From NCBI RefSeq assembly GCF_000400485.1, contig NZ_ASHR01000001.1, forward strand, positions 1 through 64,000: a DNA stretch of 64,000 nucleotides, in the 5' to 3' direction. The DNA is from Agrococcus pavilionensis RW1 (GTDB lineage: Bacteria; Actinomycetota; Actinomycetes; Actinomycetales; Microbacteriaceae). The notes beneath the pieces were generated by a model. It worked only from the letters and a program-made list of their open reading frames with translations. It had not been told where the DNA came from and did not search any database. How positions within the stretch are numbered: position 1 is the first letter of the stretch; every line of letters starts with the position of its first letter. The translations under genes and the position numbers were made by a program. Below are positions 1-64,000 of this stretch, one piece after another.

Positions 1-7
1 CCTCGCG

Positions 8-23
8 CTCACTTCTCAGTGAG
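8..23. terminator. Weak hairpin downstream of uvrB
   Basis: A 6-bp perfect stem (CTCACT/AGTGAG) with a 4-nt loop lies about 30 nt past the uvrB stop codon. There is no T-tract. It could be a weak terminator, but a stem this short may occur by chance. Confidence 0.25.
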
Positions 24-51
24 GCACCTCGCTCGGGGCCGCTCGCTCCTC

Positions 52-2103
52 CTAGCTCGCCTGACGCATCTGCCGCAGGTCGCGCTTGAGGTCGTGGAGC
101 TCGTCGCGCAGCCGCGCCGCGAGCTCGAACTTCAGCTCGCCCGCCGCCTCCGTCATCTGCGCCGTGAGGTCGGCGATGATCGCCTCGAGCTGCGAGGGGC
201 CGTCGAGGCTCGAGCGGTCCTTCGCGAGCCGCGGCGTCGGCGCCCCTCGCCGGCCGCCCTCGAGCAGCTCGGCGGTGTCGGCCTGCTCGCGCGCGAGCAC
301 GTCGGTGATGTCGGCGATGCGCTTGCGCAGCGGCGTCGGGTCGATGCCGTGCTCGACGTTGTACGCGATCTGGATCGCGCGGCGGCGCTCGGTCTCGTCG
401 ATCGCGCTCTGCATGGAGTCGGTGATGCGGTCGGCGTACATGTGCACCTCGCCCGAGACGTTGCGGGCGGCGCGACCGATCGTCTGGATGAGCGACGTCG
501 ACGAGCGCAGGAAGCCCTCCTTGTCGGCGTCGAGGATCGAGACGAGCGACACCTCGGGCAGGTCGAGGCCCTCGCGCAGCAGGTTGATGCCGACGAGCAC
601 GTCGAAGAGGCCCTGCCGCAGCTGCGTGAGCAGCTCGACCCGGCGCAGCGTGTCGACGTCCGAGTGCAGGTAGCGCACGCGCACGCCCGCCTCGGTGAAG
701 TACTCGGTGAGCTCCTCCGCCATCTTCTTCGTGAGCGTCGTGACGAGCACGCGCTCGTCGCGCTCGGCGCGCACCCGGATCTCCTCGAGCAGGTCGTCGA
801 TCTGCCCCTTCGTCGGCTTGACGACGAGCTTCGGGTCGACGAGCCCCGTCGGGCGGATGATCTGCTCGACCACGGTGTCGGCGAGCGACATCTCGTACTT
901 CGCGGGCGTCGCCGAGAGGTAGACCTTCTGCGGCGTGCGCTCGAGGAACTCGTCGAACTTGAGCGGGCGGTTGTCGAGCGCGCTCGGGAGCCGGAAGCCG
1001 TGCTCGACGAGCGTGCGCTTGCGGCTCGCGTCGCCCTCGTACATCGCCCCGATCTGCGGCACGGTCACGTGCGACTCGTCGATCACGACGAGGAAGTCGT
1101 CGGGGAAGTAGTCGAGCAGGCAGTGCGGCGGCTCGCCCTGCTCGCGGCCGTCGATGTGCCGCGAGTAGTTCTCGATCCCGGAGCAGAAGCCGATCTGCTC
1201 CATCATCTCGAGGTCGAAGGTCGTGCGCATCCGCAGCCGCTGCGCCTCGAGCAGCTTGCCCTCGCGCTCGAGCACCTTGAGCCGCTCCTCGAGCTCCGTG
1301 CGGATGCGCTCCATGGCTCGGTGCATGCGCTCGGTGCCCGCGACGTAGTGGCTGCCGGGGAAGATCGAGACGGCGTCGTGCCGCTGGAGCACCTCGCCCG
1401 TGAGCGGGTGCAGCGTCGAGAGCGCCTCGATCTCATCGCCGAAGAGCTCGATGCGGATCGCGTGCTCCTCGTACATCGGGATGATCTCGATCGTGTCGCC
1501 GCGCACGCGGAACGTGCCGCGCGAGAAGGCGACGTCGTTGCGCTGGTACTGCATCGCGACGAAGCGGCGCAGCAGCGCCTGCCGGTCGATGCGCATGCCG
1601 ACCTGCAGCGCGACCATCGCCTCGAGGTACTCCTCAGGGGTGCCGAGTCCGTAGATGCACGAGACGGTCGAGACGACGATGACGTCGCGGCGCGAGAGCA
1701 GCGCGTTCGTCGCCGAGTGCCGGAGCCGCTCGACCTCGGCGTTGAGCGACGAGTCCTTCTCGATGAAGGTGTCGGTCTGCGGCACGTAGGCCTCGGGCTG
1801 GTAGTAGTCGTAGTACGAGACGAAGTACTCGACGGCGTTGTGCGGCATGAGCTCGCGGAACTCGTTCGCGAGCTGCGCCGCGAGCGTCTTGTTGTGCGCG
1901 AGCACGAGCGTCGGGCGCTGCACCTGCTCGACGAGCCACGCGGTCGTCGCGCTCTTGCCCGTGCCGGTCGCGCCGAGCAGCACGACGTCGGTCTCGCCTC
2001 GGTCGAGGGCGGCCGCGAGCTCCCGGATCGCCTTGGGCTGGTCGCCGGAGGGCTCGTACTCGCTCACGACCTCGAAGGGGTGCACGGCACGCGTCGCTTG
2101 CAT
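52..2103 (-). CDS. uvrB: Excinuclease ABC subunit B
   Basis: UvrB is the damage-verifying helicase-like subunit of UvrABC nucleotide excision repair; it takes the lesion from UvrA and recruits UvrC. The 683-aa product has the usual full length. Visible parts are the Walker A GATGTGKS (about residues 44-51), the beta-hairpin region [12 protein letters not shown], a DESH Walker B, and a C-terminal UVR domain (about 640-675) for UvrC contact. The ATG start is preceded by TAGGCT ending 6 nt upstream, so the mRNA is probably leaderless. This TAGGCT begins with the TAG stop codon of coaE, 9 nt away. The family assignment is certain. Confidence 0.97.
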
Positions 2104-2109
2104 GCTCCA

Positions 2110-2115
2110 AGCCTA
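2110..2115 (-). promoter_or_regulatory. -10 element TAGGCT of leaderless uvrB
   Basis: TAGGCT on the minus strand ends 6 nt before the uvrB ATG, the spacing expected when transcription starts at the start codon. Its first three bases are the coaE TAG stop. No -35 match is obvious. The identical hexamer at the same distance precedes polA, the LLM oxidoreductase, the DUF885 gene and the ANTAR regulator. Confidence 0.55.
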
Positions 2116-2751
2116 GGAGCGGCCGCCCACATCCTCGCTGTGGGAGTGCTCACGACCGGCGCGGAGGCGCTCCCACAGCGCATCGGCCTGCGCGAGCGTC
2201 TGCTCCAGCTCGCCCGCGGTGTCGATCACGATGTCGGCGATCGCGAGCCGCTGCTCGTCGCTCGCCTGCGACGCGACGCGAGCCCGCGCATCCGCCTCGT
2301 CCATGCCGCGCAGCGCGACGAGCCGGGCCACGCGCGCCTCGGCGGGAGCGTGCGCGACCACGACGAGGTCCCACGGGTCGTCGGGCCGCGCCTCGACGAG
2401 CAGCGGCACGTCGTAGACGACGACCGCGTCCGGGTCGGCGTCGAGCGCGGCGCGGAAGCGGCGGGCGGACTCGCGCCCGACGGCCGGGTGGACGATGCCG
2501 TTGAGCCGACGCCGGGCGGCGTCGTCGGCGAAGACGATCGCGCCGAGCGCGGCCCGGTCGAGCGAGCCGTCGGGCAGCAGCAGGTGCTCGCCGAAGGCCT
2601 CGGCGATCTCGCGCAGCACCGGCTCGCCGGGCTGCTGCAGCTCGCGCACGAGCGCGTCGGCGTCGATGACGACCGCTCCGCGCTCGGCGAGCCGGCCGGC
2701 GATCGTGGACTTGCCGGAGGCGATGCCGCCGGTGAGCGCGACGAGAGGCAT
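2113..2751 (-). CDS. coaE: Dephospho-CoA kinase
   Basis: CoaE phosphorylates the ribose 3'-OH of dephospho-CoA in the last step of coenzyme A synthesis. The 212-aa protein opens with a P-loop GGIASGKST (about residues 8-16) and keeps DADALVREL and YDVPLLVE, typical of the family; it has no C-terminal fusion domain. The start chosen is the ATG giving [10 protein letters not shown]; a GAGACT hexamer 6 nt upstream may be a weak leaderless -10. It ends 9 nt before uvrB and is divergent from the response regulator gene. CoaBC, an earlier enzyme of the same pathway, is encoded elsewhere in the window. Confidence 0.95.
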
Positions 2752-2819
2752 GCGTCGAGTCTCGCACGGCCGCGGGAGCCGCTCGGCGGCAGCGATCCGC
2801 CGCGGTGGGCGGTGGACGC

Positions 2820-2825
2820 TAGCAT
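2820..2825 (+). promoter_or_regulatory. Putative -10 (TAGCAT) of the response regulator gene
   Basis: TAGCAT lies 46 nt upstream of the chosen start at 2872 and overlaps the alternative upstream ATG at 2824. If it is the real -10, the upstream ATG cannot be translated, which supports the downstream start with its GGGAGA ribosome site at 2862-2867. Confidence 0.4.
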
Positions 2826-2871
2826 GGGCGAGATCGCACCGGGTCGCGCGGTGCTGGATGCGGGAGAACCG

Positions 2872-3678
2872 ATGCACGAGGACGTCGCGGTGGTCATCGA
2901 GGATGGCGAGGACATCCGTGAGCTGCTGGCCCAGGTGCTGACCCAGGGCGGCTTCACCGTGCACACGGCGGCCGACGGCCCGAGCGGCGTGGAGCTCGTG
3001 CGCCAGCACGACCCCATCGTCGTCACGATCGACGTGAACATGCCCGGCATGGACGGCTTCGAGACGGCCCGCCAGGTGCGCAGCCTCACGACCGCCTACA
3101 TGGTCATGATCACGGCGCGCGGCGACGAGATCGACACGCTCGTCGGGCTGCAGGCCGGCGCCGACGACTACGTCGTCAAGCCGTTCCGGCCGCGCGAGCT
3201 GCGCGCCCGCATCGAGGCGATGATGCGGCGTCCGCGCGCGCTCGCGTCGACGCATCCGTCTGCCCCGCGCCCGCCGCAAGCGGCCCCCGCCCCGCAGCGC
3301 GTCCCCTCGGCCCCGGGCCACGCCGGCGCTCCGCTGCCCGACGACGAGCACGAGACCTCGATGCTCGAGCACCGCGGCCTGCGGCTCGAGCCGCAGGCGC
3401 GGGTCGTCGAGCTCGACGGGCAGGAGATCGAGCTGACGCGCAGCGAGTTCGACATCCTGCGGATGCTGCTCGGCTCCGGCCGCCGCGTCGTGAGCAAGCT
3501 CCAGCTCGCCGGCATGCTGCGCGGCGAGCGCGGCGAGCCCGACCACTTCCTGAGCGAGCACGACGCGCGGGCGATCGAGGTGCACGTCGCGAACCTGCGC
3601 CGCAAGCTCGGCGAGTCGCCCTCGGAGCCGCGCTGGATCGAGACGGTCCGCGGCGTCGGCTACCGCCGCACCGCCTGA
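2872..3678 (+). CDS. OmpR/PhoB-type response regulator
   Basis: This is a 268-aa DNA-binding response regulator. The receiver domain (about 1-118) has an acidic cluster IEDGED, phospho-acceptor Asp54 in TIDVNMPGMDG, Thr81 in MITARGDE and Lys103 in VVKPF. A Pro/Ala-rich linker of about 45 residues leads to a winged-helix effector domain (about 168-268) ending in IETVRGVGYRR. The start at 2872 was preferred over 2824 because it has a Shine-Dalgarno sequence and leaves no N-terminal extension. The gene is convergent with a GGDEF-like/histidine-kinase pair on the other strand and overlaps the GGDEF-like gene by 19 bp at the 3' ends. That kinase is the natural candidate partner, but this is inferred from proximity. 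The target genes are unknown. Confidence 0.88.
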   Translation: MHEDVAVVIEDGEDIRELLAQVLTQGGFTVHTAADGPSGVELVRQHDPIVVTIDVNMPGMDGFETARQVRSLTTAYMVMITARGDEIDTLVGLQAGADDYVVKPFRPRELRARIEAMMRRPRALASTHPSAPRPPQAAPAPQRVPSAPGHAGAPLPDDEHETSMLEHRGLRLEPQARVVELDGQEIELTRSEFDILRMLLGSGRRVVSKLQLAGMLRGERGEPDHFLSEHDARAIEVHVANLRRKLGESPSEPRWIETVRGVGYRRTA

Positions 3679-4868
3679 CCGCGGTCGGCGTCCTCCCCCT
3701 CGCCGTCCTCCCCCGCGACGACGACCGAGACGTCGTCGCTGCCCATCGCGCGCCGCGCGGCCGAGCGCGCCGCCTCGACGAGCACGTCGCGGTCGTAGCC
3801 CGTGATGCTCGTGAGCGCGACGCCCATGCCGATCGGCGGCACGACGGGCACGCCGGCGGTGCGGAGCTGATCGAGCATGGCCCGGTGCATGCGGGCGGCG
3901 AGCTGCCGGGCGTCGGCGGGCGATGACGGCTGGAAGGCGAGCAGCAGCAGGCCGCGCTCGTCGCTCCCGAGCGCCGCGGTCGTCGGCGCGAGCCTGCGGA
4001 CGGCGGCTCGGGCGGCCTGCCGGACGTGCTCGGCCTCGTCGACGCCGAACGCCGTCGAGATGCGCGAGAGCGCATCGATGCGCACCGCGAGGACGGCGAA
4101 GAGCTCGCCGCGGCGGTTGGCGCGCATGAGCCGCCCGCCGAGCACGCGCGAGAACGACGGCGCGAGGAGCACGCCGTCCGGCGCGATCGCCATGAGCGAC
4201 GAGTCCTCTGTGCCTCGCAGCCGCACCTGCTCCGCGCGCAGCACCGAGGTCACGACGACGACGACGATCGTGAGCGCGATCGTCGCGACGCCGGCGATGC
4301 CCGCGTCGGACCACACGCGCAGGAGCGCGCCGTCCCCGGCCATCGTCACGCCGGCGAGGAGCCGCACGAGCTGGAAGGCGGCGACGACGACGAGCACGCC
4401 GCCGAGCGCGACCCCCGTGCGCGTGCGGCGCAGCGAGCCACGCAGCGCCTCGGCCGCGCCGAGCGCGGCGAAGGCCGCGTTGGCGGCGAACATCACCCAG
4501 CGCGCCGACCAGCCGCCCGGGCCGGTGCCGACGAGCAGCACGGCGAGGAACGCGAGCAGCGCGGCGAGCGCGACGACGAGCGCGGCGCGGCCGCTGCGCC
4601 GACCGTTGAAGACGCGGCAGCCGATCCACAGCAGGCCCATGCACGCGACCCAGCCGCCCTGGCCGATGCCGACGGGCCACGAGCCGACCCCGAGCACGGC
4701 CTCGACGACGAACGCCTCGGTCGCGATCATCGCGGCCAGGAAGCTGAGCGCCCAGACGCGGCCGGCGCGATCGTCCTTGCGGACCATCGTCTCGAGCACG
4801 AACAGTCCGCCCGCGACGTGCACGACGAGCGCCGTGATGAGGATGACGGTGTCTGGATCGAGGGTCAT
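3660..4868 (-). CDS. Membrane protein with degenerate GGDEF domain
   Basis: The 402-aa product has about 210 N-terminal residues rich in membrane helices (roughly six or seven segments), then a cytoplasmic region resembling a diguanylate cyclase fold: FAVLAVRIDALSRISTAFG, and later IGMGVALTS and AARSAARRAMGSDD. At the position of the catalytic GGDEF signature the sequence reads GSDER (about residues 301-305), so loss of cyclase activity is likely; a GTP-binding or interaction role is possible. Its ATG overlaps the kinase stop codon (ATGA), so the two are probably translated together. Its 3' end overlaps the convergent regulator gene by 19 bp. The GGDEF relationship is inferred from motif order only. 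Confidence 0.72.
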   Translation of the reverse strand: MTLDPDTVILITALVVHVAGGLFVLETMVRKDDRAGRVWALSFLAAMIATEAFVVEAVLGVGSWPVGIGQGGWVACMGLLWIGCRVFNGRRSGRAALVVALAALLAFLAVLLVGTGPGGWSARWVMFAANAAFAALGAAEALRGSLRRTRTGVALGGVLVVVAAFQLVRLLAGVTMAGDGALLRVWSDAGIAGVATIALTIVVVVVTSVLRAEQVRLRGTEDSSLMAIAPDGVLLAPSFSRVLGGRLMRANRRGELFAVLAVRIDALSRISTAFGVDEAEHVRQAARAAVRRLAPTTAALGSDERGLLLLAFQPSSPADARQLAARMHRAMLDQLRTAGVPVVPPIGMGVALTSITGYDRDVLVEAARSAARRAMGSDDVSVVVAGEDGEGEDADRGQAVRR

Positions 4869-6484
4869 GCGGTCGCTCCCGTGGTGCGTCGAGGCAAGCG
4901 GACGACGAAGGTGGCTCCGCTGCCAGGCTCGCTCTGGACGGTGATCTCGCCGCCGTGCGCGCGCACGAGGTCCCGGCTGATCGATAGGCCGAGGCCGTTG
5001 CCCGTCGCCCTGCCGGAGGGCTGCGCGCGGTAGCGGCGCTCGAAGAGCCGCGGCAGCGCGTCCTCCGCGATGCCGGGCCCGTCGTCGCGGACGACGAGCC
5101 ACAGGTGCTTGTCGTCGGCCGTGACGCCGACCTCGATGAGGCCGTCGCCCGTGTGGTAGTTCACGGCGTTGCCGACGAGGTTGTCGACCACCTGCCGCAT
5201 CCGGTGGGGGTCGAACTCGGCCTCCGCCGGCTCGACGCCAGAGCTGTCGATGCGGATGTTGCGCTCGGCGGCGCGCGGCTCGAGCGCCTCGACCGACGCG
5301 AGCACGACGCGAGCGAGGTCCTCGCGCACGGGCCGCACGTCGAAGCGGCCCGGCCCGTCGGCGGTCGCGGCGAGGATGTCGCCGATGATGACGAGCAGGC
5401 GGGAGGCGTTGCGCTCGGCGATCTCGAGGCTGCGCCGCGCGCCGGGGCCGACGTCGCCCGAGTCGAGCGCGAGGTCGAGGTGGCCGAGCACGCTCGTGAG
5501 GGGTGTGCGCAGCTCGTGCGAGACGGAGGCGACGAGCTCGTCGCGGATGTGCACGGCCTGCTGCTCCGCCGTCACGTCCCGCGTGACGAGGATCGCGCCC
5601 ACGTCGGCGCCGTTGATGTCGAAGAGCCGTCGCGCGGTCGACAGCAGCGCGCGGCGCTGATCGCCCGGCGGGCCCTGCCAGTGCAGCAGGTTCTCGAAGG
5701 TCTCCCCCCGCCGGGCACGCGCGACGGGCACGGCGCCGGGCTCGGTCGGCGTCGCGCCGTCCGCCTCGAACAGCTGCGCGTCGTCGGCGGGCGTCATGAG
5801 CCTCGCGTGCGCGTCGTTCTCGATCGAGATGCTGCCGTCGGCGCCGATCCGCACGACGCCGAAGTCGACCGCGTCGAGCAGCTCGCTCACCGCGTCCTCC
5901 TGCCGCCTGGCGCGCTCGACCGCGTGGTCGAGGTAGTCGGCCTGCTCGTCGAGCAGCGACCGCTGCGCCGCGGAGCGGCGCGCGGCGATGAAGGCGACGA
6001 CGGATGCGGTGGTGAGGGCGAGCGGGCCGAGCGCGTCGCGCAGTCCCGCGCCGATGTCGTCGGCGAGGAGGTGCGCGACCCAGAACAGCACGGTCGAGCC
6101 GCCCGCGCCGAGCACGAGGCCGGGCCAGCCGAGCACGGTCGCGAGCCAGATGGCGGGCACCATCCACAGCAGCCACGCCTCGCCGTCATGGTACGAGAGC
6201 TGCAGCAGCAGCACCGCGACGAGATCGCCGACCGGCACGATCCCGACCCAGCGCACGGGCAGCCGGTTCCAGGGCACCACGAGCGCGGCGATCGTGAGCG
6301 CGAACACGAGCAGCATGCCGCCGAAGAGCAGCTCGCCCTGCCGCACGTCGCCGACCACGATCATGAGCGCGCAGGCCGTGAGCGCGGCCGCGGCGAAGAG
6401 CAGCTGGTTGACGGCGGTCGCGCGCTCGCGGGTACGGTCGGGGCGCGCGCCATCGGCGCGAGCAGTCGTGACCGCCGCCATCAT
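4865..6484 (-). CDS. Sensor histidine kinase
   Basis: The 539-aa kinase has a multi-pass membrane region (about 25-170), a PAS-like segment (about 200-305), a dimerisation/phospho-acceptor domain with His323 in SVSHELRTPL, and an ATPase domain with the N box (DNLVGNAVNY), G1 (DDGPGI) and G2 (GNGLGLSI). All catalytic elements look intact. It likely autophosphorylates and passes phosphate to the response regulator encoded convergently about 1.2 kb away. It is co-transcribed and 4-bp overlapped with the degenerate GGDEF membrane protein. A TAGCGT hexamer 6 nt before the ATG suggests a leaderless transcript. The signal sensed is unknown, and there is no large extracytoplasmic domain. Confidence 0.92.
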   Translation of the reverse strand: MMAAVTTARADGARPDRTRERATAVNQLLFAAAALTACALMIVVGDVRQGELLFGGMLLVFALTIAALVVPWNRLPVRWVGIVPVGDLVAVLLLQLSYHDGEAWLLWMVPAIWLATVLGWPGLVLGAGGSTVLFWVAHLLADDIGAGLRDALGPLALTTASVVAFIAARRSAAQRSLLDEQADYLDHAVERARRQEDAVSELLDAVDFGVVRIGADGSISIENDAHARLMTPADDAQLFEADGATPTEPGAVPVARARRGETFENLLHWQGPPGDQRRALLSTARRLFDINGADVGAILVTRDVTAEQQAVHIRDELVASVSHELRTPLTSVLGHLDLALDSGDVGPGARRSLEIAERNASRLLVIIGDILAATADGPGRFDVRPVREDLARVVLASVEALEPRAAERNIRIDSSGVEPAEAEFDPHRMRQVVDNLVGNAVNYHTGDGLIEVGVTADDKHLWLVVRDDGPGIAEDALPRLFERRYRAQPSGRATGNGLGLSISRDLVRAHGGEITVQSEPGSGATFVVRLPRRTTGATA

Positions 6485-6490
6485 GCTCTG

Positions 6491-6496
6491 ACGCTA
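6491..6496 (-). promoter_or_regulatory. -10 element TAGCGT of leaderless histidine kinase gene
   Basis: TAGCGT ends 6 nt before the kinase ATG, with no Shine-Dalgarno sequence between them, consistent with transcription beginning at the start codon. No -35 is recognisable. Confidence 0.45.
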
Positions 6497-6582
6497 CCGC
6501 GCACCGGGCCCTTCCCCCGCCACGCACGGCGGCAGCGGGCTACGATCGGCCCGAGCGGCGCCGCGCCGCAGGAGGAGGGATC

Positions 6583-7200
6583 GTGCTCGAGGCACTGACC
6601 GGCGCCGGGCTCGCCGCGGCTGCGGGCATGAACGCCTACATCCCGCTGCTCGTCGTCGGACTCGCCGACCGGCTCTTCCCCGGCCTGCTCGCGCTCCCGG
6701 AGGGCTGGGCCTGGCTCTCGAGCTGGTGGGTGATCGGCATCGTCGCCGTGCTGCTCGTCGTCGAGGTCGTCGCCGACAAGGTGCCCGCCGTCGACAGCGT
6801 GAACGACGTGCTGCAGACGCTCGTGCGGCCCGCCGCCGGCGGCCTCGTCTTCGGCTCCTCCTCGACGGCGTCGACCGTCGCGGTCACGGATCCCGCCGAG
6901 TTCTTCGCCTCGAACCAGTGGGTGCCGATCGTGGTCGGCGCGGTCATCGCGCTCGCGGTGCACGCTGGCAAGGCGACGGTGCGGCCCGCGGCGAACGCCG
7001 CGACGGCGGGCGCGGCCGCGCCGGTCGTCTCGACGGTCGAGGACGTGGGCGCGATCGGGCTGTCGCTGGTCGCGATCGTCGCGCCGCTCCTCGTCGTGGT
7101 GGCGCTGCTCGCGCTCGCGGCGGCTGGCTGGTGGCTGGGGCGCACGGCCCGCCGGCGGCGGCGCCCCGCCGAGCGGCCCGCGACCGCGGGCGACGGCTAG
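6583..7200 (+). CDS. DUF4126 family membrane protein
   Basis: This is a 205-aa integral membrane protein of unknown function. It starts like DUF4126 proteins (LTGAGLAAAAGMNAYIPLL) and has about four or five hydrophobic segments with a basic, Arg-rich C-terminus. The GTG start is fixed by a strong GGAGGAGGG ribosome site 2-3 nt upstream; a possible -10, TACGAT, lies about 40 nt upstream. It is divergent from the histidine kinase and convergent with the serine hydrolase gene, sharing a 4-bp CTAG in which each strand provides a TAG stop codon. No biochemical role can be assigned. Confidence 0.8.
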   Translation: MLEALTGAGLAAAAGMNAYIPLLVVGLADRLFPGLLALPEGWAWLSSWWVIGIVAVLLVVEVVADKVPAVDSVNDVLQTLVRPAAGGLVFGSSSTASTVAVTDPAEFFASNQWVPIVVGAVIALAVHAGKATVRPAANAATAGAAAPVVSTVEDVGAIGLSLVAIVAPLLVVVALLALAAAGWWLGRTARRRRRPAERPATAGDG

Positions 7201-8570
7201 CCCGTCGCCTCCTCCGGCACCGGCTCGACCGCGTGCATGTGCCACGCGCCGCGCCAACGCGCGACGCGGCCCGTCTCGTCGCGCTCGGCGATCGCCTCCT
7301 CGTGCCCCGATCCCATGCCGGTCGCCGCCTCGATCACCACGCGATCCTCACGGCGCGGCGAGAGCACGTCGACCGCGGCGAGCGGGTCGGGCGCCGTCGG
7401 GGCGATGCCGAGCAGCCGCCCGCCGAGCTCGACGACGTCGAGCCGCCCCCAGATGCTCGCGAACGATCCCTCGAACGAGCGCGCGAGCTCGAGCTCCGCC
7501 TCGTCGGGCTCGGCCGCGGGCTCGAGCGCCGCCTGCACGATGCGGGCGACGCCGACGGCGAGCTCCTCCGCGGGCGCGTCGATCGCGTTCGCGAGCACGC
7601 TCACGACGACGTCGCGCTCGGCGTCGACGAGCGTGCGCGTCGCCTGCCCCGTCCACGCGCCGCCGTGCCCGTGCCACGTGCGGCCGTCGACCTCGCGCAG
7701 CATGAGCCCGAGGCCGTAGCCCGCCACGGCGCCGTCGCGACCGGTCGTCGACCACTGGCGCTGCCGCATCCGCCGCCGTGCCGTCGCGCTCAGCAGCCGG
7801 TCGTCGGAATCGGCCACGACGCGCAGGGCGTCCGAGAGCTCCGCTGCCGTCGAGACGGCGCCCGTCGCTGCGGCGAGCGCGCGCGACGACGGGCTGCCGA
7901 GCGGCGCGCGCTCGTCGCTCGAGTGCAGCGCCGAGTGGCCGGTCGCGAGCGGTGCCGAGGCGCCCTCGATGTCGGCGCTCGTCGCCTCGAGCCCGAGCGG
8001 CGCGAGCACGAGCCGCTCGAGCGCGCGGGCGTACGGCTCGCCGGTGACCGCCTCGACCGCGAGGCCGAGCAGCCCGAAGCCGATGTTGGAGTACTTGAAC
8101 TCGGCGGATGCGTCGAGGCGGCGGACGCCGGCCGTCGCGATCGCGAGCAGCCGGTCGGCGTCGGGGAAGTCGTCGGCGAGCTGCCAGAACGCGACGTCGT
8201 CGCCGTCCCGGGTCGCTCCGCTGCCGTGCGAGAGGAGCTCCCGCACGGTCAGGGCCGCGGCGTCGGTGCCGGCGAGCGCGGGCACGAGCCCGCCGAGCGC
8301 GTCGTCGAGGCGGAGCTCACCCTCGTCGACGAGCCGCATCGCGGCGAGCGCGGCGAGCGACTTCGAGTGGGAGGCGATGCGGAAGCGGTGGTCGACGGTG
8401 AGCGGCTCGCGCGTCGCCTCGTCGGCGAGGCCGTGGGCGCGCTCGAGCACGAGCTCGCCGCCGATCCGCACGGCGACCTGCACGCCCGGCACGCGCAGGC
8501 GCCAGCGGCGGTAGGCGAGCCAGCGGTCGGCGTAGTCGAGGGCGCGCGTCATCGCGTCGTCGGCGGGCAT
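7197..8570 (-). CDS. Class C beta-lactamase-like serine hydrolase
   Basis: This 457-aa member of the beta-lactamase/D,D-peptidase (AmpC/EstB) superfamily has the catalytic SxxK as SHSK (in RIASHSKSLAA), the YxN motif as YSN, and an HGG motif in WHGHGGAWTG. There is no signal peptide or anchor, so a cytoplasmic esterase/peptidase is more likely than a true antibiotic hydrolase. The final ~100 residues form an extra C-terminal domain of the kind seen in these hydrolases. The substrate cannot be predicted. An alternative start lies six codons downstream at 8552. Confidence 0.85.
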   Translation of the reverse strand: MPADDAMTRALDYADRWLAYRRWRLRVPGVQVAVRIGGELVLERAHGLADEATREPLTVDHRFRIASHSKSLAALAAMRLVDEGELRLDDALGGLVPALAGTDAAALTVRELLSHGSGATRDGDDVAFWQLADDFPDADRLLAIATAGVRRLDASAEFKYSNIGFGLLGLAVEAVTGEPYARALERLVLAPLGLEATSADIEGASAPLATGHSALHSSDERAPLGSPSSRALAAATGAVSTAAELSDALRVVADSDDRLLSATARRRMRQRQWSTTGRDGAVAGYGLGLMLREVDGRTWHGHGGAWTGQATRTLVDAERDVVVSVLANAIDAPAEELAVGVARIVQAALEPAAEPDEAELELARSFEGSFASIWGRLDVVELGGRLLGIAPTAPDPLAAVDVLSPRREDRVVIEAATGMGSGHEEAIAERDETGRVARWRGAWHMHAVEPVPEEATG

Positions 8571-8610
8571 GCCTCGATCCTGCCACCCCGCGGCGCGCCC
8601 CCGGGAACGC

Positions 8611-8644
8611 AGAGCGGGCCGCGCCCGAAGGCGCGGCCCGCTCT
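8611..8644 (-). terminator. rpsA terminator hairpin
   Basis: A perfect 15-bp stem with a 4-nt loop (CGAA on the plus strand) begins 11 nt past the rpsA stop codon. There is no following T-tract, as is common for actinobacterial intrinsic terminators. Confidence 0.8.
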
Positions 8645-8655
8645 GGCGGTGCTGA

Positions 8656-10116
8656 CTACTCCGCGGAGCCGGTGAGCTTCTCGCGGAGCGCGGCGAGCGC
8701 CTCGTCGTCGGCGAGGGTGCCGGCGCCCGAGTCGTCGGAGCTGCTGCCGAAGGACGATGCGCCCGAGGGCACGTCGTTCGAGGTGAGCTCGGCGTCGCGG
8801 GCGGCGGCGACCTGCGCCTTGTGCGCCTCCCAGCGCGCCTGCGCGGCCGCGTACTCGGCCTCCCAGGCCTCGCGCTGCGCCTCGAAGCCTTCCTTCCACT
8901 CGTTCGTCTCGGGGTCGAAGCCCTCCGGGAACTTGTAGTTGCCCTGCTCGTCGTACTCGGCGAGCATGCCGTAGAGCGCCGGGTCGAAGTCGGTGCCCTC
9001 GGGGTCGACGCCCTCGTTCGCCTGCTTGAGCGAGAGCGAGATGCGGCGGCGCTCGAGGTCGATGTCGATGATCTTCACGAAGACCTCGTCGCCGACCGCG
9101 ACGACCTGGTCAGCCGTCTCGACGTGCTTGGCCGAGAGCTCCGAGATGTGCACGAGGCCCTCGATGCCGTCCGCGACGCGCACGAACGCGCCGAACGTGA
9201 CGAGCTTCGTGACCTTGCCCGGCGCGACCTGGCCGATCGCGTGCGTGCGGGCGAAGATCTGCCACGGGTCCTCCTGCGTCGCCTTGAGCGACAGCGAGAC
9301 GCGCTCGCGGTCGAGCTCGACGGTGAGGATCTCGACGGTGACCTCCTGGCCGACCTCGACGACCTCCGAGGCGTGCTCGATGTGCTTCCACGAGAGCTCG
9401 GAGACGTGCACGAGGCCGTCGACGCCGCCGAGGTCGACGAACGCGCCGAAGTTGACGATCGACGAGACGACGCCCTTGCGGACCTGCCCCTTCTGGAGCG
9501 ACTGCAGGAACTGGCCGCGCGAGGCCGACTGCGTCTCCTCGAGGAGCGCACGGCGCGAGAGCACGACGTTGTTGCGGTTCTTGTCGAGCTCGAGGATCTT
9601 CGCCTCGATCTCCTGGCCGAGGTACGGCGTGAGGTCGCGGACGCGGCGCAGCTCGATGAGCGAGGCCGGCAGGAAGCCGCGGAGGCCGATGTCGACGATG
9701 AGGCCGCCCTTGACCACCTCGATGACGGTGCCGGTGACGACGCCGTCCTCGTCCTTGATGCGCTCGACATCGCCCCAGGCGCGCTCGTACTGCGCGCGCT
9801 TCTTCGAGAGGATCAGGCGACCCTCCTTGTCCTCCTTCTGGAGGACGAGCGCCTCGACGGTGTCGCCGACCTCGACGACCTCGGAGGGGTCGACGTCGTG
9901 CTTGATGGAGAGCTCGCGCGAGGGGATGACGCCCTCGGTCTTGTAGCCGACGTCAAGGAGGACCTCGTCGCGGTCGATCTTGACGACGGTGCCCTCGATG
10001 AGGTCGCCGTCGTTGAAGAACTTCAGGGTCTTCTCAACGGCGGCCATGAAGTCATCGGCCGAGCCGATGTCGTTCACAGCGACCTGCTTGGGAGCCGTGG
10101 TCGTTGCAGTGGTCAT
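8656..10116 (-). CDS. rpsA: 30S ribosomal protein S1
   Basis: S1 binds mRNA at the 30S platform and helps initiate translation. The 486-aa protein has four S1/OB repeats: about residues 36-105, 120-192, 210-282 and 295-367. The third and fourth are the canonical RNA-binding type (FGAFVDLGGVDGLVHVSELS; FGAFVRVADGIEGLVHISELS). A charged 110-residue tail follows, so it is the shorter actinobacterial form rather than the six-domain proteobacterial one. The ATG giving MTTATTTAPKQ was chosen because upstream in-frame sequence holds the promoter. The leader has only a weak AAAGG. A terminator hairpin follows the gene. Confidence 0.97.
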   Translation of the reverse strand: MTTATTTAPKQVAVNDIGSADDFMAAVEKTLKFFNDGDLIEGTVVKIDRDEVLLDVGYKTEGVIPSRELSIKHDVDPSEVVEVGDTVEALVLQKEDKEGRLILSKKRAQYERAWGDVERIKDEDGVVTGTVIEVVKGGLIVDIGLRGFLPASLIELRRVRDLTPYLGQEIEAKILELDKNRNNVVLSRRALLEETQSASRGQFLQSLQKGQVRKGVVSSIVNFGAFVDLGGVDGLVHVSELSWKHIEHASEVVEVGQEVTVEILTVELDRERVSLSLKATQEDPWQIFARTHAIGQVAPGKVTKLVTFGAFVRVADGIEGLVHISELSAKHVETADQVVAVGDEVFVKIIDIDLERRRISLSLKQANEGVDPEGTDFDPALYGMLAEYDEQGNYKFPEGFDPETNEWKEGFEAQREAWEAEYAAAQARWEAHKAQVAAARDAELTSNDVPSGASSFGSSSDDSGAGTLADDEALAALREKLTGSAE

Positions 10117-10161
10117 AGAGTTCAAGGTGCCTTTATGGGGGATGTCGGGCTGCGGGCATGA

Positions 10162-10235
10162 GGATGCCCATCCAGCGGTTCGGATTGATTGCGCCACACG
10201 AGTGGCCCGTCGATCGTACACGCGGATGGGCATCC
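10162..10235. repeat. 12-bp inverted repeat across the rpsA promoter/leader
   Basis: GGATGCCCATCC at 10162-10173 and its exact reverse complement GGATGGGCATCC at 10224-10235 are separated by 50 bp. The right arm fills most of the spacer between the proposed -35 and -10; the left arm lies in the transcribed leader. It could be an operator for DNA looping. An RNA hairpin is unlikely, because the right arm lies upstream of the expected start point. Confidence 0.5.
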
Positions 10236-10242
10236 CGGACAA
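10213..10242 (-). promoter_or_regulatory. rpsA promoter
   Basis: On the minus strand TTGTCC (10237-10242) and TACGAT (10213-10218) are 18 bp apart, a good sigma-70-type promoter, giving a leader of about 90 nt before rpsA. It is among the few promoters in this window with a recognisable -35. Confidence 0.6.
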
Positions 10243-10248
10243 CCGCAC

Positions 10249-11940
10249 CTAGCCGCGCAGGACAGCCTCCCGCAGCGTGTCGAGGCCGACGCCGCCGATG
10301 TTGAGCACGCGCATGTGGAAGCGCTTGAGGTCGAACGCGTCGCCCTCGGCGTCCTTCGCCGCATCCCGGATCTGCTCGAAGATGCGCTGGCCGATCTTGT
10401 AGGACGGCGCCTGGCCCGGCCAGCCGAAGTAGCGGTTGACCTCGAACCGCACGAACGGCTCGTTCATGTTGACGTTCGACTTCATGAACTCGAAGGCGTA
10501 GTCGAAGTCCCACTCCCCCGTGCCGTCGAGGCGCGGCTTGCCGAGGTGCACGCCGATGTCGAGCACGACGCGTGCCGCGCGCATCCGCTGCCCGTCGAGC
10601 ATCCCGAGCCGGTCGGCCGGGTCGTCGAGGTAGCCGAGCGACTCCATGAGCCGCTCCGCGTAGAGCGCCCAGCCCTCCGCGTGGCCCGACGTGCCGGCGA
10701 ACGCGCGACGCCACAGGTTGAGCTGCGCGCGGTTGTAGGTCGCCTGCGCGATCTGCAGGTGGTGGCCCGGCACGCCCTCGTGGTAGACGGTCGTGAGCTC
10801 CCGCCACGTGTCGAACTCGGTGACGCCCTCGGGCACCGACCACCACATCCGCCCCGGCCGCGAGAAGTCGTCGGCGGGACCGGTGTAGTAGATGCCGCCG
10901 GTCTGCGTCGGCGCGATCATGCACTCGAGCGCCTTGATCGGCTCGGCGATGTCGAAGTGGTTCCGGCCGAGCTCCTCGATCGCGCGGTCGCTCGTCTCCT
11001 GCATCCAGGCCTTGAGCGCGTCGGTGCCGTGGAGCTTGCGGCTCGCGTCCTGGTCGAGGTGCGCGATGGTCTCCTGCACGCTCGCGCCGGGGAGGATCTC
11101 GTTCGCGATCGCCTCCTGCTCGGCGCGCATGCGGTCGAGCTCCTCGATGCCCCACGCGTAGGTCTCGTCGAGGTCGACGGCGGCGCCGAGGAAGCGGCGC
11201 GACATGAGCGAGTAGAAGTCGCGGCCGACCGCGTCGACGGGGTTGGCGGATGCGGCGAGCTCGGTGCGCAGGAACTCCGCGAAGCGCGCGTGCGCCTCGG
11301 TCGCCTCGCCGGCGGCCTTCGCGAGGTCGTCACGCAGCGACGCGGGCAGCTCCTGCTCCCCCGCCTTCGCCGAGGCGGCGAACTCGTGGAAGAAGCCCTT
11401 CCCGGGCGCGTAGTCGGCGAACTGCTCGAGCACGTTGTCGATCTGGCGCGCCGCGGGCGTGTTGCCGGTCGCGATGCCGTTCCGGAGCGAGGCGATGTAG
11501 CCGTCGATCGCGGCAGGCACGTTGCGCATGCGCTGCGCGATCGTCGACCAGTCGTCCTCGCTGCCGGTCGACATGAGGTCGAAGATGTCGCGGATGCCCG
11601 AGGCAGGGCTCGCGAGGTTGTTGAGGTCGCGGTCGCCCCAGCCGGAGGCGTGCACGTCGAGCTCGAGCTGCAGCTCGCGCGAGAGGTCCGTCTTCGTCAC
11701 CCAGTCGATGTCGTCGACGGGCTCCGCGGCCTCGAGCGCGGCGAGCGTCTCGCGCGCGAGCGCGGCGTCGGCGTCGCGGCCCTCGGGCGAGTAGTCGCCG
11801 TAGCCGGCCTTGTCGCCCTCGAGCCCGACGTACACGTTGATCTCGGGGTTTAGGGCGGCGGCGCGGTGGACGTAGCCCTCCGCGATCCGGTCGATCTCGG
11901 TCTGCTGGCGCGACGGCGCGCCGACTCTCTCGTCAGTCAT
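10249..11940 (-). CDS. DUF885 family metallopeptidase-like protein
   Basis: This 563-aa protein belongs to the DUF885 family, which is related to M32-like zinc peptidases. The key feature is YHEGVPGHHLQ, an HExxxPGHH-type zinc site, followed about 50 residues later by a helix with GHAEGWALYAERL that probably supplies the third ligand. No signal peptide is visible, so it should be cytoplasmic. The peptide substrate is unknown. The start is supported by TAGGCT ending 6 nt before the ATG, in the 16-bp gap after the LLM oxidoreductase gene, so this gene may be transcribed leaderless from its own promoter. Confidence 0.85.
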   Translation of the reverse strand: MTDERVGAPSRQQTEIDRIAEGYVHRAAALNPEINVYVGLEGDKAGYGDYSPEGRDADAALARETLAALEAAEPVDDIDWVTKTDLSRELQLELDVHASGWGDRDLNNLASPASGIRDIFDLMSTGSEDDWSTIAQRMRNVPAAIDGYIASLRNGIATGNTPAARQIDNVLEQFADYAPGKGFFHEFAASAKAGEQELPASLRDDLAKAAGEATEAHARFAEFLRTELAASANPVDAVGRDFYSLMSRRFLGAAVDLDETYAWGIEELDRMRAEQEAIANEILPGASVQETIAHLDQDASRKLHGTDALKAWMQETSDRAIEELGRNHFDIAEPIKALECMIAPTQTGGIYYTGPADDFSRPGRMWWSVPEGVTEFDTWRELTTVYHEGVPGHHLQIAQATYNRAQLNLWRRAFAGTSGHAEGWALYAERLMESLGYLDDPADRLGMLDGQRMRAARVVLDIGVHLGKPRLDGTGEWDFDYAFEFMKSNVNMNEPFVRFEVNRYFGWPGQAPSYKIGQRIFEQIRDAAKDAEGDAFDLKRFHMRVLNIGGVGLDTLREAVLRG

Positions 11941-11946
11941 GCCGCA

Positions 11947-11952
11947 AGCCTA
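11947..11952 (-). promoter_or_regulatory. -10 element TAGGCT of leaderless DUF885 gene
   Basis: TAGGCT ends 6 nt before the ATG at 11940 and fits within a 16-bp intergenic gap, with no Shine-Dalgarno sequence. Confidence 0.5.
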
Positions 11953-11956
11953 CGCA

Positions 11957-12967
11957 TCAGCGGAGGGCGGTCATGACCTCCCGCTCGAAGAGCTCGATGC
12001 CGCCCTGCTCGAACGCGACCTCCGGCATGTAGGCGATGAGCGTCCCCAGGCCCGCCTCGCGGAGCGCCCCGACGTGATCGACCACCATCTGCGGCGTGCC
12101 GACGACCGCGCCGCGCGTCGAGAAGCCCGTGCCGGCGTGCTCGGCGGGCATCGCGGAGTCGGCGCGCGCGTTCACCTCGTCGACGACGCGGCGCGCCTCG
12201 GCCTCGCTCTCGCGCACGACGATGTTGAGGTTGGAGGTGAGTCGCACCTCGGCCGGGTCGCGCCCCTCCTTCTCGAGGTGGCGCAGCAGCACGTCGCGCT
12301 TGCGCGCGAACTGCTCCGGGCCGCCGCCGAAGTTCGTCGCGTCCGCCCACTTCGCCGCGTAGCGGAGCGTGCGCTGCTCGCCGCCGCCGGCGATCCAGGT
12401 CGGGATGCGCGGGCGGCCGTCACGACCGGACTGGAGCGGCTGGGGCCGGCAGATGGCGCCGTCGACCGAGAACGACTCCGACTCGAGCGTCGCCGTCCCC
12501 TCGGCCCAGAGCCGCTGGATGATCTGCACGCCGTCGCGGAGCGCCGAGATTCGGTCGCCGACGCCGGGGAAGCCGTAGCCGTACGCGCGCCACTCGTGCT
12601 CGTACCAGCCGGCGCCGATGCCGAACTCGAGCCGGCCGCCCGAGATGACGTCGACGGTCGCGGCGACCTTCGCGAGGTAGGCGGGGTTCCGGTAGCCCAT
12701 GCACGTGCACATCTGCCCGAGCCGCACGCGGCTCGTGCTCGCGGCGAGCGCGGCCATGAGCGTCCACGCCTCGTGCGTCGCCTCGTCCGTCGGCTGCGGC
12801 GTCGTGTGGAAGTGGTCGTAGACCCACGCCGAGTGCCACGGGCCGGCGTCCAGGCGCTGCGCGACCTCGAGCATCCGCCCCCACTGCTCGGCAGGATCGA
12901 TGCCGACGAGGTCGAGGCGCCATCCCTGCGGGACGAACAGGCCGAACTGCAGCGCGGAGTCGTTCAT
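11957..12967 (-). CDS. LLM class flavin (F420-type) oxidoreductase
   Basis: The 336-aa protein has the luciferase-like TIM-barrel pattern: FGLFVPQGW at the N-terminus, LGQMCTCMGYRNPAYLAKVAATVDVISGGRLEFGIGAGWYEHEW in the middle (shown in pieces by the motifs LGQMCTC and GIGAGW), and PTWIAGGGEQRTLRYAAKWADATNF near residue 200. These are typical of actinobacterial F420-dependent LLM oxidoreductases, although FMN use cannot be excluded. The substrate is unknown. TAGGCT ends 7 nt before the ATG, again suggesting leaderless transcription. It lies between polA and the DUF885 gene with no clear pathway link. Confidence 0.88.
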   Translation of the reverse strand: MNDSALQFGLFVPQGWRLDLVGIDPAEQWGRMLEVAQRLDAGPWHSAWVYDHFHTTPQPTDEATHEAWTLMAALAASTSRVRLGQMCTCMGYRNPAYLAKVAATVDVISGGRLEFGIGAGWYEHEWRAYGYGFPGVGDRISALRDGVQIIQRLWAEGTATLESESFSVDGAICRPQPLQSGRDGRPRIPTWIAGGGEQRTLRYAAKWADATNFGGGPEQFARKRDVLLRHLEKEGRDPAEVRLTSNLNIVVRESEAEARRVVDEVNARADSAMPAEHAGTGFSTRGAVVGTPQMVVDHVGALREAGLGTLIAYMPEVAFEQGGIELFEREVMTALR

Positions 12968-12974
12968 GCCGCCA

Positions 12975-12980
12975 GCCTAG
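12975..12980 (-). promoter_or_regulatory. -10 element TAGGCT of leaderless LLM oxidoreductase gene
   Basis: TAGGCT ends 7 nt upstream of the ATG at 12967 in the 44-bp gap after polA. Confidence 0.5.
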
Positions 12981-13011
12981 GTGCCCGTCCCTGAGGGTCG
13001 TATGCCGTGGC

Positions 13012-15657
13012 TCAGTGCGCGGCGGCGTCCCAGTTCGCGCCGACGCCGACCTGCACCTCGAGCGGCACCGAGAGCTCGGCGGCGCCGCCCATCTCGGCGC
13101 GCACGATCGCCTCGAGCGCCTCGCGCTCACCGGTCGCGACCTCGAAGACGAGCTCGTCGTGCACCTGCAGCAGCATGCGCGAGCCGAGCCCCTCCTCGGC
13201 GATGCGGCGGTCGATCGCGATCATCGCGCGCTTGATGATGTCGGCGGCGGAGCCCTGGATGGGCGAGTTGAGTGCCTGCCGCTCGGCGTTCTCGCGCAGC
13301 ACGCGGTTCGACGACGTCAGGTCGGGGAACGGCCGGCGGCGGCCGAAGATCGTGGTCGTGTAGCCGTCGTCCTTCGCCTGCATCACGACGCCGCGGAGGT
13401 AGTCGCGGATGCCGCCGAAGCGCTGGAAGTAGTCGAGCATGAGCTGCTTCGCCTCGGCCTGCGAGATGCGCAGCTGCTTCGAGAGCCCGAAGGCGCTCAG
13501 CCCGTAGGCGAGGCCGTAGCTCATCGCCTTGACCTTGACGCGCTGGAGCGCCGTCACCTCGCTCGGGTCGACGCCGAAGATGCGGCTGCCGACGAAGCGG
13601 TGCAGGTCCTCCCCCGAGAGGAACGCCTCGATGAGGCCCTCGTCGCCCGAGAGGTGCGCCATGATGCGCATCTCGATCTGCGAGTAGTCGGCCGTGAGCA
13701 TCGTCTCGAACTCGGGCCCGTGCACGAACGCCGAGCGGATCTCGCGGCTCACCTCGGTGCGCACCGGGATGTTCTGCAGGTTCGGGTCGTTCGACGAGAG
13801 GCGGCCCGAGGCGGAGCCGGTCTGGTCGTAGCGCGTGCGGATGCGGCCGTCGTCCTGGATGGCCTTGAGCAGCGACTCGATGATCTGCGCGAGCTTCGAG
13901 GTCTCGCGGTGCTGCAGCAGCAGGCCGAGGAACGGGTGCGGGTTCGTCTCCTGGAGGTCGGCGAGCGCTTGCGCGTCAGTCGAGTAGCCGGTCTTCGTCG
14001 CGCGCGTCTTCGGCATGTCGAGCTCTTCGAACAGCACGGTCTGCAGCTGCTTCGGGCTGCCGAGGTTGACCTCGTGGCCGATCTCGGCGTACGCGGCCTC
14101 GGCGTGCGCCGCGGCCTTCGCGCGCATCTCGTCGAGGATGCGCTGGAGCACGTCGCGATCCATGTGCACGCCCTGGCGCTCCATGCGCACGAGCACGGGC
14201 ATGAGCGGCAGCTCGATGTCGTCGAGCACGCCGAGCGTGCCGGGGTCGAGGCGCGGGCGCTGGGCGCGCGAGAGCTCGCCCGTGAGCCACGCGACCGTGC
14301 CGAGCTGCTCGGGCTCGACCTCGGGCACGAGCTGGTTGGGGTCGGGCGCGGGCAGCGTCGCGCCGAGCAGCGCCTCGGTCTGCCAGTCGAGCTCGAAGGT
14401 CTTGGGCGGCGCGGTCGGCGTCTGCAGCCACGCGGCGACGCGCGTGTCGTGCGCGGCGCCGCCGAGCCGGAGCCCCGCGCGCTCGAGGAGCTTGATGGAT
14501 GCCTTGACGTCGTGGAGCGCCTTCGGGGCGTCCGACGCGAGCCACTCGACGAATCCGTCGTAGTCGGCCGTGCCGGCCTTGAACGGCACGTAAGCGCTCG
14601 CGCCCTCGGTCGCGACGCCGAAGCCCGCGATGCCGCCCGCGCCGTCGGGCGCGATCGAGACCGCGACCGTGCCCTTGGCGCGCGAGAGCCACAGGTCGAG
14701 CTCCTCGTCGACGAGCTTCTGCACCGCGGGTGCCTGCACCTCGGGCTCGAGCGCCGCCGCCGGCTCGCCCGTGCCCTCCTGCTTGAGCACGCGGTCGAGC
14801 AGCGTGCGGAACTGCAGCCGCTGGAAGACGTCGCGCAGCTTGGCCTCGTCGACCTGGCCGCGCGCGAGCTCGTCGAGCTCGACGCCGAGGTCGACGTCGG
14901 TGAGCAGCTGGTTGAGGCGGCGGTTGCGCTCGGCGCGCTCGCGCTGCTCGCGCAGGTTGTTGCCGACGACGCCCTTGATCTCGTCGGCGTGCGCGAGCAG
15001 GTTCTCGACCGTGCCGTACTGGGTGATCCACTTGACGGCCGTCTTCTCGCCGACCTTGTCGATGCCGATGAGGTTGTCGCTCGACTCGCCCACGAGCGCG
15101 GCGATCTCGGGGTACTGCGCGGGCTCGATGCCGTAGCGCTCGCGCACCGTCTCGGGCGTGTATCGCTTGAGCTCGGAGACGCCGCGCACCGAGGGGTAGA
15201 GCAGCGTCACGTCGTCGTTGACGAGCTGGATCGTGTCGCGGTCGCCCGAGACGACGTAGACGTCCATGCCGGCCTTCGCGCCCTGCACCGAGAGGGTCGC
15301 GAGGATGTCGTCGGCCTCGTAGTCCTCCTTCGAGAGGGTGCGCACGCCCATCGCGTGGAGCGCCTCCTCGAGGAGCGGCACCTGGCCCTTGAACTCCTTC
15401 GGCGTCTCGTCGCGCGTGCCCTTGTACTCGGCGTACTCGCGAGTGCGGAAGGAGTAGCGGGAGATGTCGAACGCGACCGCGAGGTGCGTCGGCCGGTGGT
15501 CCTGCAGCAGCTTGAGCAGCATCGACAGGAAGCCGTGGATGGCGTTCGTGTGCTGCCCTTCGCTGTTGACGAAGTTCTCGAGCGGCAGGGCGAAGAACGC
15601 CCGGAACGCGAGGGAGTGGCCGTCGATGACCATGAGGGTAGGCTTCGGATCCGACAC
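13012..15657 (-). CDS. polA: DNA polymerase I
   Basis: PolA fills repair gaps and removes Okazaki primers. The 881-aa protein has an N-terminal 5'-3' nuclease (about 1-300, with VSGDRDTIQLV and GVKG-like GIDKVGEKTA), a middle domain, and a family A polymerase domain with DYSQIEMRIMAHLS, the O-helix RVKVKAMSYGLAYG and the C-terminal VHDELVFE. In the middle domain the Exo I acidic DxE motif is absent (VAVSIAPDGAGG occupies the region), so no 3'-5' proofreading is expected; this is usual in actinobacteria. The GTG start gives MSDPKPTLMVIDGHS; TAGGCT ends 7 nt upstream. An ATG at 15627 is the alternative. It is divergent from the thioesterase gene. Confidence 0.96.
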   Translation of the reverse strand: MSDPKPTLMVIDGHSLAFRAFFALPLENFVNSEGQHTNAIHGFLSMLLKLLQDHRPTHLAVAFDISRYSFRTREYAEYKGTRDETPKEFKGQVPLLEEALHAMGVRTLSKEDYEADDILATLSVQGAKAGMDVYVVSGDRDTIQLVNDDVTLLYPSVRGVSELKRYTPETVRERYGIEPAQYPEIAALVGESSDNLIGIDKVGEKTAVKWITQYGTVENLLAHADEIKGVVGNNLREQRERAERNRRLNQLLTDVDLGVELDELARGQVDEAKLRDVFQRLQFRTLLDRVLKQEGTGEPAAALEPEVQAPAVQKLVDEELDLWLSRAKGTVAVSIAPDGAGGIAGFGVATEGASAYVPFKAGTADYDGFVEWLASDAPKALHDVKASIKLLERAGLRLGGAAHDTRVAAWLQTPTAPPKTFELDWQTEALLGATLPAPDPNQLVPEVEPEQLGTVAWLTGELSRAQRPRLDPGTLGVLDDIELPLMPVLVRMERQGVHMDRDVLQRILDEMRAKAAAHAEAAYAEIGHEVNLGSPKQLQTVLFEELDMPKTRATKTGYSTDAQALADLQETNPHPFLGLLLQHRETSKLAQIIESLLKAIQDDGRIRTRYDQTGSASGRLSSNDPNLQNIPVRTEVSREIRSAFVHGPEFETMLTADYSQIEMRIMAHLSGDEGLIEAFLSGEDLHRFVGSRIFGVDPSEVTALQRVKVKAMSYGLAYGLSAFGLSKQLRISQAEAKQLMLDYFQRFGGIRDYLRGVVMQAKDDGYTTTIFGRRRPFPDLTSSNRVLRENAERQALNSPIQGSAADIIKRAMIAIDRRIAEEGLGSRMLLQVHDELVFEVATGEREALEAIVRAEMGGAAELSVPLEVQVGVGANWDAAAH

Positions 15658-15664
15658 GACGGCC

Positions 15665-15670
15665 AGCCTA
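15665..15670 (-). promoter_or_regulatory. -10 element TAGGCT of leaderless polA
   Basis: TAGGCT ends 7 nt before the GTG start of polA, in the 52-bp divergent gap shared with the thioesterase gene. Confidence 0.5.
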
Positions 15671-15709
15671 GCCGGGGCTGCCGACACCCCAGCCGAGCGA
15701 GGAGCGCGC

Positions 15710-16150
15710 GTGAGCCCGGAGCCCATCGAGCACGAGGTCGACGAGGCGACGCGAGCGGTGCTCGCGCACCTCGAGGGGCGGCCGGGCGGCGAGCTCGCGC
15801 AGCGCATGCAGATCGAGTTCCTCAAGCTCTCGGCCGAGCACTCGATCGCGCGGATGCCCGCGGAGGGCAACCGGCAGCCGGCCGGCTTCGTGCACGGCGG
15901 CGCGTACTGCGTCATCGCCGAGACGCTCGGCTCGGTGAGCGCGAACATCCACGCGGGCGAGGGCCGCTACGCCGTCGGCACCGACATCAACGCGACGCAC
16001 ACGCGCTCGATCACGAGCGGATGGGTGACGGCCGAGTGCACGGCGGTCCACCTCGGGCGCTCCATGACCGTGCACGAGATCGTCTGCACGGACGACGAGG
16101 GCCGCCGCGCCTCGACCCTCCGCATCACGAACTTCATCAAGACCCGCTGA
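15710..16150 (+). CDS. PaaI-family hotdog thioesterase
   Basis: This is a 146-aa single-domain hotdog-fold acyl-CoA thioesterase of the PaaI/YbgC-like group. The signature is GFVHGGAYCVIAETLGS (about residues 61-77), where HGG and the following Glu form the usual active site, followed by the beta strands ending in TLRITNFIKT. Such enzymes hydrolyse short or aromatic acyl-CoA; the substrate here is unknown. The GTG start is fixed by a GAGGAG ribosome site 5 nt upstream. It faces the DUF559 gene, and the first 20-bp repeat array begins 18 nt past its stop codon. Confidence 0.88.
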   Translation: MSPEPIEHEVDEATRAVLAHLEGRPGGELAQRMQIEFLKLSAEHSIARMPAEGNRQPAGFVHGGAYCVIAETLGSVSANIHAGEGRYAVGTDINATHTRSITSGWVTAECTAVHLGRSMTVHEIVCTDDEGRRASTLRITNFIKTR

Positions 16151-16167
16151 CCCGCCCGTCCCCGCAC

Positions 16168-16400
16168 CCTGAGTGGCGCCTCCCGCACCTGACTGGCGCC
16201 CCCGAGTGGTCATTCCCGCACCTGACTGGCGCCTCCCGCACCTGACTGGCGCCTCCCGCATGTGAGTGGCGCCTCCCGCACCTGAGTGGCGCCTCCCGCA
16301 CCTGAGTGGCGCCTCCCGCACCTGAGTGGCGCCTCCCGCACCTGAGTGGCGCCTCCCGCACCTGAGTGGCGCCTCCCGTAGATGAGAGGCACCGGCAGCA
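16168..16400. repeat. Tandem 20-bp repeat array A (left arm)
   Basis: About ten near-identical copies of CCTGAGTGGCGCCTCCCGCA in head-to-tail order, with a 13-bp phase slip after the second copy (16201-16220) and a decayed last copy at 16381-16400. Copies at 16221-16380 keep an exact 20-bp period. The core is the palindrome GGCGCC. The array lies between the convergent 3' ends of the thioesterase and DUF559 genes. There are no spacers, so it is not CRISPR. The reverse complement of this unit forms array B on the far side of the DUF559 gene. Confidence 0.95.
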
Positions 16401-16415
16401 GATGAACGACGGCCG

Positions 16416-17306
16416 CTAAGCGGCGGTCCAAGAGCTGCAGCGCTGGTGCGCGGCTACGATCGCGCGCAGGATCGCCTTGCCGCCATCCGCGAGATCGTCC
16501 TTCGTGATGACGATCACGTGCCAGCCGAGCGCGCGCAGCTTCTCGCGGCGGATACGGTCCCGCTCCTGCTGAGCGGGATCGTTGTGATGCTCCCCGTCGT
16601 ACTCCACAGCGAGTTTGAGAGGCGGCCAGCTCGCGTCGAGCCGCGCGACGAAGAGGCCGGTCGCGTCGAACACCTCGTGCTGCAGCGTCGGCTCCGGCAG
16701 CGCTCCCATGATCAGGAGACGCACGAGCGTCTCGCGTGGTGACTCGGAGCCGACCCGCACGAGGGCGACCGCCTGTCGGGCGCGATGGAGCCCGCGCGCT
16801 CCCGGGTAGCGCCGCAGCGCATCCGTCAGGTCCTCGACCGTCAGCGGGTCGTGACGCTTCGTCGAGACGAGCCAGTCACCGACGGTCACGAGCTCCTCGA
16901 GGCTCAGCAGCGGGGCGAGGTGCACGAACGTGTCAGCCCTCGACTCGACGCGCAGACCGTCGACCTCCTCGACCGCCGACTTGAGGCGATGCCCGACCAC
17001 GCCGGGACGCTGCATGCGGGAGCGACCCGTCGGCGACGCGAGGTGGACGCGACCTTCGCGCTCAAGGCGCACGGGCAGCGGCATGCCGTGGACGCGTGCC
17101 GCGGTGGTGTGGGAGAAGAACTGGTCGTCGCCCGCGAGGACGCGAACCGCCTCGAGGAGCGCCTGATCCGCGTCGCCGATGGCGGCCGTGATGCGCGCGC
17201 CGCGAGCAGGAGACGTGAACGCCATGGATCGGAGCTCAGCTGCGGAGTAGCCGCGCTCGAGTCCCTCCCGGACCGTGAAGCCGTGCTCACTGTGCATGCC
17301 GTGCAT
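16416..17306 (-). CDS. DUF559 domain protein (Vsr-like endonuclease fold)
   Basis: The 296-aa product has an N-terminal region resembling the AbiEi-type wing seen in many actinobacterial DUF559 proteins (HSEHGFTVREGLERGYSAAEL) and a C-terminal DUF559 domain. In that domain LAVEYDGEHH, a following basic helix and LRALGWHVIVI match a PD-(D/E)XK/Vsr-like nuclease core. The function is unknown; DNA nicking or cleavage is an inference. It is enclosed by two inverted arrays of one 20-bp repeat (A downstream, B upstream). The start is uncertain: ATG at 17306 or 17297 are best, GTG at 17342 is possible, and none has a clear ribosome site. Codon use looks less GC-extreme than its neighbours, hinting at horizontal origin. 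Confidence 0.78.
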   Translation of the reverse strand: MHGMHSEHGFTVREGLERGYSAAELRSMAFTSPARGARITAAIGDADQALLEAVRVLAGDDQFFSHTTAARVHGMPLPVRLEREGRVHLASPTGRSRMQRPGVVGHRLKSAVEEVDGLRVESRADTFVHLAPLLSLEELVTVGDWLVSTKRHDPLTVEDLTDALRRYPGARGLHRARQAVALVRVGSESPRETLVRLLIMGALPEPTLQHEVFDATGLFVARLDASWPPLKLAVEYDGEHHNDPAQQERDRIRREKLRALGWHVIVITKDDLADGGKAILRAIVAAHQRCSSWTAA

Positions 17307-17394
17307 GGTGACGGCAGGTGGCGCGGACTTGTGCCTGCGCACCCGGGTGCTGTGGAGAGCGCCAGGGAGCAGCGGTGCCCGTGTCGCGGGCGGC

Positions 17395-17690
17395 TGCGGG
17401 AGGCGCCACTCACCCGCGAAGGGCGCCGCTCACCTGCGGGAGGCGCCACTCACCTGCGGGAGGCGCCACTCACCTGCGGGAGGCGCCACTCACCTGCGGG
17501 AGGCGCCGCTCACCTGCGAAGGGCGCCACTCACCTGCGGGAGGCGCCACTCACCTGCGGGAGGCGCCACTCACCTGCGGGAGGCGCCACTCACCTGCGGG
17601 AGGCGCCACTCAGGTGCGGGAGGCGCCAATCACCCGCGGGAGGCGCCACTCACGTGCGGGAGGCGCCACTCACCTGCGGGAGGTGGCAGG
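17395..17690. repeat. Tandem 20-bp repeat array B (right arm, inverted)
   Basis: Fourteen copies of the unit TGCGGGAGGCGCCACTCACC run at an exact 20-bp period, with cores starting every 20 bp from 17402 to 17662 and a decayed end at 17681-17690. Read on the other strand, the unit is GGTGAGTGGCGCCTCCCGCA, so array B is inverted relative to array A. Variants include CGAA for CGGG before 17421 and 17521. It fills most of the 403-bp gap between the start of the DUF559 gene and the stop of the ANTAR regulator gene; the remaining ~90 bp next to the DUF559 gene shows no clear promoter. Confidence 0.95.
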
Positions 17691-17709
17691 CGGCGGCGCG
17701 GGGCGGGGG

Positions 17710-18348
17710 CTACTTCTTGGTGCTCAGCTGCTCGATGACGGCCTGCGCGACCTCGGCCATCGTGAGGCGGCGGTCCATCGAGGCCTTCTGGATCCAGCGG
17801 AACGCCTCCGGCTCGGCGAGGCCCATGCGCTGGTTGAGCAGGCCCTTCGCGCGGTCGACGAGCTTGCGCGTCTCGAAGCGGTCGGCGAGGTCGGCGACCT
17901 CGCTCTCGAGCGCCCGGATCTGGTCCCAGCGCGCGAGGGCGATCTCGATCGCCGGCAGCAGGTCGTTCTGCGTGAACGGCTTCACGACGTAGGCGAGCGC
18001 TCCCGCCTCGCCGGCCCGCTCGACGAGCTCCTTCTGGCTGAACGCCGTGAGCAGCACGACCGGCGCGATCTTCGCGGCGCTGATCTTCTCGGCCGCGCTG
18101 ATGCCGTCCATCTTGGGCATCTTGACGTCCATCACGACGAGGTCGGGCTCGAGCTCGGTCGCGAGCTCGACGGCGCGCTCGCCGTCGCCGGCCTCGCCGA
18201 TGACCTCGTAGCCCGCGGCCTGCAGCGTCTCGACGATGTCGAGGCGGATGAGCGACTCGTCCTCGGCCACGAGCACGGTGCGCGCGGTCGTCGCGTGCTC
18301 GGCGGGAGCCTGGTCGGTGATGGGCTCGGCGAAGAGGTCGTCGGTCAT
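17710..18348 (-). CDS. ANTAR-domain response regulator (PdtaR-like)
   Basis: The 212-aa protein has a receiver domain (about 22-140) with EDESL, phospho-acceptor Asp in VVMDVKMPKMDG, Thr in LLTAFSQ and Lys in VVKPF, followed by a C-terminal ANTAR RNA-binding helical domain (about 150-205) with LVDRAKGLLNQRMGLAEPEAFRWIQK. ANTAR regulators bind paired hairpins in nascent RNA and prevent termination. The architecture matches mycobacterial PdtaR (Rv1626), whose partner kinase PdtaS is not encoded in this window. TAGGCT ends 7 nt before the ATG, so the transcript is probably leaderless. The gene is divergent from tRNA-Leu, and its 3' end abuts repeat array B. Confidence 0.92.
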   Translation of the reverse strand: MTDDLFAEPITDQAPAEHATTARTVLVAEDESLIRLDIVETLQAAGYEVIGEAGDGERAVELATELEPDLVVMDVKMPKMDGISAAEKISAAKIAPVVLLTAFSQKELVERAGEAGALAYVVKPFTQNDLLPAIEIALARWDQIRALESEVADLADRFETRKLVDRAKGLLNQRMGLAEPEAFRWIQKASMDRRLTMAEVAQAVIEQLSTKK

Positions 18349-18351
18349 GGC

Positions 18352-18364
18352 CACTAGCCTAGTG
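18352..18364. promoter_or_regulatory. CACTAG-C-CTAGTG palindrome with overlapping -10 elements
   Basis: This perfect 6-bp inverted repeat with a single central base lies 3 nt from the ANTAR regulator ATG. On the minus strand it contains TAGGCT (18356-18361) at leaderless spacing. On the plus strand it contains TAGCCT about 38 nt before tRNA-Leu. The two divergent genes could therefore share this control site. Confidence 0.45.
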
Positions 18365-18397
18365 TTCGCAGCGGCCGGGCATCCGCCCGAGCCGTCA

Positions 18398-18479
18398 GCC
18401 GGTGTGGCGGAATCGGCAGACGCGGCGCACTCAAAATGCGCTTCCGCGAGGAGTGTGGGTTCGAGTCCCACCACCGGCA
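18398..18479 (+). tRNA. tRNA-Leu (anticodon CAA)
   Basis: This 82-nt class II tRNA has acceptor stem GCCGGTG paired with CACCGGC, discriminator A, anticodon stem GCGCA/TGCGC around loop CTCAAAA (anticodon CAA, reading UUG), a short variable arm, and the T-loop GGTTCGAGTCC. The 3' CCA is not encoded. It is the only plus-strand gene between the thioesterase and the right end. Confidence 0.95.
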
Positions 18480-18484
18480 CGGCA

Positions 18485-18517
18485 GGAGCCCGGACGATCC
18501 ACGATCGTCCGGGCTCC
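18485..18517. terminator. Bidirectional terminator between tRNA-Leu and pyk
   Basis: A perfect 15-bp stem (arms 18485-18499 and 18503-18517) with a 3-nt loop separates the converging tRNA-Leu and pyk transcripts. It starts 6 nt after the tRNA and ends 14 nt from the pyk stop codon. Confidence 0.85.
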
Positions 18518-18531
18518 GCTCGTCGAGCGGC

Positions 18532-20025
18532 TCAGCCCTCCGCGGGATGCGGCGCCGACTGGTGCCGCACCTCGATGCGGCGCTTGCCGTGGTAGGCGGG
18601 CGCGGCCTCGGCGTGCACGTCGCCGACGACGTGGATGCGGATGTCGTTCGTCGAGCCCGAGATGCCCGGCGGCATGCCCGAGATCACGACGACCTTCTTG
18701 CCGACGGGCACGAGCTGCTTGCCGATGAGCACGTCGTCGACCTGCGCGATCATGTCGTCGGTGTGCATCACGCGGTCGACGAGGTGCGTCTGCATGCCCC
18801 AGATCATCTGCATGCGCGACTCGACCTCGGGGTCGGGCGTGAAGCCGAAGGTCGGGATCGCGGTGCGCAGCCGCGCCATGCGGCGCGCGGAGTCGCCCGA
18901 CTCGGTGAAGACGACGATCGCCGCCGCCTCGACGAACTCGGCGACCTCGAGCGCGGCGAGCGTGATCGCGCCGCCCTGCGTGCGCGGCTTCGTGCCGAGC
19001 GGCGGGATGCGGCCGAGGCCGTGCTCCTCCGCGGCCGACACGATGCGCGCCATCGTCTCGATCGTCGTGATCGGGTGGCTGCCGACGCTCGTCTCGCCCG
19101 AGAGCATCACGGCGTCCGCGCCGTCGAAGACCGCGTTCGCGCAATCGCTCGCCTCGGCGCGTGTGGGGCGCGGGTTCTCGATCATCGACTCGAGCACCTG
19201 GGTCGCGACGATGACGGGCTTCGCCCATCGCCGCGAGAGCTCGATCGCGCGCTTCTGGACGAGCGGCACCTGCTCGAGCGGCAGCTCGACGCCGAGGTCG
19301 CCGCGCGCGACCATGATCGCGTCGAAGGCGTCGATGATGTCGGGCAGGTTCTCGACCGCTTGCGGCTTCTCGATCTTCGCGACGACGGGGAGCCGGCGGC
19401 CCTCCTCGTCCATGATCGCGTGCACGCGCTCGATGTCCTTCGCGTCGCGCACGAACGAGAGCGCGATGATGTCGGCGCCGAGGTGGAGCGCCCAGCGCAG
19501 GTCCTCCTCGTCCTTCTCGCTCATCGCGGGCACGTTGACGGCGACGCCGGGCAGGTTGATGCCCTTGTTGCTGCTCACCGGCCCGCCGACCTCGACCTCG
19601 GTGACGACGTCGGTCTCGGTCACCTCGACCGCGCGCAGCACGATGCGCCCGTCGTCGACGAGCAGCGGGTCGCCGGGACTCACGTCGGCGGGCAGGCCCT
19701 TGAAGGTCGTGCTCGCGCGCTGGCCGTCGCCCTCGACGTCGTCGGTCGTGATGGTGAACCGGTCGCCCTCGCGGAGCTCGAACGGCCCGCCGGGGATCTT
19801 CCCGAGGCGGATCTTCGGCCCCTGCAGGTCGACCAGGATGCCGACGGGCTTGCCGAGCTCGTCGGATGCCTTCCGGATGTTCGCGTACACCTCCTCGTGG
19901 ACGCTGTGGTCGCCGTGGCTCAGGTTCATGCGCGCGACGTTGATGCCGGCCGCGATCGCGGCCTTCGTCATCTCATAGCCGGCGAGTGCCGGCCCGAACG
20001 TCGCGACGATCTTGGCTCGTCTCAA
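18532..20025 (-). CDS. pyk: Pyruvate kinase
   Basis: Pyk converts phosphoenolpyruvate and ADP to pyruvate and ATP at the end of glycolysis. The 497-aa protein starts RRAKIVATFGPALAG and has GINVARMNLSHGDH, the active-site region VVAKIEKPQAVENL, the metal-binding MVARGDLGVELP, and VMLSGETSVG. Length is slightly above the 470-480 typical of the family owing to an extended C-terminus. The start is TTG (at 20025), chosen because the conserved N-terminus begins there and no ATG/GTG fits; there is only a weak purine run upstream. An 85-bp gap separates it from gltD, in which I see no strong hairpin or clear promoter. Confidence 0.95.
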   Translation of the reverse strand: MRRAKIVATFGPALAGYEMTKAAIAAGINVARMNLSHGDHSVHEEVYANIRKASDELGKPVGILVDLQGPKIRLGKIPGGPFELREGDRFTITTDDVEGDGQRASTTFKGLPADVSPGDPLLVDDGRIVLRAVEVTETDVVTEVEVGGPVSSNKGINLPGVAVNVPAMSEKDEEDLRWALHLGADIIALSFVRDAKDIERVHAIMDEEGRRLPVVAKIEKPQAVENLPDIIDAFDAIMVARGDLGVELPLEQVPLVQKRAIELSRRWAKPVIVATQVLESMIENPRPTRAEASDCANAVFDGADAVMLSGETSVGSHPITTIETMARIVSAAEEHGLGRIPPLGTKPRTQGGAITLAALEVAEFVEAAAIVVFTESGDSARRMARLRTAIPTFGFTPDPEVESRMQMIWGMQTHLVDRVMHTDDMIAQVDDVLIGKQLVPVGKKVVVISGMPPGISGSTNDIRIHVVGDVHAEAAPAYHGKRRIEVRHQSAPHPAEG

Positions 20026-20110
20026 GGTGTTCTCGCTTCCGTGGCTCGTGCCGCCTGGGTGGGATCGGCGCGGACCCCTCCATCCTCTCAGAGGCCCTCG
20101 CGCCCGACCT

Positions 20111-21557
20111 TCACGCGACGGCGAAGGGGCGGTCGCTCGCGCGCACCGGCGCCGGGAGCGACGAGGCGCCCTCGAGGTGCGCGTCGACGGCCGCGGCGGC
20201 CGCGCGCCCCTCGGCGATCGCCCACACGATGAGGGATGCGCCGCGTCCCGCGTCGCCGGCCACGAACACGCCGGGCACGTCGGTGGCGAAGTCGGGGGTG
20301 CGGACGGGTAGGCCGCGCTCGAACGGGACGTCGAGCGCCTCGCCGATCGACGCATCCGCCCCCGTGAAGCCGAGCGCGAGGAGCACGAGGTCGGCGGGGA
20401 TCTCGCGCTCGGTGCCGGCCTTCGGGCGGCGCACGCCGTCGACGATCTCGGTGTCGGCGACCTTGAGCGCCCGCACCTCGCCCGCGGCATTCGCGAGCAG
20501 CTCGACGGTCGAGACGAGGTAGGCGCGCTCGCCGCCCTCCTCGTGGCTCGACTGCACCTCGAACAGGCTCGGGTGCACGGGCCACGGCTGGTGCGCGGGG
20601 CGCTCGCTCGGGGGTTGCACGCCGATCGCGAGGTTCGTCACCGAGAGCGCGCCCTGGCGGTGGGCGGTGCCGATGCAGTCGGCGCCCGTGTCGCCGCCGC
20701 CGAGGACGACGACGTGCTTGCCGCGCGCCGAGATCTGGTTGGCGGGCACCGTGCCGGCGACGGCGCGGTTCTGCTGCACGAGGTACTCCATTGCGAGGTG
20801 CACGCCGTCGAGGCCGCGACCGGGGATGTCGAGCTCGCGCGCGACCGGCGCGCCGGTCGCGATGAGCACCGCGTCGAAGCGCTCGCGCAGCTCCTGCCAG
20901 CCGAGCTCGCGGCCGATCTCGACGCCGGCGCGGAAGCGCGTGCCCTCGGCCTGCATCTGCGCGAGCCGCGCCTCGAGCGTGCGCTTCTCGAGCTTGAAGT
21001 CGGGGATGCCGTAGCGCAGCAGGCCGCCGATGCGGTCGTCGCGCTCGTACACGACGACGGTGTGGCCCGCGCGCGTGAGCTGCTGCGCCGCCGCGAGCCC
21101 CGCGGGTCCGGAGCCCACGACCGCGACGGTCTTGCCCGTGAGGCGCGCCGGCGGGTGCGGCTCGGTCCAGCCGTTCGCGAACGCCTCGTCGGCGATCGCC
21201 TGCTCGATCGACTTGATCGTCACTGCGGGCTGGTTGATGCCGAGCACGCACGACGACTCGCACGGCGCCGGGCAGAGGCGGCCGGTGAGCTCGGGGAAGT
21301 TGTTCGTCGCGTGCAGCCGGTCGCTCGCCGCGCGGCCCTCGCCGCGCCACGTGAGGTCGTTCCACTCGGGGATGAGGTTGCCGAGCGGGCAGCCCTGGTG
21401 GCAGAAGGGCACGCCGCAGTCCATGCAGCGGCTCGCCTGCCGGCGCAGCACGGCCTTGTCGCCCGGCTCGCCGATCTCGCGCCAGTCGAGGATGCGGACG
21501 GGCACGGGGCGCTTCTTCGGCAGCTCCCGCTCCGTCACCTTCAGGAATCCGCGCGGG

Positions 21558-21565
<8 letters not shown>
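20111..21565 (-). CDS. gltD: Glutamate synthase (NADPH) small subunit
   Basis: GltD supplies electrons from NADPH to GltB for conversion of glutamine plus 2-oxoglutarate to two glutamates. The 484-aa protein has two N-terminal iron-sulfur cysteine clusters ([17 protein letters not shown] near residue 47 and CPAPCESSC near 98), an FAD site [15 protein letters not shown] (about 148-162), the NADPH site [12 protein letters not shown], and a C-terminal FAD motif [18 protein letters not shown]. The GTG start overlaps the end of gltB by 8 bp, so the subunits are translationally coupled. Confidence 0.96.
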
Positions 21566-26114
<4,549 letters not shown>

Positions 26115-26160
26115 GCTGCTCCTGCTCTCGCGATCGGGAGCGGGACGCCGTCGGCCCGCC

Positions 26161-26177
26161 GCGCGCTGGGAGCGCGC
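26161..26177 (-). terminator. Putative lgt terminator hairpin
   Basis: A 7-bp perfect GC stem (GCGCGCT/AGCGCGC) with a 3-nt loop lies 4 nt beyond the lgt stop codon and upstream of gltB. There is no T-tract. The lgt stop codon itself is part of a weak TAGGAC -10-like hexamer that could serve gltB. Confidence 0.45.
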
Positions 26178-26181
26178 AGTC

Positions 26182-27351
26182 CTACTGGTGTGCGGCCGCG
26201 GGTTCTGCGGCTCGAGCCGCCTCGTCCTGGGTGCGGGACTCGGGGGTCTCGGTGTAGACGTCAGAATCTAGCACCTGATCGGCACCCGGCTCGCGCCCGG
26301 GCTGCCACGGGGAGGGCTCGAGGCCCGGGTGGCGGCGCGACTGCACGACCCACACGACGACGCCGATGACGATCGCGAGGAACGCCATCCACACGTTCGT
26401 GCGGATGCCGAGGAAGAGCTCGGAGGGGTCGAGGCGGATGGTCTCGAAGACCGAGCGGCCGAGGCCGTACCAGATGAGGTAGAGCGCGATGAGGCGGCCC
26501 CACTGCACGTCGCGCTTGCGGTCGAGCCACAGCAGCAGCGCTGCGCCGAGCACGTTCCAGATGATCTCGTACGCGAACGTCGGGTGGAAGAGCACGCCCT
26601 CGGGGAGCCCGACGGGGTACGCGGGGTTCGTCGACTCGATCTCGAGGCCCCACGGCAGGTCGGTCGGCTGGCCGAAGAGCTCGTGGTTGAACCAGTTGCC
26701 GAGCCGGCCGAACGCCTGCGCGAGCAGCAGGCCGGGCGCGAGCGCGTCGGCGAAGGTCGAGAAGCGCAGGCCCGTCTGGCGGCAGCCGATCCAGACGCCG
26801 AGCGCGCCGCCGATGAGGGCGCCGAAGATCGCGATGCCGCCCTCCCAGATGTAGAGCGCCGAGAGCGGGTCGCGGCCCGGGCCGAAGTAGTCGTCGGGGT
26901 GCGTGACGACGTGGAAGACGCGAGCGGCGACGATGCCGAGCAGCACGGCCCACACGGCGACGTCGATGACGTAGCCCGCGTCGACGCCGCGCTGGTGGAG
27001 GCGCCAGCCGGTGAGCACCGCGGCCACGACGATGCCGGCGAGGATGCACAGCGCGTAGGTCTGGATGCCCCACGAAGGGCCGACCAGGCGCAGCACCCAC
27101 GTGATCAGGAGCGCGAACGCGAGCGAGGCGACGACCGTCCAGGCCGCGTCGCGGCGCGTGAGCCTGCCCGTCACGAGCAGCCCGGCGAGCGCGAGGACCG
27201 CGAGCACGACGCCGAGCACGACGCCGAAGACGATCGCGCCGGTCATGGAGCCCTGCACGAGGCCGAGGACGCCGATCGCGTCGAGCCACTGGCCCAGCGG
27301 CACCTGCTGCCACTCGGGCGCGGGACTCGGGATGCTCTGGAAGACGGTCAC
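26182..27351 (-). CDS. lgt: Prolipoprotein diacylglyceryl transferase with N-terminal insertion
   Basis: Lgt transfers a diacylglyceryl group to the lipobox cysteine of prolipoproteins in the membrane. The 389-aa protein keeps the N-terminal [19 protein letters not shown], and the signature [16 protein letters not shown]. Between SIPSP and YALCIL, where about 20 residues are normal, there are about 90; the extra part contains two strongly hydrophobic stretches (about 36-62 and 69-90). A 50-residue acidic C-terminal tail ends the protein. The GTG start overlaps the trpA stop codon (GTGA). The extra segments are probably membrane helices, but their role is unknown. Confidence 0.93.
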
Positions 27352-28169
27352 GCGGTCGCGCCCTTTCGTTCGGTCGGTGCGAGTGTACCTTCGGCGAGCG
27401 AGGCGGCGAGCGCGCGCACGGCGGGCACTCCGCCCTCGTCGAGCGCGCGGACGAGCGCGGAGCCGACGATCGCGCCGTCGGCGTACTCGAGCACGTCGCG
27501 CACCTGCTCCGGCGTCGAGATGCCGAGGCCGACGCAGCGCAGGGCCTCGCCGCCCGTCGCGGCGGCGCGCTCGGCGATGCGCTCCGAGAGCGCACGGGCC
27601 GCGCGGTCGACGTCGTCGCGCGCGCCCGTCGTGCCCATCGTCGAGACGGTGTAGACGAAGCCGCGCGAGGCCTGGATCGCGGCGTCGAGCCGCGCGTCGG
27701 AGGAGGAGGGCGCCGCGAGGAAGATGCGGTCGAGCCCGTGCCGGTCGGCGGCCGCGAGCCACGCCGCGGCGTTCTCGGGCGTGAGGTCGGGCGTGATGAG
27801 GCCCGCGCCGCCGGCCGCGGCGAGCCGCTCGGCGAAGCGGTCGACGCCGTAGCGCAGCACCGGGTTCCAGTACGTCATGACGAGCACCGGTGCGCTCGTG
27901 CGCGCGGTGATCGCCTCGATCGCCTCGAACAGCTCGTCGAGCCGGAAGCCGCGGTCGAGCACCGCCTGGGTCGCCGTCTGGATGACCGGGCCGTCCATCG
28001 CGGGGTCGGAGTAGGGCACGCCGAGCTCGATCGCGGTGCAGCCCGCCTCGGCGATCGCGACGGCCGCCTCGACGCTCGTGGCGAGGTCGGGGAAGCCGAC
28101 CGGCAGGTAGCCGATGAGGGCGCGCTCGCCGGTGGCGCGGATGGCGTCGGCGGTGGAGATGCGGCTCAT
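27348..28169 (-). CDS. trpA: Tryptophan synthase alpha subunit
   Basis: TrpA cleaves indole-3-glycerol phosphate to indole and glyceraldehyde 3-phosphate and channels the indole to TrpB. The 273-aa TIM barrel has the catalytic Glu in [19 protein letters not shown] and Asp in ITPDLTPE, plus the phosphate loop [11 protein letters not shown]. Its ATG overlaps the trpB stop (ATGA), and its own stop overlaps the lgt start, so trpC-trpB-trpA-lgt are translated as a chain. Confidence 0.97.
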
Positions 28170-29386
28170 GCCTGCTCCGCCTCCTCGTCGAGCAGGCCGA
28201 ACCAGCGGCCCGCGGTCGCGACGTCCTTGTCGCCGCGCCCCGAGAGCGAGACGAGCAGCGTCGAGCCAGGCGACTCCTGCGCGAGCCGCATCGCGCCCGC
28301 GATCGCGTGCGCCGACTCGATCGCCGGGATGATGCCCTCGGCGCGCGTGAGCGCGAGGAACGCATCCATCGCCTCCGCATCGCTCACCGGCTGGTACTCG
28401 GCGCGGCCGAGGTCGTGGAGCCACGCGTGCTCGGGCCCGACGCCCGGGTAGTCGAGGCCCGCCGAGATCGAGTGCGACTCGAGCGTCTGGCCGTCGTCGT
28501 CCTGCAGCAGGTAGGTGCGCATGCCGTGCAGCAGGCCCGGCGCGCCGCGCTCGATCGAGAGGGCGTGGCGCTCGGTGGTCGGGCCGTCGCCCGCGGCCTC
28601 GAGGCCGATGAGGCGCACGCCCGGGTCGTCGAGGAAGGCGTGGAAGATGCCCATCGCGTTCGAGCCGCCGCCGACGCACGCGAGCACGGCGTCGGGCAGC
28701 GCGCCGGTGAGCGCGATCGTCTGCTCGCGCGCCTCCTCGCCGATCGCGCGGTGGAAGTCGCGCACCATCTCGGGGAACGGGTGCGGTCCCGCGACGGTGC
28801 CCATGAGGTAGTGGGTCGAGTCGACGTTCGCGACCCAGTCGCGCAGTCCCTCGTTGATCGCGTCCTTGAGCGTGCGCGAGCCCGTCTTGACCGGCACGAC
28901 CTGCGCGCCGAGCAGCCGCATGCGGGCGACGTTGAGCGCTTGGCGCTCGGTGTCGACCTCGCCCATGTAGACGACGCACTCCATGCCGAACAGGGCCGCG
29001 GCGGTCGCGGTCGCGACGCCGTGCTGGCCCGCGCCCGTCTCGGCGATGAGCCGCGTCTTGCCGAGCCGGCGGGCGACGAGCGCCTGCCCGAGCACGTTGT
29101 TGATCTTGTGGCTGCCGGTGTGGTTGAGATCCTCGCGCTTGAGCAGGATGCGCGCGCCGGCGATCTCGGAGAGCCGCTTCGCCTCGGTCAGCATCGAGGG
29201 GCGGCCGGTGTAGCCGCGCGAGAGCGCGGCGAACTCGGCCTGGAACTCCGGGTCGCGCTTGCACTCGTCGTAGCACGCGGCGAGCTCGTCGATCGCGGCC
29301 ATGAGGGGCTCTGGCATGAAGACGCCCCCGAACTCGCCGAACCACGGCCCGTGCTGCTCCCGCAGCTTCGACTGGCTCTCGGTCAT
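28166..29386 (-). CDS. trpB: Tryptophan synthase beta subunit
   Basis: TrpB condenses indole with serine using pyridoxal phosphate. The 406-aa protein has the PLP lysine in HTGSHKINN (about residue 91), the glycine-rich phosphate site GGGSNAMG, and the N-terminal [13 protein letters not shown] typical of the TrpB1 type that works with TrpA. It overlaps trpC upstream and trpA downstream by 4 bp each. Confidence 0.97.
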
Positions 29387-30171
29387 GCGGCCCTCCCGAA
29401 CTCTCGGACGCGCGACGCGGGGTCGCCGTCGGTGACGAGCGCCTCGCCGACGAGCACGGCATCTGCGCCGTCCTGCCGGTAGCGCGCGACGTCGGCGGCC
29501 GAGCGCACGCCCGACTCGGCGACCGCGACCGTGCCGGCCGGGATGCGCTCGCGCAGCTCGGCGAAGCGCTCGGGGTGCATCGTGAACGTCTTGAGGTCGC
29601 GCGTGTTGACGCCGAGGATGCGCGCGTCGGCCGCGAGGGCCGCGTCGATCTCGCGCTCGTCGTGGACCTCGACGAGCACCGAGAGCCCGAGCCCGTTCGC
29701 GAAGCGGTGCAGCTGCACGAGTCGGGCCGGCTCGAGCGAGGCGACGATGAGCAGCACGATGTCGGCGCCGAACGCGCGCGCCTCTAGCAGCTGGTACTCG
29801 TCGGCGATGAAGTCCTTGCGCAGCACCGGCACCTGGACGGCCTCGCGCACGGCGCGCAGGTCGTCGAGGCTGCCGAGGAAGCGCCGCTCCTCGGTGAGCA
29901 CGCTGATCGCGCTCGCGCCGCCGGCCGCGTAGCTCGAGGCGAGGGCGGCGGGCTCGGGGATGTCGGCGAGCGGCCCCTTCGAGGGGCTCGCGCGCTTCAC
30001 CTCGGCGATGATGTGCGGTCCCGGCGAGTCGGCCTTCGGCGTGCTGAGGAGGGATGCGGCGTCGAGGGGCGTGCGCGACTGCAGCGCGATCGCCTCCAGG
30101 CGATCGGCCGGCAGCTGCTCGCGCCGCCGGGCAGCGTCCTCGAGCGCGCCCGCGGTGAGCGCGTCGAGCAC
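29383..30171 (-). CDS. trpC: Indole-3-glycerol phosphate synthase
   Basis: TrpC closes the indole ring from CdRP. The 262-aa TIM barrel shows [12 protein letters not shown] with the catalytic lysine, [13 protein letters not shown] with the second lysine, [11 protein letters not shown] and VAESGV. There is no fused TrpF domain; actinobacteria usually use the bifunctional isomerase PriA (HisA/TrpF), not encoded here. The GTG start lies 2 nt after the stop codon of the HGxxPAAW gene. Confidence 0.96.
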
Positions 30172-30173
30172 GC

Positions 30174-30440
30174 TCAGTGGTCCTTCACCCCGAAGCCGGC
30201 CTTCGCGAGGATGGGCCAGAGGAGGATGCCGACGACGAGCAGGCCGACGCTCGCCCAGACGAGCGCGGGCATGTCGAGGAAGAAGAAGAGCGTGCCGAGG
30301 GTGAACGCGAGGATCATGACGATGACGCTCGTCCACGCGGCGCGCGAGTTGCCGTGGCCGGGGTCGACGAACGACGCCTCGTACTCCGCGATTCCGAGAT
30401 CAGCTGCGTGCTGATCGCTGATGCCCTTGCGTGCGCTCAC
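30174..30440 (-). CDS. HGxxPAAW family small membrane protein
   Basis: This 88-aa protein of unknown function is regularly found between trpE and trpC in actinobacteria. It has a hydrophilic N-terminus, the family signature (here HGNSRAAW, with Arg in place of the usual Pro) and two hydrophobic segments (about 37-56 and 60-80). The GTG start has a strong AAGGAG ribosome site. It probably starts its own transcription unit from TAGACT at 30491-30496. Nothing visible shows whether it takes part in tryptophan synthesis. Confidence 0.85.
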
Positions 30441-30462
30441 GATGCTCCTTGGTCGGCCTTCC

Positions 30463-30480
30463 GGGCGCGCTCGCGCGCCC
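30463..30480. promoter_or_regulatory. GC hairpin in the leader of the HGxxPAAW-trpCBA unit
   Basis: An 8-bp perfect stem (GGGCGCGC/GCGCGCCC) with a 2-nt loop lies between the putative promoter in the Trp-associated gene's stop codon and the ribosome site of the HGxxPAAW gene. It may be a terminator of the upstream gene or an attenuator; no leader peptide with Trp codons is visible. Confidence 0.35.
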
Positions 30481-30490
30481 GCACCCCTCG

Positions 30491-30496
30491 AGTCTA
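30491..30496 (-). promoter_or_regulatory. -10 element TAGACT embedded in the stop of the Trp-associated membrane gene
   Basis: The TAG stop codon at 30494-30496 continues as TAGACT, a good -10, about 50 nt upstream of the HGxxPAAW start codon, so trpC-trpB-trpA-lgt may have an internal promoter. Confidence 0.4.
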
Positions 30497-31039
30497 TCGA
30501 GTCGGGTCCTCACCGTCGTCCATCACGTCCCACGCGAGCCCCGTGCCGCGCTCGTAGCGCTCGGCGCGGCGCGCGCGCTGCGGCCAGCGCCGAGCGGTGA
30601 CGAGCGCGACGAGCCCGCCGACGATCGCGATCAGGCCGGCCGCGGCTCCCACGATCGGCCACGGCGCCTCCGCGAGGCTCGCGATCTCGGCGGCCTGCGC
30701 CGTGCCGGCGAGGCCCGTGGCGTCGGCGACGAGCGCCTCGACCGCGACAGGGATCCCCGCTCGGGAGGCGAGCGCGTGCACCGCGGTGAGGCCGCCGAGC
30801 AGCACGGCGAGCGCGCCGAGCGCGAAGCGCCACGCGAGGCCGGCGATCGGCAGCACGAGCGCGAGCGCGACGCTCGCGAGCGAGAGGATCGTGAGCCCGC
30901 CCGCGAGGTCCTGCCCCGCGACCGCGAGCTCGCGGCCGTCGACGAGCACCGCGGTCGCCCACGGCTGCGTCGCGGCGAGCAGCCCGAGCGCGCCCGCCGC
31001 GAGGAGCGCGAGCACCGCGACGAGCCGGCCGCGCCTCAC
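30494..31039 (-). CDS. Tryptophan biosynthesis-associated membrane protein
   Basis: The 181-aa protein matches the actinobacterial trp-operon membrane protein family of unknown function. It has four hydrophobic segments: near the N-terminus (VAVLALLAAGALGLLAATQP), near 50-70, 75-92 and 125-150. The conserved features are the TQPW motif after the first helix and a basic C-terminus. Its GTG start overlaps the trpE stop codon (GTGA). Its place right after trpE suggests a membrane role tied to tryptophan or aromatic metabolism, but no activity is known. Confidence 0.82.
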   Translation of the reverse strand: MRRGRLVAVLALLAAGALGLLAATQPWATAVLVDGRELAVAGQDLAGGLTILSLASVALALVLPIAGLAWRFALGALAVLLGGLTAVHALASRAGIPVAVEALVADATGLAGTAQAAEIASLAEAPWPIVGAAAGLIAIVGGLVALVTARRWPQRARRAERYERGTGLAWDVMDDGEDPTR

Positions 31040-32559
31040 GCGCCGAGCCCTCGCATGGTGCTCGCGACCGCGACGGCGCGCAGCGGCGCGGCGGCCTTGC
31101 TCCGCACCTCCTGCAGCTCGCTCTCGGGGTCGCTGTCGGCGACGAGCCCCGCTCCCGACTGCACGTGCGCGACCCCGTCGCGCATCGTCACGGTGCGGAT
31201 CGCGATCGCGAGGTCGGCGTCGCCGGCGAAGTCGAGCCAGCCGACGACGCCGCCGTAGACGCCGCGCTGCGCCGGCTCGAGCTCGTCGATGATCTCGAGC
31301 GCGCGCGGCTTCGGCGCGCCGGAGAGGGTGCCCGCCGGGAACGTCGCGCGGAACGCGTCGAGCGCGCTCGCGCCGTCGCGCATCCGACCCTCGACCGTCG
31401 AGACGATGTGCATGATGTGGCTGAACCGCTCGATCGCCATGAGCTCGGTGACCGCGACGGAGCCCGGCACGCACACCTTCGCGAGGTCGTTGCGCGCGAG
31501 GTCGACGAGCATGACGTGCTCGCTGCGCTCCTTGGGGTCGGCGAGCAGCTCCTCGCCGAGGTCGCGGTCGGCGGCGGCGTCGGCGCCGCGCGGGCGGCTG
31601 CCGGCGATCGGATGCATCGTCGCGCGTCCCTCGTGGACGGTCACGAGCGCCTCGGGGCTCGACCCGACGACGGCGTACGAACCGCCCTCGGCGTCCTCGA
31701 GGGCGAGGAGGTAGAGGTACGGCGAGGGGTTGAGCATGCGCAGCACGCGGTAGACCTCGAGCGGGTCGGCGTCGGTCGGCAGGTCGAAGCGCGCCGAGAG
31801 CACGACTTGGAAGACGTCGCCGTCGACGATGTGGCGCTTCGAGCGCTCGACCATCGCGCGGAAGGCGTCGGCGTCGACGCGCGCGGTCGGCGCGGGCTCC
31901 GCGTCCCGGTCGATCGAGGCGACCGAGCCCGGCTCGACGCGCGCGAGGGCGGCCTCGAGCGCGTCGAGCCGCGCCTGCGCGTCGCGCCACAGCGCATCCG
32001 GCGCCTCGACGCCGTCGTTCACGACGTTCGCGACGAGGTGCGCTGCGCCCGTGCGGTGGTCGAGCACGACGAGCGTCGCCGTGAGGGCCATCGCGATCGC
32101 CGGCACATCGACGTCGCGCTCGGGCGCGTCGGGGAGGTGCTCGAGCTCGCGCACGGCCTCCCAGCCGATGTGCCCGATCATGCCGCTCGTGAGCCGCGGG
32201 AGCCCGTCGATGCGGGGCGTCGCCCAGCGGCGCAGCACGTGCTCGAGGGTGTCGAGGCCGCTGCGCGGCACGTCGTCGCCGAGCAGCCGCTCGGTGGTGA
32301 GCGAGTCGGAGCGCCACTCGACGCGGCCGCGGTCGGCCGTCAGGAGTCCGAACACCTCGACGCCGACGAACGAGTAGCGGTTCCACACGCCCTGCTCGGC
32401 CGACTCGAGCAGGAACGAGCCCGGCCGGCCGGCGGCGACGCGGCGGTAGACGCCGACGGGCGTCTCGGCGTCGAGGAAGACCTCGCGCACGACCGGCACG
32501 ATGCGGTGGCCGGGCAGGAGCGCGTCGAACGCCTCGCGCGTCGTGGAGCCGAGCGTCAC
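31036..32559 (-). CDS. trpE: Anthranilate synthase component I
   Basis: TrpE converts chorismate and ammonia (from TrpG, not encoded here) to anthranilate. The 507-aa protein has the N-terminal LLES motif that forms the tryptophan feedback site, and the catalytic C-terminal half with [41 protein letters not shown] and AIAIRT. The GTG start overlaps the hisI stop codon (GTGA), joining the histidine and tryptophan genes in one run. Feedback inhibition by tryptophan is expected from the intact LLES motif. Confidence 0.96.
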
Positions 32560-32897
32560 GAGCGGTCCTCGACGGTGACGGGCACGGGCGTGAAGAAGCA
32601 CGAGCGCGCGCCCGTGTGGCACGCGGGGCCGGTCTGGTCGACGCGGATGAGGAGGGCGTCGCCGTCGCAGTCGATCGCGATCGAGCGCGGCACCTGGATG
32701 TTGCCGGACGTGTCACCCTTCCGCCAGTACTCCTGCCGGGAGCGCGACCAGAACGTCACGCGGCCCTCGGTCGCGGTGCGGCGCAGCGCCTCGTCGTCCA
32801 TGTATCCGACCATGAGCACGTCGCCCGTCGCGTCGTCCTGGATGACGGCCGCGACGAGCCCGTCGGCGTCCTTCTTGAGCTGCGGCAGCTCGCTCAT
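32556..32897 (-). CDS. hisI: Phosphoribosyl-AMP cyclohydrolase
   Basis: HisI opens the adenine ring of phosphoribosyl-AMP in histidine synthesis. The 113-aa protein is the single-domain form, with [30 protein letters not shown] and the zinc-binding cysteine stretch [10 protein letters not shown]. The companion pyrophosphohydrolase is separately encoded as hisE. The ATG overlaps the hisF stop codon. Confidence 0.96.
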
Positions 32898-33652
32898 CGC
32901 ACCGTCACCCCCGCCTCGCGCATCGCGGCCTTGACCTCGCCGATCGTGCACTGGCCGCTGTGGAAGATGCTCGCGGCGAGCACGGCGTCGGCGCCCGCGG
33001 CCACGGCTGGCGCGAAGTCGGCCGGATCCCCCGCACCGCCGGAGGCGATGACGGGGCACGTCGCGACCGCGCGCACCGCGCGCGTGAGCTCGAGGTCGAA
33101 GCCGTCCTTCGTGCCGTCGGCGTCGATCGAGTTGACGAGCAGCTCGCCGACGCCGCGGCGCACGCCCTCGGCCGCCCACTCGAGCGCGTCGAGCCCGGCG
33201 CCGCGCGAGCCGCCGTGCGTCGTCACCTCGAAGCCCGAGGGCGTCTCGGGCGAGCGGCGCACGTCGAGCGAGAGCACGAGCACCTGGGAGCCGAAGTCGG
33301 CGACGATGCGGTCGATGAGCTCGGGATCGCGGATCGCGGCGGAGTTGACGCCGACCTTGTCGGCGCCGTGCGCGAGCAGCCGCGCGACGTCGTCGCGGCT
33401 GCGCACGCCGCCGCCGACGGTGAGCGGGATGAAGACCTGCTCCGCGCAGCGCTCGACGACCTCGAGCATGGTGCCGGCGTCCTCGACGGTCGCCTTGACG
33501 TCGAGGAAGGTCAGCTCGTCGGCGCCCTGCTCGGCGTAGCGGGCGGCGAGCTCGACCGGATCGCCCTGGTCGGTGAGCCCCTGGAAGCGGACGCCCTTGA
33601 CGACGCGCCCGTGGGCGACGTCGAGGCACGGGATGACGCGGGTGGCGAGCAC
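32894..33652 (-). CDS. hisF: Imidazole glycerol phosphate synthase subunit HisF
   Basis: HisF is the cyclase half of the HisHF enzyme, forming imidazole glycerol phosphate and AICAR. The 252-aa (beta-alpha)8 barrel has the catalytic Asp in [16 protein letters not shown] (N-terminal) and [15 protein letters not shown] with the second Asp. HisH and HisA are not in this window. The start is GTG, 10 nt after hisG. The stop overlaps hisI. Confidence 0.97.
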
Positions 33653-33662
33653 GGCGGTCCTC

Positions 33663-34517
33663 CTAGATGCGGGCGGCGTGGATGTTGGTGACGATGATCG
33701 CGCGCGCGCCGACGTCGGCGAGGGCGTCCATGATCTGGTTCGTCTCCTGGCTGCGCACCATGACGCGCACGGCGACCCAGTCGGGGTCGTGCAGCGGGCT
33801 CACGGTCGCGCTCTCGAAGCCGCTCGCGATGCCGATCGCCGCGTCGAGGCGCGAGCGCTCGATGTCGTAGTCGACGAGCACGAAGTCGCGCGCGACGATG
33901 ACGCCGTCGAGCCGCCGCTTGAGGGTCGCGAGCCCCGGCTTGTCGGTGCCGTGCTCCCCCGCGTCGTTCGTGATGAGCACGGCCTCGCTCTCGAGGATCG
34001 GCTCGCCGAAGACCTCGAGGCCCTGGGCCCGCAGGGTCGCGCCCGTCTCGACGACGTCGGCCACGGCATCCGCGACCCCGAGCCGCACGGCCGACTCGAC
34101 GGCGCCGTCGAGGCGCACGAGCTCGGCGGTCACGCCGTGCTGCGCGAGATGCTGCTCGACGAGGCCCGTGTACGAGGATGCGACGCGCTGACCCTCGAGG
34201 TCGCGCGCGTCGCCGAAGCGGCCGGCCGGGCCCGCGAAGCGGAACGTCGAGCGGGCGAAGCCGAGGCCCTCGATCTCGAGCGCGGGCGAGCCGGAGTCGA
34301 GCAGCAGGTCGCGGCCGGTGATGCCGACGTCGAGCGCGCCCGAGCCGACGTAGGTCGCGATGTCGCGCGGCCGGAGGAAGAAGAACTCGACCTCGTTGCG
34401 GGCGTCGACGACGATGAGCTCCTTGCCGTCGCGGCGACCGCGGTAGCCGGCCTCGTCGAGCATCTGGGCGGCCGTCTCGGCGAGCGAGCCCTTGTTGGGC
34501 ACGGCGATCTTGAGCAT
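33663..34517 (-). CDS. hisG: ATP phosphoribosyltransferase (long form)
   Basis: HisG starts histidine synthesis by joining ATP and PRPP. At 284 aa it is the long form: two catalytic lobes with the PRPP loop region ([19 protein letters not shown]) and a C-terminal ACT-like domain (about 210-284) that binds histidine for feedback inhibition, so no HisZ is needed. The ATG has a GAAGGAA ribosome site. It lies 38 nt after hisE. Confidence 0.96.
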
Positions 34518-34555
34518 GGTGGTTCCTTCAGGTCTGACGGTCGGTGGACGGCGCG

Positions 34556-34819
34556 TCAGAGATGTCGGTACACGTCCTGCAGCGAGATGCCCTTCGCGAG
34601 CATGAGCACCTGGAGGTGGTAGAGCAGCTGCGAGATCTCGATCGCCGCGTCCTCGTCGCTCTCGTGCTCGGCGGCCATCCAGACCTCCGCGGCCTCCTCC
34701 ACGATCTTCTTGCCGATCTCGTGGACGCCGGCGTCGACCGCCGCGACCGTGCCGGAGCCCGGTCGTCGCTCGGCGAGCGTCTGCTCGAGCTCGGCGTACA
34801 GCTCGTCGAAGGTCTTCAC
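34556..34819 (-). CDS. hisE: Phosphoribosyl-ATP pyrophosphatase
   Basis: HisE hydrolyses phosphoribosyl-ATP to phosphoribosyl-AMP. This 87-aa all-alpha MazG-like protein has [14 protein letters not shown] and [17 protein letters not shown] with the metal-binding acidic residues. The GTG start overlaps the rpe stop codon (GTGA); a TAGCCT hexamer and GGAGGC lie just upstream within rpe. Confidence 0.95.
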
Positions 34820-35472
34820 GCCTCCAGGCTACCGGCGTCGCGGAGCGCCGCGATGCGCGCGGCCACGTCGTCGTGCCCGTAGACGGCCGATCCGGCCACG
34901 AAGACGTCGGCGCCCGCGGCCGCGGCGATCGGCAGCGTGTCGGCGGTGATGCCGCCGTCGACCTGCAGCGCGAGCTCGACGCCCGCCTCGTCGGCGCGGC
35001 TCCGCAGCTCGACGAGCTTCGGCATCATGTCGGCCATGAAGGACTGGCCGCCGAAGCCGGGCTCGACGGTCATGACGAGCACCATGTCGAACTCCGTCAG
35101 GTGCTCGAGCACCGCGTCGACCGCGGTGCCCGGCTTGAGCGCGATCGCCGCGCGCGTGCCACGGGCCCGCAGCTCGCGCGCGAGCGCGACGCCGTCGTTC
35201 GTCGCCTCGGCGTGGAACGTGACCGACTCGACGCCGCGGATGGCGTACTGCGGCGCCCACGTGTCGGGGTCGTCGATCATGAGGTGCACGTCGATCGGCA
35301 GCTCGGTCACCTCGGCGATGCGCTGCACCATCGGCAGCCCGAAGGTGAGGTTCGGCACGAAGTGGGCGTCCATGACGTCGACGTGCACGCCGTCGGCGTC
35401 CCGGATGCGCTCGAGGTCGCGCTCGAGGTTGACGAAGTCCGCCGACAGGATGCTGGGGTGGATCCTGACCAT
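34816..35472 (-). CDS. rpe: Ribulose-phosphate 3-epimerase
   Basis: Rpe interconverts ribulose 5-phosphate and xylulose 5-phosphate in the pentose phosphate pathway, whose ribose 5-phosphate feeds PRPP for the his and trp genes that follow. The 218-aa barrel has [33 protein letters not shown] and QVDGGI with the catalytic Asp residues. The ATG at 35472 is preferred over a GTG three codons earlier because TAGGGT ends 7 nt before it, suggesting a leaderless start. Confidence 0.95.
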
Positions 35473-35479
35473 GCCCGCC

Positions 35480-35485
35480 ACCCTA
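35480..35485 (-). promoter_or_regulatory. -10 element TAGGGT of leaderless rpe, formed by the RES gene stop codon
   Basis: The TAG stop of the RES-domain gene continues as TAGGGT, which ends 7 nt before the rpe ATG. This would start a new his-trp transcription unit at rpe. Confidence 0.45.
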
Positions 35486-35977
35486 TCCGCGTCGGCGCAG
35501 GCGCACCGTCGGGGCGCCTGCCTCGTTCCAGCGGAACAGCACGAGGTGCCAGAGCCCGGGGCGCTGGCGGGACGGGTCGATCACGCCGTTCGCGCCGAGC
35601 TCGAGCAAGCGGTCGCGGACCGTCCAGGAGCGCGGCGTGCCGCCCGCGGCCGCGACGTCCTGCCACGGGGCCGCCGCGTCGGCGACGTCGATGCCCGCAG
35701 CGGCGAGCGCATCCGCGTCGCGCAGGTCGACGATGCCGCTCGCCTCGACGTCGACCTCGACGACCTCGAGCTCCTCGGCCCGCGCATCCCGGTGCGCGAG
35801 CATCGCGGCCGCCACGCCGTCGCGGGACGAGCTCAGGTAGAGCGTCGGCTCGTGCGCCCGCGAGTAGCGCCCCGCCGCGCGCGATCCCGCGATCGCGCGC
35901 TCGCGGTAGCGCGGGTCGACCGCGCGGTGGAACGTGCCCCGCACCGGCGGCGCCGCGATCCCGTCGAGGCCGATCAC
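35483..35977 (-). CDS. RES-domain-like protein without partner antitoxin
   Basis: The 164-aa protein resembles RES-domain NAD-degrading toxins: GTFHRAVDPRYRERAIAGS and GRYSRAHEPTLYLSSS at the N-terminus, and VIDPSRQRPGLWHLVLFRWN at the C-terminus, matching the conserved Arg, Tyr and Ser positions. By my alignment the glutamate that normally follows YxSxSxxxAxAE is replaced (AAAMLAH), so NADase activity is doubtful. No Xre-type antitoxin gene adjoins it. It overlaps the rsmB stop codon (GTGA), so it is expressed as part of a housekeeping operon rather than as a toxin module. The function is unknown. Confidence 0.7.
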   Translation of the reverse strand: MIGLDGIAAPPVRGTFHRAVDPRYRERAIAGSRAAGRYSRAHEPTLYLSSSRDGVAAAMLAHRDARAEELEVVEVDVEASGIVDLRDADALAAAGIDVADAAAPWQDVAAAGGTPRSWTVRDRLLELGANGVIDPSRQRPGLWHLVLFRWNEAGAPTVRLRRRG

Positions 35978-37314
35978 CCCGCGGGCCGCATGAGCAGCTG
36001 GATGAACATCGCGTCGGTGCCGTTGCGGTGCGGCCACAGCTGCACCGCGTCGCCCGTCTCGCCGAGCGCGATGCCGGGCGAGAGCTCGGCGACGACCTCG
36101 CGCGTCGGCACCGGCTCGAGGCCGAGGGCGGATGCGCGCTCGACGACCGCGCGCGTCTCGGCGAGGTGGGGCGAGCACGTGACGTAGGCGACGAGCCCGC
36201 CGGGGCGCACGGCGCGAGCGGACGCCTCGAGCAGCTCGACCTGGAGCGCCGCGAGCTCCGGCACGTCGGTCGGCTGCTTGCGCCAGCGGGCCTCGGGCCG
36301 CCGGCGCAGCGCGCCGAGGCCCGTGCACGGGGCGTCGAGCAGCACGCGGTCGAAGGCGCCCGCGGTCTCGCCCCGGCCGTAGCGGCGGCCGTCGCCCACG
36401 ACGACGTCGGGGCGCGGCTCGATCGAGCGCACCGCGTCGCGCACGAGCCTCGCGCGGTGCGGCGCGACCTCGTTGGCCTCGAGCCGCGCGCCGTGCACCG
36501 CGGCCTCGGCGGCGAGCAGCGCGGTCTTGCCGCCCGGGCCCGCGCACAGGTCGAGCCAGCGCTCGCCCGCCGCGACCGGACGCGCGCGCGTGAGGGCGAG
36601 GGCGGCGAGCTGGCTGCCCGCGTCCTGCACGCGCCACGCCCCGCTCGCGACCTGCGGCACCCGAGCGGGGTCGCCGCCCGGCGCGACGCGGCCGAGCGGG
36701 CTCGCGGTCGGCGCGAGGTCGAGCTCGCCCGGCTCGGCGAGGCCGGGCAGCGCGACGAGCTGTACCGCTGGCGGGTCGTTGTCGGCCTCGAGGAGCGCCT
36801 CGAGCTCGCCGGCCGCGCCCTCGCGGTCGAGCGTGCGCCGCAGCGCGCGCAGCACCCACGCGGGGTGCGACGACTCGAGCGCGAGCCGCTCGTCGGCGCC
36901 GAGCCGCTCGGCGATGCGCGCGAGTCGCTGCTCCCACGGCTCCTCCGAGAGCCGGCGCAGCACCGCGTTCGCGAAGCCGAGCCGCCCCTTGTTGCGGCGC
37001 CCGAGCAGCGCGACGGTCTCGTGCACCGCGGCGTGCGCGGGCACGCGCATGCGGCTGAGCTGGTGCGAGCCGATGCGGAGGGTCGCGCGCGTCTCCGGGT
37101 CGATCTCGTCGACCGGCCGGCCCGCGGCGTCGGCGATGAGCGCGTCGTGCTGGCCCTGCCAGCGGAGCGTGCCGTAGGCGAGCTCGGTCGCGAAGCCCGC
37201 GTCGGCGGGGCTCAGGCCGGCCTCGCGGATGCGCGCGGGCAGCAGCAGGTTGGCGTACGCGTCGTCGCGGTCGACCGCGAGGACGACGTCGCGCGCGACG
37301 AGGCGGGCGCTCAT
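35974..37314 (-). CDS. rsmB: 16S rRNA (cytosine-C5) methyltransferase RsmB/Sun family
   Basis: This 446-aa enzyme uses SAM to methylate a cytosine in 16S rRNA (C967 in E. coli). It has an N-terminal NusB-like RNA-binding domain (about 1-135, with GRRNKGRLGFANAVLRRL) and a C-terminal Rossmann methyltransferase with LDLCAGPGGKTALLA, the two catalytic cysteine motifs LLDAPCTGLG and VTCSPH, and WRKQP. The ATG overlaps the fmt stop codon. The order fmt-rsmB is conserved in many bacteria. Confidence 0.94.
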   Translation of the reverse strand: MSARLVARDVVLAVDRDDAYANLLLPARIREAGLSPADAGFATELAYGTLRWQGQHDALIADAAGRPVDEIDPETRATLRIGSHQLSRMRVPAHAAVHETVALLGRRNKGRLGFANAVLRRLSEEPWEQRLARIAERLGADERLALESSHPAWVLRALRRTLDREGAAGELEALLEADNDPPAVQLVALPGLAEPGELDLAPTASPLGRVAPGGDPARVPQVASGAWRVQDAGSQLAALALTRARPVAAGERWLDLCAGPGGKTALLAAEAAVHGARLEANEVAPHRARLVRDAVRSIEPRPDVVVGDGRRYGRGETAGAFDRVLLDAPCTGLGALRRRPEARWRKQPTDVPELAALQVELLEASARAVRPGGLVAYVTCSPHLAETRAVVERASALGLEPVPTREVVAELSPGIALGETGDAVQLWPHRNGTDAMFIQLLMRPAG

Positions 37315-38243
37315 CGGCCGCCCTCTGCGGGCGCGAGCTCGAAGACGGCCGTGCCGCCCCGGCCGCGGAGCCAGTCGACGCCCGGCATGGGGCGCTTCCC
37401 CGCGGGCTGCACCTCGACGAGCTCGAGCGGGGCGCTGCCCGTGCCGACGACGGCCGCGCGCCCGGCGATCGCCGCGTGGCCGGGCGGCAGCGGCTCGGCG
37501 CCCGAGCGGACGAGCGCGAGCAGCTTGACCCGCTGGCCGTCGACGGTGCCGTGCGCGCCCGGCTCGGGCGTCACGCCCCGCCAGCGGCTCAGCACGACGG
37601 GCGCCGGCCGCTGAAGGTCGAGCGCGCCGTCGGCGAGGGTGAGCTTGGGCGCGAGCGTCGGCGACCCGACCTGCTCGGCGAACCTCGCGGTGCCGGCCTC
37701 GATCTCGCGCACGGCCTCGGCGAGCTCGCCCGCGCCGAGCACGGCGAGCTCCGCGAGCAGCTCGCCCGCGGTCGTGCCCTCGGCGATCGGCGCCTCGCGC
37801 ACGCGCACGAGCGGCCCGGCGTCGAGCTGCTCGACGAGTCGGAACACGCTCACGCCCGTGCTGCTGCGGCCGTCGATGAGCGCTCGCTGCACGGGCGCGG
37901 CGCCGCGGTAGTCGGGCAGCACCGAGAAGTGCAGGTTGATCCAGCCGTGCCGCGGCAGCGACAGGAGCGGCTCGCGCACGAGCCCGCCGTAGGCGACGAC
38001 CGCGGCGAGCTCGGGCTCGAGCGCCGCGATCCGCTCGGTCGCCTCGGCGTCGAGCCGGTTCGCCTCGATGACGTCGAGGCCGAGCTCGACCGCGCGCGCC
38101 GCGACGGGCGTCGGGGTGAGCACGCGCTTGCGGCCCTGCGGCGAGGGGGCGCGAGTGACGACCGCGGCGATCTCGTGCTCGGCCGCGAGGGCCTCGAGGC
38201 TCGGCACGGCGGCGGCGGGACTGCCGGCGAAGACGATGCGCAT
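37311..38243 (-). CDS. fmt: Methionyl-tRNA formyltransferase
   Basis: Fmt formylates initiator Met-tRNA using 10-formyl-tetrahydrofolate. The 310-aa protein has FAGSPAAAVPSLEAL at the start, INLHFSVLPDYRGAAPVQ with the catalytic Asn and His, and a C-terminal OB-like tRNA-binding domain. It is 25 nt past priA and overlaps rsmB by 4 bp. No def gene adjoins it here. Confidence 0.95.
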   Translation of the reverse strand: MRIVFAGSPAAAVPSLEALAAEHEIAAVVTRAPSPQGRKRVLTPTPVAARAVELGLDVIEANRLDAEATERIAALEPELAAVVAYGGLVREPLLSLPRHGWINLHFSVLPDYRGAAPVQRALIDGRSSTGVSVFRLVEQLDAGPLVRVREAPIAEGTTAGELLAELAVLGAGELAEAVREIEAGTARFAEQVGSPTLAPKLTLADGALDLQRPAPVVLSRWRGVTPEPGAHGTVDGQRVKLLALVRSGAEPLPPGHAAIAGRAAVVGTGSAPLELVEVQPAGKRPMPGVDWLRGRGGTAVFELAPAEGGR

Positions 38244-38268
38244 GACTGCTTCCTGACTCGGGACGGCG

Positions 38269-40224
38269 CTACAGGCCGTCGAAGGGCTCGTGATCATCCA
38301 ACCGGATGCGGAGCCTCGCGGGCGCGCCGGGGCGGGCCGGGCGGCGCGCGGCGGCGAGCACGCGCGCCCGCACGACGCTCGCGACGCGGGGCCCGTCGGC
38401 GTAGGCGAAGCGCGCGATCGCGCGCTCGCGCTCCTCCCCCGGTCGCGCATCCGCGGCAGGCACCGGTCCGAGCACGTCGAGGTGCTCGATGCCGGAGAGC
38501 GCCTCGAGCGCCTCGGCGACGGCGTCGGGGTGCCCGACGACGGATGCGGTGCGCACGGCGGGCGGGAACCGGAGCGCGCGCCGCTCGGCGAGCTCGGCCT
38601 TCGCGAACGGCACGGTCGTCGCGCCCGTGATCGCCGCGGCCGCGGGCCCCATGACGCCCGCGAGCACGACGCTCGCGCCGTCGGCGGCGAGCGCGCGGGC
38701 CGTCGCCCACTGCCGCACGGCCTCCTCCGCGACGCGGAGCCCCTCGCGCGCGAGCAGCGAGTCGCCGTCGAGCAGCAGCACCGCGCGGTAGCCGCCCTCG
38801 GCGATCGGCTCGGCGCCGCGCGTCGCGACGACGATGCGCGGGCGCGCGTCGACCTCGAGCCGCTCGTGCTCCCCGTCGGCGATCGCGACGGGGATGCCGG
38901 GCATCGCGCGGCCGAGCTCCTCGGCGATGCGGCTCGAGCCGCGGCCCACCTCGCGCATGCGCGTGCCGCTGCAGGACGGGCACGACCACGCGGCGGCGAG
39001 CCGACCGCAGAGCCGGCACGCGGGAGCGGAGCCGCGGGAGCGCACGCCGAGCGGGCCGCCGCACGCGCGGCAGCGGGCGCGCGCGCCGCAATCCCCGCAC
39101 GCGAGGCCCGGGGCGTGGCCGGGCCGCGCGACCTGCACGAGCACGGGACCGTGCTGCAGCCCTTCGCGCGCGGCCGCGAACGCGGCGGCCGGCACGCGCC
39201 GGCCGTCGTCGGCGAGCGCCGCGGGCAGCACGCGCACGCGGTGCTCCCCCACGCGCTCGTGCTCGAGGAAGCCGACCTCGACGAGCCGCTCGGCGTCGGT
39301 GGAGCGCGCGTGCCCGGCGAGCACGAGCGCGCACCCCGATTGCGCCTGCCGCACGAGCGCGGCGTCGCGCGCGTGCACGCCGGGCGCGAGCGGCTCGGCG
39401 AGCAGCGGGTCGCCGTCCTCCCACACCGCGAGCAGCCCGAGCCGCTTCGCGGGGGCGTAGACCGCGGAGCGCGGGCCGATGATCGCGACGGGCTCGTCGT
39501 CGAGGCAGCGGAGGAAGGCGCGGTAGCGCTCGGGGTTCTTCTGCCGCGCGTCGAGCTCGACGACCCGCTCCTCGCCGACGGCCGCGTCGAGCGCGAGCCG
39601 CAGCTGCCGCTGCTCGCGGTGGTCCGGCACGACGAGGATCGCCTGCTCGCCGCGCTCGAGCGCCTGCCGCGCGAGCGCGGCGAGCGCGATCGCCCAGCGG
39701 CCGATCCACGCTGTCCCGTCGTCGCCGTCGGCGACCTCGGCGACGCCGCCCGCGCACTCGAGCGCGATGCGCCGGCGCGCCTCGACGAGGCCGGGGAGCA
39801 CGGGGGCGGATGCGTCGGCGACCGCGGGCAGCGCGGGCAGGGCCGCGCGGTCGGCCGCGTCGCGCGCGAGCCACGCCTTCTCGACGCGCGCCTGGCGGCC
39901 GGGGATCGCGACGCGCAGCACGTCGGCCGCTCCCCCGGCGGCGCGATCGGCGACCGCGCGGGCGAGCGCCCACACCTCGGGCTGCAGCACCGGCACGGTC
40001 GAGACGACGTGCGCGACGTCGGCGACCTCGCCCTCCCAGTCGCGCGCATCCGCCACCTCGACGACGTAGCCGGAGGCCTCGCGCTCGTTGCGGAGCGGCA
40101 CGCGCACGCGCACGCCCGGCGCGACTCCCTCGAGGCCGGGCGGGACGCGGTACTCGAAGAGCCGGTCGAGCTGCGGCAGCCGCGAGTCGACGACGACCCG
40201 CGCGAAGGCGGGCGCGGGCGTCAA
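38269..40224 (-). CDS. priA: PriA-like primosomal protein lacking helicase motifs
   Basis: The 651-aa protein has the PriA 3' DNA-binding domain at the N-terminus (FEYRVPPGLEGVAPGVRVRVP style) and the zinc-binding region with four CxxC pairs (about residues 370-412: CGDCG, CRACG, CRLCG, CPSCSG). The Walker A GSGKT is absent; the region around residue 155-185 has no G-K-T. It therefore cannot be a normal ATP-driven helicase. This is the usual actinobacterial form, thought to act as a structural replication-restart factor. The start is TTG with a GAGG upstream, 4 nt after metK ends. Confidence 0.88.
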   Translation of the reverse strand: MTPAPAFARVVVDSRLPQLDRLFEYRVPPGLEGVAPGVRVRVPLRNEREASGYVVEVADARDWEGEVADVAHVVSTVPVLQPEVWALARAVADRAAGGAADVLRVAIPGRQARVEKAWLARDAADRAALPALPAVADASAPVLPGLVEARRRIALECAGGVAEVADGDDGTAWIGRWAIALAALARQALERGEQAILVVPDHREQRQLRLALDAAVGEERVVELDARQKNPERYRAFLRCLDDEPVAIIGPRSAVYAPAKRLGLLAVWEDGDPLLAEPLAPGVHARDAALVRQAQSGCALVLAGHARSTDAERLVEVGFLEHERVGEHRVRVLPAALADDGRRVPAAAFAAAREGLQHGPVLVQVARPGHAPGLACGDCGARARCRACGGPLGVRSRGSAPACRLCGRLAAAWSCPSCSGTRMREVGRGSSRIAEELGRAMPGIPVAIADGEHERLEVDARPRIVVATRGAEPIAEGGYRAVLLLDGDSLLAREGLRVAEEAVRQWATARALAADGASVVLAGVMGPAAAAITGATTVPFAKAELAERRALRFPPAVRTASVVGHPDAVAEALEALSGIEHLDVLGPVPAADARPGEERERAIARFAYADGPRVASVVRARVLAAARRPARPGAPARLRIRLDDHEPFDGL

Positions 40225-40228
40225 GGCC

Positions 40229-41431
40229 TCACAGCCCCGCGGCGGCGCGCAGCGCGTCGACGCGGTCGAGCCGCTCCCACGTGAACCCGGGCAGCTCGCG
40301 GCCGAAGTGGCCGTACGCGGCGGTCTGGCGGTACTTCGGCTCGCGCAGCTCGAGGTCGCGCACGATCGCGCCCGGCCGGAGGTCGAAGACCTCCTGGATC
40401 GCCTCGCCGATCGCGAGGTCGTCGATCACGCCGGTGCCGAACGATTCGACGTAGAGGCCGACGGGCTGCGCCATCCCGATCGCGTAGGCGGCCTGCACCT
40501 CGAGCCGCTTCGCGAGCCCCGCGGCGACAGCGTTCTTCGCGACCCAGCGCAGCGCGTAGGCGGCCGAGCGGTCGACCTTCGACGGGTCCTTGCCGCTGAA
40601 CGCGCCGCCGCCGTGGCGAGCAGCGCCGCCGTAGGTGTCGACGATGATCTTGCGGCCCGTGAGCCCGGCGTCGCCCTTCGGGCCGCCGGTCAGGAACGAG
40701 CCGGAGGGGTTGACGATCGCGCGCATGCCGCTCGCGTCGAGGCCGAGCTCGGCGACGACGGGGGCGATGACGTGCTCGATCACCGCGTCGCGGATCTCGT
40801 CGTTCGTGACGCCAGGGGCGTGCTGCGTCGAGACGAGCACGGTGTCGACCGAGACGGGCGTGAAGCCGTCGTAGCCGATCGTCACCTGCGTCTTGCCGTC
40901 GGGCCGCAGGAACGGGATCTCGGCCGAGCGCCGGACGGCGGCCAGCCGCTCGGCGAGCCGGTGCGCGGCCCACGCGGTCGCCGGCATGAACGTCGGCGTC
41001 TCGTCGGTCGCGAAGCCGAACATGATGCCCTGGTCGCCGGCGCCGTCGCGGTCGAGCGGGTCGACGGAGCCGCCGCGCGCCTCGACGGCGGTGTCGACGC
41101 CCGTCGCGATCTCGGGGCTCTGCTCGCCGATCGAGACGGTCACGCCGCAGGAGTTGCCGTCGAACGAGACCTCGCTCGAGTCGTAGCCGATGTCGACGAT
41201 GACCTTCCGCACGACCGAGGCGATGTCGACGTAGCCGGTCGTGCGCACCTCGCCCGCGACGTGGACGAGACCGGTCGTGACGAGCGTCTCGACCGCGACG
41301 CGCGCCTCCGGGTCCTGCGCGAGCATCGCGTCGAGGATCGCGTCGGAGATCTGGTCGGAGATCTTGTCGGGGTGACCCTCGGTCACCGACTCCGACGTGA
41401 ACAGCCGGAGGCTGCCTGGACTGCTGCTCAC
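40229..41431 (-). CDS. metK: S-adenosylmethionine synthetase
   Basis: MetK makes SAM from methionine and ATP. The 400-aa protein has [21 protein letters not shown] (in the N-terminal domain), [15 protein letters not shown] and the phosphate loop [16 protein letters not shown]. The GTG start overlaps the coaBC stop codon and has an AAGGAG ribosome site inside coaBC. SAM made here is the methyl donor for RsmB encoded downstream. No riboswitch precedes it, as it is internal to the operon. Confidence 0.97.
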
Positions 41432-42654
41432 TGCTGCTCCTTGCTCGTCGTGCCCGGGAGGCTCGTCGTGCCCGCGAGGCGCTGCGCGACGCAGTCGATG
41501 ATGGCCCGGGCCACTGACGCCTTCGCTCCCGACGCATCCGCCACGACGCCGTCGGCGTCGAGCACGCGCACGCGCGTCTCGACGGGGCCGAAGCCCTCGT
41601 CGTGGCCGACGCGGTTGAGCACGAGCAGGTCGGCGCCCTTCCGGGCGAGCTTCGCGCGACCGCGCTCGACGAGCGCGGCGTCGTCGGCCTCGGTCTCGGC
41701 GCCGAAGCCCACGAGCAGGCCATCGCGCGGCAGGCCCGCGAGCTCGGCGAGGATGTCGGGGTTGAGCTCGAGCTCGATCGTCGGCGCGTCGCCCCACGAC
41801 TCCTTCGAGCGCTTCTCGTCGGCGGCGCCGCGCACGCGGTAGTCGGCGACGGCCGCGGCCATCACCACGACGTCGGCGCTCGCGCGCTCGAGCATCGCCT
41901 CGCGCAGCTGCGCGGTCGTCTCGACCTCGACGAGCTCGACGCCCGCGGGCGCGGGCACGTGCAGGTTCGCGCCCACGAGCGTGACGGTCGCTCCCGCCGC
42001 GCGCGCCGCGCTCGCGAGGGCGACGCCCATCGCGCCGCTCGAGCGGTTGCCGACGAAGCGCACCGGGTCGATCGGCTCGCGCGTGCCGCCTGCCGAGACG
42101 ACGACCGAGCGGCCCGCGAGCGCGCCCGAGCGACCGGCTGCCTCGAGGGCCGCGGCGACGACCTCGCCGGGCTCGGCCATGCGGCCGAAGCCCTCGTCGC
42201 TGCCCGTGAGCGCGCCGGCGACGGGGCCGACGATCGTCGCGCCGCGCTCGGCGAGCACGCGCACGTTCGCCTGCACCGCCGGCTGCTCCCACATCTCGGT
42301 GTGCATCGCGGGCGCGATCACGAGCGGCGCGCGCGAGGCGAGCACCGTCGTGCCGAGCAGGTCGTCGGCGAGCCCGGTCGCGAGCTTCGCGAGCGTGTTC
42401 GCGGTCGCGGGCAGGATGACGATCAGGTCGGCCGACTGGCCGAGCGCGACGTGGCGCACGGCGGCGACGTCGTCGAAGACCTCGTCGGTGACGGGGTTGC
42501 GGCTGAGCGCCTCGAGCGTCGGGCGCCCGATGAAGCGCAGCGCCGAGGCGGTCGGAACGACGTGCACGTCGTGCCCCGCCTTCACGAGCTCGCGGATGGC
42601 GAGCGCGGCCTTGTAGGCGGCGATGCCGCCGGAGATCCCGACGACGACGCGCAT
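41428..42654 (-). CDS. coaBC: Bifunctional phosphopantothenoylcysteine decarboxylase/synthase
   Basis: CoaBC joins cysteine to 4'-phosphopantothenate (CoaB) and decarboxylates the product with FMN (CoaC). The 408-aa protein has the CoaC domain (about 1-185: [12 protein letters not shown], active His in [19 protein letters not shown]) and the CoaB domain (about 190-400: [25 protein letters not shown]). The segment that carries the ACG-type cysteine in many CoaC proteins reads [13 protein letters not shown], apparently a lineage variant. Its ATG overlaps the rpoZ stop codon by one base (TGATG). Confidence 0.95.
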
Positions 42655-42914
42655 CAGCCCTGCGCGGTCTCGTCCTTGGTCAGGACGAGCTTGTCCTGGT
42701 GGATCTCGTGCAGCGCGACCGAGAGCGGCTTGTCCTCGATCGTGGCGTCGACGAGCGGGCCGACGTTGTCGAACATCGATCCCTCGTGGATGTCGGTGTA
42801 GTAGTCGTTGATCTGGCGCGCGCGCTTCGCGGCGAAGATCACGAGCTGGTACTTGGAGTCGACCTTGTCGAGCACCTCGTCGATCGGCGGGTTGATGATG
42901 CCCTGCGTGGCCAT
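42654..42914 (-). CDS. rpoZ: RNA polymerase omega subunit
   Basis: Omega binds the beta' C-terminus and aids RNA polymerase assembly. The 86-aa protein has [31 protein letters not shown], in which the conserved [16 protein letters not shown] pattern is clear, then an acidic C-terminus. The ATG was chosen because of a strong AGGAGG ribosome site 6-7 nt upstream. It begins the run rpoZ-coaBC-metK-priA-fmt-rsmB-RES, with a probable -10 TAGGAT at 42997-43002. Confidence 0.95.
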
Positions 42915-42996
42915 GCGTGCCTCCTGCGGCTGTGATCGGTGGCGGATGCGCGGGGTCGCCCCGCGAAGCTCGTGGCGCCGGTGGGCGCAAGCGTCC

Positions 42997-43002
42997 ATCC
43001 TA
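42997..43002 (-). promoter_or_regulatory. Putative rpoZ promoter -10 (TAGGAT)
   Basis: TAGGAT on the minus strand lies about 83 nt upstream of the rpoZ start, after the gmk terminator. No -35 match is clear. Confidence 0.4.
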
Positions 43003-43020
43003 TCGCGCGCTGGAGCTCTG

Positions 43021-43046
43021 GGCGACGGTCCTCTCGGACCGTCGCC
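43021..43046 (-). terminator. gmk terminator hairpin
   Basis: A perfect 11-bp stem (GGCGACGGTCC/GGACCGTCGCC) with loop TCTC lies 42 nt past the gmk stop codon. It probably ends the pyr-gmk transcript before the rpoZ promoter. Confidence 0.75.
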
Positions 43047-43088
43047 GCGACGCCAGCGCCGGGGCCCGTCCCGGGGCCCGAGCTCTGA

Positions 43089-44009
43089 CTACTCCCGAGC
43101 CTCCGCCTCCGCGGCGAGGATGCGCTCGACGACCTCGTGCGCGGCCTCGGCGACGTCGGAGTTGACGATCGTCGCGTCGAACTCCGGCTGGCTCGCGAGC
43201 TCGACCTTGGCGGTCTCGAGCCGCTTCGCGCGCTCCGCGGGCGTCTCGGTGCCGCGGCCGACGAGCCGGCGGACGAGCTCGTCCCACGAGGGCGGCGCGA
43301 GGAAGAGCAGCACGGCGTCGGGGAACGACTCGCGCACCTGCCGGGCGCCCTGCAGGTCGATCTCGAGCAGCACCGACGACCCCTCGTCGAGCGCCGCCTG
43401 CACGCTCGAGCGCGGCGTGCCGTAGCGCGACAGGTTGTGCACCGTCGCCCACTCGAGGAACTCGCCCTCGTCGACCATGCGGTCGAACTCGGCGTCGGAG
43501 ACGAAGGCGTAGTGCACGCCGTCGATCTCGCCGGGTCGCGGCGCCCGGGTCGTCGCGCTCACCGAGTGGCGGATCTGCGGGAAGTGCTCGCGCACGTACT
43601 GCGCGACGGTGCCCTTGCCGACCGCCGTCGGTCCCGCGAGCACGATGAGGCGAGGGCGACGCGAGGGATCCACGACGTCAAGCCAAGCGCGAACGCGCTC
43701 GCGCTGCAAACCGCCGAGCCCGCCGAGCCGCTTCGATGGGGCGATCGCGAGCTCGCGCATGAGCGTCTCGACGCGCTTGGGCCCCATGCCGCGGAGGCTC
43801 CCGAAGTACTCGGGCACGCGCAGCCGCGCCTCGACGCCGTCGGGCTCCTGCCACGCGCGCTCGGCGACGTCGCGCGGTCCGCGCTGCCCGGCGGCGAGCG
43901 CGCGCTTGACGGCAGCTCGCGCGCGGCGCGCCTCGATCGCCGCGCGACCGGCCGCGCCAGGGTCAGGGATGCTCCGCTCCGGGACGCCCCGGTCGCGGCT
44001 GCCGGTCAC
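43089..44009 (-). CDS. gmk: Integration host factor-guanylate kinase fusion
   Basis: This 306-aa protein joins two proteins usually encoded by adjacent actinobacterial genes. Residues about 22-110 match mIHF, the single-chain DNA-binding integration host factor, including [20 protein letters not shown] and [11 protein letters not shown]. Residues about 114-306 are a complete guanylate kinase (GMP to GDP) with P-loop GPTAVGKGT, the GMP-binding [17 protein letters not shown] and the [17 protein letters not shown] lid region. One frame runs through without a stop. A GTG at 43673 between the domains could start a free kinase but has no ribosome site. The gene's GTG start overlaps the pyrF stop codon. 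Confidence 0.9.
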
Positions 44010-44809
44010 GGCAGCTCCCCGATCGCCGCGTCGATCGCCGGCGCGATGCCCTCGGGCCCCGCCTGCAGGATGCTGCGGCTCGCGCTCGCGAGCACGAGCG
44101 CGTCCGCGGGGAAGAGCCGGTGCAGGTCGGCGAGCCGAGCGCCCTGCGCGCCGAAGCCCGGCGCGAGGACGGGCGTGGATGCTTCGGGCGCGAGCCCGAA
44201 GGCGGCCCGGTCGATCGTCGCCCCGATGACGAGGCCGTGGCCCGCGCCCGTCGCGGCGTTGCGGGCGGCGACCTCGTCCGCGACGGCAGCGGCGACGGTG
44301 CGCCCGTCGTCGAGCCGCGCGCGCTGGATGGCCGCGCCCTCGGGGTTCGAGGTCGCCGCGAGCACGAACACGCCCTTGCCGGCTCGCTCGGCGGCCGCGA
44401 AGAGGCCCTCGAGCGCGCCGACGCCGAGGTAGGGGCTCGCGGTGAGCGCATCCGCCTCGAGCGGCGCGCCCGGCTCGAGCCACGCGGCCGCGTAGCCGAG
44501 CGTCGTCGAGCCGATGTCGCCGCGCTTCGCGTCGGCGATCGTCACGAGGCCAGCGGCGCGCGCGTCGGCGAGCACGCGCTCGAGCGCGCCGAGCCCCGCG
44601 GGCCCGAGCGCCTCGAAGAGCGCGGCCTGCGGCTTGACGACGCCGACGCGCCCGGCCGCGGCCTCGACCACCGCGCGGCCGAAGCGCTCGACGCCCGACG
44701 CATCCGCCGGCAGGCCCCACCGCTCGAGCAGCGCGGGGTGGGGGTCGATGCCGACGCACAGCGCGCCGCGCCGCCGGACGGCGTCGCCGAGCCGCTCGAA
44801 GAAGGTCAC
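44006..44809 (-). CDS. pyrF: Orotidine 5'-phosphate decarboxylase (type 2)
   Basis: PyrF converts OMP to UMP, the last step of de novo pyrimidine synthesis. The 267-aa protein is the type 2 family common in actinobacteria, with [21 protein letters not shown], and the catalytic [13 protein letters not shown]. The GTG start overlaps the carB stop codon and its stop overlaps the fusion gene, so mIHF-Gmk is translated in line with the pyrimidine enzymes. Confidence 0.95.
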
Positions 44810-47800
44810 GCCGACCGCCGCGCGTGGTACTCCTGCAGGCTCGTCACCTCGAACGCCTCGCGAGCCGCCTCGATCGCCGCGACCGCGGCGCCGAGCTGCG
44901 CGACGGTCGTGAAGAGCGCCTTGTCGCCCGCGACCGTGGCCGCCCGGATCTCGTACCCGTCGGCGCGCGCGATGCCGCCCGTGGGGGTGTTGATGATGAT
45001 GTCGATCTCCCCCGCGTCGATGAGGTCGACGATCGAGGGCTCCTCGCCCGCCTCGGAGTGCTTGCGCACCGTGCGCACGGCGATGCCGTTGCGCGCGAGC
45101 ACCTCGGCCGTGCCGGTCGTGGCGACGATGTCGAAGCCGAGCTGCTGCAGCCGGTGCATCGGCAGCACCGCCTGGCGCTTGTCGCGGTCGGAGAGCGAGA
45201 CGAAGACGGTGCCCGAGGTGGGCAGCCCGCCGTAGGCGGCGGCCTGGCTCTTCGCGAACGCGGTCGGGAAGTCGCGGTCGATGCCCATGACCTCGCCGGT
45301 CGAGCGCATCTCGGGTCCGAGCAGCGAGTCGACCATGCGGCCGTCGGCGGTGCGGAACCGGCGGAACGGCAGCACGGCCTCCTTGACCGCGACCGGCGCG
45401 TCGATCGGCATGACGGTGCCGTCGCGCTCGGGCAGCATGCCCTCGGCGCGCAGCTCCGCGATCGTCGAGCCCGCGAGCACGCGCGCGTTCGCCTTCGCGA
45501 TCGGCGTGCCGATCGCCTTCGCGACGAACGGCACCGTGCGGCTCGCGCGCGGGTTCGCCTCGATCACATGGAGCACCCCCGCGCCGTACGCGAACTGCAC
45601 GTTGATGGGCCCGCGCACGTCGAGGCCCGCCGCGATCCGGTGCGTCGCGTCGCGGATCTCCTCGAGCTGCGCGCGGCCGAGGCCGACGGGCGGCATCGTG
45701 CACGACGAGTCGCCCGAGTGGATGCCCGCCTCCTCGATGTGCTCGAGGATGCCGCCGACGTAGAGCTCGTCGCCGTCGAAGATGGCGTCGACGTCGATCT
45801 CGATCGCGTCGTCGAGGAAGTGGTCGACGAGCAGCGGCGCCTGCGGACCGACGATGCCGTGCGCCGCGATGCGGTCGAAGTAGCCGTGGAGGCTCGCGGT
45901 GTCGTAGACGATCTCCATGCCGCGGCCGCCGAGCACGAACGAGGGGCGCACGAGCACCGGGTAGCCGATGCCCTCGGCGATCTCGATCGCCTCCCGCTCG
46001 TTCGTCGCGATGCCGTTGCGAGGCGCGACGAGGCCCGCCTCGTCGAGGATGCGCTGGAACAGGCCGCGCTCCTCCGCCGCGTCGATCGCGTCGGGCGTCG
46101 TGCCGAGGATCGGCACGCCCGCGGCCTCGAGGCCGCGTGCGAGGCCGAGCGGGGTCTGCCCGCCGAGCTGCACGATGACGCCGACGAGCTCGCCGGCGGC
46201 CTGCTCGACGTGCACGATCTCGAGCACGTCCTCGAGCGTGAGGGGCTCGAAGTAGAGCCGGTCGCTCGTGTCGTAGTCGGTCGAGACCGTCTCGGGGTTG
46301 CAGTTGACCATGATGGTCTCGAAGCCGGCGTCGGAGAGCGCGAACGACGCGTGCACGCACGAGTAGTCGAACTCGATGCCCTGCCCGATGCGGTTCGGGC
46401 CCGAGCCGAGGATGATGACCTTCCGGCGGTCGGAGGGCGCGACCTCCGTCTCGAGGTCGTAGCTCGAGTAGTGGTAGGGCGTCTCGGCCGGGAACTCGCC
46501 CGCGCACGTGTCGACGGTCTTGTAGACCGGCCGCACGCCCGCGGCCCAGCGCGCCTCGCGCACCTCCGCCTCGCCGATGCCGCGCAGCTGCGCGATCTGC
46601 GCGTCGGAGAAGCCGTGCTCCTTCGCGAGCCGCAGCCTCCCCTCGTCGAGGTCGCCCTCGCGGATGGCGTCGGCGACCTCGTTGATGAGCACGAGCTGGT
46701 CGAGGAACCACGGGTCGATGCCGGTCGCCTCATGGGCCTGCTCGATCGTCGCGCCCGCGCGCAGCGCCTGCTGCAGCGTCACGATGCGGCCGTCGGTCGG
46801 CACGCGCGCGGCGTCGAGCAGCGCCGCCGCGTCGCCCGGCTCGCCCTCCCAATGGAACGAGGAGCCGCGCTTCTCGAGCGAGCGGAGGGCCTTCTGGAGG
46901 GCCTGCGCGTAGGTGCGCCCGATCGCCATGGCCTCGCCGACGGACTTCATGGTCGTCGTGAGGGTCGCATCCGCCGCCGGGAACTTCTCGAAGTTGAAGC
47001 GCGGCACCTTGACGACGACGTAGTCGAGCGCGGGCTCGAACGATGCGGGCGTGACCTTCGTGATGTCGTTCGGGATCTCGTCGAGGCGGTAGCCGAGCGC
47101 GAGCTTCGCCGCGATCTTCGCGATCGGGAAGCCCGTCGCCTTCGAGGCGAGCGCCGAGGAGCGCGAGACGCGCGGGTTCATCTCGATGACGATGATGCGG
47201 CCCGTCGCGGGGTCGACGGCGAACTGGATGTTGCAGCCGCCCGTGTCGACGCCGACGCGCCGGATGATGTCGATGCCGATGTCGCGCAGGCGCTGGAACT
47301 CGCGGTCGGTGAGGGTGAGCGCGGGCGCGACGGTGATCGAGTCGCCCGTGTGCACGCCGACGGCGTCGACGTTCTCGATCGAGCACACGACGACCGTGTT
47401 GTCGGCCTGGTCGCGCATGAGCTCGAGTTCGTACTCCTTCCAGCCGAGGATCGACTCCTCGAGCAGCACCTCGCCGATCGTCGACGAGTGGATGCCGTCG
47501 CCGACGAAGCGGCGCAGCTCGGCCTCGTCGTGCGCGAAGCCCGAGCCGAGGCCGCCCATCGTGAACGAGGGGCGCACGACGACCGGGTAGCCGTACTCCT
47601 CGGCGAACGCGATCGCGTCGTCGACCGAGCGCGCGATCGCGCTCGAGGCCACGTCGGCGCCGGCCTCGAGCACGAGCTGCTTGAAGAGCTGGCGGTCCTC
47701 GCCGCGCTGGATCGCGTCGACCTTCGCGCCGATGAGCTCGACGCCGTGGCGGGCGAGGATGCCCTGCTCGTGCAGCGCGATCGCCGCGTTGAGCGCGGTC

Positions 47801-48078
47801 TGGCCGCCGAGCGTCGGCAGGATCGCGTCGGGGCGCTCCTTCACGATGATCGTCTCGATCACCTCGGGCGTGATCGGCTCGATGTAGGTCGCGTCGGCGA
47901 AGTCGGGGTCGGTCATGATCGTCGCCGGGTTGGAGTTGACGAGGATGACGCGCACGCCCTCCTCGCGCAGCACCCGGCACGCCTGGGTGCCCGAGTAGTC
48001 GAACTCGGCCGCCTGGCCGATGACGATCGGCCCGGAGCCGATGACGAGGACGGAGCGGATGTCGTCGCGCTTGGGCAC
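44806..48078 (-). CDS. carB: Carbamoyl-phosphate synthase large subunit
   Basis: CarB makes carbamoyl phosphate from bicarbonate, ATP and ammonia delivered by CarA. The 1090-aa protein has two duplicated ATP-grasp halves ([21 protein letters not shown] near the N-terminus and [20 protein letters not shown] near residue 560) and a C-terminal MGS-like allosteric domain (about 950-1090). Its GTG start shares one base with the carA TAG stop codon (TAGTG). It serves both pyrimidine and arginine synthesis. Confidence 0.97.
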
Positions 48079-49328
48079 TAGGCGTCCTTCTGGTCGGAGT
48101 CGGAGTCGGAGTCGTGAGAGGCGGCGGCGGCGCGCACGTCGTCGGTCGCCGTGTCGGCGCCCGTCGGGCGCGCGCCGGCGCGATGCGCGAGCACGAGCTC
48201 GCGGAAGCGGCCGAAGAGGTGGTGGGCGTCGTTCGGGCCGGCCGCGGCCTCCGGGTGGTACTGCACGCTGAAGGCGGGGATGTCGAGCGCTCGCAGGCCC
48301 TCGACCACCTCGTCGTTGAGCGAGAAGTGGCTCACCTCGACGCGGCCGAAGCCCGCGGGGCTCTCGAGCTGCTCGCGCAGCGGCGCGTCGACGGCGAAGC
48401 CGTGGTTCTGGCTCGTGATCTCGACGCGTCCGGTCGCGGTGTCGAGCACGGGCTGGTTGATGCCGCGGTGGCCGAACGGCAGCTTGTAGGTGCCGAAGCC
48501 GAGCGCGCGGCCGAGCAGCTGGTTGCCGAAGCAGATGCCGAAGAACGGCAGGTCCTCGCGCAGCAGCCCCTGCAGGAGCGAGACCTGGTCGTCGCTCGCG
48601 GCCGGGTCGCCGGGGCCGTTCGAGTAGAACGCGGCGATCGGCTCGTGCTCGAGCACCTGCTCGAGCGTCGCGTCCTGCGGCAGCACGACGAGGTCGAAGC
48701 CCTGCTGCTGCAGGTACTTGAGGGTGGATGCCTTGACCCCGAGGTCGAGCACGGCGAGCGTGCCGATCGACTCCCCGATCGCCGGCAGCCGGTAGGCCTC
48801 GGGCGTCGAGACGAGCTCGGCGAGGCTCCGGCCGGTCATCTCGGGGCTCTCGCGCACCGCCGCGAGCATCGCCTCGTCGCTCTCGAGCGCGTCGCCCGAG
48901 AAGACGCCGGCGCGCATCGCGCCCGCGTCGCGGAGGCGGCGGGTGACGGCGCGGGTGTCGATGCCCGCGATGCCGACGATGCCGTCCTCGGCGAGCTGCG
49001 CCTCGAGCGAGCCCTCGGCGCGCCAGTTCGAGACGACGCGGCTCGCGGCGCGCACGACGTACCCGGCGGGCCACGCGCGGCGCGACTCGGCGTCCTCGGC
49101 GTTGACGCCGGTGTTGCCGATGTGCGGCGCGGTCTGCACGACGATCTGGCCTGCGTAGGAGGGGTCGCTGAGCGTCTCCTGGTAGCCGGTCATGCCGGTC
49201 GCGAAGACGGCCTCGCCGAGCGCTCGGCCGGTCGCGCCGTAGGCGGAGCCGCGGTAGATCGTGCCGTCCTCGAGCACGAGGGCGGCGTCCTGAGCCTGCC
49301 GGAGGGCGGCGGGTGCGGGGGTGGTCAT
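48078..49328 (-). CDS. carA: Carbamoyl-phosphate synthase small subunit
   Basis: CarA hydrolyses glutamine and channels ammonia to CarB. The 416-aa protein has the N-terminal CPSase domain ([33 protein letters not shown]) and a class I amidotransferase with the nucleophile in [10 protein letters not shown] and the His-Glu pair in VQYHPEA. An extra Ala-rich tail of about 25 residues ends in alternating Ser-Asp ([10 protein letters not shown]), encoded by a short GAGTCG-type microrepeat. The ATG overlaps the upstream gene's stop codon. Confidence 0.96.
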
Positions 49329-49807
49329 GAGCGTGCTCCTTCCCGGGCGAGGGCGCGCAGCGCCTCGAACGCCTCGGTGTCGTCGCCGATGAGGCGGAGG
49401 TAGGTGTCGACCTCGGCGCCGAGCGAGTGGGCGATCACGATGATCCCCCCGGGCTCGACGACGCGGTCGATGGTCCAGGTGGCCCGCTCGACCGCACGGA
49501 TGCGGTCGGCGGGGATGCGCATCTCGCGCCGGTCGGCGACGAGCTGCACGCCGGCCGGGTCGATCGCGACCCGGGTGCGGCCGCGGAAGCCGAGGCCGTG
49601 GGCGAAGATGCGCTGGTAGGGCTCGCCGGCGCGCGTCGTCGCGACGTAGAGCGCTTCGGCGACGAGGGTCGGCGCGGCGTCGATCCACGGCAGCGGCGGC
49701 TCGACGTCGCGCTGGCGTCGTCGGTGGGCGAGCACGCCGAGCACGGCGAGCAGCGCGAGTAGGGCCACGAGGCCCGCGCTCAGCAGCGCGAACAGCTCCT
49801 TGGTCAT
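49325..49807 (-). CDS. PH-like domain membrane protein in the pyr operon
   Basis: This 160-aa protein has one N-terminal membrane helix (about 5-28, [22 protein letters not shown]), a basic stop-transfer stretch (HRRRQR), and a soluble domain predicted to be a bacterial PH-like fold ([41 protein letters not shown]). It overlaps both pyrC and carA by 4 bp (ATGA), so it is made together with the pyrimidine enzymes. Similar proteins occur at this place in other actinobacteria. I know of no demonstrated function; anchoring the CarAB/PyrC enzymes to the membrane is speculation. Confidence 0.8.
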
Positions 49808-51102
49808 CGTCCGACCTCCTCGGTCACGATCCGTCCGTCGGCGAGCGTGCGGCGGCCCGCGTGCCAGACGTGCAGCACGCGGCCGGGCAGCTCCCGGCCG
49901 AGGTAGGGCGAGTTCGCCGAGCGCCCCCGAAGGTGCCGCTCCTCGACGACGGCGCGCGCGGCGGGGTCGACGAGCACGACGTGCGCGGAAGCGCCCACTT
50001 CGAGCGGCGCGTCGTAGCCGGGCTCCCGGCCGATCGCGGCGGGCGTCGTCGACATCGCGCGCGCGACGCCGGCCCAGTCCATGAGCCCCGTCTCGACCAT
50101 CGCCATCTGCACCACCGACAGCGCCGTCTCGAGCCCGACCATGCCGAACGCGGCGTCCGCGAACGCCGTGAGCTTCGCCTCCGGCGCGTGCGGCGCGTGG
50201 TCGGTCGCGACGATGTCGATCGTGCCGTCGGCGAGCGCCTCGCGGAGCGCGCGCACGTCGGCGTCGGTGCGCAGCGGCGGGTTGACCTTGAAGCGCGCGT
50301 CGTAGGAGCGCACCAGGTCCTCGGTGAGCAGCAGGTGGTGCGGCGCGACCTCGGCGGTGATGCGCACGCCGCGCGCCTTCGCGGCGCGCACGACCTCGAC
50401 CGTCTCGGCGGTCGAGACGTGGCACACGTGCAGGCGGGCGCCGGCGAGTTCGGCGAGCATCGCGTCGCGCGCGACGATCGACGCCTCGGCGACCGAGGGC
50501 CAGCCGCCGAGCCCGAGCTCGGCCGAGAGCGGGCCCTCGTGCATGACGGCGCCGCGCGTGAGCGCCGGGTCCTGCGCGTGCTGCGCGACCACCGCGTCGA
50601 GCGCGGCGGCGTGCTCGAGCGCGCGCCGCATGAGCTCGGCGTCGTGCACGCAGTGGCCGTCGTCGCTGAAGACGGTGACGCGAGCGGCGCTGCGGGCGAG
50701 CATCGTCATGTCGGCGAGCCGCTCCCCCGCGAGGCCGACCGTGACGGCGCCGATGGGCCGCACGGTCGCGAGGCCCGCCTCGAGGCCGAGCCGGTGCACC
50801 TGCTCGACGACCGCCGGGGTGTCGGCGACGGGGTTCGTGTTCGCCATCGCGAAGACGCACGTGAAGCCGCCCGCCGCCGCGGCGCGCACGCCGCTCGCGA
50901 CCGTCTCGGCCTGCTCGCCGCCGGGCTGGCGCAGGTGGGCGTGGAGGTCGACGAGCCCGGGGAGGGCGATGAGGCCGGATGCGTCGATCACCTCGGCGCG
51001 ATCGCGATCGATCGCGCTCGGGTCGACGAGGGCGTCGCCCTCGATCGCGAGGTCGCGCGGTTCGCCGCCGAGCACGGCGGCGCCGGTGAGCAGGGTCGTC
51101 AT
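49804..51102 (-). CDS. pyrC: Dihydroorotase
   Basis: PyrC cyclises carbamoyl-aspartate to dihydroorotate. The 432-aa amidohydrolase has the zinc ligands in [21 protein letters not shown]-type [10 protein letters not shown], and [11 protein letters not shown], plus the catalytic Asp in [13 protein letters not shown]. This is the class I form. It overlaps pyrB and the PH-like gene by 4 bp each. Confidence 0.96.
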
Positions 51103-52064
51103 CGGGCGCCTCCGAGCTCTGCGGACGGGTGGTCGGATGCGAGGAGCGAGTAGAGCACGGCCATGCGCACCGAGACGCCGGCGGTGACCTGCTCGAGGAT
51201 CGCCGAGCGGTCGGAGTCGGCGGCGCGGCTCGAGAGCTCGAGGCCGCGGTTCATCGGTCCCGGGTGCAGCAGGTGCGCGTCGCCGAGCCGGGCGAGGCGC
51301 TCGTCGGTGAGCGACCAGCCCGTGATGTACTCCGCGGCGCTCGGCGCGACCTTCCCCGCCTGCCGCTCGAGCTGCACGCGCAGGAGCATGAGCGCGTCCG
51401 GCCGCTCGTCGATCACGCGGTCGAGGCTCGGCTCGGCGCGCACGCCGAGGCGGGAGCCGTCCGCCGCGGCTGGCGGCAGCAGCGGCGGCGGGCCGACGAG
51501 CGTCACCTCGGCGCCGAGCGCGGGCAGCAGCAGCGCGTTCGAGCGCGCGACGCGCGAGTGGGCGATGTCGCCGACGATCGCGACGCGCACGCCGTCGAGC
51601 GCCTTCCCGCGAGCGGCGCCGCCGTGGATGCGCCGGCGCAGCGCGAAGGCGTCGAGCAGCGCTTGCGTGGGGTGCTCGTGCGTGCCGTCGCCCGCGTTGA
51701 CGACGGGTCGGCCGATCCAGTCGGCGAGCAGCGCGGGCGCGCCCGAGGCGCCCGAGCGCACGACGACGCCGTCGACGCCCATCGCCGCGATCGTGAGGCC
51801 CGTGTCGCGCAGCGACTCGCCCTTCGAGACGCTCGAGCCCTTGCCCGAGACGTTGATGACGTCGGCCGAGAGCCACTTGCCGGCGATCTCGAACGACGAG
51901 CGCGTGCGGGTCGAGTCCTCGAAGAAGAGGTTCACGACCGTCCGGCCGCGCAGGGCCGGCAGCTTCTTGAGCTCGCGGTCCTGGATCTGGTGCATGTCCT
52001 CGGCGAGGTCGAGCAGGCCGATCGCCTCGTCGCGCGGCATCGAGGCCGTCAGGAGGTGCCTCAT
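51099..52064 (-). CDS. pyrB: Aspartate carbamoyltransferase
   Basis: PyrB transfers the carbamoyl group to aspartate. The 321-aa catalytic chain has [13 protein letters not shown] with the STRTR carbamoyl-phosphate site, [23 protein letters not shown] and LHPGPMNRG. No regulatory chain PyrI is encoded. The ATG overlaps the pyrR stop codon. Confidence 0.97.
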
Positions 52065-52618
52065 GCGGCCCCGTCCTCGATCGTCACGGCGTCGGCGCCG
52101 TCGACCTCGTCGAGCAGGATCCGGACGTGCTCGCTGCGCGCGCTCGGCAGGTTCTTGCCGACGAAGTCGGCGCGGATGGGCAGCTCGCGGTGGCCGCGGT
52201 CGACGAGCGCGGCGAGCCGCACGACGCGCGGGCGGCCGAGGTCGGCGAGCGCGTCGAGGGCGGCGCGGATCGTGCGGCCGGAGTAGAGCACGTCGTCGAC
52301 GAGCACGACGACGCGGTCGTCGACGCCCGCGGCGGGCACGCGCGTCGGCTGCGGCGCGCGCGTCGGCCGGCCGCGCAGGTCGTCGCGGTGCATCGTGACG
52401 TCGAGGGCGCCGACCCGGTCGGCGAAGCCGATGCCGGTGATGTCGGCGAGGCGGTCGGCGAGCCGCTGGGCGAGGTGCACGCCGCGGGTCGGGATGCCGA
52501 GCAGCACGAGGTCGTCGGCGCCGTGGTTGGCCTCGAGGATCTCGTGGGCGATGCGGGTGAGGGCCCGGCCGATCTCGTCGGGCCCGAGCACGGTGCGCGC
52601 ACCTGCACGCTGAGTCAC
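52061..52618 (-). CDS. pyrR: Pyrimidine operon regulator / uracil phosphoribosyltransferase
   Basis: PyrR binds a hairpin in its own mRNA leader when UMP is high and lowers expression of the operon; it also has weak uracil phosphoribosyltransferase activity. The 185-aa protein has the PRPP loop [21 protein letters not shown]-type motif ([12 protein letters not shown]) and the C-terminal [16 protein letters not shown]. The GTG start at 52618 was chosen because AAGGGAG lies 6 nt upstream and the conserved N-terminus begins there; an upstream in-frame ATG (52675) falls at the promoter. Confidence 0.95.
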
Positions 52619-52624
52619 GAGCGA

Positions 52625-52650
52625 CTCCCTTCTCCGCCTCACGGGACGGG
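52625..52650 (-). promoter_or_regulatory. PyrR-binding leader element overlapping the pyrR ribosome site
   Basis: The leader contains GTCCCGTGAGGCGGAGAAGG within a CCC...GGG stem. It resembles the known PyrR binding consensus (UCCAGAGAGGCU...AAGG type): a short GC stem capped by CGUGA, with purines AGAA bulged on the 3' side. The 3' side carries the AAGGGAG ribosome site (52625-52631), so PyrR binding would block initiation, as described for mycobacterial pyrR. No terminator hairpin is present, consistent with translational rather than transcriptional control. Confidence 0.65.
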
Positions 52651-52673
52651 CTTCAAGGTTGTCTGATGACTCC

Positions 52674-52679
52674 ACTCTA
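52674..52679 (-). promoter_or_regulatory. -10 element TAGAGT of the pyr operon
   Basis: TAGAGT ends 55 nt before the pyrR GTG; its first three bases are the TAG stop codon of the broken FAD gene. Transcription would begin about 50 nt upstream of pyrR, just before the PyrR-binding hairpin. Confidence 0.45.
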
Positions 52680-53859
52680 CCGCGTCGCGTGCTCCGGCCT
52701 GGGGCCGAGGCCGATGAAGCGCCCGAGCAGGTGCCGAAGGGCCGGCACGCGCTGCACGACGCGCAGCGGCAGCGGCACGGGCACGCGCGCGCCGCGCTCG
52801 GCGACCCGCACGAGCATGGTCTCGAGCCGCCGCTGCACGGCCTGCACGATCAGCGCGGGCGGCTCGCGCCGCCGCTGGATGCGGTGCAGCAGCGCCTCGC
52901 TCGGCCGCGCGCTCGCGAGCCGCGGCCCGAGCGCGTTCGCCGCGGCGACGGCGTCCTGGATCGCGAGGTTGATCCCCACGCCGCCGGCGGGCGACATCGC
53001 GTGCGCCGCGTCGCCGATCGCGAGCAGCCCGTCGCGGTGCCAGCGCGGCAGCCGGTCGATGCGCACGCGCAGCACCCGTACGTCGTCGAGCCGCAAGCCC
53101 GCGAGCCGCGCGGCGAACGAGGGCTCGAGCGCGCCCACCCGCCGCCGGAGCGCCGCGAGCGAGGCCTCGTCGCCCCGCCAGGCGCCGCGCCGCACGATGT
53201 GCGCGGCCTGGAAGAAGTCGCCCCGGTCGATCGACAGCAGCGCCCCGTCGCCGAGCTGCATGAACGTCACCGACTCGCCGGGCTCCCTGGGCACGCGGAA
53301 CCACAGCACGTCGATCGCGCTCGGCGCGCCGACCGGCTCGAGCCCCGCGTCGGCGCGCAGGCGCGAGTCGCGGCCGTCCGCGAGCACGGTGAGCCTCGCC
53401 CGCAGCTCGACGGGGCCCTCGGGCGTGTCGGCGACGACGCCGACGACCCGCTCGCCGTCGCGCAGCAGCGCGATCGCGTCGCACCGCATCCGCAGGTCGA
53501 ACGCGGCCTGCTCGCGCCCAGCATCCGCGAGCAGGTCGAGGAAGTCCCACTAACGCGATGCACTGCCGCACGGTCGGCAGGCGGCTGAAGTCCGCGAGCA
53601 CGAGCCGGCGGCCCGAGAAGCGCATCGAGACCTGCGGCAAGTCGGCGTGCGGGAGCGCGAGGAAGCGCTCGAGCAGCCCGATCTCGTGCAGCAGCTGCTG
53701 CGTCGACGGGTGGATCGTGTCGCCGCGAAAGTCGCGCAGGAAGTCGCCGTGGCGCTCGAGCACCGCCGTGCGGACGCCGGCGCGGGCGAGCAGCAGGCCG
53801 AGCATGAGGCCCGCGGGCCCGCCGCCCACCACGATGCAGTCATGCGTGCGCTCGGCCAT
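52677..53859 (-). pseudogene. Frameshifted FAD-dependent monooxygenase
   Basis: The N-terminal part (from 53859) has the FAD motif VVGGGPAGLMLGLLLARAGV and RGDTIHPSTQQLL. The C-terminal part, in another frame from about 53550, has VLADGRDSRLR and GLLAIGDAAHAMSPAGGVGINLAIQDA, all typical of PHBH/UbiH-like aromatic-ring hydroxylases. The frame breaks near 53548-53553: after ...RQCIAL the expected MPQ before WDFLDLLA is missing, consistent with an 8-nt loss. A 270-aa fragment could start at 53489 but would lack the FAD-binding N-terminus. It sits between nusB and pyrR. A sequencing error is possible. Confidence 0.8.
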
Positions 53860-53902
53860 GCGGCCATCCTCCGCGCTCGGGAGGCCGAGCGCGAGCGGCG
53901 GG

Positions 53903-54325
53903 TCAGGCGCGCTGCGCCGCGATCCGGCCGAGCACGCCGTTGATGAACGCGCCCGAGCGATCGGTCGACAGCTCGTTCGCGAGGTGCACGGCCTCCGAGA
54001 CCACGACGCTCGCCGGAGCCGTCTCGTGCTCGAGCTCCCACGCCCCGACCCGCAGGATCGCGAGATCGGTGCGCGGCATCCGGTCGAGCGTCCAGTGCTC
54101 GCTCGACGAGGCGATGAGCTCGTCGAGGCCCTCGAGCTCGTCGGCGACGCCCGCGACGATCTCGCGCGCGAACGCGAACCACGGGTGCTTCGCCCAGCCG
54201 AGCCGCGCGGCGGTGTCTCGCAGCACCGACTCCGGCGCCTCGTCCCGCGCCTGGGCGGAGTAGAGCACCTCGACGGCGTGCTTGCGCGCCTTGCGGCGCG
54301 AGGGGTAGGTCTCCTGACCGCTCAC
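53903..54325 (-). CDS. nusB: Transcription antitermination factor NusB
   Basis: NusB binds boxA RNA with S10 (NusE) and supports rRNA antitermination. The 140-aa protein has the all-alpha family pattern: SRRKARKHAVEVLYSAQ at the N-terminus, LDRMPRTDLAILRVGAWEL in the middle and VSEAVHLANELSTDRSGAFINGVLGRI at the end. The GTG start is one base past the efp stop codon. Confidence 0.95.
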   Translation of the reverse strand: MSGQETYPSRRKARKHAVEVLYSAQARDEAPESVLRDTAARLGWAKHPWFAFAREIVAGVADELEGLDELIASSSEHWTLDRMPRTDLAILRVGAWELEHETAPASVVVSEAVHLANELSTDRSGAFINGVLGRIAAQRA

Positions 54326-54326
54326 G

Positions 54327-54887
54327 TCAGTTGACGCGGCCGAGGTAGCTGCCGTCGCGCGTGTCGACCTTGATGCGGGTGCCCTGCTCGACGAAGAGCG
54401 GCACCTGGACCTCGGCGCCGGTCTCGACGGTCGCCGACTTCGTGCCGGCGCTCGAGCGGTCGCCCTGCAGGCCCGGCTCGGTGTAGGTGATCTCGAGCAC
54501 GACGGATGCCGGCAGCTCGACCTGCAGCGCCTCGCCCTCGTGCATCGAGATGGTCGCGGTGCCGTTCTCGAGCAGGTACTTCGAGGCGTCGCCCACGATG
54601 TCGGCGGGGATCGGCAGCTGCTCGTACGTGTCGTTGTCCATGAAGACGAAGTCGGTGCCGTCGTTGTACAGGAACTGGTAGTCGCGGCGGTCGACGGTCG
54701 CGAACTCGATCTTCGTGCCGGCGTTGAAGGTCTTGTCGACGACCTTCTGGCTGCGCGCGTTGCGCAGCTTCGTGCGCACGAAGGCGCCGCCCTTGCCCGG
54801 CTTGACGTGCTGGAACTCGATGACGCTCCAGAGCTGGCCGTCGAGGTTGAGGACCGCGCCGTTCTTGATGTCGTTCGTGGTTGCCAT
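54327..54887 (-). CDS. efp: Elongation factor P
   Basis: EF-P relieves ribosome stalling at polyproline. The 186-aa protein has three beta-barrel domains; the tip loop of domain I is KPGKGGAF, with Lys32 at the position that is modified in other species. No modification enzyme genes adjoin it. The C-terminal domain ends [15 protein letters not shown] likely promoter, TAGACT at 54938-54943, overlaps the aroQ stop codon, so efp-nusB may form a separate unit. Confidence 0.96.
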
Positions 54888-54937
54888 GGGGTTCCGTTCC
54901 GTGGTGCGTGCTGGGACCCCCGCGGGGCCGACAGACG

Positions 54938-54943
54938 AGTCTA
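54938..54943 (-). promoter_or_regulatory. -10 element TAGACT of efp embedded in the aroQ stop codon
   Basis: The TAG stop of aroQ continues as TAGACT, 50 nt upstream of the efp start. No -35 match is evident. Confidence 0.45.
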
Positions 54944-55375
54944 GCGGCCGACGATCGCGGCCGCGGCCAGGCGGTAGCCCTCGAGCCCGAAGCCGGCGAT
55001 GACGCCCGTCGCGACGCCGGAGATCACGGAGGTGTGGCGGAACGCCTCGCGCGCGTGCGGGTTCGAGATGTGCACCTCCACGAGCGGGGCCACGCCCTGC
55101 AGCTGCGCGCACGCGTCGCGGAGCGCGTAGGAGTAGTGCGTGAACGCCGCGGGGTTCAGGATCACCGGGGTGCGCGCATCCACCGCTTCGTGGATCCAGC
55201 CCACGAGCTCGGCCTCGTCGTCGGTCTGGCGCACGTCGGCCTCGACCCGCTGCTCGAGCGAGCCGGCGGCCTCGACGAGCGGGGCGATGTCGGCGATCGT
55301 CGCGGTGCCGTAGACCTCGGGCTCGCGAGTGCCGAGCCGGCCGAGGTTCGGGCCGTTGAGGACGAGGATGCGCAT
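54941..55375 (-). CDS. aroQ: 3-dehydroquinate dehydratase (type II)
   Basis: AroQ removes water from 3-dehydroquinate, the third shikimate step. The 144-aa protein has the usual type II length, with [20 protein letters not shown] (catalytic Arg and Tyr), [17 protein letters not shown] (Asn) and [18 protein letters not shown] (catalytic His). It follows aroB on the same strand but is separated from it by 266 bp holding two repeat arms. A CAGGAT hexamer and a G-rich run lie just before the ATG. Confidence 0.95.
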
Positions 55376-55410
55376 GCCCCCATCCTGCCCGACGGCCGCT
55401 CCCCGCGTGC

Positions 55411-55470
55411 GCGAGTGGCGCCTCCCGCAGGTCAGTGGCGCCTCCCGCACCTGAGGGGCGCCTCCCGCAC
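55411..55470. repeat. 20-bp repeat cluster C, left arm
   Basis: Three 20-bp copies (55411, 55431, 55451) of the same unit as array A: each contains GGCGCCTCCCGCA preceded by GAGT, CAGT or GAGG. A decayed fourth copy follows. The orientation is the same as array A, and the inverted right arm lies 40 bp away, so cluster C is a miniature of the A/B pair without a gene inside. Confidence 0.85.
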
Positions 55471-55510
55471 CCGGAGCGCCGCGAGCTGCGTTCGCCGCTG
55501 AACTCGCACG

Positions 55511-55630
55511 CAAGGCGCCACTCACCCACCGCAGGCGCCACTCACCCACCGCAGGCGCCACTCACCCACCGCGGGAGCCACTCACGTACCGACGGCGCCA
55601 CTCAGCCACCGCGGGCGCCGGTCGGGTGCG
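55511..55630. repeat. 20-bp repeat cluster C, right arm (inverted)
   Basis: Five 20-bp copies starting at 55511, 55531, 55551, 55571 and 55591, of the type GCAGGCGCCACTCACCCACC, with a decayed sixth at 55611-55630. They are in the array B orientation, facing the left arm. The CCCACCGC flank differs from the CCTGCGGG flank of array B, while the GGCGCCACTCA core is kept. The cluster separates aroB from aroQ. Confidence 0.85.
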
Positions 55631-55641
55631 GGAGCGACCGG

Positions 55642-56706
55642 TCAGTCGGCGAGGGACTGGTAGGCCATGAACAGCAGGCTGTCGTCGGGGCCCTCGAGGA
55701 TGCGGGGCTTGGCGACGTCGTCGAGCACGACGAAGCGCAGCATCGAGCCGCGCGCCTTCTTGTCCTTGCGCATCGTGCCGAGCAGCGTCTGCCAGCGCCC
55801 GACCGGGTAGCTCGTCGGCAGCTCGAGCGACTGCAGGATCGCGCGGTGGCGGTCGACGACCGACTCGGGCAAGCGGCCCGCGAGCCGCGAGAGCTCGGCC
55901 GCGAACACGAGCCCGATCGAGACCGCCGCGCCGTGGCGCCAGCGGTAGCGCTCGGTGTGCTCGATCGCGTGCCCGAGCGTGTGGCCGTAGTTGAGGAACT
56001 CGCGCTCGCCGCGCTCGCGGAAGTCGTTCGCGACGACGCGCGCCTTCACCTCGATCGAGCGCGCGACGACCTCCTCGAACTCCGGGGCCGTCGGGTCGGT
56101 TGCCGCGTCGAACGAGCCCTCGAGCAGCTCGAGGATGCGCGGGTCGGCGATGAAGCCCGCCTTCACGATCTCGGCGAAGCCCGTCAGCAGCTCGTTGCGC
56201 GGCAGCGAGTCGACGAGCTCGAGGTCGGCGACGACGACCGCGGGGTGGTGGAAGGCGCCGACGAGGTTCTTGCCCTGCTCGGTGTTGATGCCCGTCTTGC
56301 CGCCGACCGCGGCGTCGACGATGCCGAGCACGCTCGTGGGCGCCTGCAGCACCCGCACGCCGCGCAGCCACGTCGCGGCGACGAAGCCCGCGAGGTCGGT
56401 GACGGCGCCGCCGCCGAGGCCGAGCACCGCATCGGTCCTCGTGAACTCCGCCTGCCCCATGATCTGCCACAGGAACTGCGCGACCTCGATGCGCTTCGCC
56501 GCCTCGGCATCGGGCACCTCGGCGAGCAGCACCTCGATGCCGTCGAGCTCGGCCTTCAAGTGGTCGGCGACGCGGCTCATCGCCGGCTGGTGCACGACGA
56601 GCAGCCGCTGCGCGTCGCCGAGCGAGGCGCGGAGGCGCTCGACGAGCACGCCGCGGCCGACGTGCACCTCGTAGGGGGCATCGGTCTCGACGCGGATCGT
56701 GGTCAT
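55642..56706 (-). CDS. aroB: 3-dehydroquinate synthase
   Basis: AroB cyclises DAHP to 3-dehydroquinate using NAD and zinc. The 354-aa protein has GLGGGAVTDLAGFVAATWLRG (NAD site), VDAAVGGKTGIN, and zinc ligands in GFAEIVKAGF (Glu), LNYGHTLGHAIE and WRHGAAVSIG (His). The ATG has a strong AAGGAG ribosome site overlapping the end of aroK, 16 bp upstream. Confidence 0.97.
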   Translation of the reverse strand: MTTIRVETDAPYEVHVGRGVLVERLRASLGDAQRLLVVHQPAMSRVADHLKAELDGIEVLLAEVPDAEAAKRIEVAQFLWQIMGQAEFTRTDAVLGLGGGAVTDLAGFVAATWLRGVRVLQAPTSVLGIVDAAVGGKTGINTEQGKNLVGAFHHPAVVVADLELVDSLPRNELLTGFAEIVKAGFIADPRILELLEGSFDAATDPTAPEFEEVVARSIEVKARVVANDFRERGEREFLNYGHTLGHAIEHTERYRWRHGAAVSIGLVFAAELSRLAGRLPESVVDRHRAILQSLELPTSYPVGRWQTLLGTMRKDKKARGSMLRFVVLDDVAKPRILEGPDDSLLFMAYQSLAD

Positions 56707-56722
56707 GGGGTCTCCTTCGCGG

Positions 56723-57280
56723 TCACAGCCCGCGCTCGGCGAGCCAGGCCTGCAGCTCGTCGAGCACGCGGGCCATCGGGGTCCTGGATGTGTCGAGGGT
56801 GACGTCGGCGAGGGAGCGGTAGAGCGGCTCCCGCTCCGCAGCGATGCGACGCCACGCGTCGATGCCGTCGGCGACGAGGGGCCGCCCGCCGCCGCCGAGG
56901 CGCCGCTCGGCGGCGTGCTCGTCGACCGTCACGAGCACGACGGTCGCCGCCCCGAGCAGCTCGCGGGAGCCCTCGTCGAGCACCGCTCCCCCGCCGAGCG
57001 CGACGACCGTGCCCGGCACGAGCGCGCGCCGCACGGCCTCCGCCTCCCAGCGCCGGAACACGGCCTCGCCGTGGGCGGCGAAGATCTCGGGGATCGGCCC
57101 GTGCTCGAGCACGACGAGGCGGTCGGTGTCGGCGAAGGTGCGGCCGATGCGGCTCGCGAGCTTGCGGCCGAGCGAGGTCTTGCCGGCCGCCATCGGCCCG
57201 ATGAGCGCGATCGGCGGGCGGTCGCTCGCCTCGTCGCCGGGCCGGGGCGCCTCGCCCGTCGGGGCCGCGCCGCCGGTCAC
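56723..57280 (-). CDS. aroK: Shikimate kinase
   Basis: AroK phosphorylates shikimate at O3. The 185-aa P-loop kinase has [21 protein letters not shown] in the shikimate site (FADTDRLV), FRRWEAEAV and [17 protein letters not shown]. About 20 extra Gly/Pro-rich residues precede the P-loop. The GTG start overlaps the aroC stop codon (GTGA). Confidence 0.95.
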
Positions 57281-58464
57281 GGCAGGGTGCGGAGGCGCTC
57301 GGGGATCGCGGCGACGTACGCCTCGAGGTTCCGCCGGGTCTCGGCGACCGAGTCGCCGCCGAACTTCTCGAGCATCGCGTCGGCGAGCACGAGCGCGACC
57401 ATCGCCTCTGCGACGACGCCGGACGCGGGCACGGCGCACACGTCGCTGCGCTGGTGGTGGGCCTGCGCGGCGTCGCCCGTCGCGACGTCGACCGTGCGGA
57501 GCGCGCGCGGCACGGTCGCGATCGGCTTCATGCCCGCGCGCACGCGCAGCACGCCGCCGGTCGTCATGCCGCCCTCGATGCCGCCCGCGCGGCCGGTCTC
57601 GCGGCGCACGCCCTCCTCGTCGACGAGCAGCTCGTCGTGGGCGACGCTCCCCCGCCGGCGGGTCGTCTCGAAGCCGTCGCCGACCTCGACGCCCTTGATC
57701 GCCTGGATGCTCATGAGCGCGCCGGCGAGCCGGCTGTCGAGCCGGCGGTCCCAGTGCACGTAGGAGCCGAGGCCCGGCGGCAGGCCGTAGGCGAGCACCT
57801 CGACGATGCCGCCGAGCGTGTCGCCCGAGCGCCGGGCGTCCTCGACCTCGGCGAGCATCGCCGCGCTCGTCGCGGGGTCGTTGCAGCGCAGCTCGTCGGC
57901 GTCGAGCCGGTCGACGTCGTCGGGCGTCGGCAGCGGCGCGCCGTCGGGCACGCGCACGGGGCCGATCGAGAGCGTGTGGCTCACGAGCCGCACGCCGAGC
58001 TCGGCGAGGAACGCGCGCGCCACCGCGCCGAGCGCGACGCGCGCGGCCGTCTCGCGGGCGCTCGCGCGCTCGAGCACGGGGCGCGCCTCGTCGAAGCCGT
58101 GCTTCTGCATGCCGACGAGGTCGGCGTGCCCCGGCCGCGGCCGCGTGAGCTTCGCGGCGCGCGCGCCGGTGAGCTCGCCCTCGAGCGGCGCGGCGCTCAT
58201 GACCTCCTGCCACTTCGGCCACTCGGTGTTGCCGATGCGCAGCGCGACCGGGCCACCCTGGCTGAGCCCGTGGCGCACGCCGCCCGAGATCGACAGCTCG
58301 TCCTGCTCGAACTTCATGCGCGCGCCGCGGCCCGCGCCGAGCTTGCGGCGCTGCAGGTCGGCCTCGATCGCCTCCGCCGTCACGGGCACGCCCGCGGGCA
58401 GCCCTTCGAGAAGGGCGAGCAGTTCGGGGCCGTGGGATTCCCCGGCGGTGAGCCAGCGCAGCAT
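57277..58464 (-). CDS. aroC: Chorismate synthase
   Basis: AroC makes chorismate from EPSP using reduced FMN; chorismate then feeds TrpE in the downstream cluster. The 395-aa protein begins [21 protein letters not shown] and has [17 protein letters not shown] and [13 protein letters not shown], all signature regions. Start choice: ATG 58464 gives the usual N-terminus, but GTG 58470, two codons earlier, would overlap the aroE stop codon as GTGA in the style of this operon. Confidence 0.96.
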
Positions 58465-58466
58465 GC

Positions 58467-59315
58467 TCACGATTCTTCCAGACCCGTCGCGACCGCGAGT
58501 GCCGACCGCATCGCGGCGGCGACGCGCTCCTCGTCGGGCAGCGGCGACGCCACGTCGCCGCTCGTGAAGATCCGCACCTGCAGCACCGCTTGGCCCAGCA
58601 GCATCTCGCGCCCGTCGATGAGGGCTCCCGCGGGCACTGCACCCCGGTAGCGCGACCCGTCGGCGCGCGCGTAGTCGGCGTCGAGGAGCATCGAGGGCGG
58701 ATGCGCGAAGGCCGGCACGACGTCGGCGGCCGCGGGCAGCGTCGAGACGGCCGCGTCGACGGCCGGGAGCGCCTCGCCGAGCGGCTGCAGGGCGACCTCG
58801 ACGTCGAGCCGCGCGCCGAGCGCGACGAGCTGCGCGCCCTTCGCGGGGCTGCGGAGCGCGACGGCGACGCTGCGCGCGCCGAGCTCGGCGAGGGCGACGA
58901 GCGCCGAGCTCGCGGTCGCCCCGGCGCCGACGATCGCGCCGGTCGCGGCCTCCTCGAGCCCGCCGCCGGCGAAGGCGCGCACGATGCCGCCGACGTCGGT
59001 GTTCCAGCCGCGCGGGCGCGCGCCGAGCAGCAGCGTGTTCGCGGCGCCCGTCAGCCGCGCGCGCTCGTCGAGCGAGGCCGCGAGCAGCGCCGCCTCGCGC
59101 TTGAGCGGCGCCGTGACGGAGAGCCCGAGCCACGACGCGTCGAGCACGTCGACGAAGCCCTCGAGCTCGCCCTCGCGCACGGGGCGGCGCTCGTAGCGCC
59201 AGTCGAGCCCGAGCGCTCGCGCGGCCGCGCCGTGCAGCACGGGCGAGAGGGAGTGCTCGATCGGCCAGCCGACGACCGCGAGCCGCCGGCTCGCGCCGCG
59301 CTCGGCGGCCGTCAC
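58467..59315 (-). CDS. aroE: Shikimate dehydrogenase
   Basis: AroE reduces 3-dehydroshikimate with NADPH. The 282-aa protein has the shikimate site [11 protein letters not shown] and [10 protein letters not shown] (catalytic Lys), [16 protein letters not shown] (catalytic Asp) and the nucleotide site [17 protein letters not shown]. The GTG start follows the mltG stop codon after one base. Confidence 0.94.
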
Positions 59316-59316
59316 G

Positions 59317-60393
59317 TCACCCGCCCCAGCCCGGGTTGTCGCGCAGGAACTGCTGGAACTGCTGCACCGCGACGTTGTGCTCGGCGAGCGTCTCCGAGAA
59401 CACGGTCTCGCCGGTGTCGGGGTTGACCGTGACGAAGTAGAGCCAGTCGCCCTCGGTCGGCGAGAGCGCCGCCTGGATCGCGACGTCGCCGGGCGCGCCG
59501 ATCGGCCCGACCGGGAGTCCCGGCCGCGCGTAGGTGTTGTAGGGGTTGTCGGCGTCGGCGCGCTCCTCGGCCGTCGTCGTGACGACGTGGAGGTTGCCGG
59601 TGCCGTACGCGACGGTCGCGTCGGACTGCAGCCGCATGCCGATGTCGAGGCGGTTCTGGAAGACGCGGGCCACGCGCCCGAAGTCATCCGGCAGGCGCGC
59701 CTCGCGCTGCACGAGCGACGCGAACGTCAGCACGCGCTGGCGGTCGGCCTCCGCGACGCCCGCGGCGTCGAGCGCCTGCACCTGGCGGGCGATCATCGCC
59801 TCGAGCACGCCCTCGGCGGTGATGCCCTCGTCGAACGTGTAGGTCGCGGGGAAGAGCCAGCCCTCGAGCGTCACCGCGTCGGCCGGCAGGTCGAAGCGAG
59901 CGAGGTCGCTCTCGAGCTGCAGGAACTCGGCCTGCGGGATGCCGAGGTCGCGCTCGAGCCGCTCGTACACCTGCGGGAGCGTGTAGCCCTCGGGCACCGT
60001 GACGCGCAGCTCCGCCTTGTTCGCGGGGTCGAGGATGGCGTCGAGCGCGCCTTGCGCCGACATCTCGAGCTGCACGCGGTACGCGCCGGGATGCAGCTGG
60101 ATCGACGGGTCGGCGATGAGGATGTCGGTGAACGCCTCGGTGCTCGCGATGACGCCCTGCTCGTGCAGCGTCTCGGCGACCGCGTAGCCGTTGTCGCCCG
60201 GCTGCACCTGCACGACGACCTCGCCCGTGCCGGGGCCGGCGAAGTCCTCCGGTCCGCTGAAGCGGTCGGCGAGCCGGGGCACGACGACCGCGGCCGCGAT
60301 CGCGATGCCGATGACGGCGACGAGCGCGATGCTCCAGCCGATGATCCGGCGCCGGTTGCGCGCCTGCCGCGCGCGAGCTCGACGTCCTGCCAT
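59317..60393 (-). CDS. mltG: Endolytic murein transglycosylase MltG
   Basis: MltG cuts nascent peptidoglycan strands at the membrane and sets glycan length. The 358-aa protein has a basic cytoplasmic N-terminus, one membrane helix (about 17-40), a LysM-like region (VVVQVQPGDNGYAVAETLHEQG) and the YceG catalytic domain with the Glu in FASLVQREARLPDD, followed by GMRLQSDATVAYG and PYNTYARPGLPVGPIGAPG. It lies between ruvX and aroE, the usual actinobacterial order. Confidence 0.95.
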   Translation of the reverse strand: MAGRRARARQARNRRRIIGWSIALVAVIGIAIAAAVVVPRLADRFSGPEDFAGPGTGEVVVQVQPGDNGYAVAETLHEQGVIASTEAFTDILIADPSIQLHPGAYRVQLEMSAQGALDAILDPANKAELRVTVPEGYTLPQVYERLERDLGIPQAEFLQLESDLARFDLPADAVTLEGWLFPATYTFDEGITAEGVLEAMIARQVQALDAAGVAEADRQRVLTFASLVQREARLPDDFGRVARVFQNRLDIGMRLQSDATVAYGTGNLHVVTTTAEERADADNPYNTYARPGLPVGPIGAPGDVAIQAALSPTEGDWLYFVTVNPDTGETVFSETLAEHNVAVQQFQQFLRDNPGWGG

Positions 60394-60394
60394 G

Positions 60395-60865
60395 TCAGTC
60401 CTCCGTGGCGGCCGCGCCGCCGTCGCCGAGCAGCTCGCCGGGCGCTCGCCCGGCCGATCGCTCGCTGTCGAGTGCGTGCTGCAGGATCACGACCGCTGCA
60501 GCCTGGTCGATGCTCGCACGCTGCTGGCGCGAGGAGCGGCCCGCGGCGCGCATGCCGGCGGATGCCGTGACGGTCGAGAGCCGCTCGTCGACGAGCCGCA
60601 CGGGGATCGCCGCGGCGAGGGCGGCCGCGATGTCGCGCGCGTCCTGCGTGCTCGGGGTGTCGCCGCCCGAGAGCGAGATCGGGAGGCCGACGACGGCCTC
60701 GATCGCGCCGAGCTCGGCCGCGATCGCGGCGAGCCGCGCGACGACGTCGACGTCGGCGCGCTGGATCGTCTCGACGGGGGTCGCGATGAGCCCGTCGGGA
60801 TCGCAGCGGGCGACGCCGACGCGGGCGCGGCCCACGTCGACGCCGATCCGGATGCCTCGACGCAC
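60395..60865 (-). CDS. ruvX: Holliday junction resolvase-like RuvX (YqgF)
   Basis: RuvX is an RNase H-fold nuclease linked to 16S rRNA 5'-end processing and proposed as a Holliday junction resolvase. The 156-aa protein has IGVDVGRARVGVARCDPDG (first catalytic Asp), VVGLPISLSGGDTPSTQDAR and LVDERLSTVTA, then DQAAAVVILQHAL. The GTG at 60865 is the conserved start. A TTG at 60883 overlaps the alaS stop codon and has an AGGGG upstream, so it could be the real one. Confidence 0.92.
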   Translation of the reverse strand: MRRGIRIGVDVGRARVGVARCDPDGLIATPVETIQRADVDVVARLAAIAAELGAIEAVVGLPISLSGGDTPSTQDARDIAAALAAAIPVRLVDERLSTVTASAGMRAAGRSSRQQRASIDQAAAVVILQHALDSERSAGRAPGELLGDGGAAATED

Positions 60866-60879
60866 GGTCGTCGGGCCGC

Positions 60880-63537
60880 TCAACGGCCGAGCCCCTCGCG
60901 CACGGCCTCGAGCGCTCGCGGCATCGCGCTCGCGTCCTGCCCGCCGCCCTGCGCCATGTCGGGCTTGCCGCCGCCGCCGCCGCCGAGCACCGCGGCCGCC
61001 GCCTTCGCGAGCGGTCCCGCCGCGGCGCCGCCGCGCCGGGCCGCGTCGTTCGTCGCCACGACGATCGCGGGCTTGCCGTCGACCGCGCCGCCGATCGCGA
61101 CGACCGCGGGCTCGGCGCCGAGGCGCTCCCGCACCTGGCCCGCGAGCGAGCGCAGGTCGTCCTGCGAGCCGACCGCGCCGAGGTCGACCGCCGCGAGCAG
61201 CACGTCGCCCACGCGCGTCGCGGCGTCGGCGATCGGCTGCACGCGCGAGGCGAGCTGCTTCGACTCGAACTCGGCGATGCGCTTCTCGGCCGCCTTGAGC
61301 GAGAGCACGAGCTCCTCGATGCGGCCGGGCAGCTGCTCGCGCGGCGTCTTGAGCATGCCGGTGAGCTCGCTCACGAGCGTGCGCTCCGCGACCAGCTGGC
61401 GGAACGCATCCGCCCCCACCGCCGCCTCGACGCGACGGCTCGTCGAACCGACGCTCGCCTCGCTCGTGATCGAGATGAGGCCGATCTGGCTCGACGCGTC
61501 GACGTGCGTGCCGCCGCACAGCTCGCGCGACCACGGGCCGCCGATGTCGACCATGCGCACGGTGTCACCGTACTTCTCGCCGAAGAGCGCCATCGCGCCG
61601 AGCGCCTTCGCCTCGTCGAGCGGCATGAGCCGCGTCTCGACCGGCAGGTCGTCGCGGATCGCCGAGTTGGCGATGCCCTCGAGCTCCTGCCGCATGTCGT
61701 GCGAGAGCGCGCTCGACCACGAGAAGTCGAGCCGCATGTAGCCCGCCTTGTTGTAGGAGCCCGACTGCGCCGCATCCGGCCCGAGCAGCTGGCGGAGCGC
61801 CGCGTGCACGACGTGCGTCGCGGAGTGCGCCTGGTTGGCGCCGCGCCGGTAGCGCTCGTCGACGACGGAGCGCGCGACGTCGCCGACCGCGATCTCGCCG
61901 GAGGTGACGCGCACCATGTGGCTCGTGAGGCCCGCGACCGGGCGCTGCACGTCGAGCACGTCGGCCTCGAAGCCCGCGCCGATGAGCCGGCCCTGGTCGC
62001 TGTCCTGGCCGCCCGCCTCGGCGTAGAGCGAGGTCGCCGTCAGCACGACCTCGACCTCCTCGCCCGCACCCGCGGTCTGCGCCGACGCGCCGTCGGCGAT
62101 GATGCCGATGACCTCGCCGTCGGCCTCGAGCTCGTCGTAGCCGAGGAACGCCGTCTCGCCCTTCGCGCGCAGGTCCGAGTAGACCGAGAGGTCGGCCAGC
62201 TGGCGGCGGCGCGACTTCGCGTCGGCCTTCGCGCGCGTGCGCTGCTCGCTCATGAGCGTCTCGAACGTCGAGCGGTCGACCTCGAGGCCCGCCTCCTCGG
62301 CGATCTCCATCGTCAGGTCGATCGGGAAGCCGTAGGTGTCGTGCAGCAGGAACGCGGTCTTGCCCGGCACGACGTGCCCCGCGTCGGAGCGCACGCCCTG
62401 GATCGCGAGGTCGAGCACGGTCGAGCCCGACTCGAGGGTCTTGAGGAAGGTCTCCTCCTCGGCGATCGCCATCCGCTCGATGCGGCCGAACGACTGCTCG
62501 AGCTCGGGGTAGGCGGTCGACATCGCGTCGAAGCTCGCGCGGAAGAGCGTCGGGAACGTCGCCTCGTGCACGCCGAGCAGGCGCATCGAGCGGATCGAGC
62601 GGCGCATGAGGCGGCGCAGGATGTAGCCGCGGCCGTCGTTGCCGGGCGTGACGCCGTCGCCCATGAGCATGAGCGACGAGCGCACGTGATCCGCGACCAC
62701 GCGCATCCGCACGTCGTCCTCGGCGTCCGCGCCGTAGCGGCGGCCGGAGAGCTCGCTCGCGAGGTCGAGCACGGGGCGCACCTGGTCGATCTCGTACATG
62801 TTCTGCACGCCCTGCTTGAGGAACGCGACGCGCTCGAGGCCCATGCCGGTGTCGATGTTCTTGCGCGGCAGCTCGCGCACGATCGTGAACTCGGTCTTCG
62901 AGCGCACGTCGGCGATCTCGTCCTGCATGAAGACGAGGTTCCAGATCTCGACGTAGCGGTCGCTCCCGGTCGCGGGCCCGCCGTCGGGGCCGTGCTCGGG
63001 CCCGAGGTCGAAGAAGATCTCCGAGTCGGGGCCCGCGGGACCGGGCTGGCCGGTCATCCAGTAGTTGTCCTCGAGCCCGAGGCGCTGGATGCGCGCGGGG
63101 TCGACGTCGGTCGACTCGATCCAGAGCCGCTCGGCCTCGTCGTCGGTCTCGAAGACCGTGACCCACAGGTCGTCGGGGCTGAAGCCGTAGCCGCCGTCGG
63201 CCTCCGAGCCGGTGAGCAGCTCCCACGCCCAGACGATCGCCTCGCGCTTGAAGTAGTCGCCGAACGACCAGTTGCCCGCCATCTGGAAGAACGTGCCGTG
63301 CCGCGGCGTGCGGCCGACCTCCTCGATGTCGTTCGTGCGGATGCACTTCTGCACGTCGGCGACGCGGGGCCACGGCGCGGGCACGCGGCCCGAGAGGTAG
63401 GGGATGAACGGCACCATGCCGGCGATCGTGAACATGATCGCCGGGTCGTCGCTCACGAGCGGCGCCGAGGGCACGATCTGGTGGTCGCGGCGCTCGAAGT
63501 GCTCCAGGAAGCGGCGGTGGATCTCTGCGGTCTGCAT
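60880..63537 (-). CDS. alaS: Alanyl-tRNA synthetase
   Basis: AlaRS charges tRNA-Ala. The 885-aa protein has the class II catalytic core (about 1-250; FERRDHQIVPSAPLV, TFFQMAGNWSFGDYFK), the tRNA-recognition domain, the editing domain with zinc ligands HSATH and CGGTH (about 570-690), and a Gly-rich C-terminal oligomerisation domain (LGGGGGGKPDMAQGGG). The ATG has a GGAGAG ribosome site. It starts the alaS-ruvX-mltG-aro run; two hairpins lie just upstream. Confidence 0.97.
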   Translation of the reverse strand: MQTAEIHRRFLEHFERRDHQIVPSAPLVSDDPAIMFTIAGMVPFIPYLSGRVPAPWPRVADVQKCIRTNDIEEVGRTPRHGTFFQMAGNWSFGDYFKREAIVWAWELLTGSEADGGYGFSPDDLWVTVFETDDEAERLWIESTDVDPARIQRLGLEDNYWMTGQPGPAGPDSEIFFDLGPEHGPDGGPATGSDRYVEIWNLVFMQDEIADVRSKTEFTIVRELPRKNIDTGMGLERVAFLKQGVQNMYEIDQVRPVLDLASELSGRRYGADAEDDVRMRVVADHVRSSLMLMGDGVTPGNDGRGYILRRLMRRSIRSMRLLGVHEATFPTLFRASFDAMSTAYPELEQSFGRIERMAIAEEETFLKTLESGSTVLDLAIQGVRSDAGHVVPGKTAFLLHDTYGFPIDLTMEIAEEAGLEVDRSTFETLMSEQRTRAKADAKSRRRQLADLSVYSDLRAKGETAFLGYDELEADGEVIGIIADGASAQTAGAGEEVEVVLTATSLYAEAGGQDSDQGRLIGAGFEADVLDVQRPVAGLTSHMVRVTSGEIAVGDVARSVVDERYRRGANQAHSATHVVHAALRQLLGPDAAQSGSYNKAGYMRLDFSWSSALSHDMRQELEGIANSAIRDDLPVETRLMPLDEAKALGAMALFGEKYGDTVRMVDIGGPWSRELCGGTHVDASSQIGLISITSEASVGSTSRRVEAAVGADAFRQLVAERTLVSELTGMLKTPREQLPGRIEELVLSLKAAEKRIAEFESKQLASRVQPIADAATRVGDVLLAAVDLGAVGSQDDLRSLAGQVRERLGAEPAVVAIGGAVDGKPAIVVATNDAARRGGAAAGPLAKAAAAVLGGGGGGKPDMAQGGGQDASAMPRALEAVREGLGR

Positions 63538-63571
63538 TCGGTCAGGTCTCTCCAGCCCCAGCGGGGCATGA

Positions 63572-63600
63572 CGAGCCCGGGCGCGGGGCGCCCGGGCTCG
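63572..63600 (-). terminator. Terminator hairpin between the 59-aa gene and alaS
   Basis: A perfect 13-bp stem (arms 63572-63584 and 63588-63600) with a 3-nt loop lies 12 nt past the small gene's stop codon and 34 nt before alaS. A second small hairpin (GCCCC/GGGGC, 63555-63567) sits between it and alaS. Either a plain terminator or an attenuator for alaS. Confidence 0.7.
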
Positions 63601-63612
63601 GATCGGGTGTCG

Positions 63613-63792
63613 TCACTCGCCTCGCAGCTCGCGGTCGCGAGCCTGGTAGCCGTCCTTGACGGCGTCCGTGAACTCGCGGCTACGGGCGTCGACGTTGTCG
63701 AGGAACGCCTTGCCCTTCTCGGTCTCCTCGATGCGGCGCGCGGCGAAGACGCCGATGACGACGCCGATGGCCAGGAACAGGAGCTTCTTCAC
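63613..63792 (-). CDS. Small single-pass membrane protein of unknown function
   Basis: This 59-aa gene runs from a GTG preceded by an AGGGGG ribosome site. The product begins VKKLLFLAIGVVIGVFAARR, one short membrane helix flanked by basic residues, followed by a charged, probably helical tail (EETEKGKAFLDNV...). Small proteins of this kind occur between rpsD and alaS in related actinobacteria. The function is unknown. It lies between two terminator hairpins and may have its own promoter (TAGACT at 63852-63857). Confidence 0.8.
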   Translation of the reverse strand: MKKLLFLAIGVVIGVFAARRIEETEKGKAFLDNVDARSREFTDAVKDGYQARDRELRGE

Positions 63793-63851
63793 AGCGGGTC
63801 CCCCTCGGGTGTCTGGGTGCGCCCGACGCCGATCGCGGCCGGGGCGCAGTC

Positions 63852-63857
63852 AGTCTA
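63852..63857 (-). promoter_or_regulatory. Putative -10 (TAGACT) of the 59-aa gene
   Basis: TAGACT lies 5 nt past the rpsD terminator hairpin and 59 nt upstream of the small gene's GTG. Confidence 0.35.
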
Positions 63858-63861
63858 ACGA

Positions 63862-63893
63862 CGAGAGGGGCCGCCTTCCGGCGACCCCTCTCG
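63862..63893 (-). terminator. rpsD terminator hairpin
   Basis: A 14-bp stem (arms 63862-63875 and 63880-63893, one G-U pair in the RNA) with a GGAA loop follows the rpsD stop codon by 14 nt. Confidence 0.8.
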
Positions 63894-63907
63894 ATGCACC
63901 GCTCCGA

Positions 63908-64000
63908 TCAGCGAGCGGCGTAGTACTCGACGACGAGCTGGACCTCGGCCACGACGGGGACCTCGGCGCGCGCCGGGCGGCGCACGAGGCGCGCCTGCAG
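63908..64000 (-). CDS. rpsD: 30S ribosomal protein S4, C-terminal end (partial)
   Basis: Only the last 30 residues are in the window: RLVRRPARAEVPVVAEVQ followed by LVVEYYAAR and a TGA stop codon. This matches the end of S4, where PxRxEIPV...QLIVEFYS is conserved. S4 is a primary 16S-binding protein that nucleates the 30S body. The gene continues beyond the right edge. Confidence 0.85.
   Translation of the reverse strand: MQARLVRRPARAEVPVVAEVQLVVEYYAAR

Follow-up and report, generated by a model that had tools for sequence, protein, structure and literature searches.

We analysed a stretch of 64,000 nucleotides from Agrococcus pavilionensis RW1 (positions 1 to 64,000 of contig NZ_ASHR01000001.1; hereafter the window). 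A DUF559/MTES_1575-type gene is the sole gene between two tandem repeat arrays of opposite orientation, and the genes on either side, both outside this unit, converge on it:

15710..16150, + strand: 4HBT thioesterase gene, neighbour (Pfam)
16161..16393, + strand: array A, 11 tandem 20-bp units with core TGAGTGGCGCC (TRF, core scan and sequence)
16416..17342, − strand: DUF559/MTES_1575-type gene, 308 aa from GTG 17342 (Pfam)
17394..17683, − strand: array B, 14 tandem units, inverted with respect to A (TRF and core scan)
17710..18351, − strand: ANTAR response regulator gene, neighbour (Pfam)

Array A separates the 3′ ends of the thioesterase and DUF559 genes, and array B separates the start codon of the DUF559 gene from the 3′ end of the ANTAR regulator gene. 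TRF places array A at 16161–16378 (score 322) and array B at 17394–17683 (score 482), and the core scan places them at 16170–16393 (+) and 17402–17672 (−), respectively. The units of array B follow a strict 20-bp step; those of array A follow 20-bp steps with one step of 33 bp, and some of them read CCTGACTGG. In their own reading direction, most B units start with GGTGAGTGG, for which the counterpart in A is CCTGAGTGG, and one B unit is identical to the A 20-mer. TRF, the core scan and Pfam thus confirm the inverted arrays around one DUF559 gene that a preliminary description of this DNA had reported. Its 14 copies in array B are correct and its ‘about 10’ in array A come to 11 units; the strict 20-bp period it gave to both arrays applies to B but not to A, and B is the inverse of A in orientation but only approximately in sequence.

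The gene caller prefers a start at 17306 to GTG 17342. In Pfam, DUF559 scores 23.5 bits with the window protein, just over the cut-off of 20.6, and MTES_1575 scores 27.3 bits, under its cut-off of 38.2. An Rfam scan of 15500–18600 matched only a tRNA, the gene of which (18398–18479, + strand) adjoins the ANTAR regulator gene.

The repeat family in its own genome and in the genus

With up to two mismatches allowed, the 20-mer has 42 matches across the 2.88 Mb of the genome, and none when read backwards; a two-unit pattern with up to three mismatches gives 85 matches, and its reversed control 6. By inspection, the two-unit matches group into about 10 array loci, of which one, the window's, has a DUF559 gene and about nine in ten have none. 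The genome also holds three paralogues of the window gene (31–38% identical), and six DUF559-like places outside the window locus are free of GAGTGG arrays. Coincidence of gene and arrays was our first working hypothesis, based on the array loci without the gene and on the array-free DUF559-like places, and was abandoned after the genus comparison and the flank tests against control genes. A second element of this repeat family within the window has no DUF559 gene and sits between two co-directional genes (both arms from TRF and the core scan):

55412..55462, + strand: stand-alone element, left arm, 3 units
55514..55604, − strand: stand-alone element, right inverted arm, 5 units

Exact two-unit matches in a collection of 84,980 species comprise 27 stretches, all from Agrococcus; among 398 Microbacteriaceae genomes, nine have two-unit matches, and two of these are not Agrococcus and have one match each. 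With the ANTAR regulator gene as anchor for orthologous sites, we found a DUF559 gene between thioesterase and regulator genes in 19 of 24 Agrococcus genomes. Most of these genes carry inverted 20-bp arrays on their flanks, with a unit core that varies by species (GAGTGGCGCC, GAGTGGTCAC, GAGCGGTCAC, GAGTGGCCA, GATTGGCCA). A general two-unit pattern has 9–87 matches in each of 19 genomes; the remaining five of the 24 have one match or none, as does every genome with the reversed control. In all 19 array-rich genomes there is a gene that shares at least 44% identity with the window gene. Four of the array-poor genomes (G005, G006, G011 and G022) have no gene more than 36% identical to it, and the fifth (G019, 65% complete) has some that are 46–54% identical. 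Since G005, G011 and G022 form one clade, the absences of arrays and gene count as about two independent ones, and the co-occurrence inferred across the genus rests on no more than these few. G006 is the sister (support 0.75) of G004, which has arrays and a broken gene copy.

At the regulator site of G004 (L090/L099; G004:C1:216615-217510), both arrays persist beside the broken gene, and this genome keeps 46 two-unit matches.

None of 44 Agrococcus array clusters lies inside a gene. Ordered by start, 30 of the 44 dispersed clusters read ‘+−’, 14 are single and none reads ‘−+’; the arms converge. Array positions recur between species, as judged by eye from gene sizes, and the elements are therefore partly old and inherited. 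Some Agrococcus contigs (L029, L035, L037, L038 and L047) start or stop at or inside arrays; draft assemblies probably break at arrays and hence undercount them.

Placement was counted with the four DUF559 loci left out. Six of the nine stand-alone array loci of A. pavilionensis lie between convergent and three between co-directional genes; the other intergenic gaps in these array loci comprise 1 convergent, 28 co-directional and 10 divergent ones. Of the 35 clusters in relatives, 5 are at contig ends; 14 lie between convergent genes, 14 between co-directional and 2 between divergent ones. The other gaps there number 9, 41 and 34 in these three classes. The frequent position between converging genes (6 of 9 own loci, and 14 of the 30 clusters in relatives with both neighbours seen) speaks for a reading in which the palindromes are bidirectional terminators or RNA hairpins of gene ends, and the DUF559 genes are passengers there. 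In its strict form, with one array per gene 3′ end, a terminator role fails because some elements, that at 55.4 kb among them, do not lie between convergent genes; the broader form is taken up below.

Flank matching and site turnover in Agrococcus

The Agrococcus subfamily, defined by at least 43% identity to the window protein, has 33 genes, three of them broken. Nineteen are orthologues at the single regulator site and 14 lie elsewhere, with at least five neighbour contexts. The threshold was the 99% level of a null built with right flanks of other genera. An inverted match between the two flanks exceeded it in 32 of the 33 genes, the miss being L158. All 19 regulator-site genes pass, and so do 13 of the 14 others; of the less closely related DUF559 genes in Agrococcus, 10 of 18 pass and 8 stay under threshold. 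The preliminary description named, as grounds for refutation, a subfamily that is normally without repeats; with matching inverted flanks in 32 of 33 genes, that outcome is ruled out for Agrococcus. It needs correcting in that about nine in ten array loci of the own genome do not adjoin a DUF559 gene.

Mismatched Agrococcus flanks also often pass: 59% of 342 regulator-site pairs and 13% of 182 other-site pairs exceed the threshold, as do 8% of 306 pairs from the less related genes. Median scores for true versus mismatched pairs are 62 versus 20 at the regulator site, 29 versus 12 at other sites and 19 versus 11 for the less related genes, and the true partner is top-ranked in 4 of 19, 4 of 14 and 8 of 18 cases, respectively. 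Since mismatched flanks match so often, related genes share repeats, and specificity in Agrococcus therefore lies at the level of the lineage and not of the single gene. Flank repeats had also been counted crudely by k-mers, with a weaker contrast, and exact-match and mismatch-tolerant control tests replaced this count. By k-mers, repeats were present on both sides in 22/33 subfamily genes, 4/18 other DUF559 genes and 0/48 window controls; the two flanks matched in inverted orientation in 26/33, 9/18 and 10/48.

Away from the regulator site, the flanks are often plain palindromes. L095 has perfect stems of 24 and 20 bp on the two sides of its DUF559 gene; L087, L096 and L156 have exact inverted matches of 30–36 nt across the gene, and palindromes of very different sequence accompany several of the less related DUF559 genes in Agrococcus. 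The tandem arrays of Agrococcus look like derivatives of a simpler palindrome of about 60 bp.

A second site, locus 2, lies between two converging genes and holds a DUF559 gene in G007, G008, G012 and G013. It is gene-free in G004, G014 and G016, where both neighbours are adjacent, 92–128 bp apart; G002 and G003 were not counted as gene-free, since only one expected neighbour stands beside the site (in G003, the other is a different gene). The gene in G008 and G013 is opposite in orientation to that in G007 and G012. In G012, the gene shares 70% identity with a G019 gene and about 50% with those of G007, G008 and G013; different DUF559 lineages have therefore occupied the site. G007, G008 and G013 have similar outer arms, with an inner palindrome of one type in G008 and G013 and of another in G007, which suggests, by inference, insertion into a pre-existing element. 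The gene-free sites hold other hairpins, which would also suit terminators. Compared by eye, filled and gene-free flanks are too diverged to define a junction or target-site duplication.

One further hairpin type, starting GACCC[GC]TTCC, is seen at gene-free locus 2 (L289, L293 and L294) and in L291, where it has the form GACCCCTCC.

Inverted repeats at both ends liken the DUF559 units to insertion sequences. The DUF559 protein would then be a transposase, the palindromes its terminal inverted repeats and the stand-alone copies MITEs. Such a transposon would agree with inverted matches across the gene that are exact over as many as 36 nt in Agrococcus (28 nt outside it), with filled and gene-free sites and with two orientations. 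However, the divergence of the locus-2 flanks leaves no definable target-site duplication in support, the window's genome has no recent multi-copy family of the gene (only the paralogues at 31–38% identity), and the regulator-site gene is present in 19/24 Agrococcus genomes. Each end is, moreover, itself palindromic in 34 of the 43 matching genes outside Agrococcus, and we regard a transposon of this kind as quite unlikely.

Flanking and stand-alone hairpins outside Agrococcus

A profile (A1) of 48 proteins, with the three broken genes excluded, matched 93 of 120 Microbacteriaceae genomes, from 61 of 78 genera. Eighty regions were taken, comprising the first-listed place of 64 genomes and 16 further-listed places; because places were taken by listing order, the sample favours close relatives. 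Two regions without a usable frame (L237 and L253) were dropped, leaving 78 genes. An exact inverted match of at least 14 nt between 400-bp flanks is present in 25/78 genes versus 4/362 controls and 2/379 mismatched pairs, and one of at least 16 nt in 22/78 versus 2/362 and 0/379. In a mismatch-tolerant test on 300-bp flanks, 43/78 genes pass versus 4/369 control genes from the same regions, and 35/78 are under threshold; 0.9% of 1,932 mismatched flank pairs pass, as do 2/87 controls with gaps of at least 80 bp on both sides. A hairpin is found in both flanks of 34 of the 43 matching genes. Outside Agrococcus, matching is thus particular to the gene's own flanks and rare in mismatched pairs and control genes, which argues against passengers at terminators.

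The median arm of 76 hairpins is 24 nt (10–90%: 17.5–29) and the median gap 13 nt (6.5–22). CGA occurs in the outer 13 nt of 51 arms and in the inner 13 nt of 14; the outer 13 nt contain CGTC in 7 and GTAG in none. Left and right stem positions, compared in 31 genes, are the same in 532 cases, broken on one side in 82, compensated in 8 and broken on both sides in 23. The mostly one-sided changes are better explained by paired sites for a protein on double-stranded DNA than by selection for a stem in a single strand. In L095, the inner stem has been replaced, fully matched, in one pair. We rejected a reading as RNA structure on the few compensatory changes in the 31 genes and on the Rfam scan with its single tRNA, and the same two observations count against terminators. 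Genes with more similar proteins show a weak tendency towards more similar arms (Spearman 0.14, Mantel p 0.011, 42 genes); backward-read arms give 0.04 and no such trend.

Copies of the hairpins without a gene occur in the same genomes. In an approximately 411-kb set from G044, the hairpin (18-nt arm, up to two mismatches) is found on both sides of the gene and at four stand-alone places. The G006 hairpin has three stand-alone places in about 395 kb: a single 20-kb stretch contains two, separated by 4.6 kb, and the third is at the gene-free regulator site, where it had been seen before the dispersal search. The long G044 and G006 arms have no match in the other two sets of about 400 kb, and a 15-nt part of the G044 arm has one match in each of them. 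In G097, clear hairpins accompany two DUF559 genes, and about 400 kb of this genome contain no paired stand-alone copy and only two single-arm near matches. Noise ruled out the use of a loose pattern made from the L169 hairpin (31 matches in 402 kb of G006 versus 24 in 933 kb of other genomes).

A tblastn search gave five plasmid records with DUF559 relatives, in four of which the matching place covers more than 80% of the query; the fifth (Nonomuraea, 31% of the query) was left out of the count. All four near-full-length genes (4/4) have matching palindromes on both sides, with flank scores of 24.5, 24.5, 37 and 43.5; the gene limits were set by hand in two unannotated records.

NZ_AP024649.1, NZ_CP012477.1 and NZ_AP024648.1: Arthrobacter plasmid records with a flanked DUF559 gene (tblastn)
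NZ_LR134454.1: Tsukamurella plasmid record with a flanked DUF559 gene (tblastn)

NZ_CP012477.1 resembles the window in having three tandem 31-bp copies together with inverted copies. Among 72,556 plasmid records, the Tsukamurella hairpin occurs in 8 (at least 20 places), all T. tyrosinosolvens, two StoSoilB13 hairpins only in that strain's two records (at least 40 and at least 10 places) and the ERGS1:01 element only in its own record (at least 10 places). These four hairpins are strain- or species-restricted among the plasmid records, a collection that excludes chromosomes of other species. Because palindromes can count on both strands, places are not counts of elements. All three Tsukamurella stand-alone copies that we opened lie between annotated converging genes. 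Terminators would not need a shared arm sequence, yet the hairpins form strain- or species-specific families; taken with the flank and stem comparisons above, we think it very improbable that terminators explain the elements.

Three T. tyrosinosolvens NCTC13231 records labelled as plasmids (L378–L380: NZ_LR134453.1, NZ_LR134460.1 and NZ_LR134456.1) carry tilS, hpt, ftsH, gcvT and other such genes and look like pieces of a chromosome. MT837503.1 (L377), an unverified phage scaffold from human faecal samples, encodes a 32% identical DUF559 relative whose inverted flanks match (score 22).

According to the available part of PMC7319586, the sites bound by AbiEi and Rv2827c are pairs of 23-bp inverted repeats separated by 3 and 13 bp, through which both proteins autoregulate. 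The DUF559-associated repeats could likewise be operators only, with an AbiEi-like domain repressing its own gene through the upstream copy, the remaining copies being a regulon or decoys and the nuclease having an unrelated role. The similar size and spacing of the repeats, the position of one array next to the start codon of the DUF559 gene, and the one-sided stem changes, as protein sites would show, are all compatible with this. It does not account for the matching repeats on the downstream side, for arms that expand to arrays of 11–14 units, or for presence, absence and both orientations of the gene at one site, and no promoter would be expected between converging genes, where the three opened Tsukamurella copies lie. 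We therefore consider it unlikely that the repeats are operators and nothing else.

The protein and the proposed unit

The AlphaFold2 model of the window DUF559 protein has a pLDDT of 92.3 and a pTM of 0.87. Its best Foldseek match is the AbiEi antitoxin 6y8q (E 5e-4, TM 0.47 by target length, rmsd 6.1 over 195 columns), and another is 3r3p, the catalytic domain of I-Bth0305I (E 0.04, probability 1.00), an intron-encoded homing endonuclease of the Vsr-like EDxHD type. By sequence, AbiEi_1 is recognised in only 1 of 48 proteins. Residues D236, Y248, G250, H253 and D262 are present in 48/48 proteins and E247 in 47/48. In prediction, then, the protein resembles an AbiEi-like part joined to an EDxHD/Vsr-like nuclease domain, the former N-terminal and the latter C-terminal, a placement inferred from the Pfam position (242–297); there are no binding or cleavage data. 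PF01797 (Y1_Tnp) has no match in the own genome, and an AbiEii (DUF1814) toxin gene is not among the window neighbours, which at this locus are the 4HBT and ANTAR genes.

REP-type repeats are known in many bacteria. The portions of PMC3733652 available to us describe REPs as families of short extragenic palindromes, mostly 3′ of genes, in which the RAYT gene is flanked by its own family, and the only dedicated enzymes tied to REPs there are HUH tyrosine transposases. The DUF559 units are like these REPIN-RAYT systems or ‘REPtrons’ in that an enzyme gene is flanked by inverted members of its own repeat family (43/78 genes outside Agrococcus and 32/33 in it) and that the repeats are dispersed in extragenic DNA of the same genome (G044, G006 and the named strains, with none paired in G097). 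They differ in the enzyme, which is AbiEi/EDxHD-like and not a Y1/HUH tyrosine transposase, and in the arms, which are longer (median 24 nt), lack GTAG (0/76) and in Agrococcus have become long tandem arrays. Because they have no Y1/HUH enzyme, the DUF559 units fall outside the REPIN-RAYT systems.

Other systems share single features. ‘TIRtrons’ are, in the same portions of PMC3733652, RAYT-like genes between long inverted repeats, some of which form repeat families; gene, long inverted repeats and partial dispersal are common to both, whereas the HUH tyrosine transposase belongs to TIRtrons only. CGTC-tagged REPs, for which that part of the source reports no dedicated transposase, are found mostly in alpha-Proteobacteria and have stems of 8–9 bp; they too are palindromic families without a known Y1 partner, but CGTC is present in just 7 of the 76 outer arm ends of the DUF559-associated hairpins. 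The AbiE type IV toxin-antitoxin system is approached through the Foldseek match to 6y8q and the binding of paired inverted repeats by AbiEi (PMC7319586, as far as available); the window locus, however, has no DUF1814 toxin, the DUF559 protein has a fused nuclease domain, and its repeats are on both sides and dispersed. I-Bth0305I shares with the model the 3r3p match and the conserved acidic and histidine residues, but the DUF559 gene is intergenic and flanked by palindromes, and no cleavage is known. In the open-access literature, no title or beginning of an abstract ties DUF559 to repeats among the matches listed; others are not excluded. The pairing of DUF559 with repeats is a REP/RAYT-like arrangement on an unrelated enzyme.

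Comparison of genomes shows matching repeats on both sides of the gene, a lineage-linked repeat sequence (weakly tracking the protein), stand-alone copies and site turnover, all at the level of sequence. The organisation, a gene with matching inverted flanks and dispersed copies, is very likely real; the mechanism of recognition, cutting and spread is inferred, and its chances are about even. We interpret the DUF559 gene and both arrays as probably one genetic unit, a selfish pair that is either REPIN/RAYT-like or homing-like, in which binding, cutting and spreading are inferences. The analogy with REP/RAYT units had already been drawn in the preliminary description. It gains support from the 32/33 flanked genes and from cognate hairpins standing alone elsewhere in the same genomes, while the roughly nine in ten own array loci without a DUF559 gene weigh against it. 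Most REPs likewise are not next to a RAYT gene.

In the mechanism that we propose for this unit, the protein would bind the arms as paired half-sites, as AbiEi does on 23-bp inverted repeats, and would nick or cut at the bound arms. Through repair and recombination, further intergenic spots might thereafter acquire a copy of the palindrome, in some cases along with the gene, and the arms might lengthen into tandem arrays of the kind seen in A and B. A more general proposal, to which we give equal weight for and against, is that such selfish pairs are widespread in Actinomycetota: an AbiEi-like protein with an EDxHD/Vsr-like nuclease would create, spread and home into its own palindromes, each gene lineage would found a strain-specific REP family, the arms would have grown into the arrays of Agrococcus, and the enzyme would be a non-HUH maker of REPs.

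If this is true, actinobacterial REP-like families would gain a candidate maker in a common, uncharacterised nuclease family, and the DUF559/MTES_1575 proteins would gain a testable function. The origin and persistence of REPs would then become testable with one protein and one DNA of about 60 bp.
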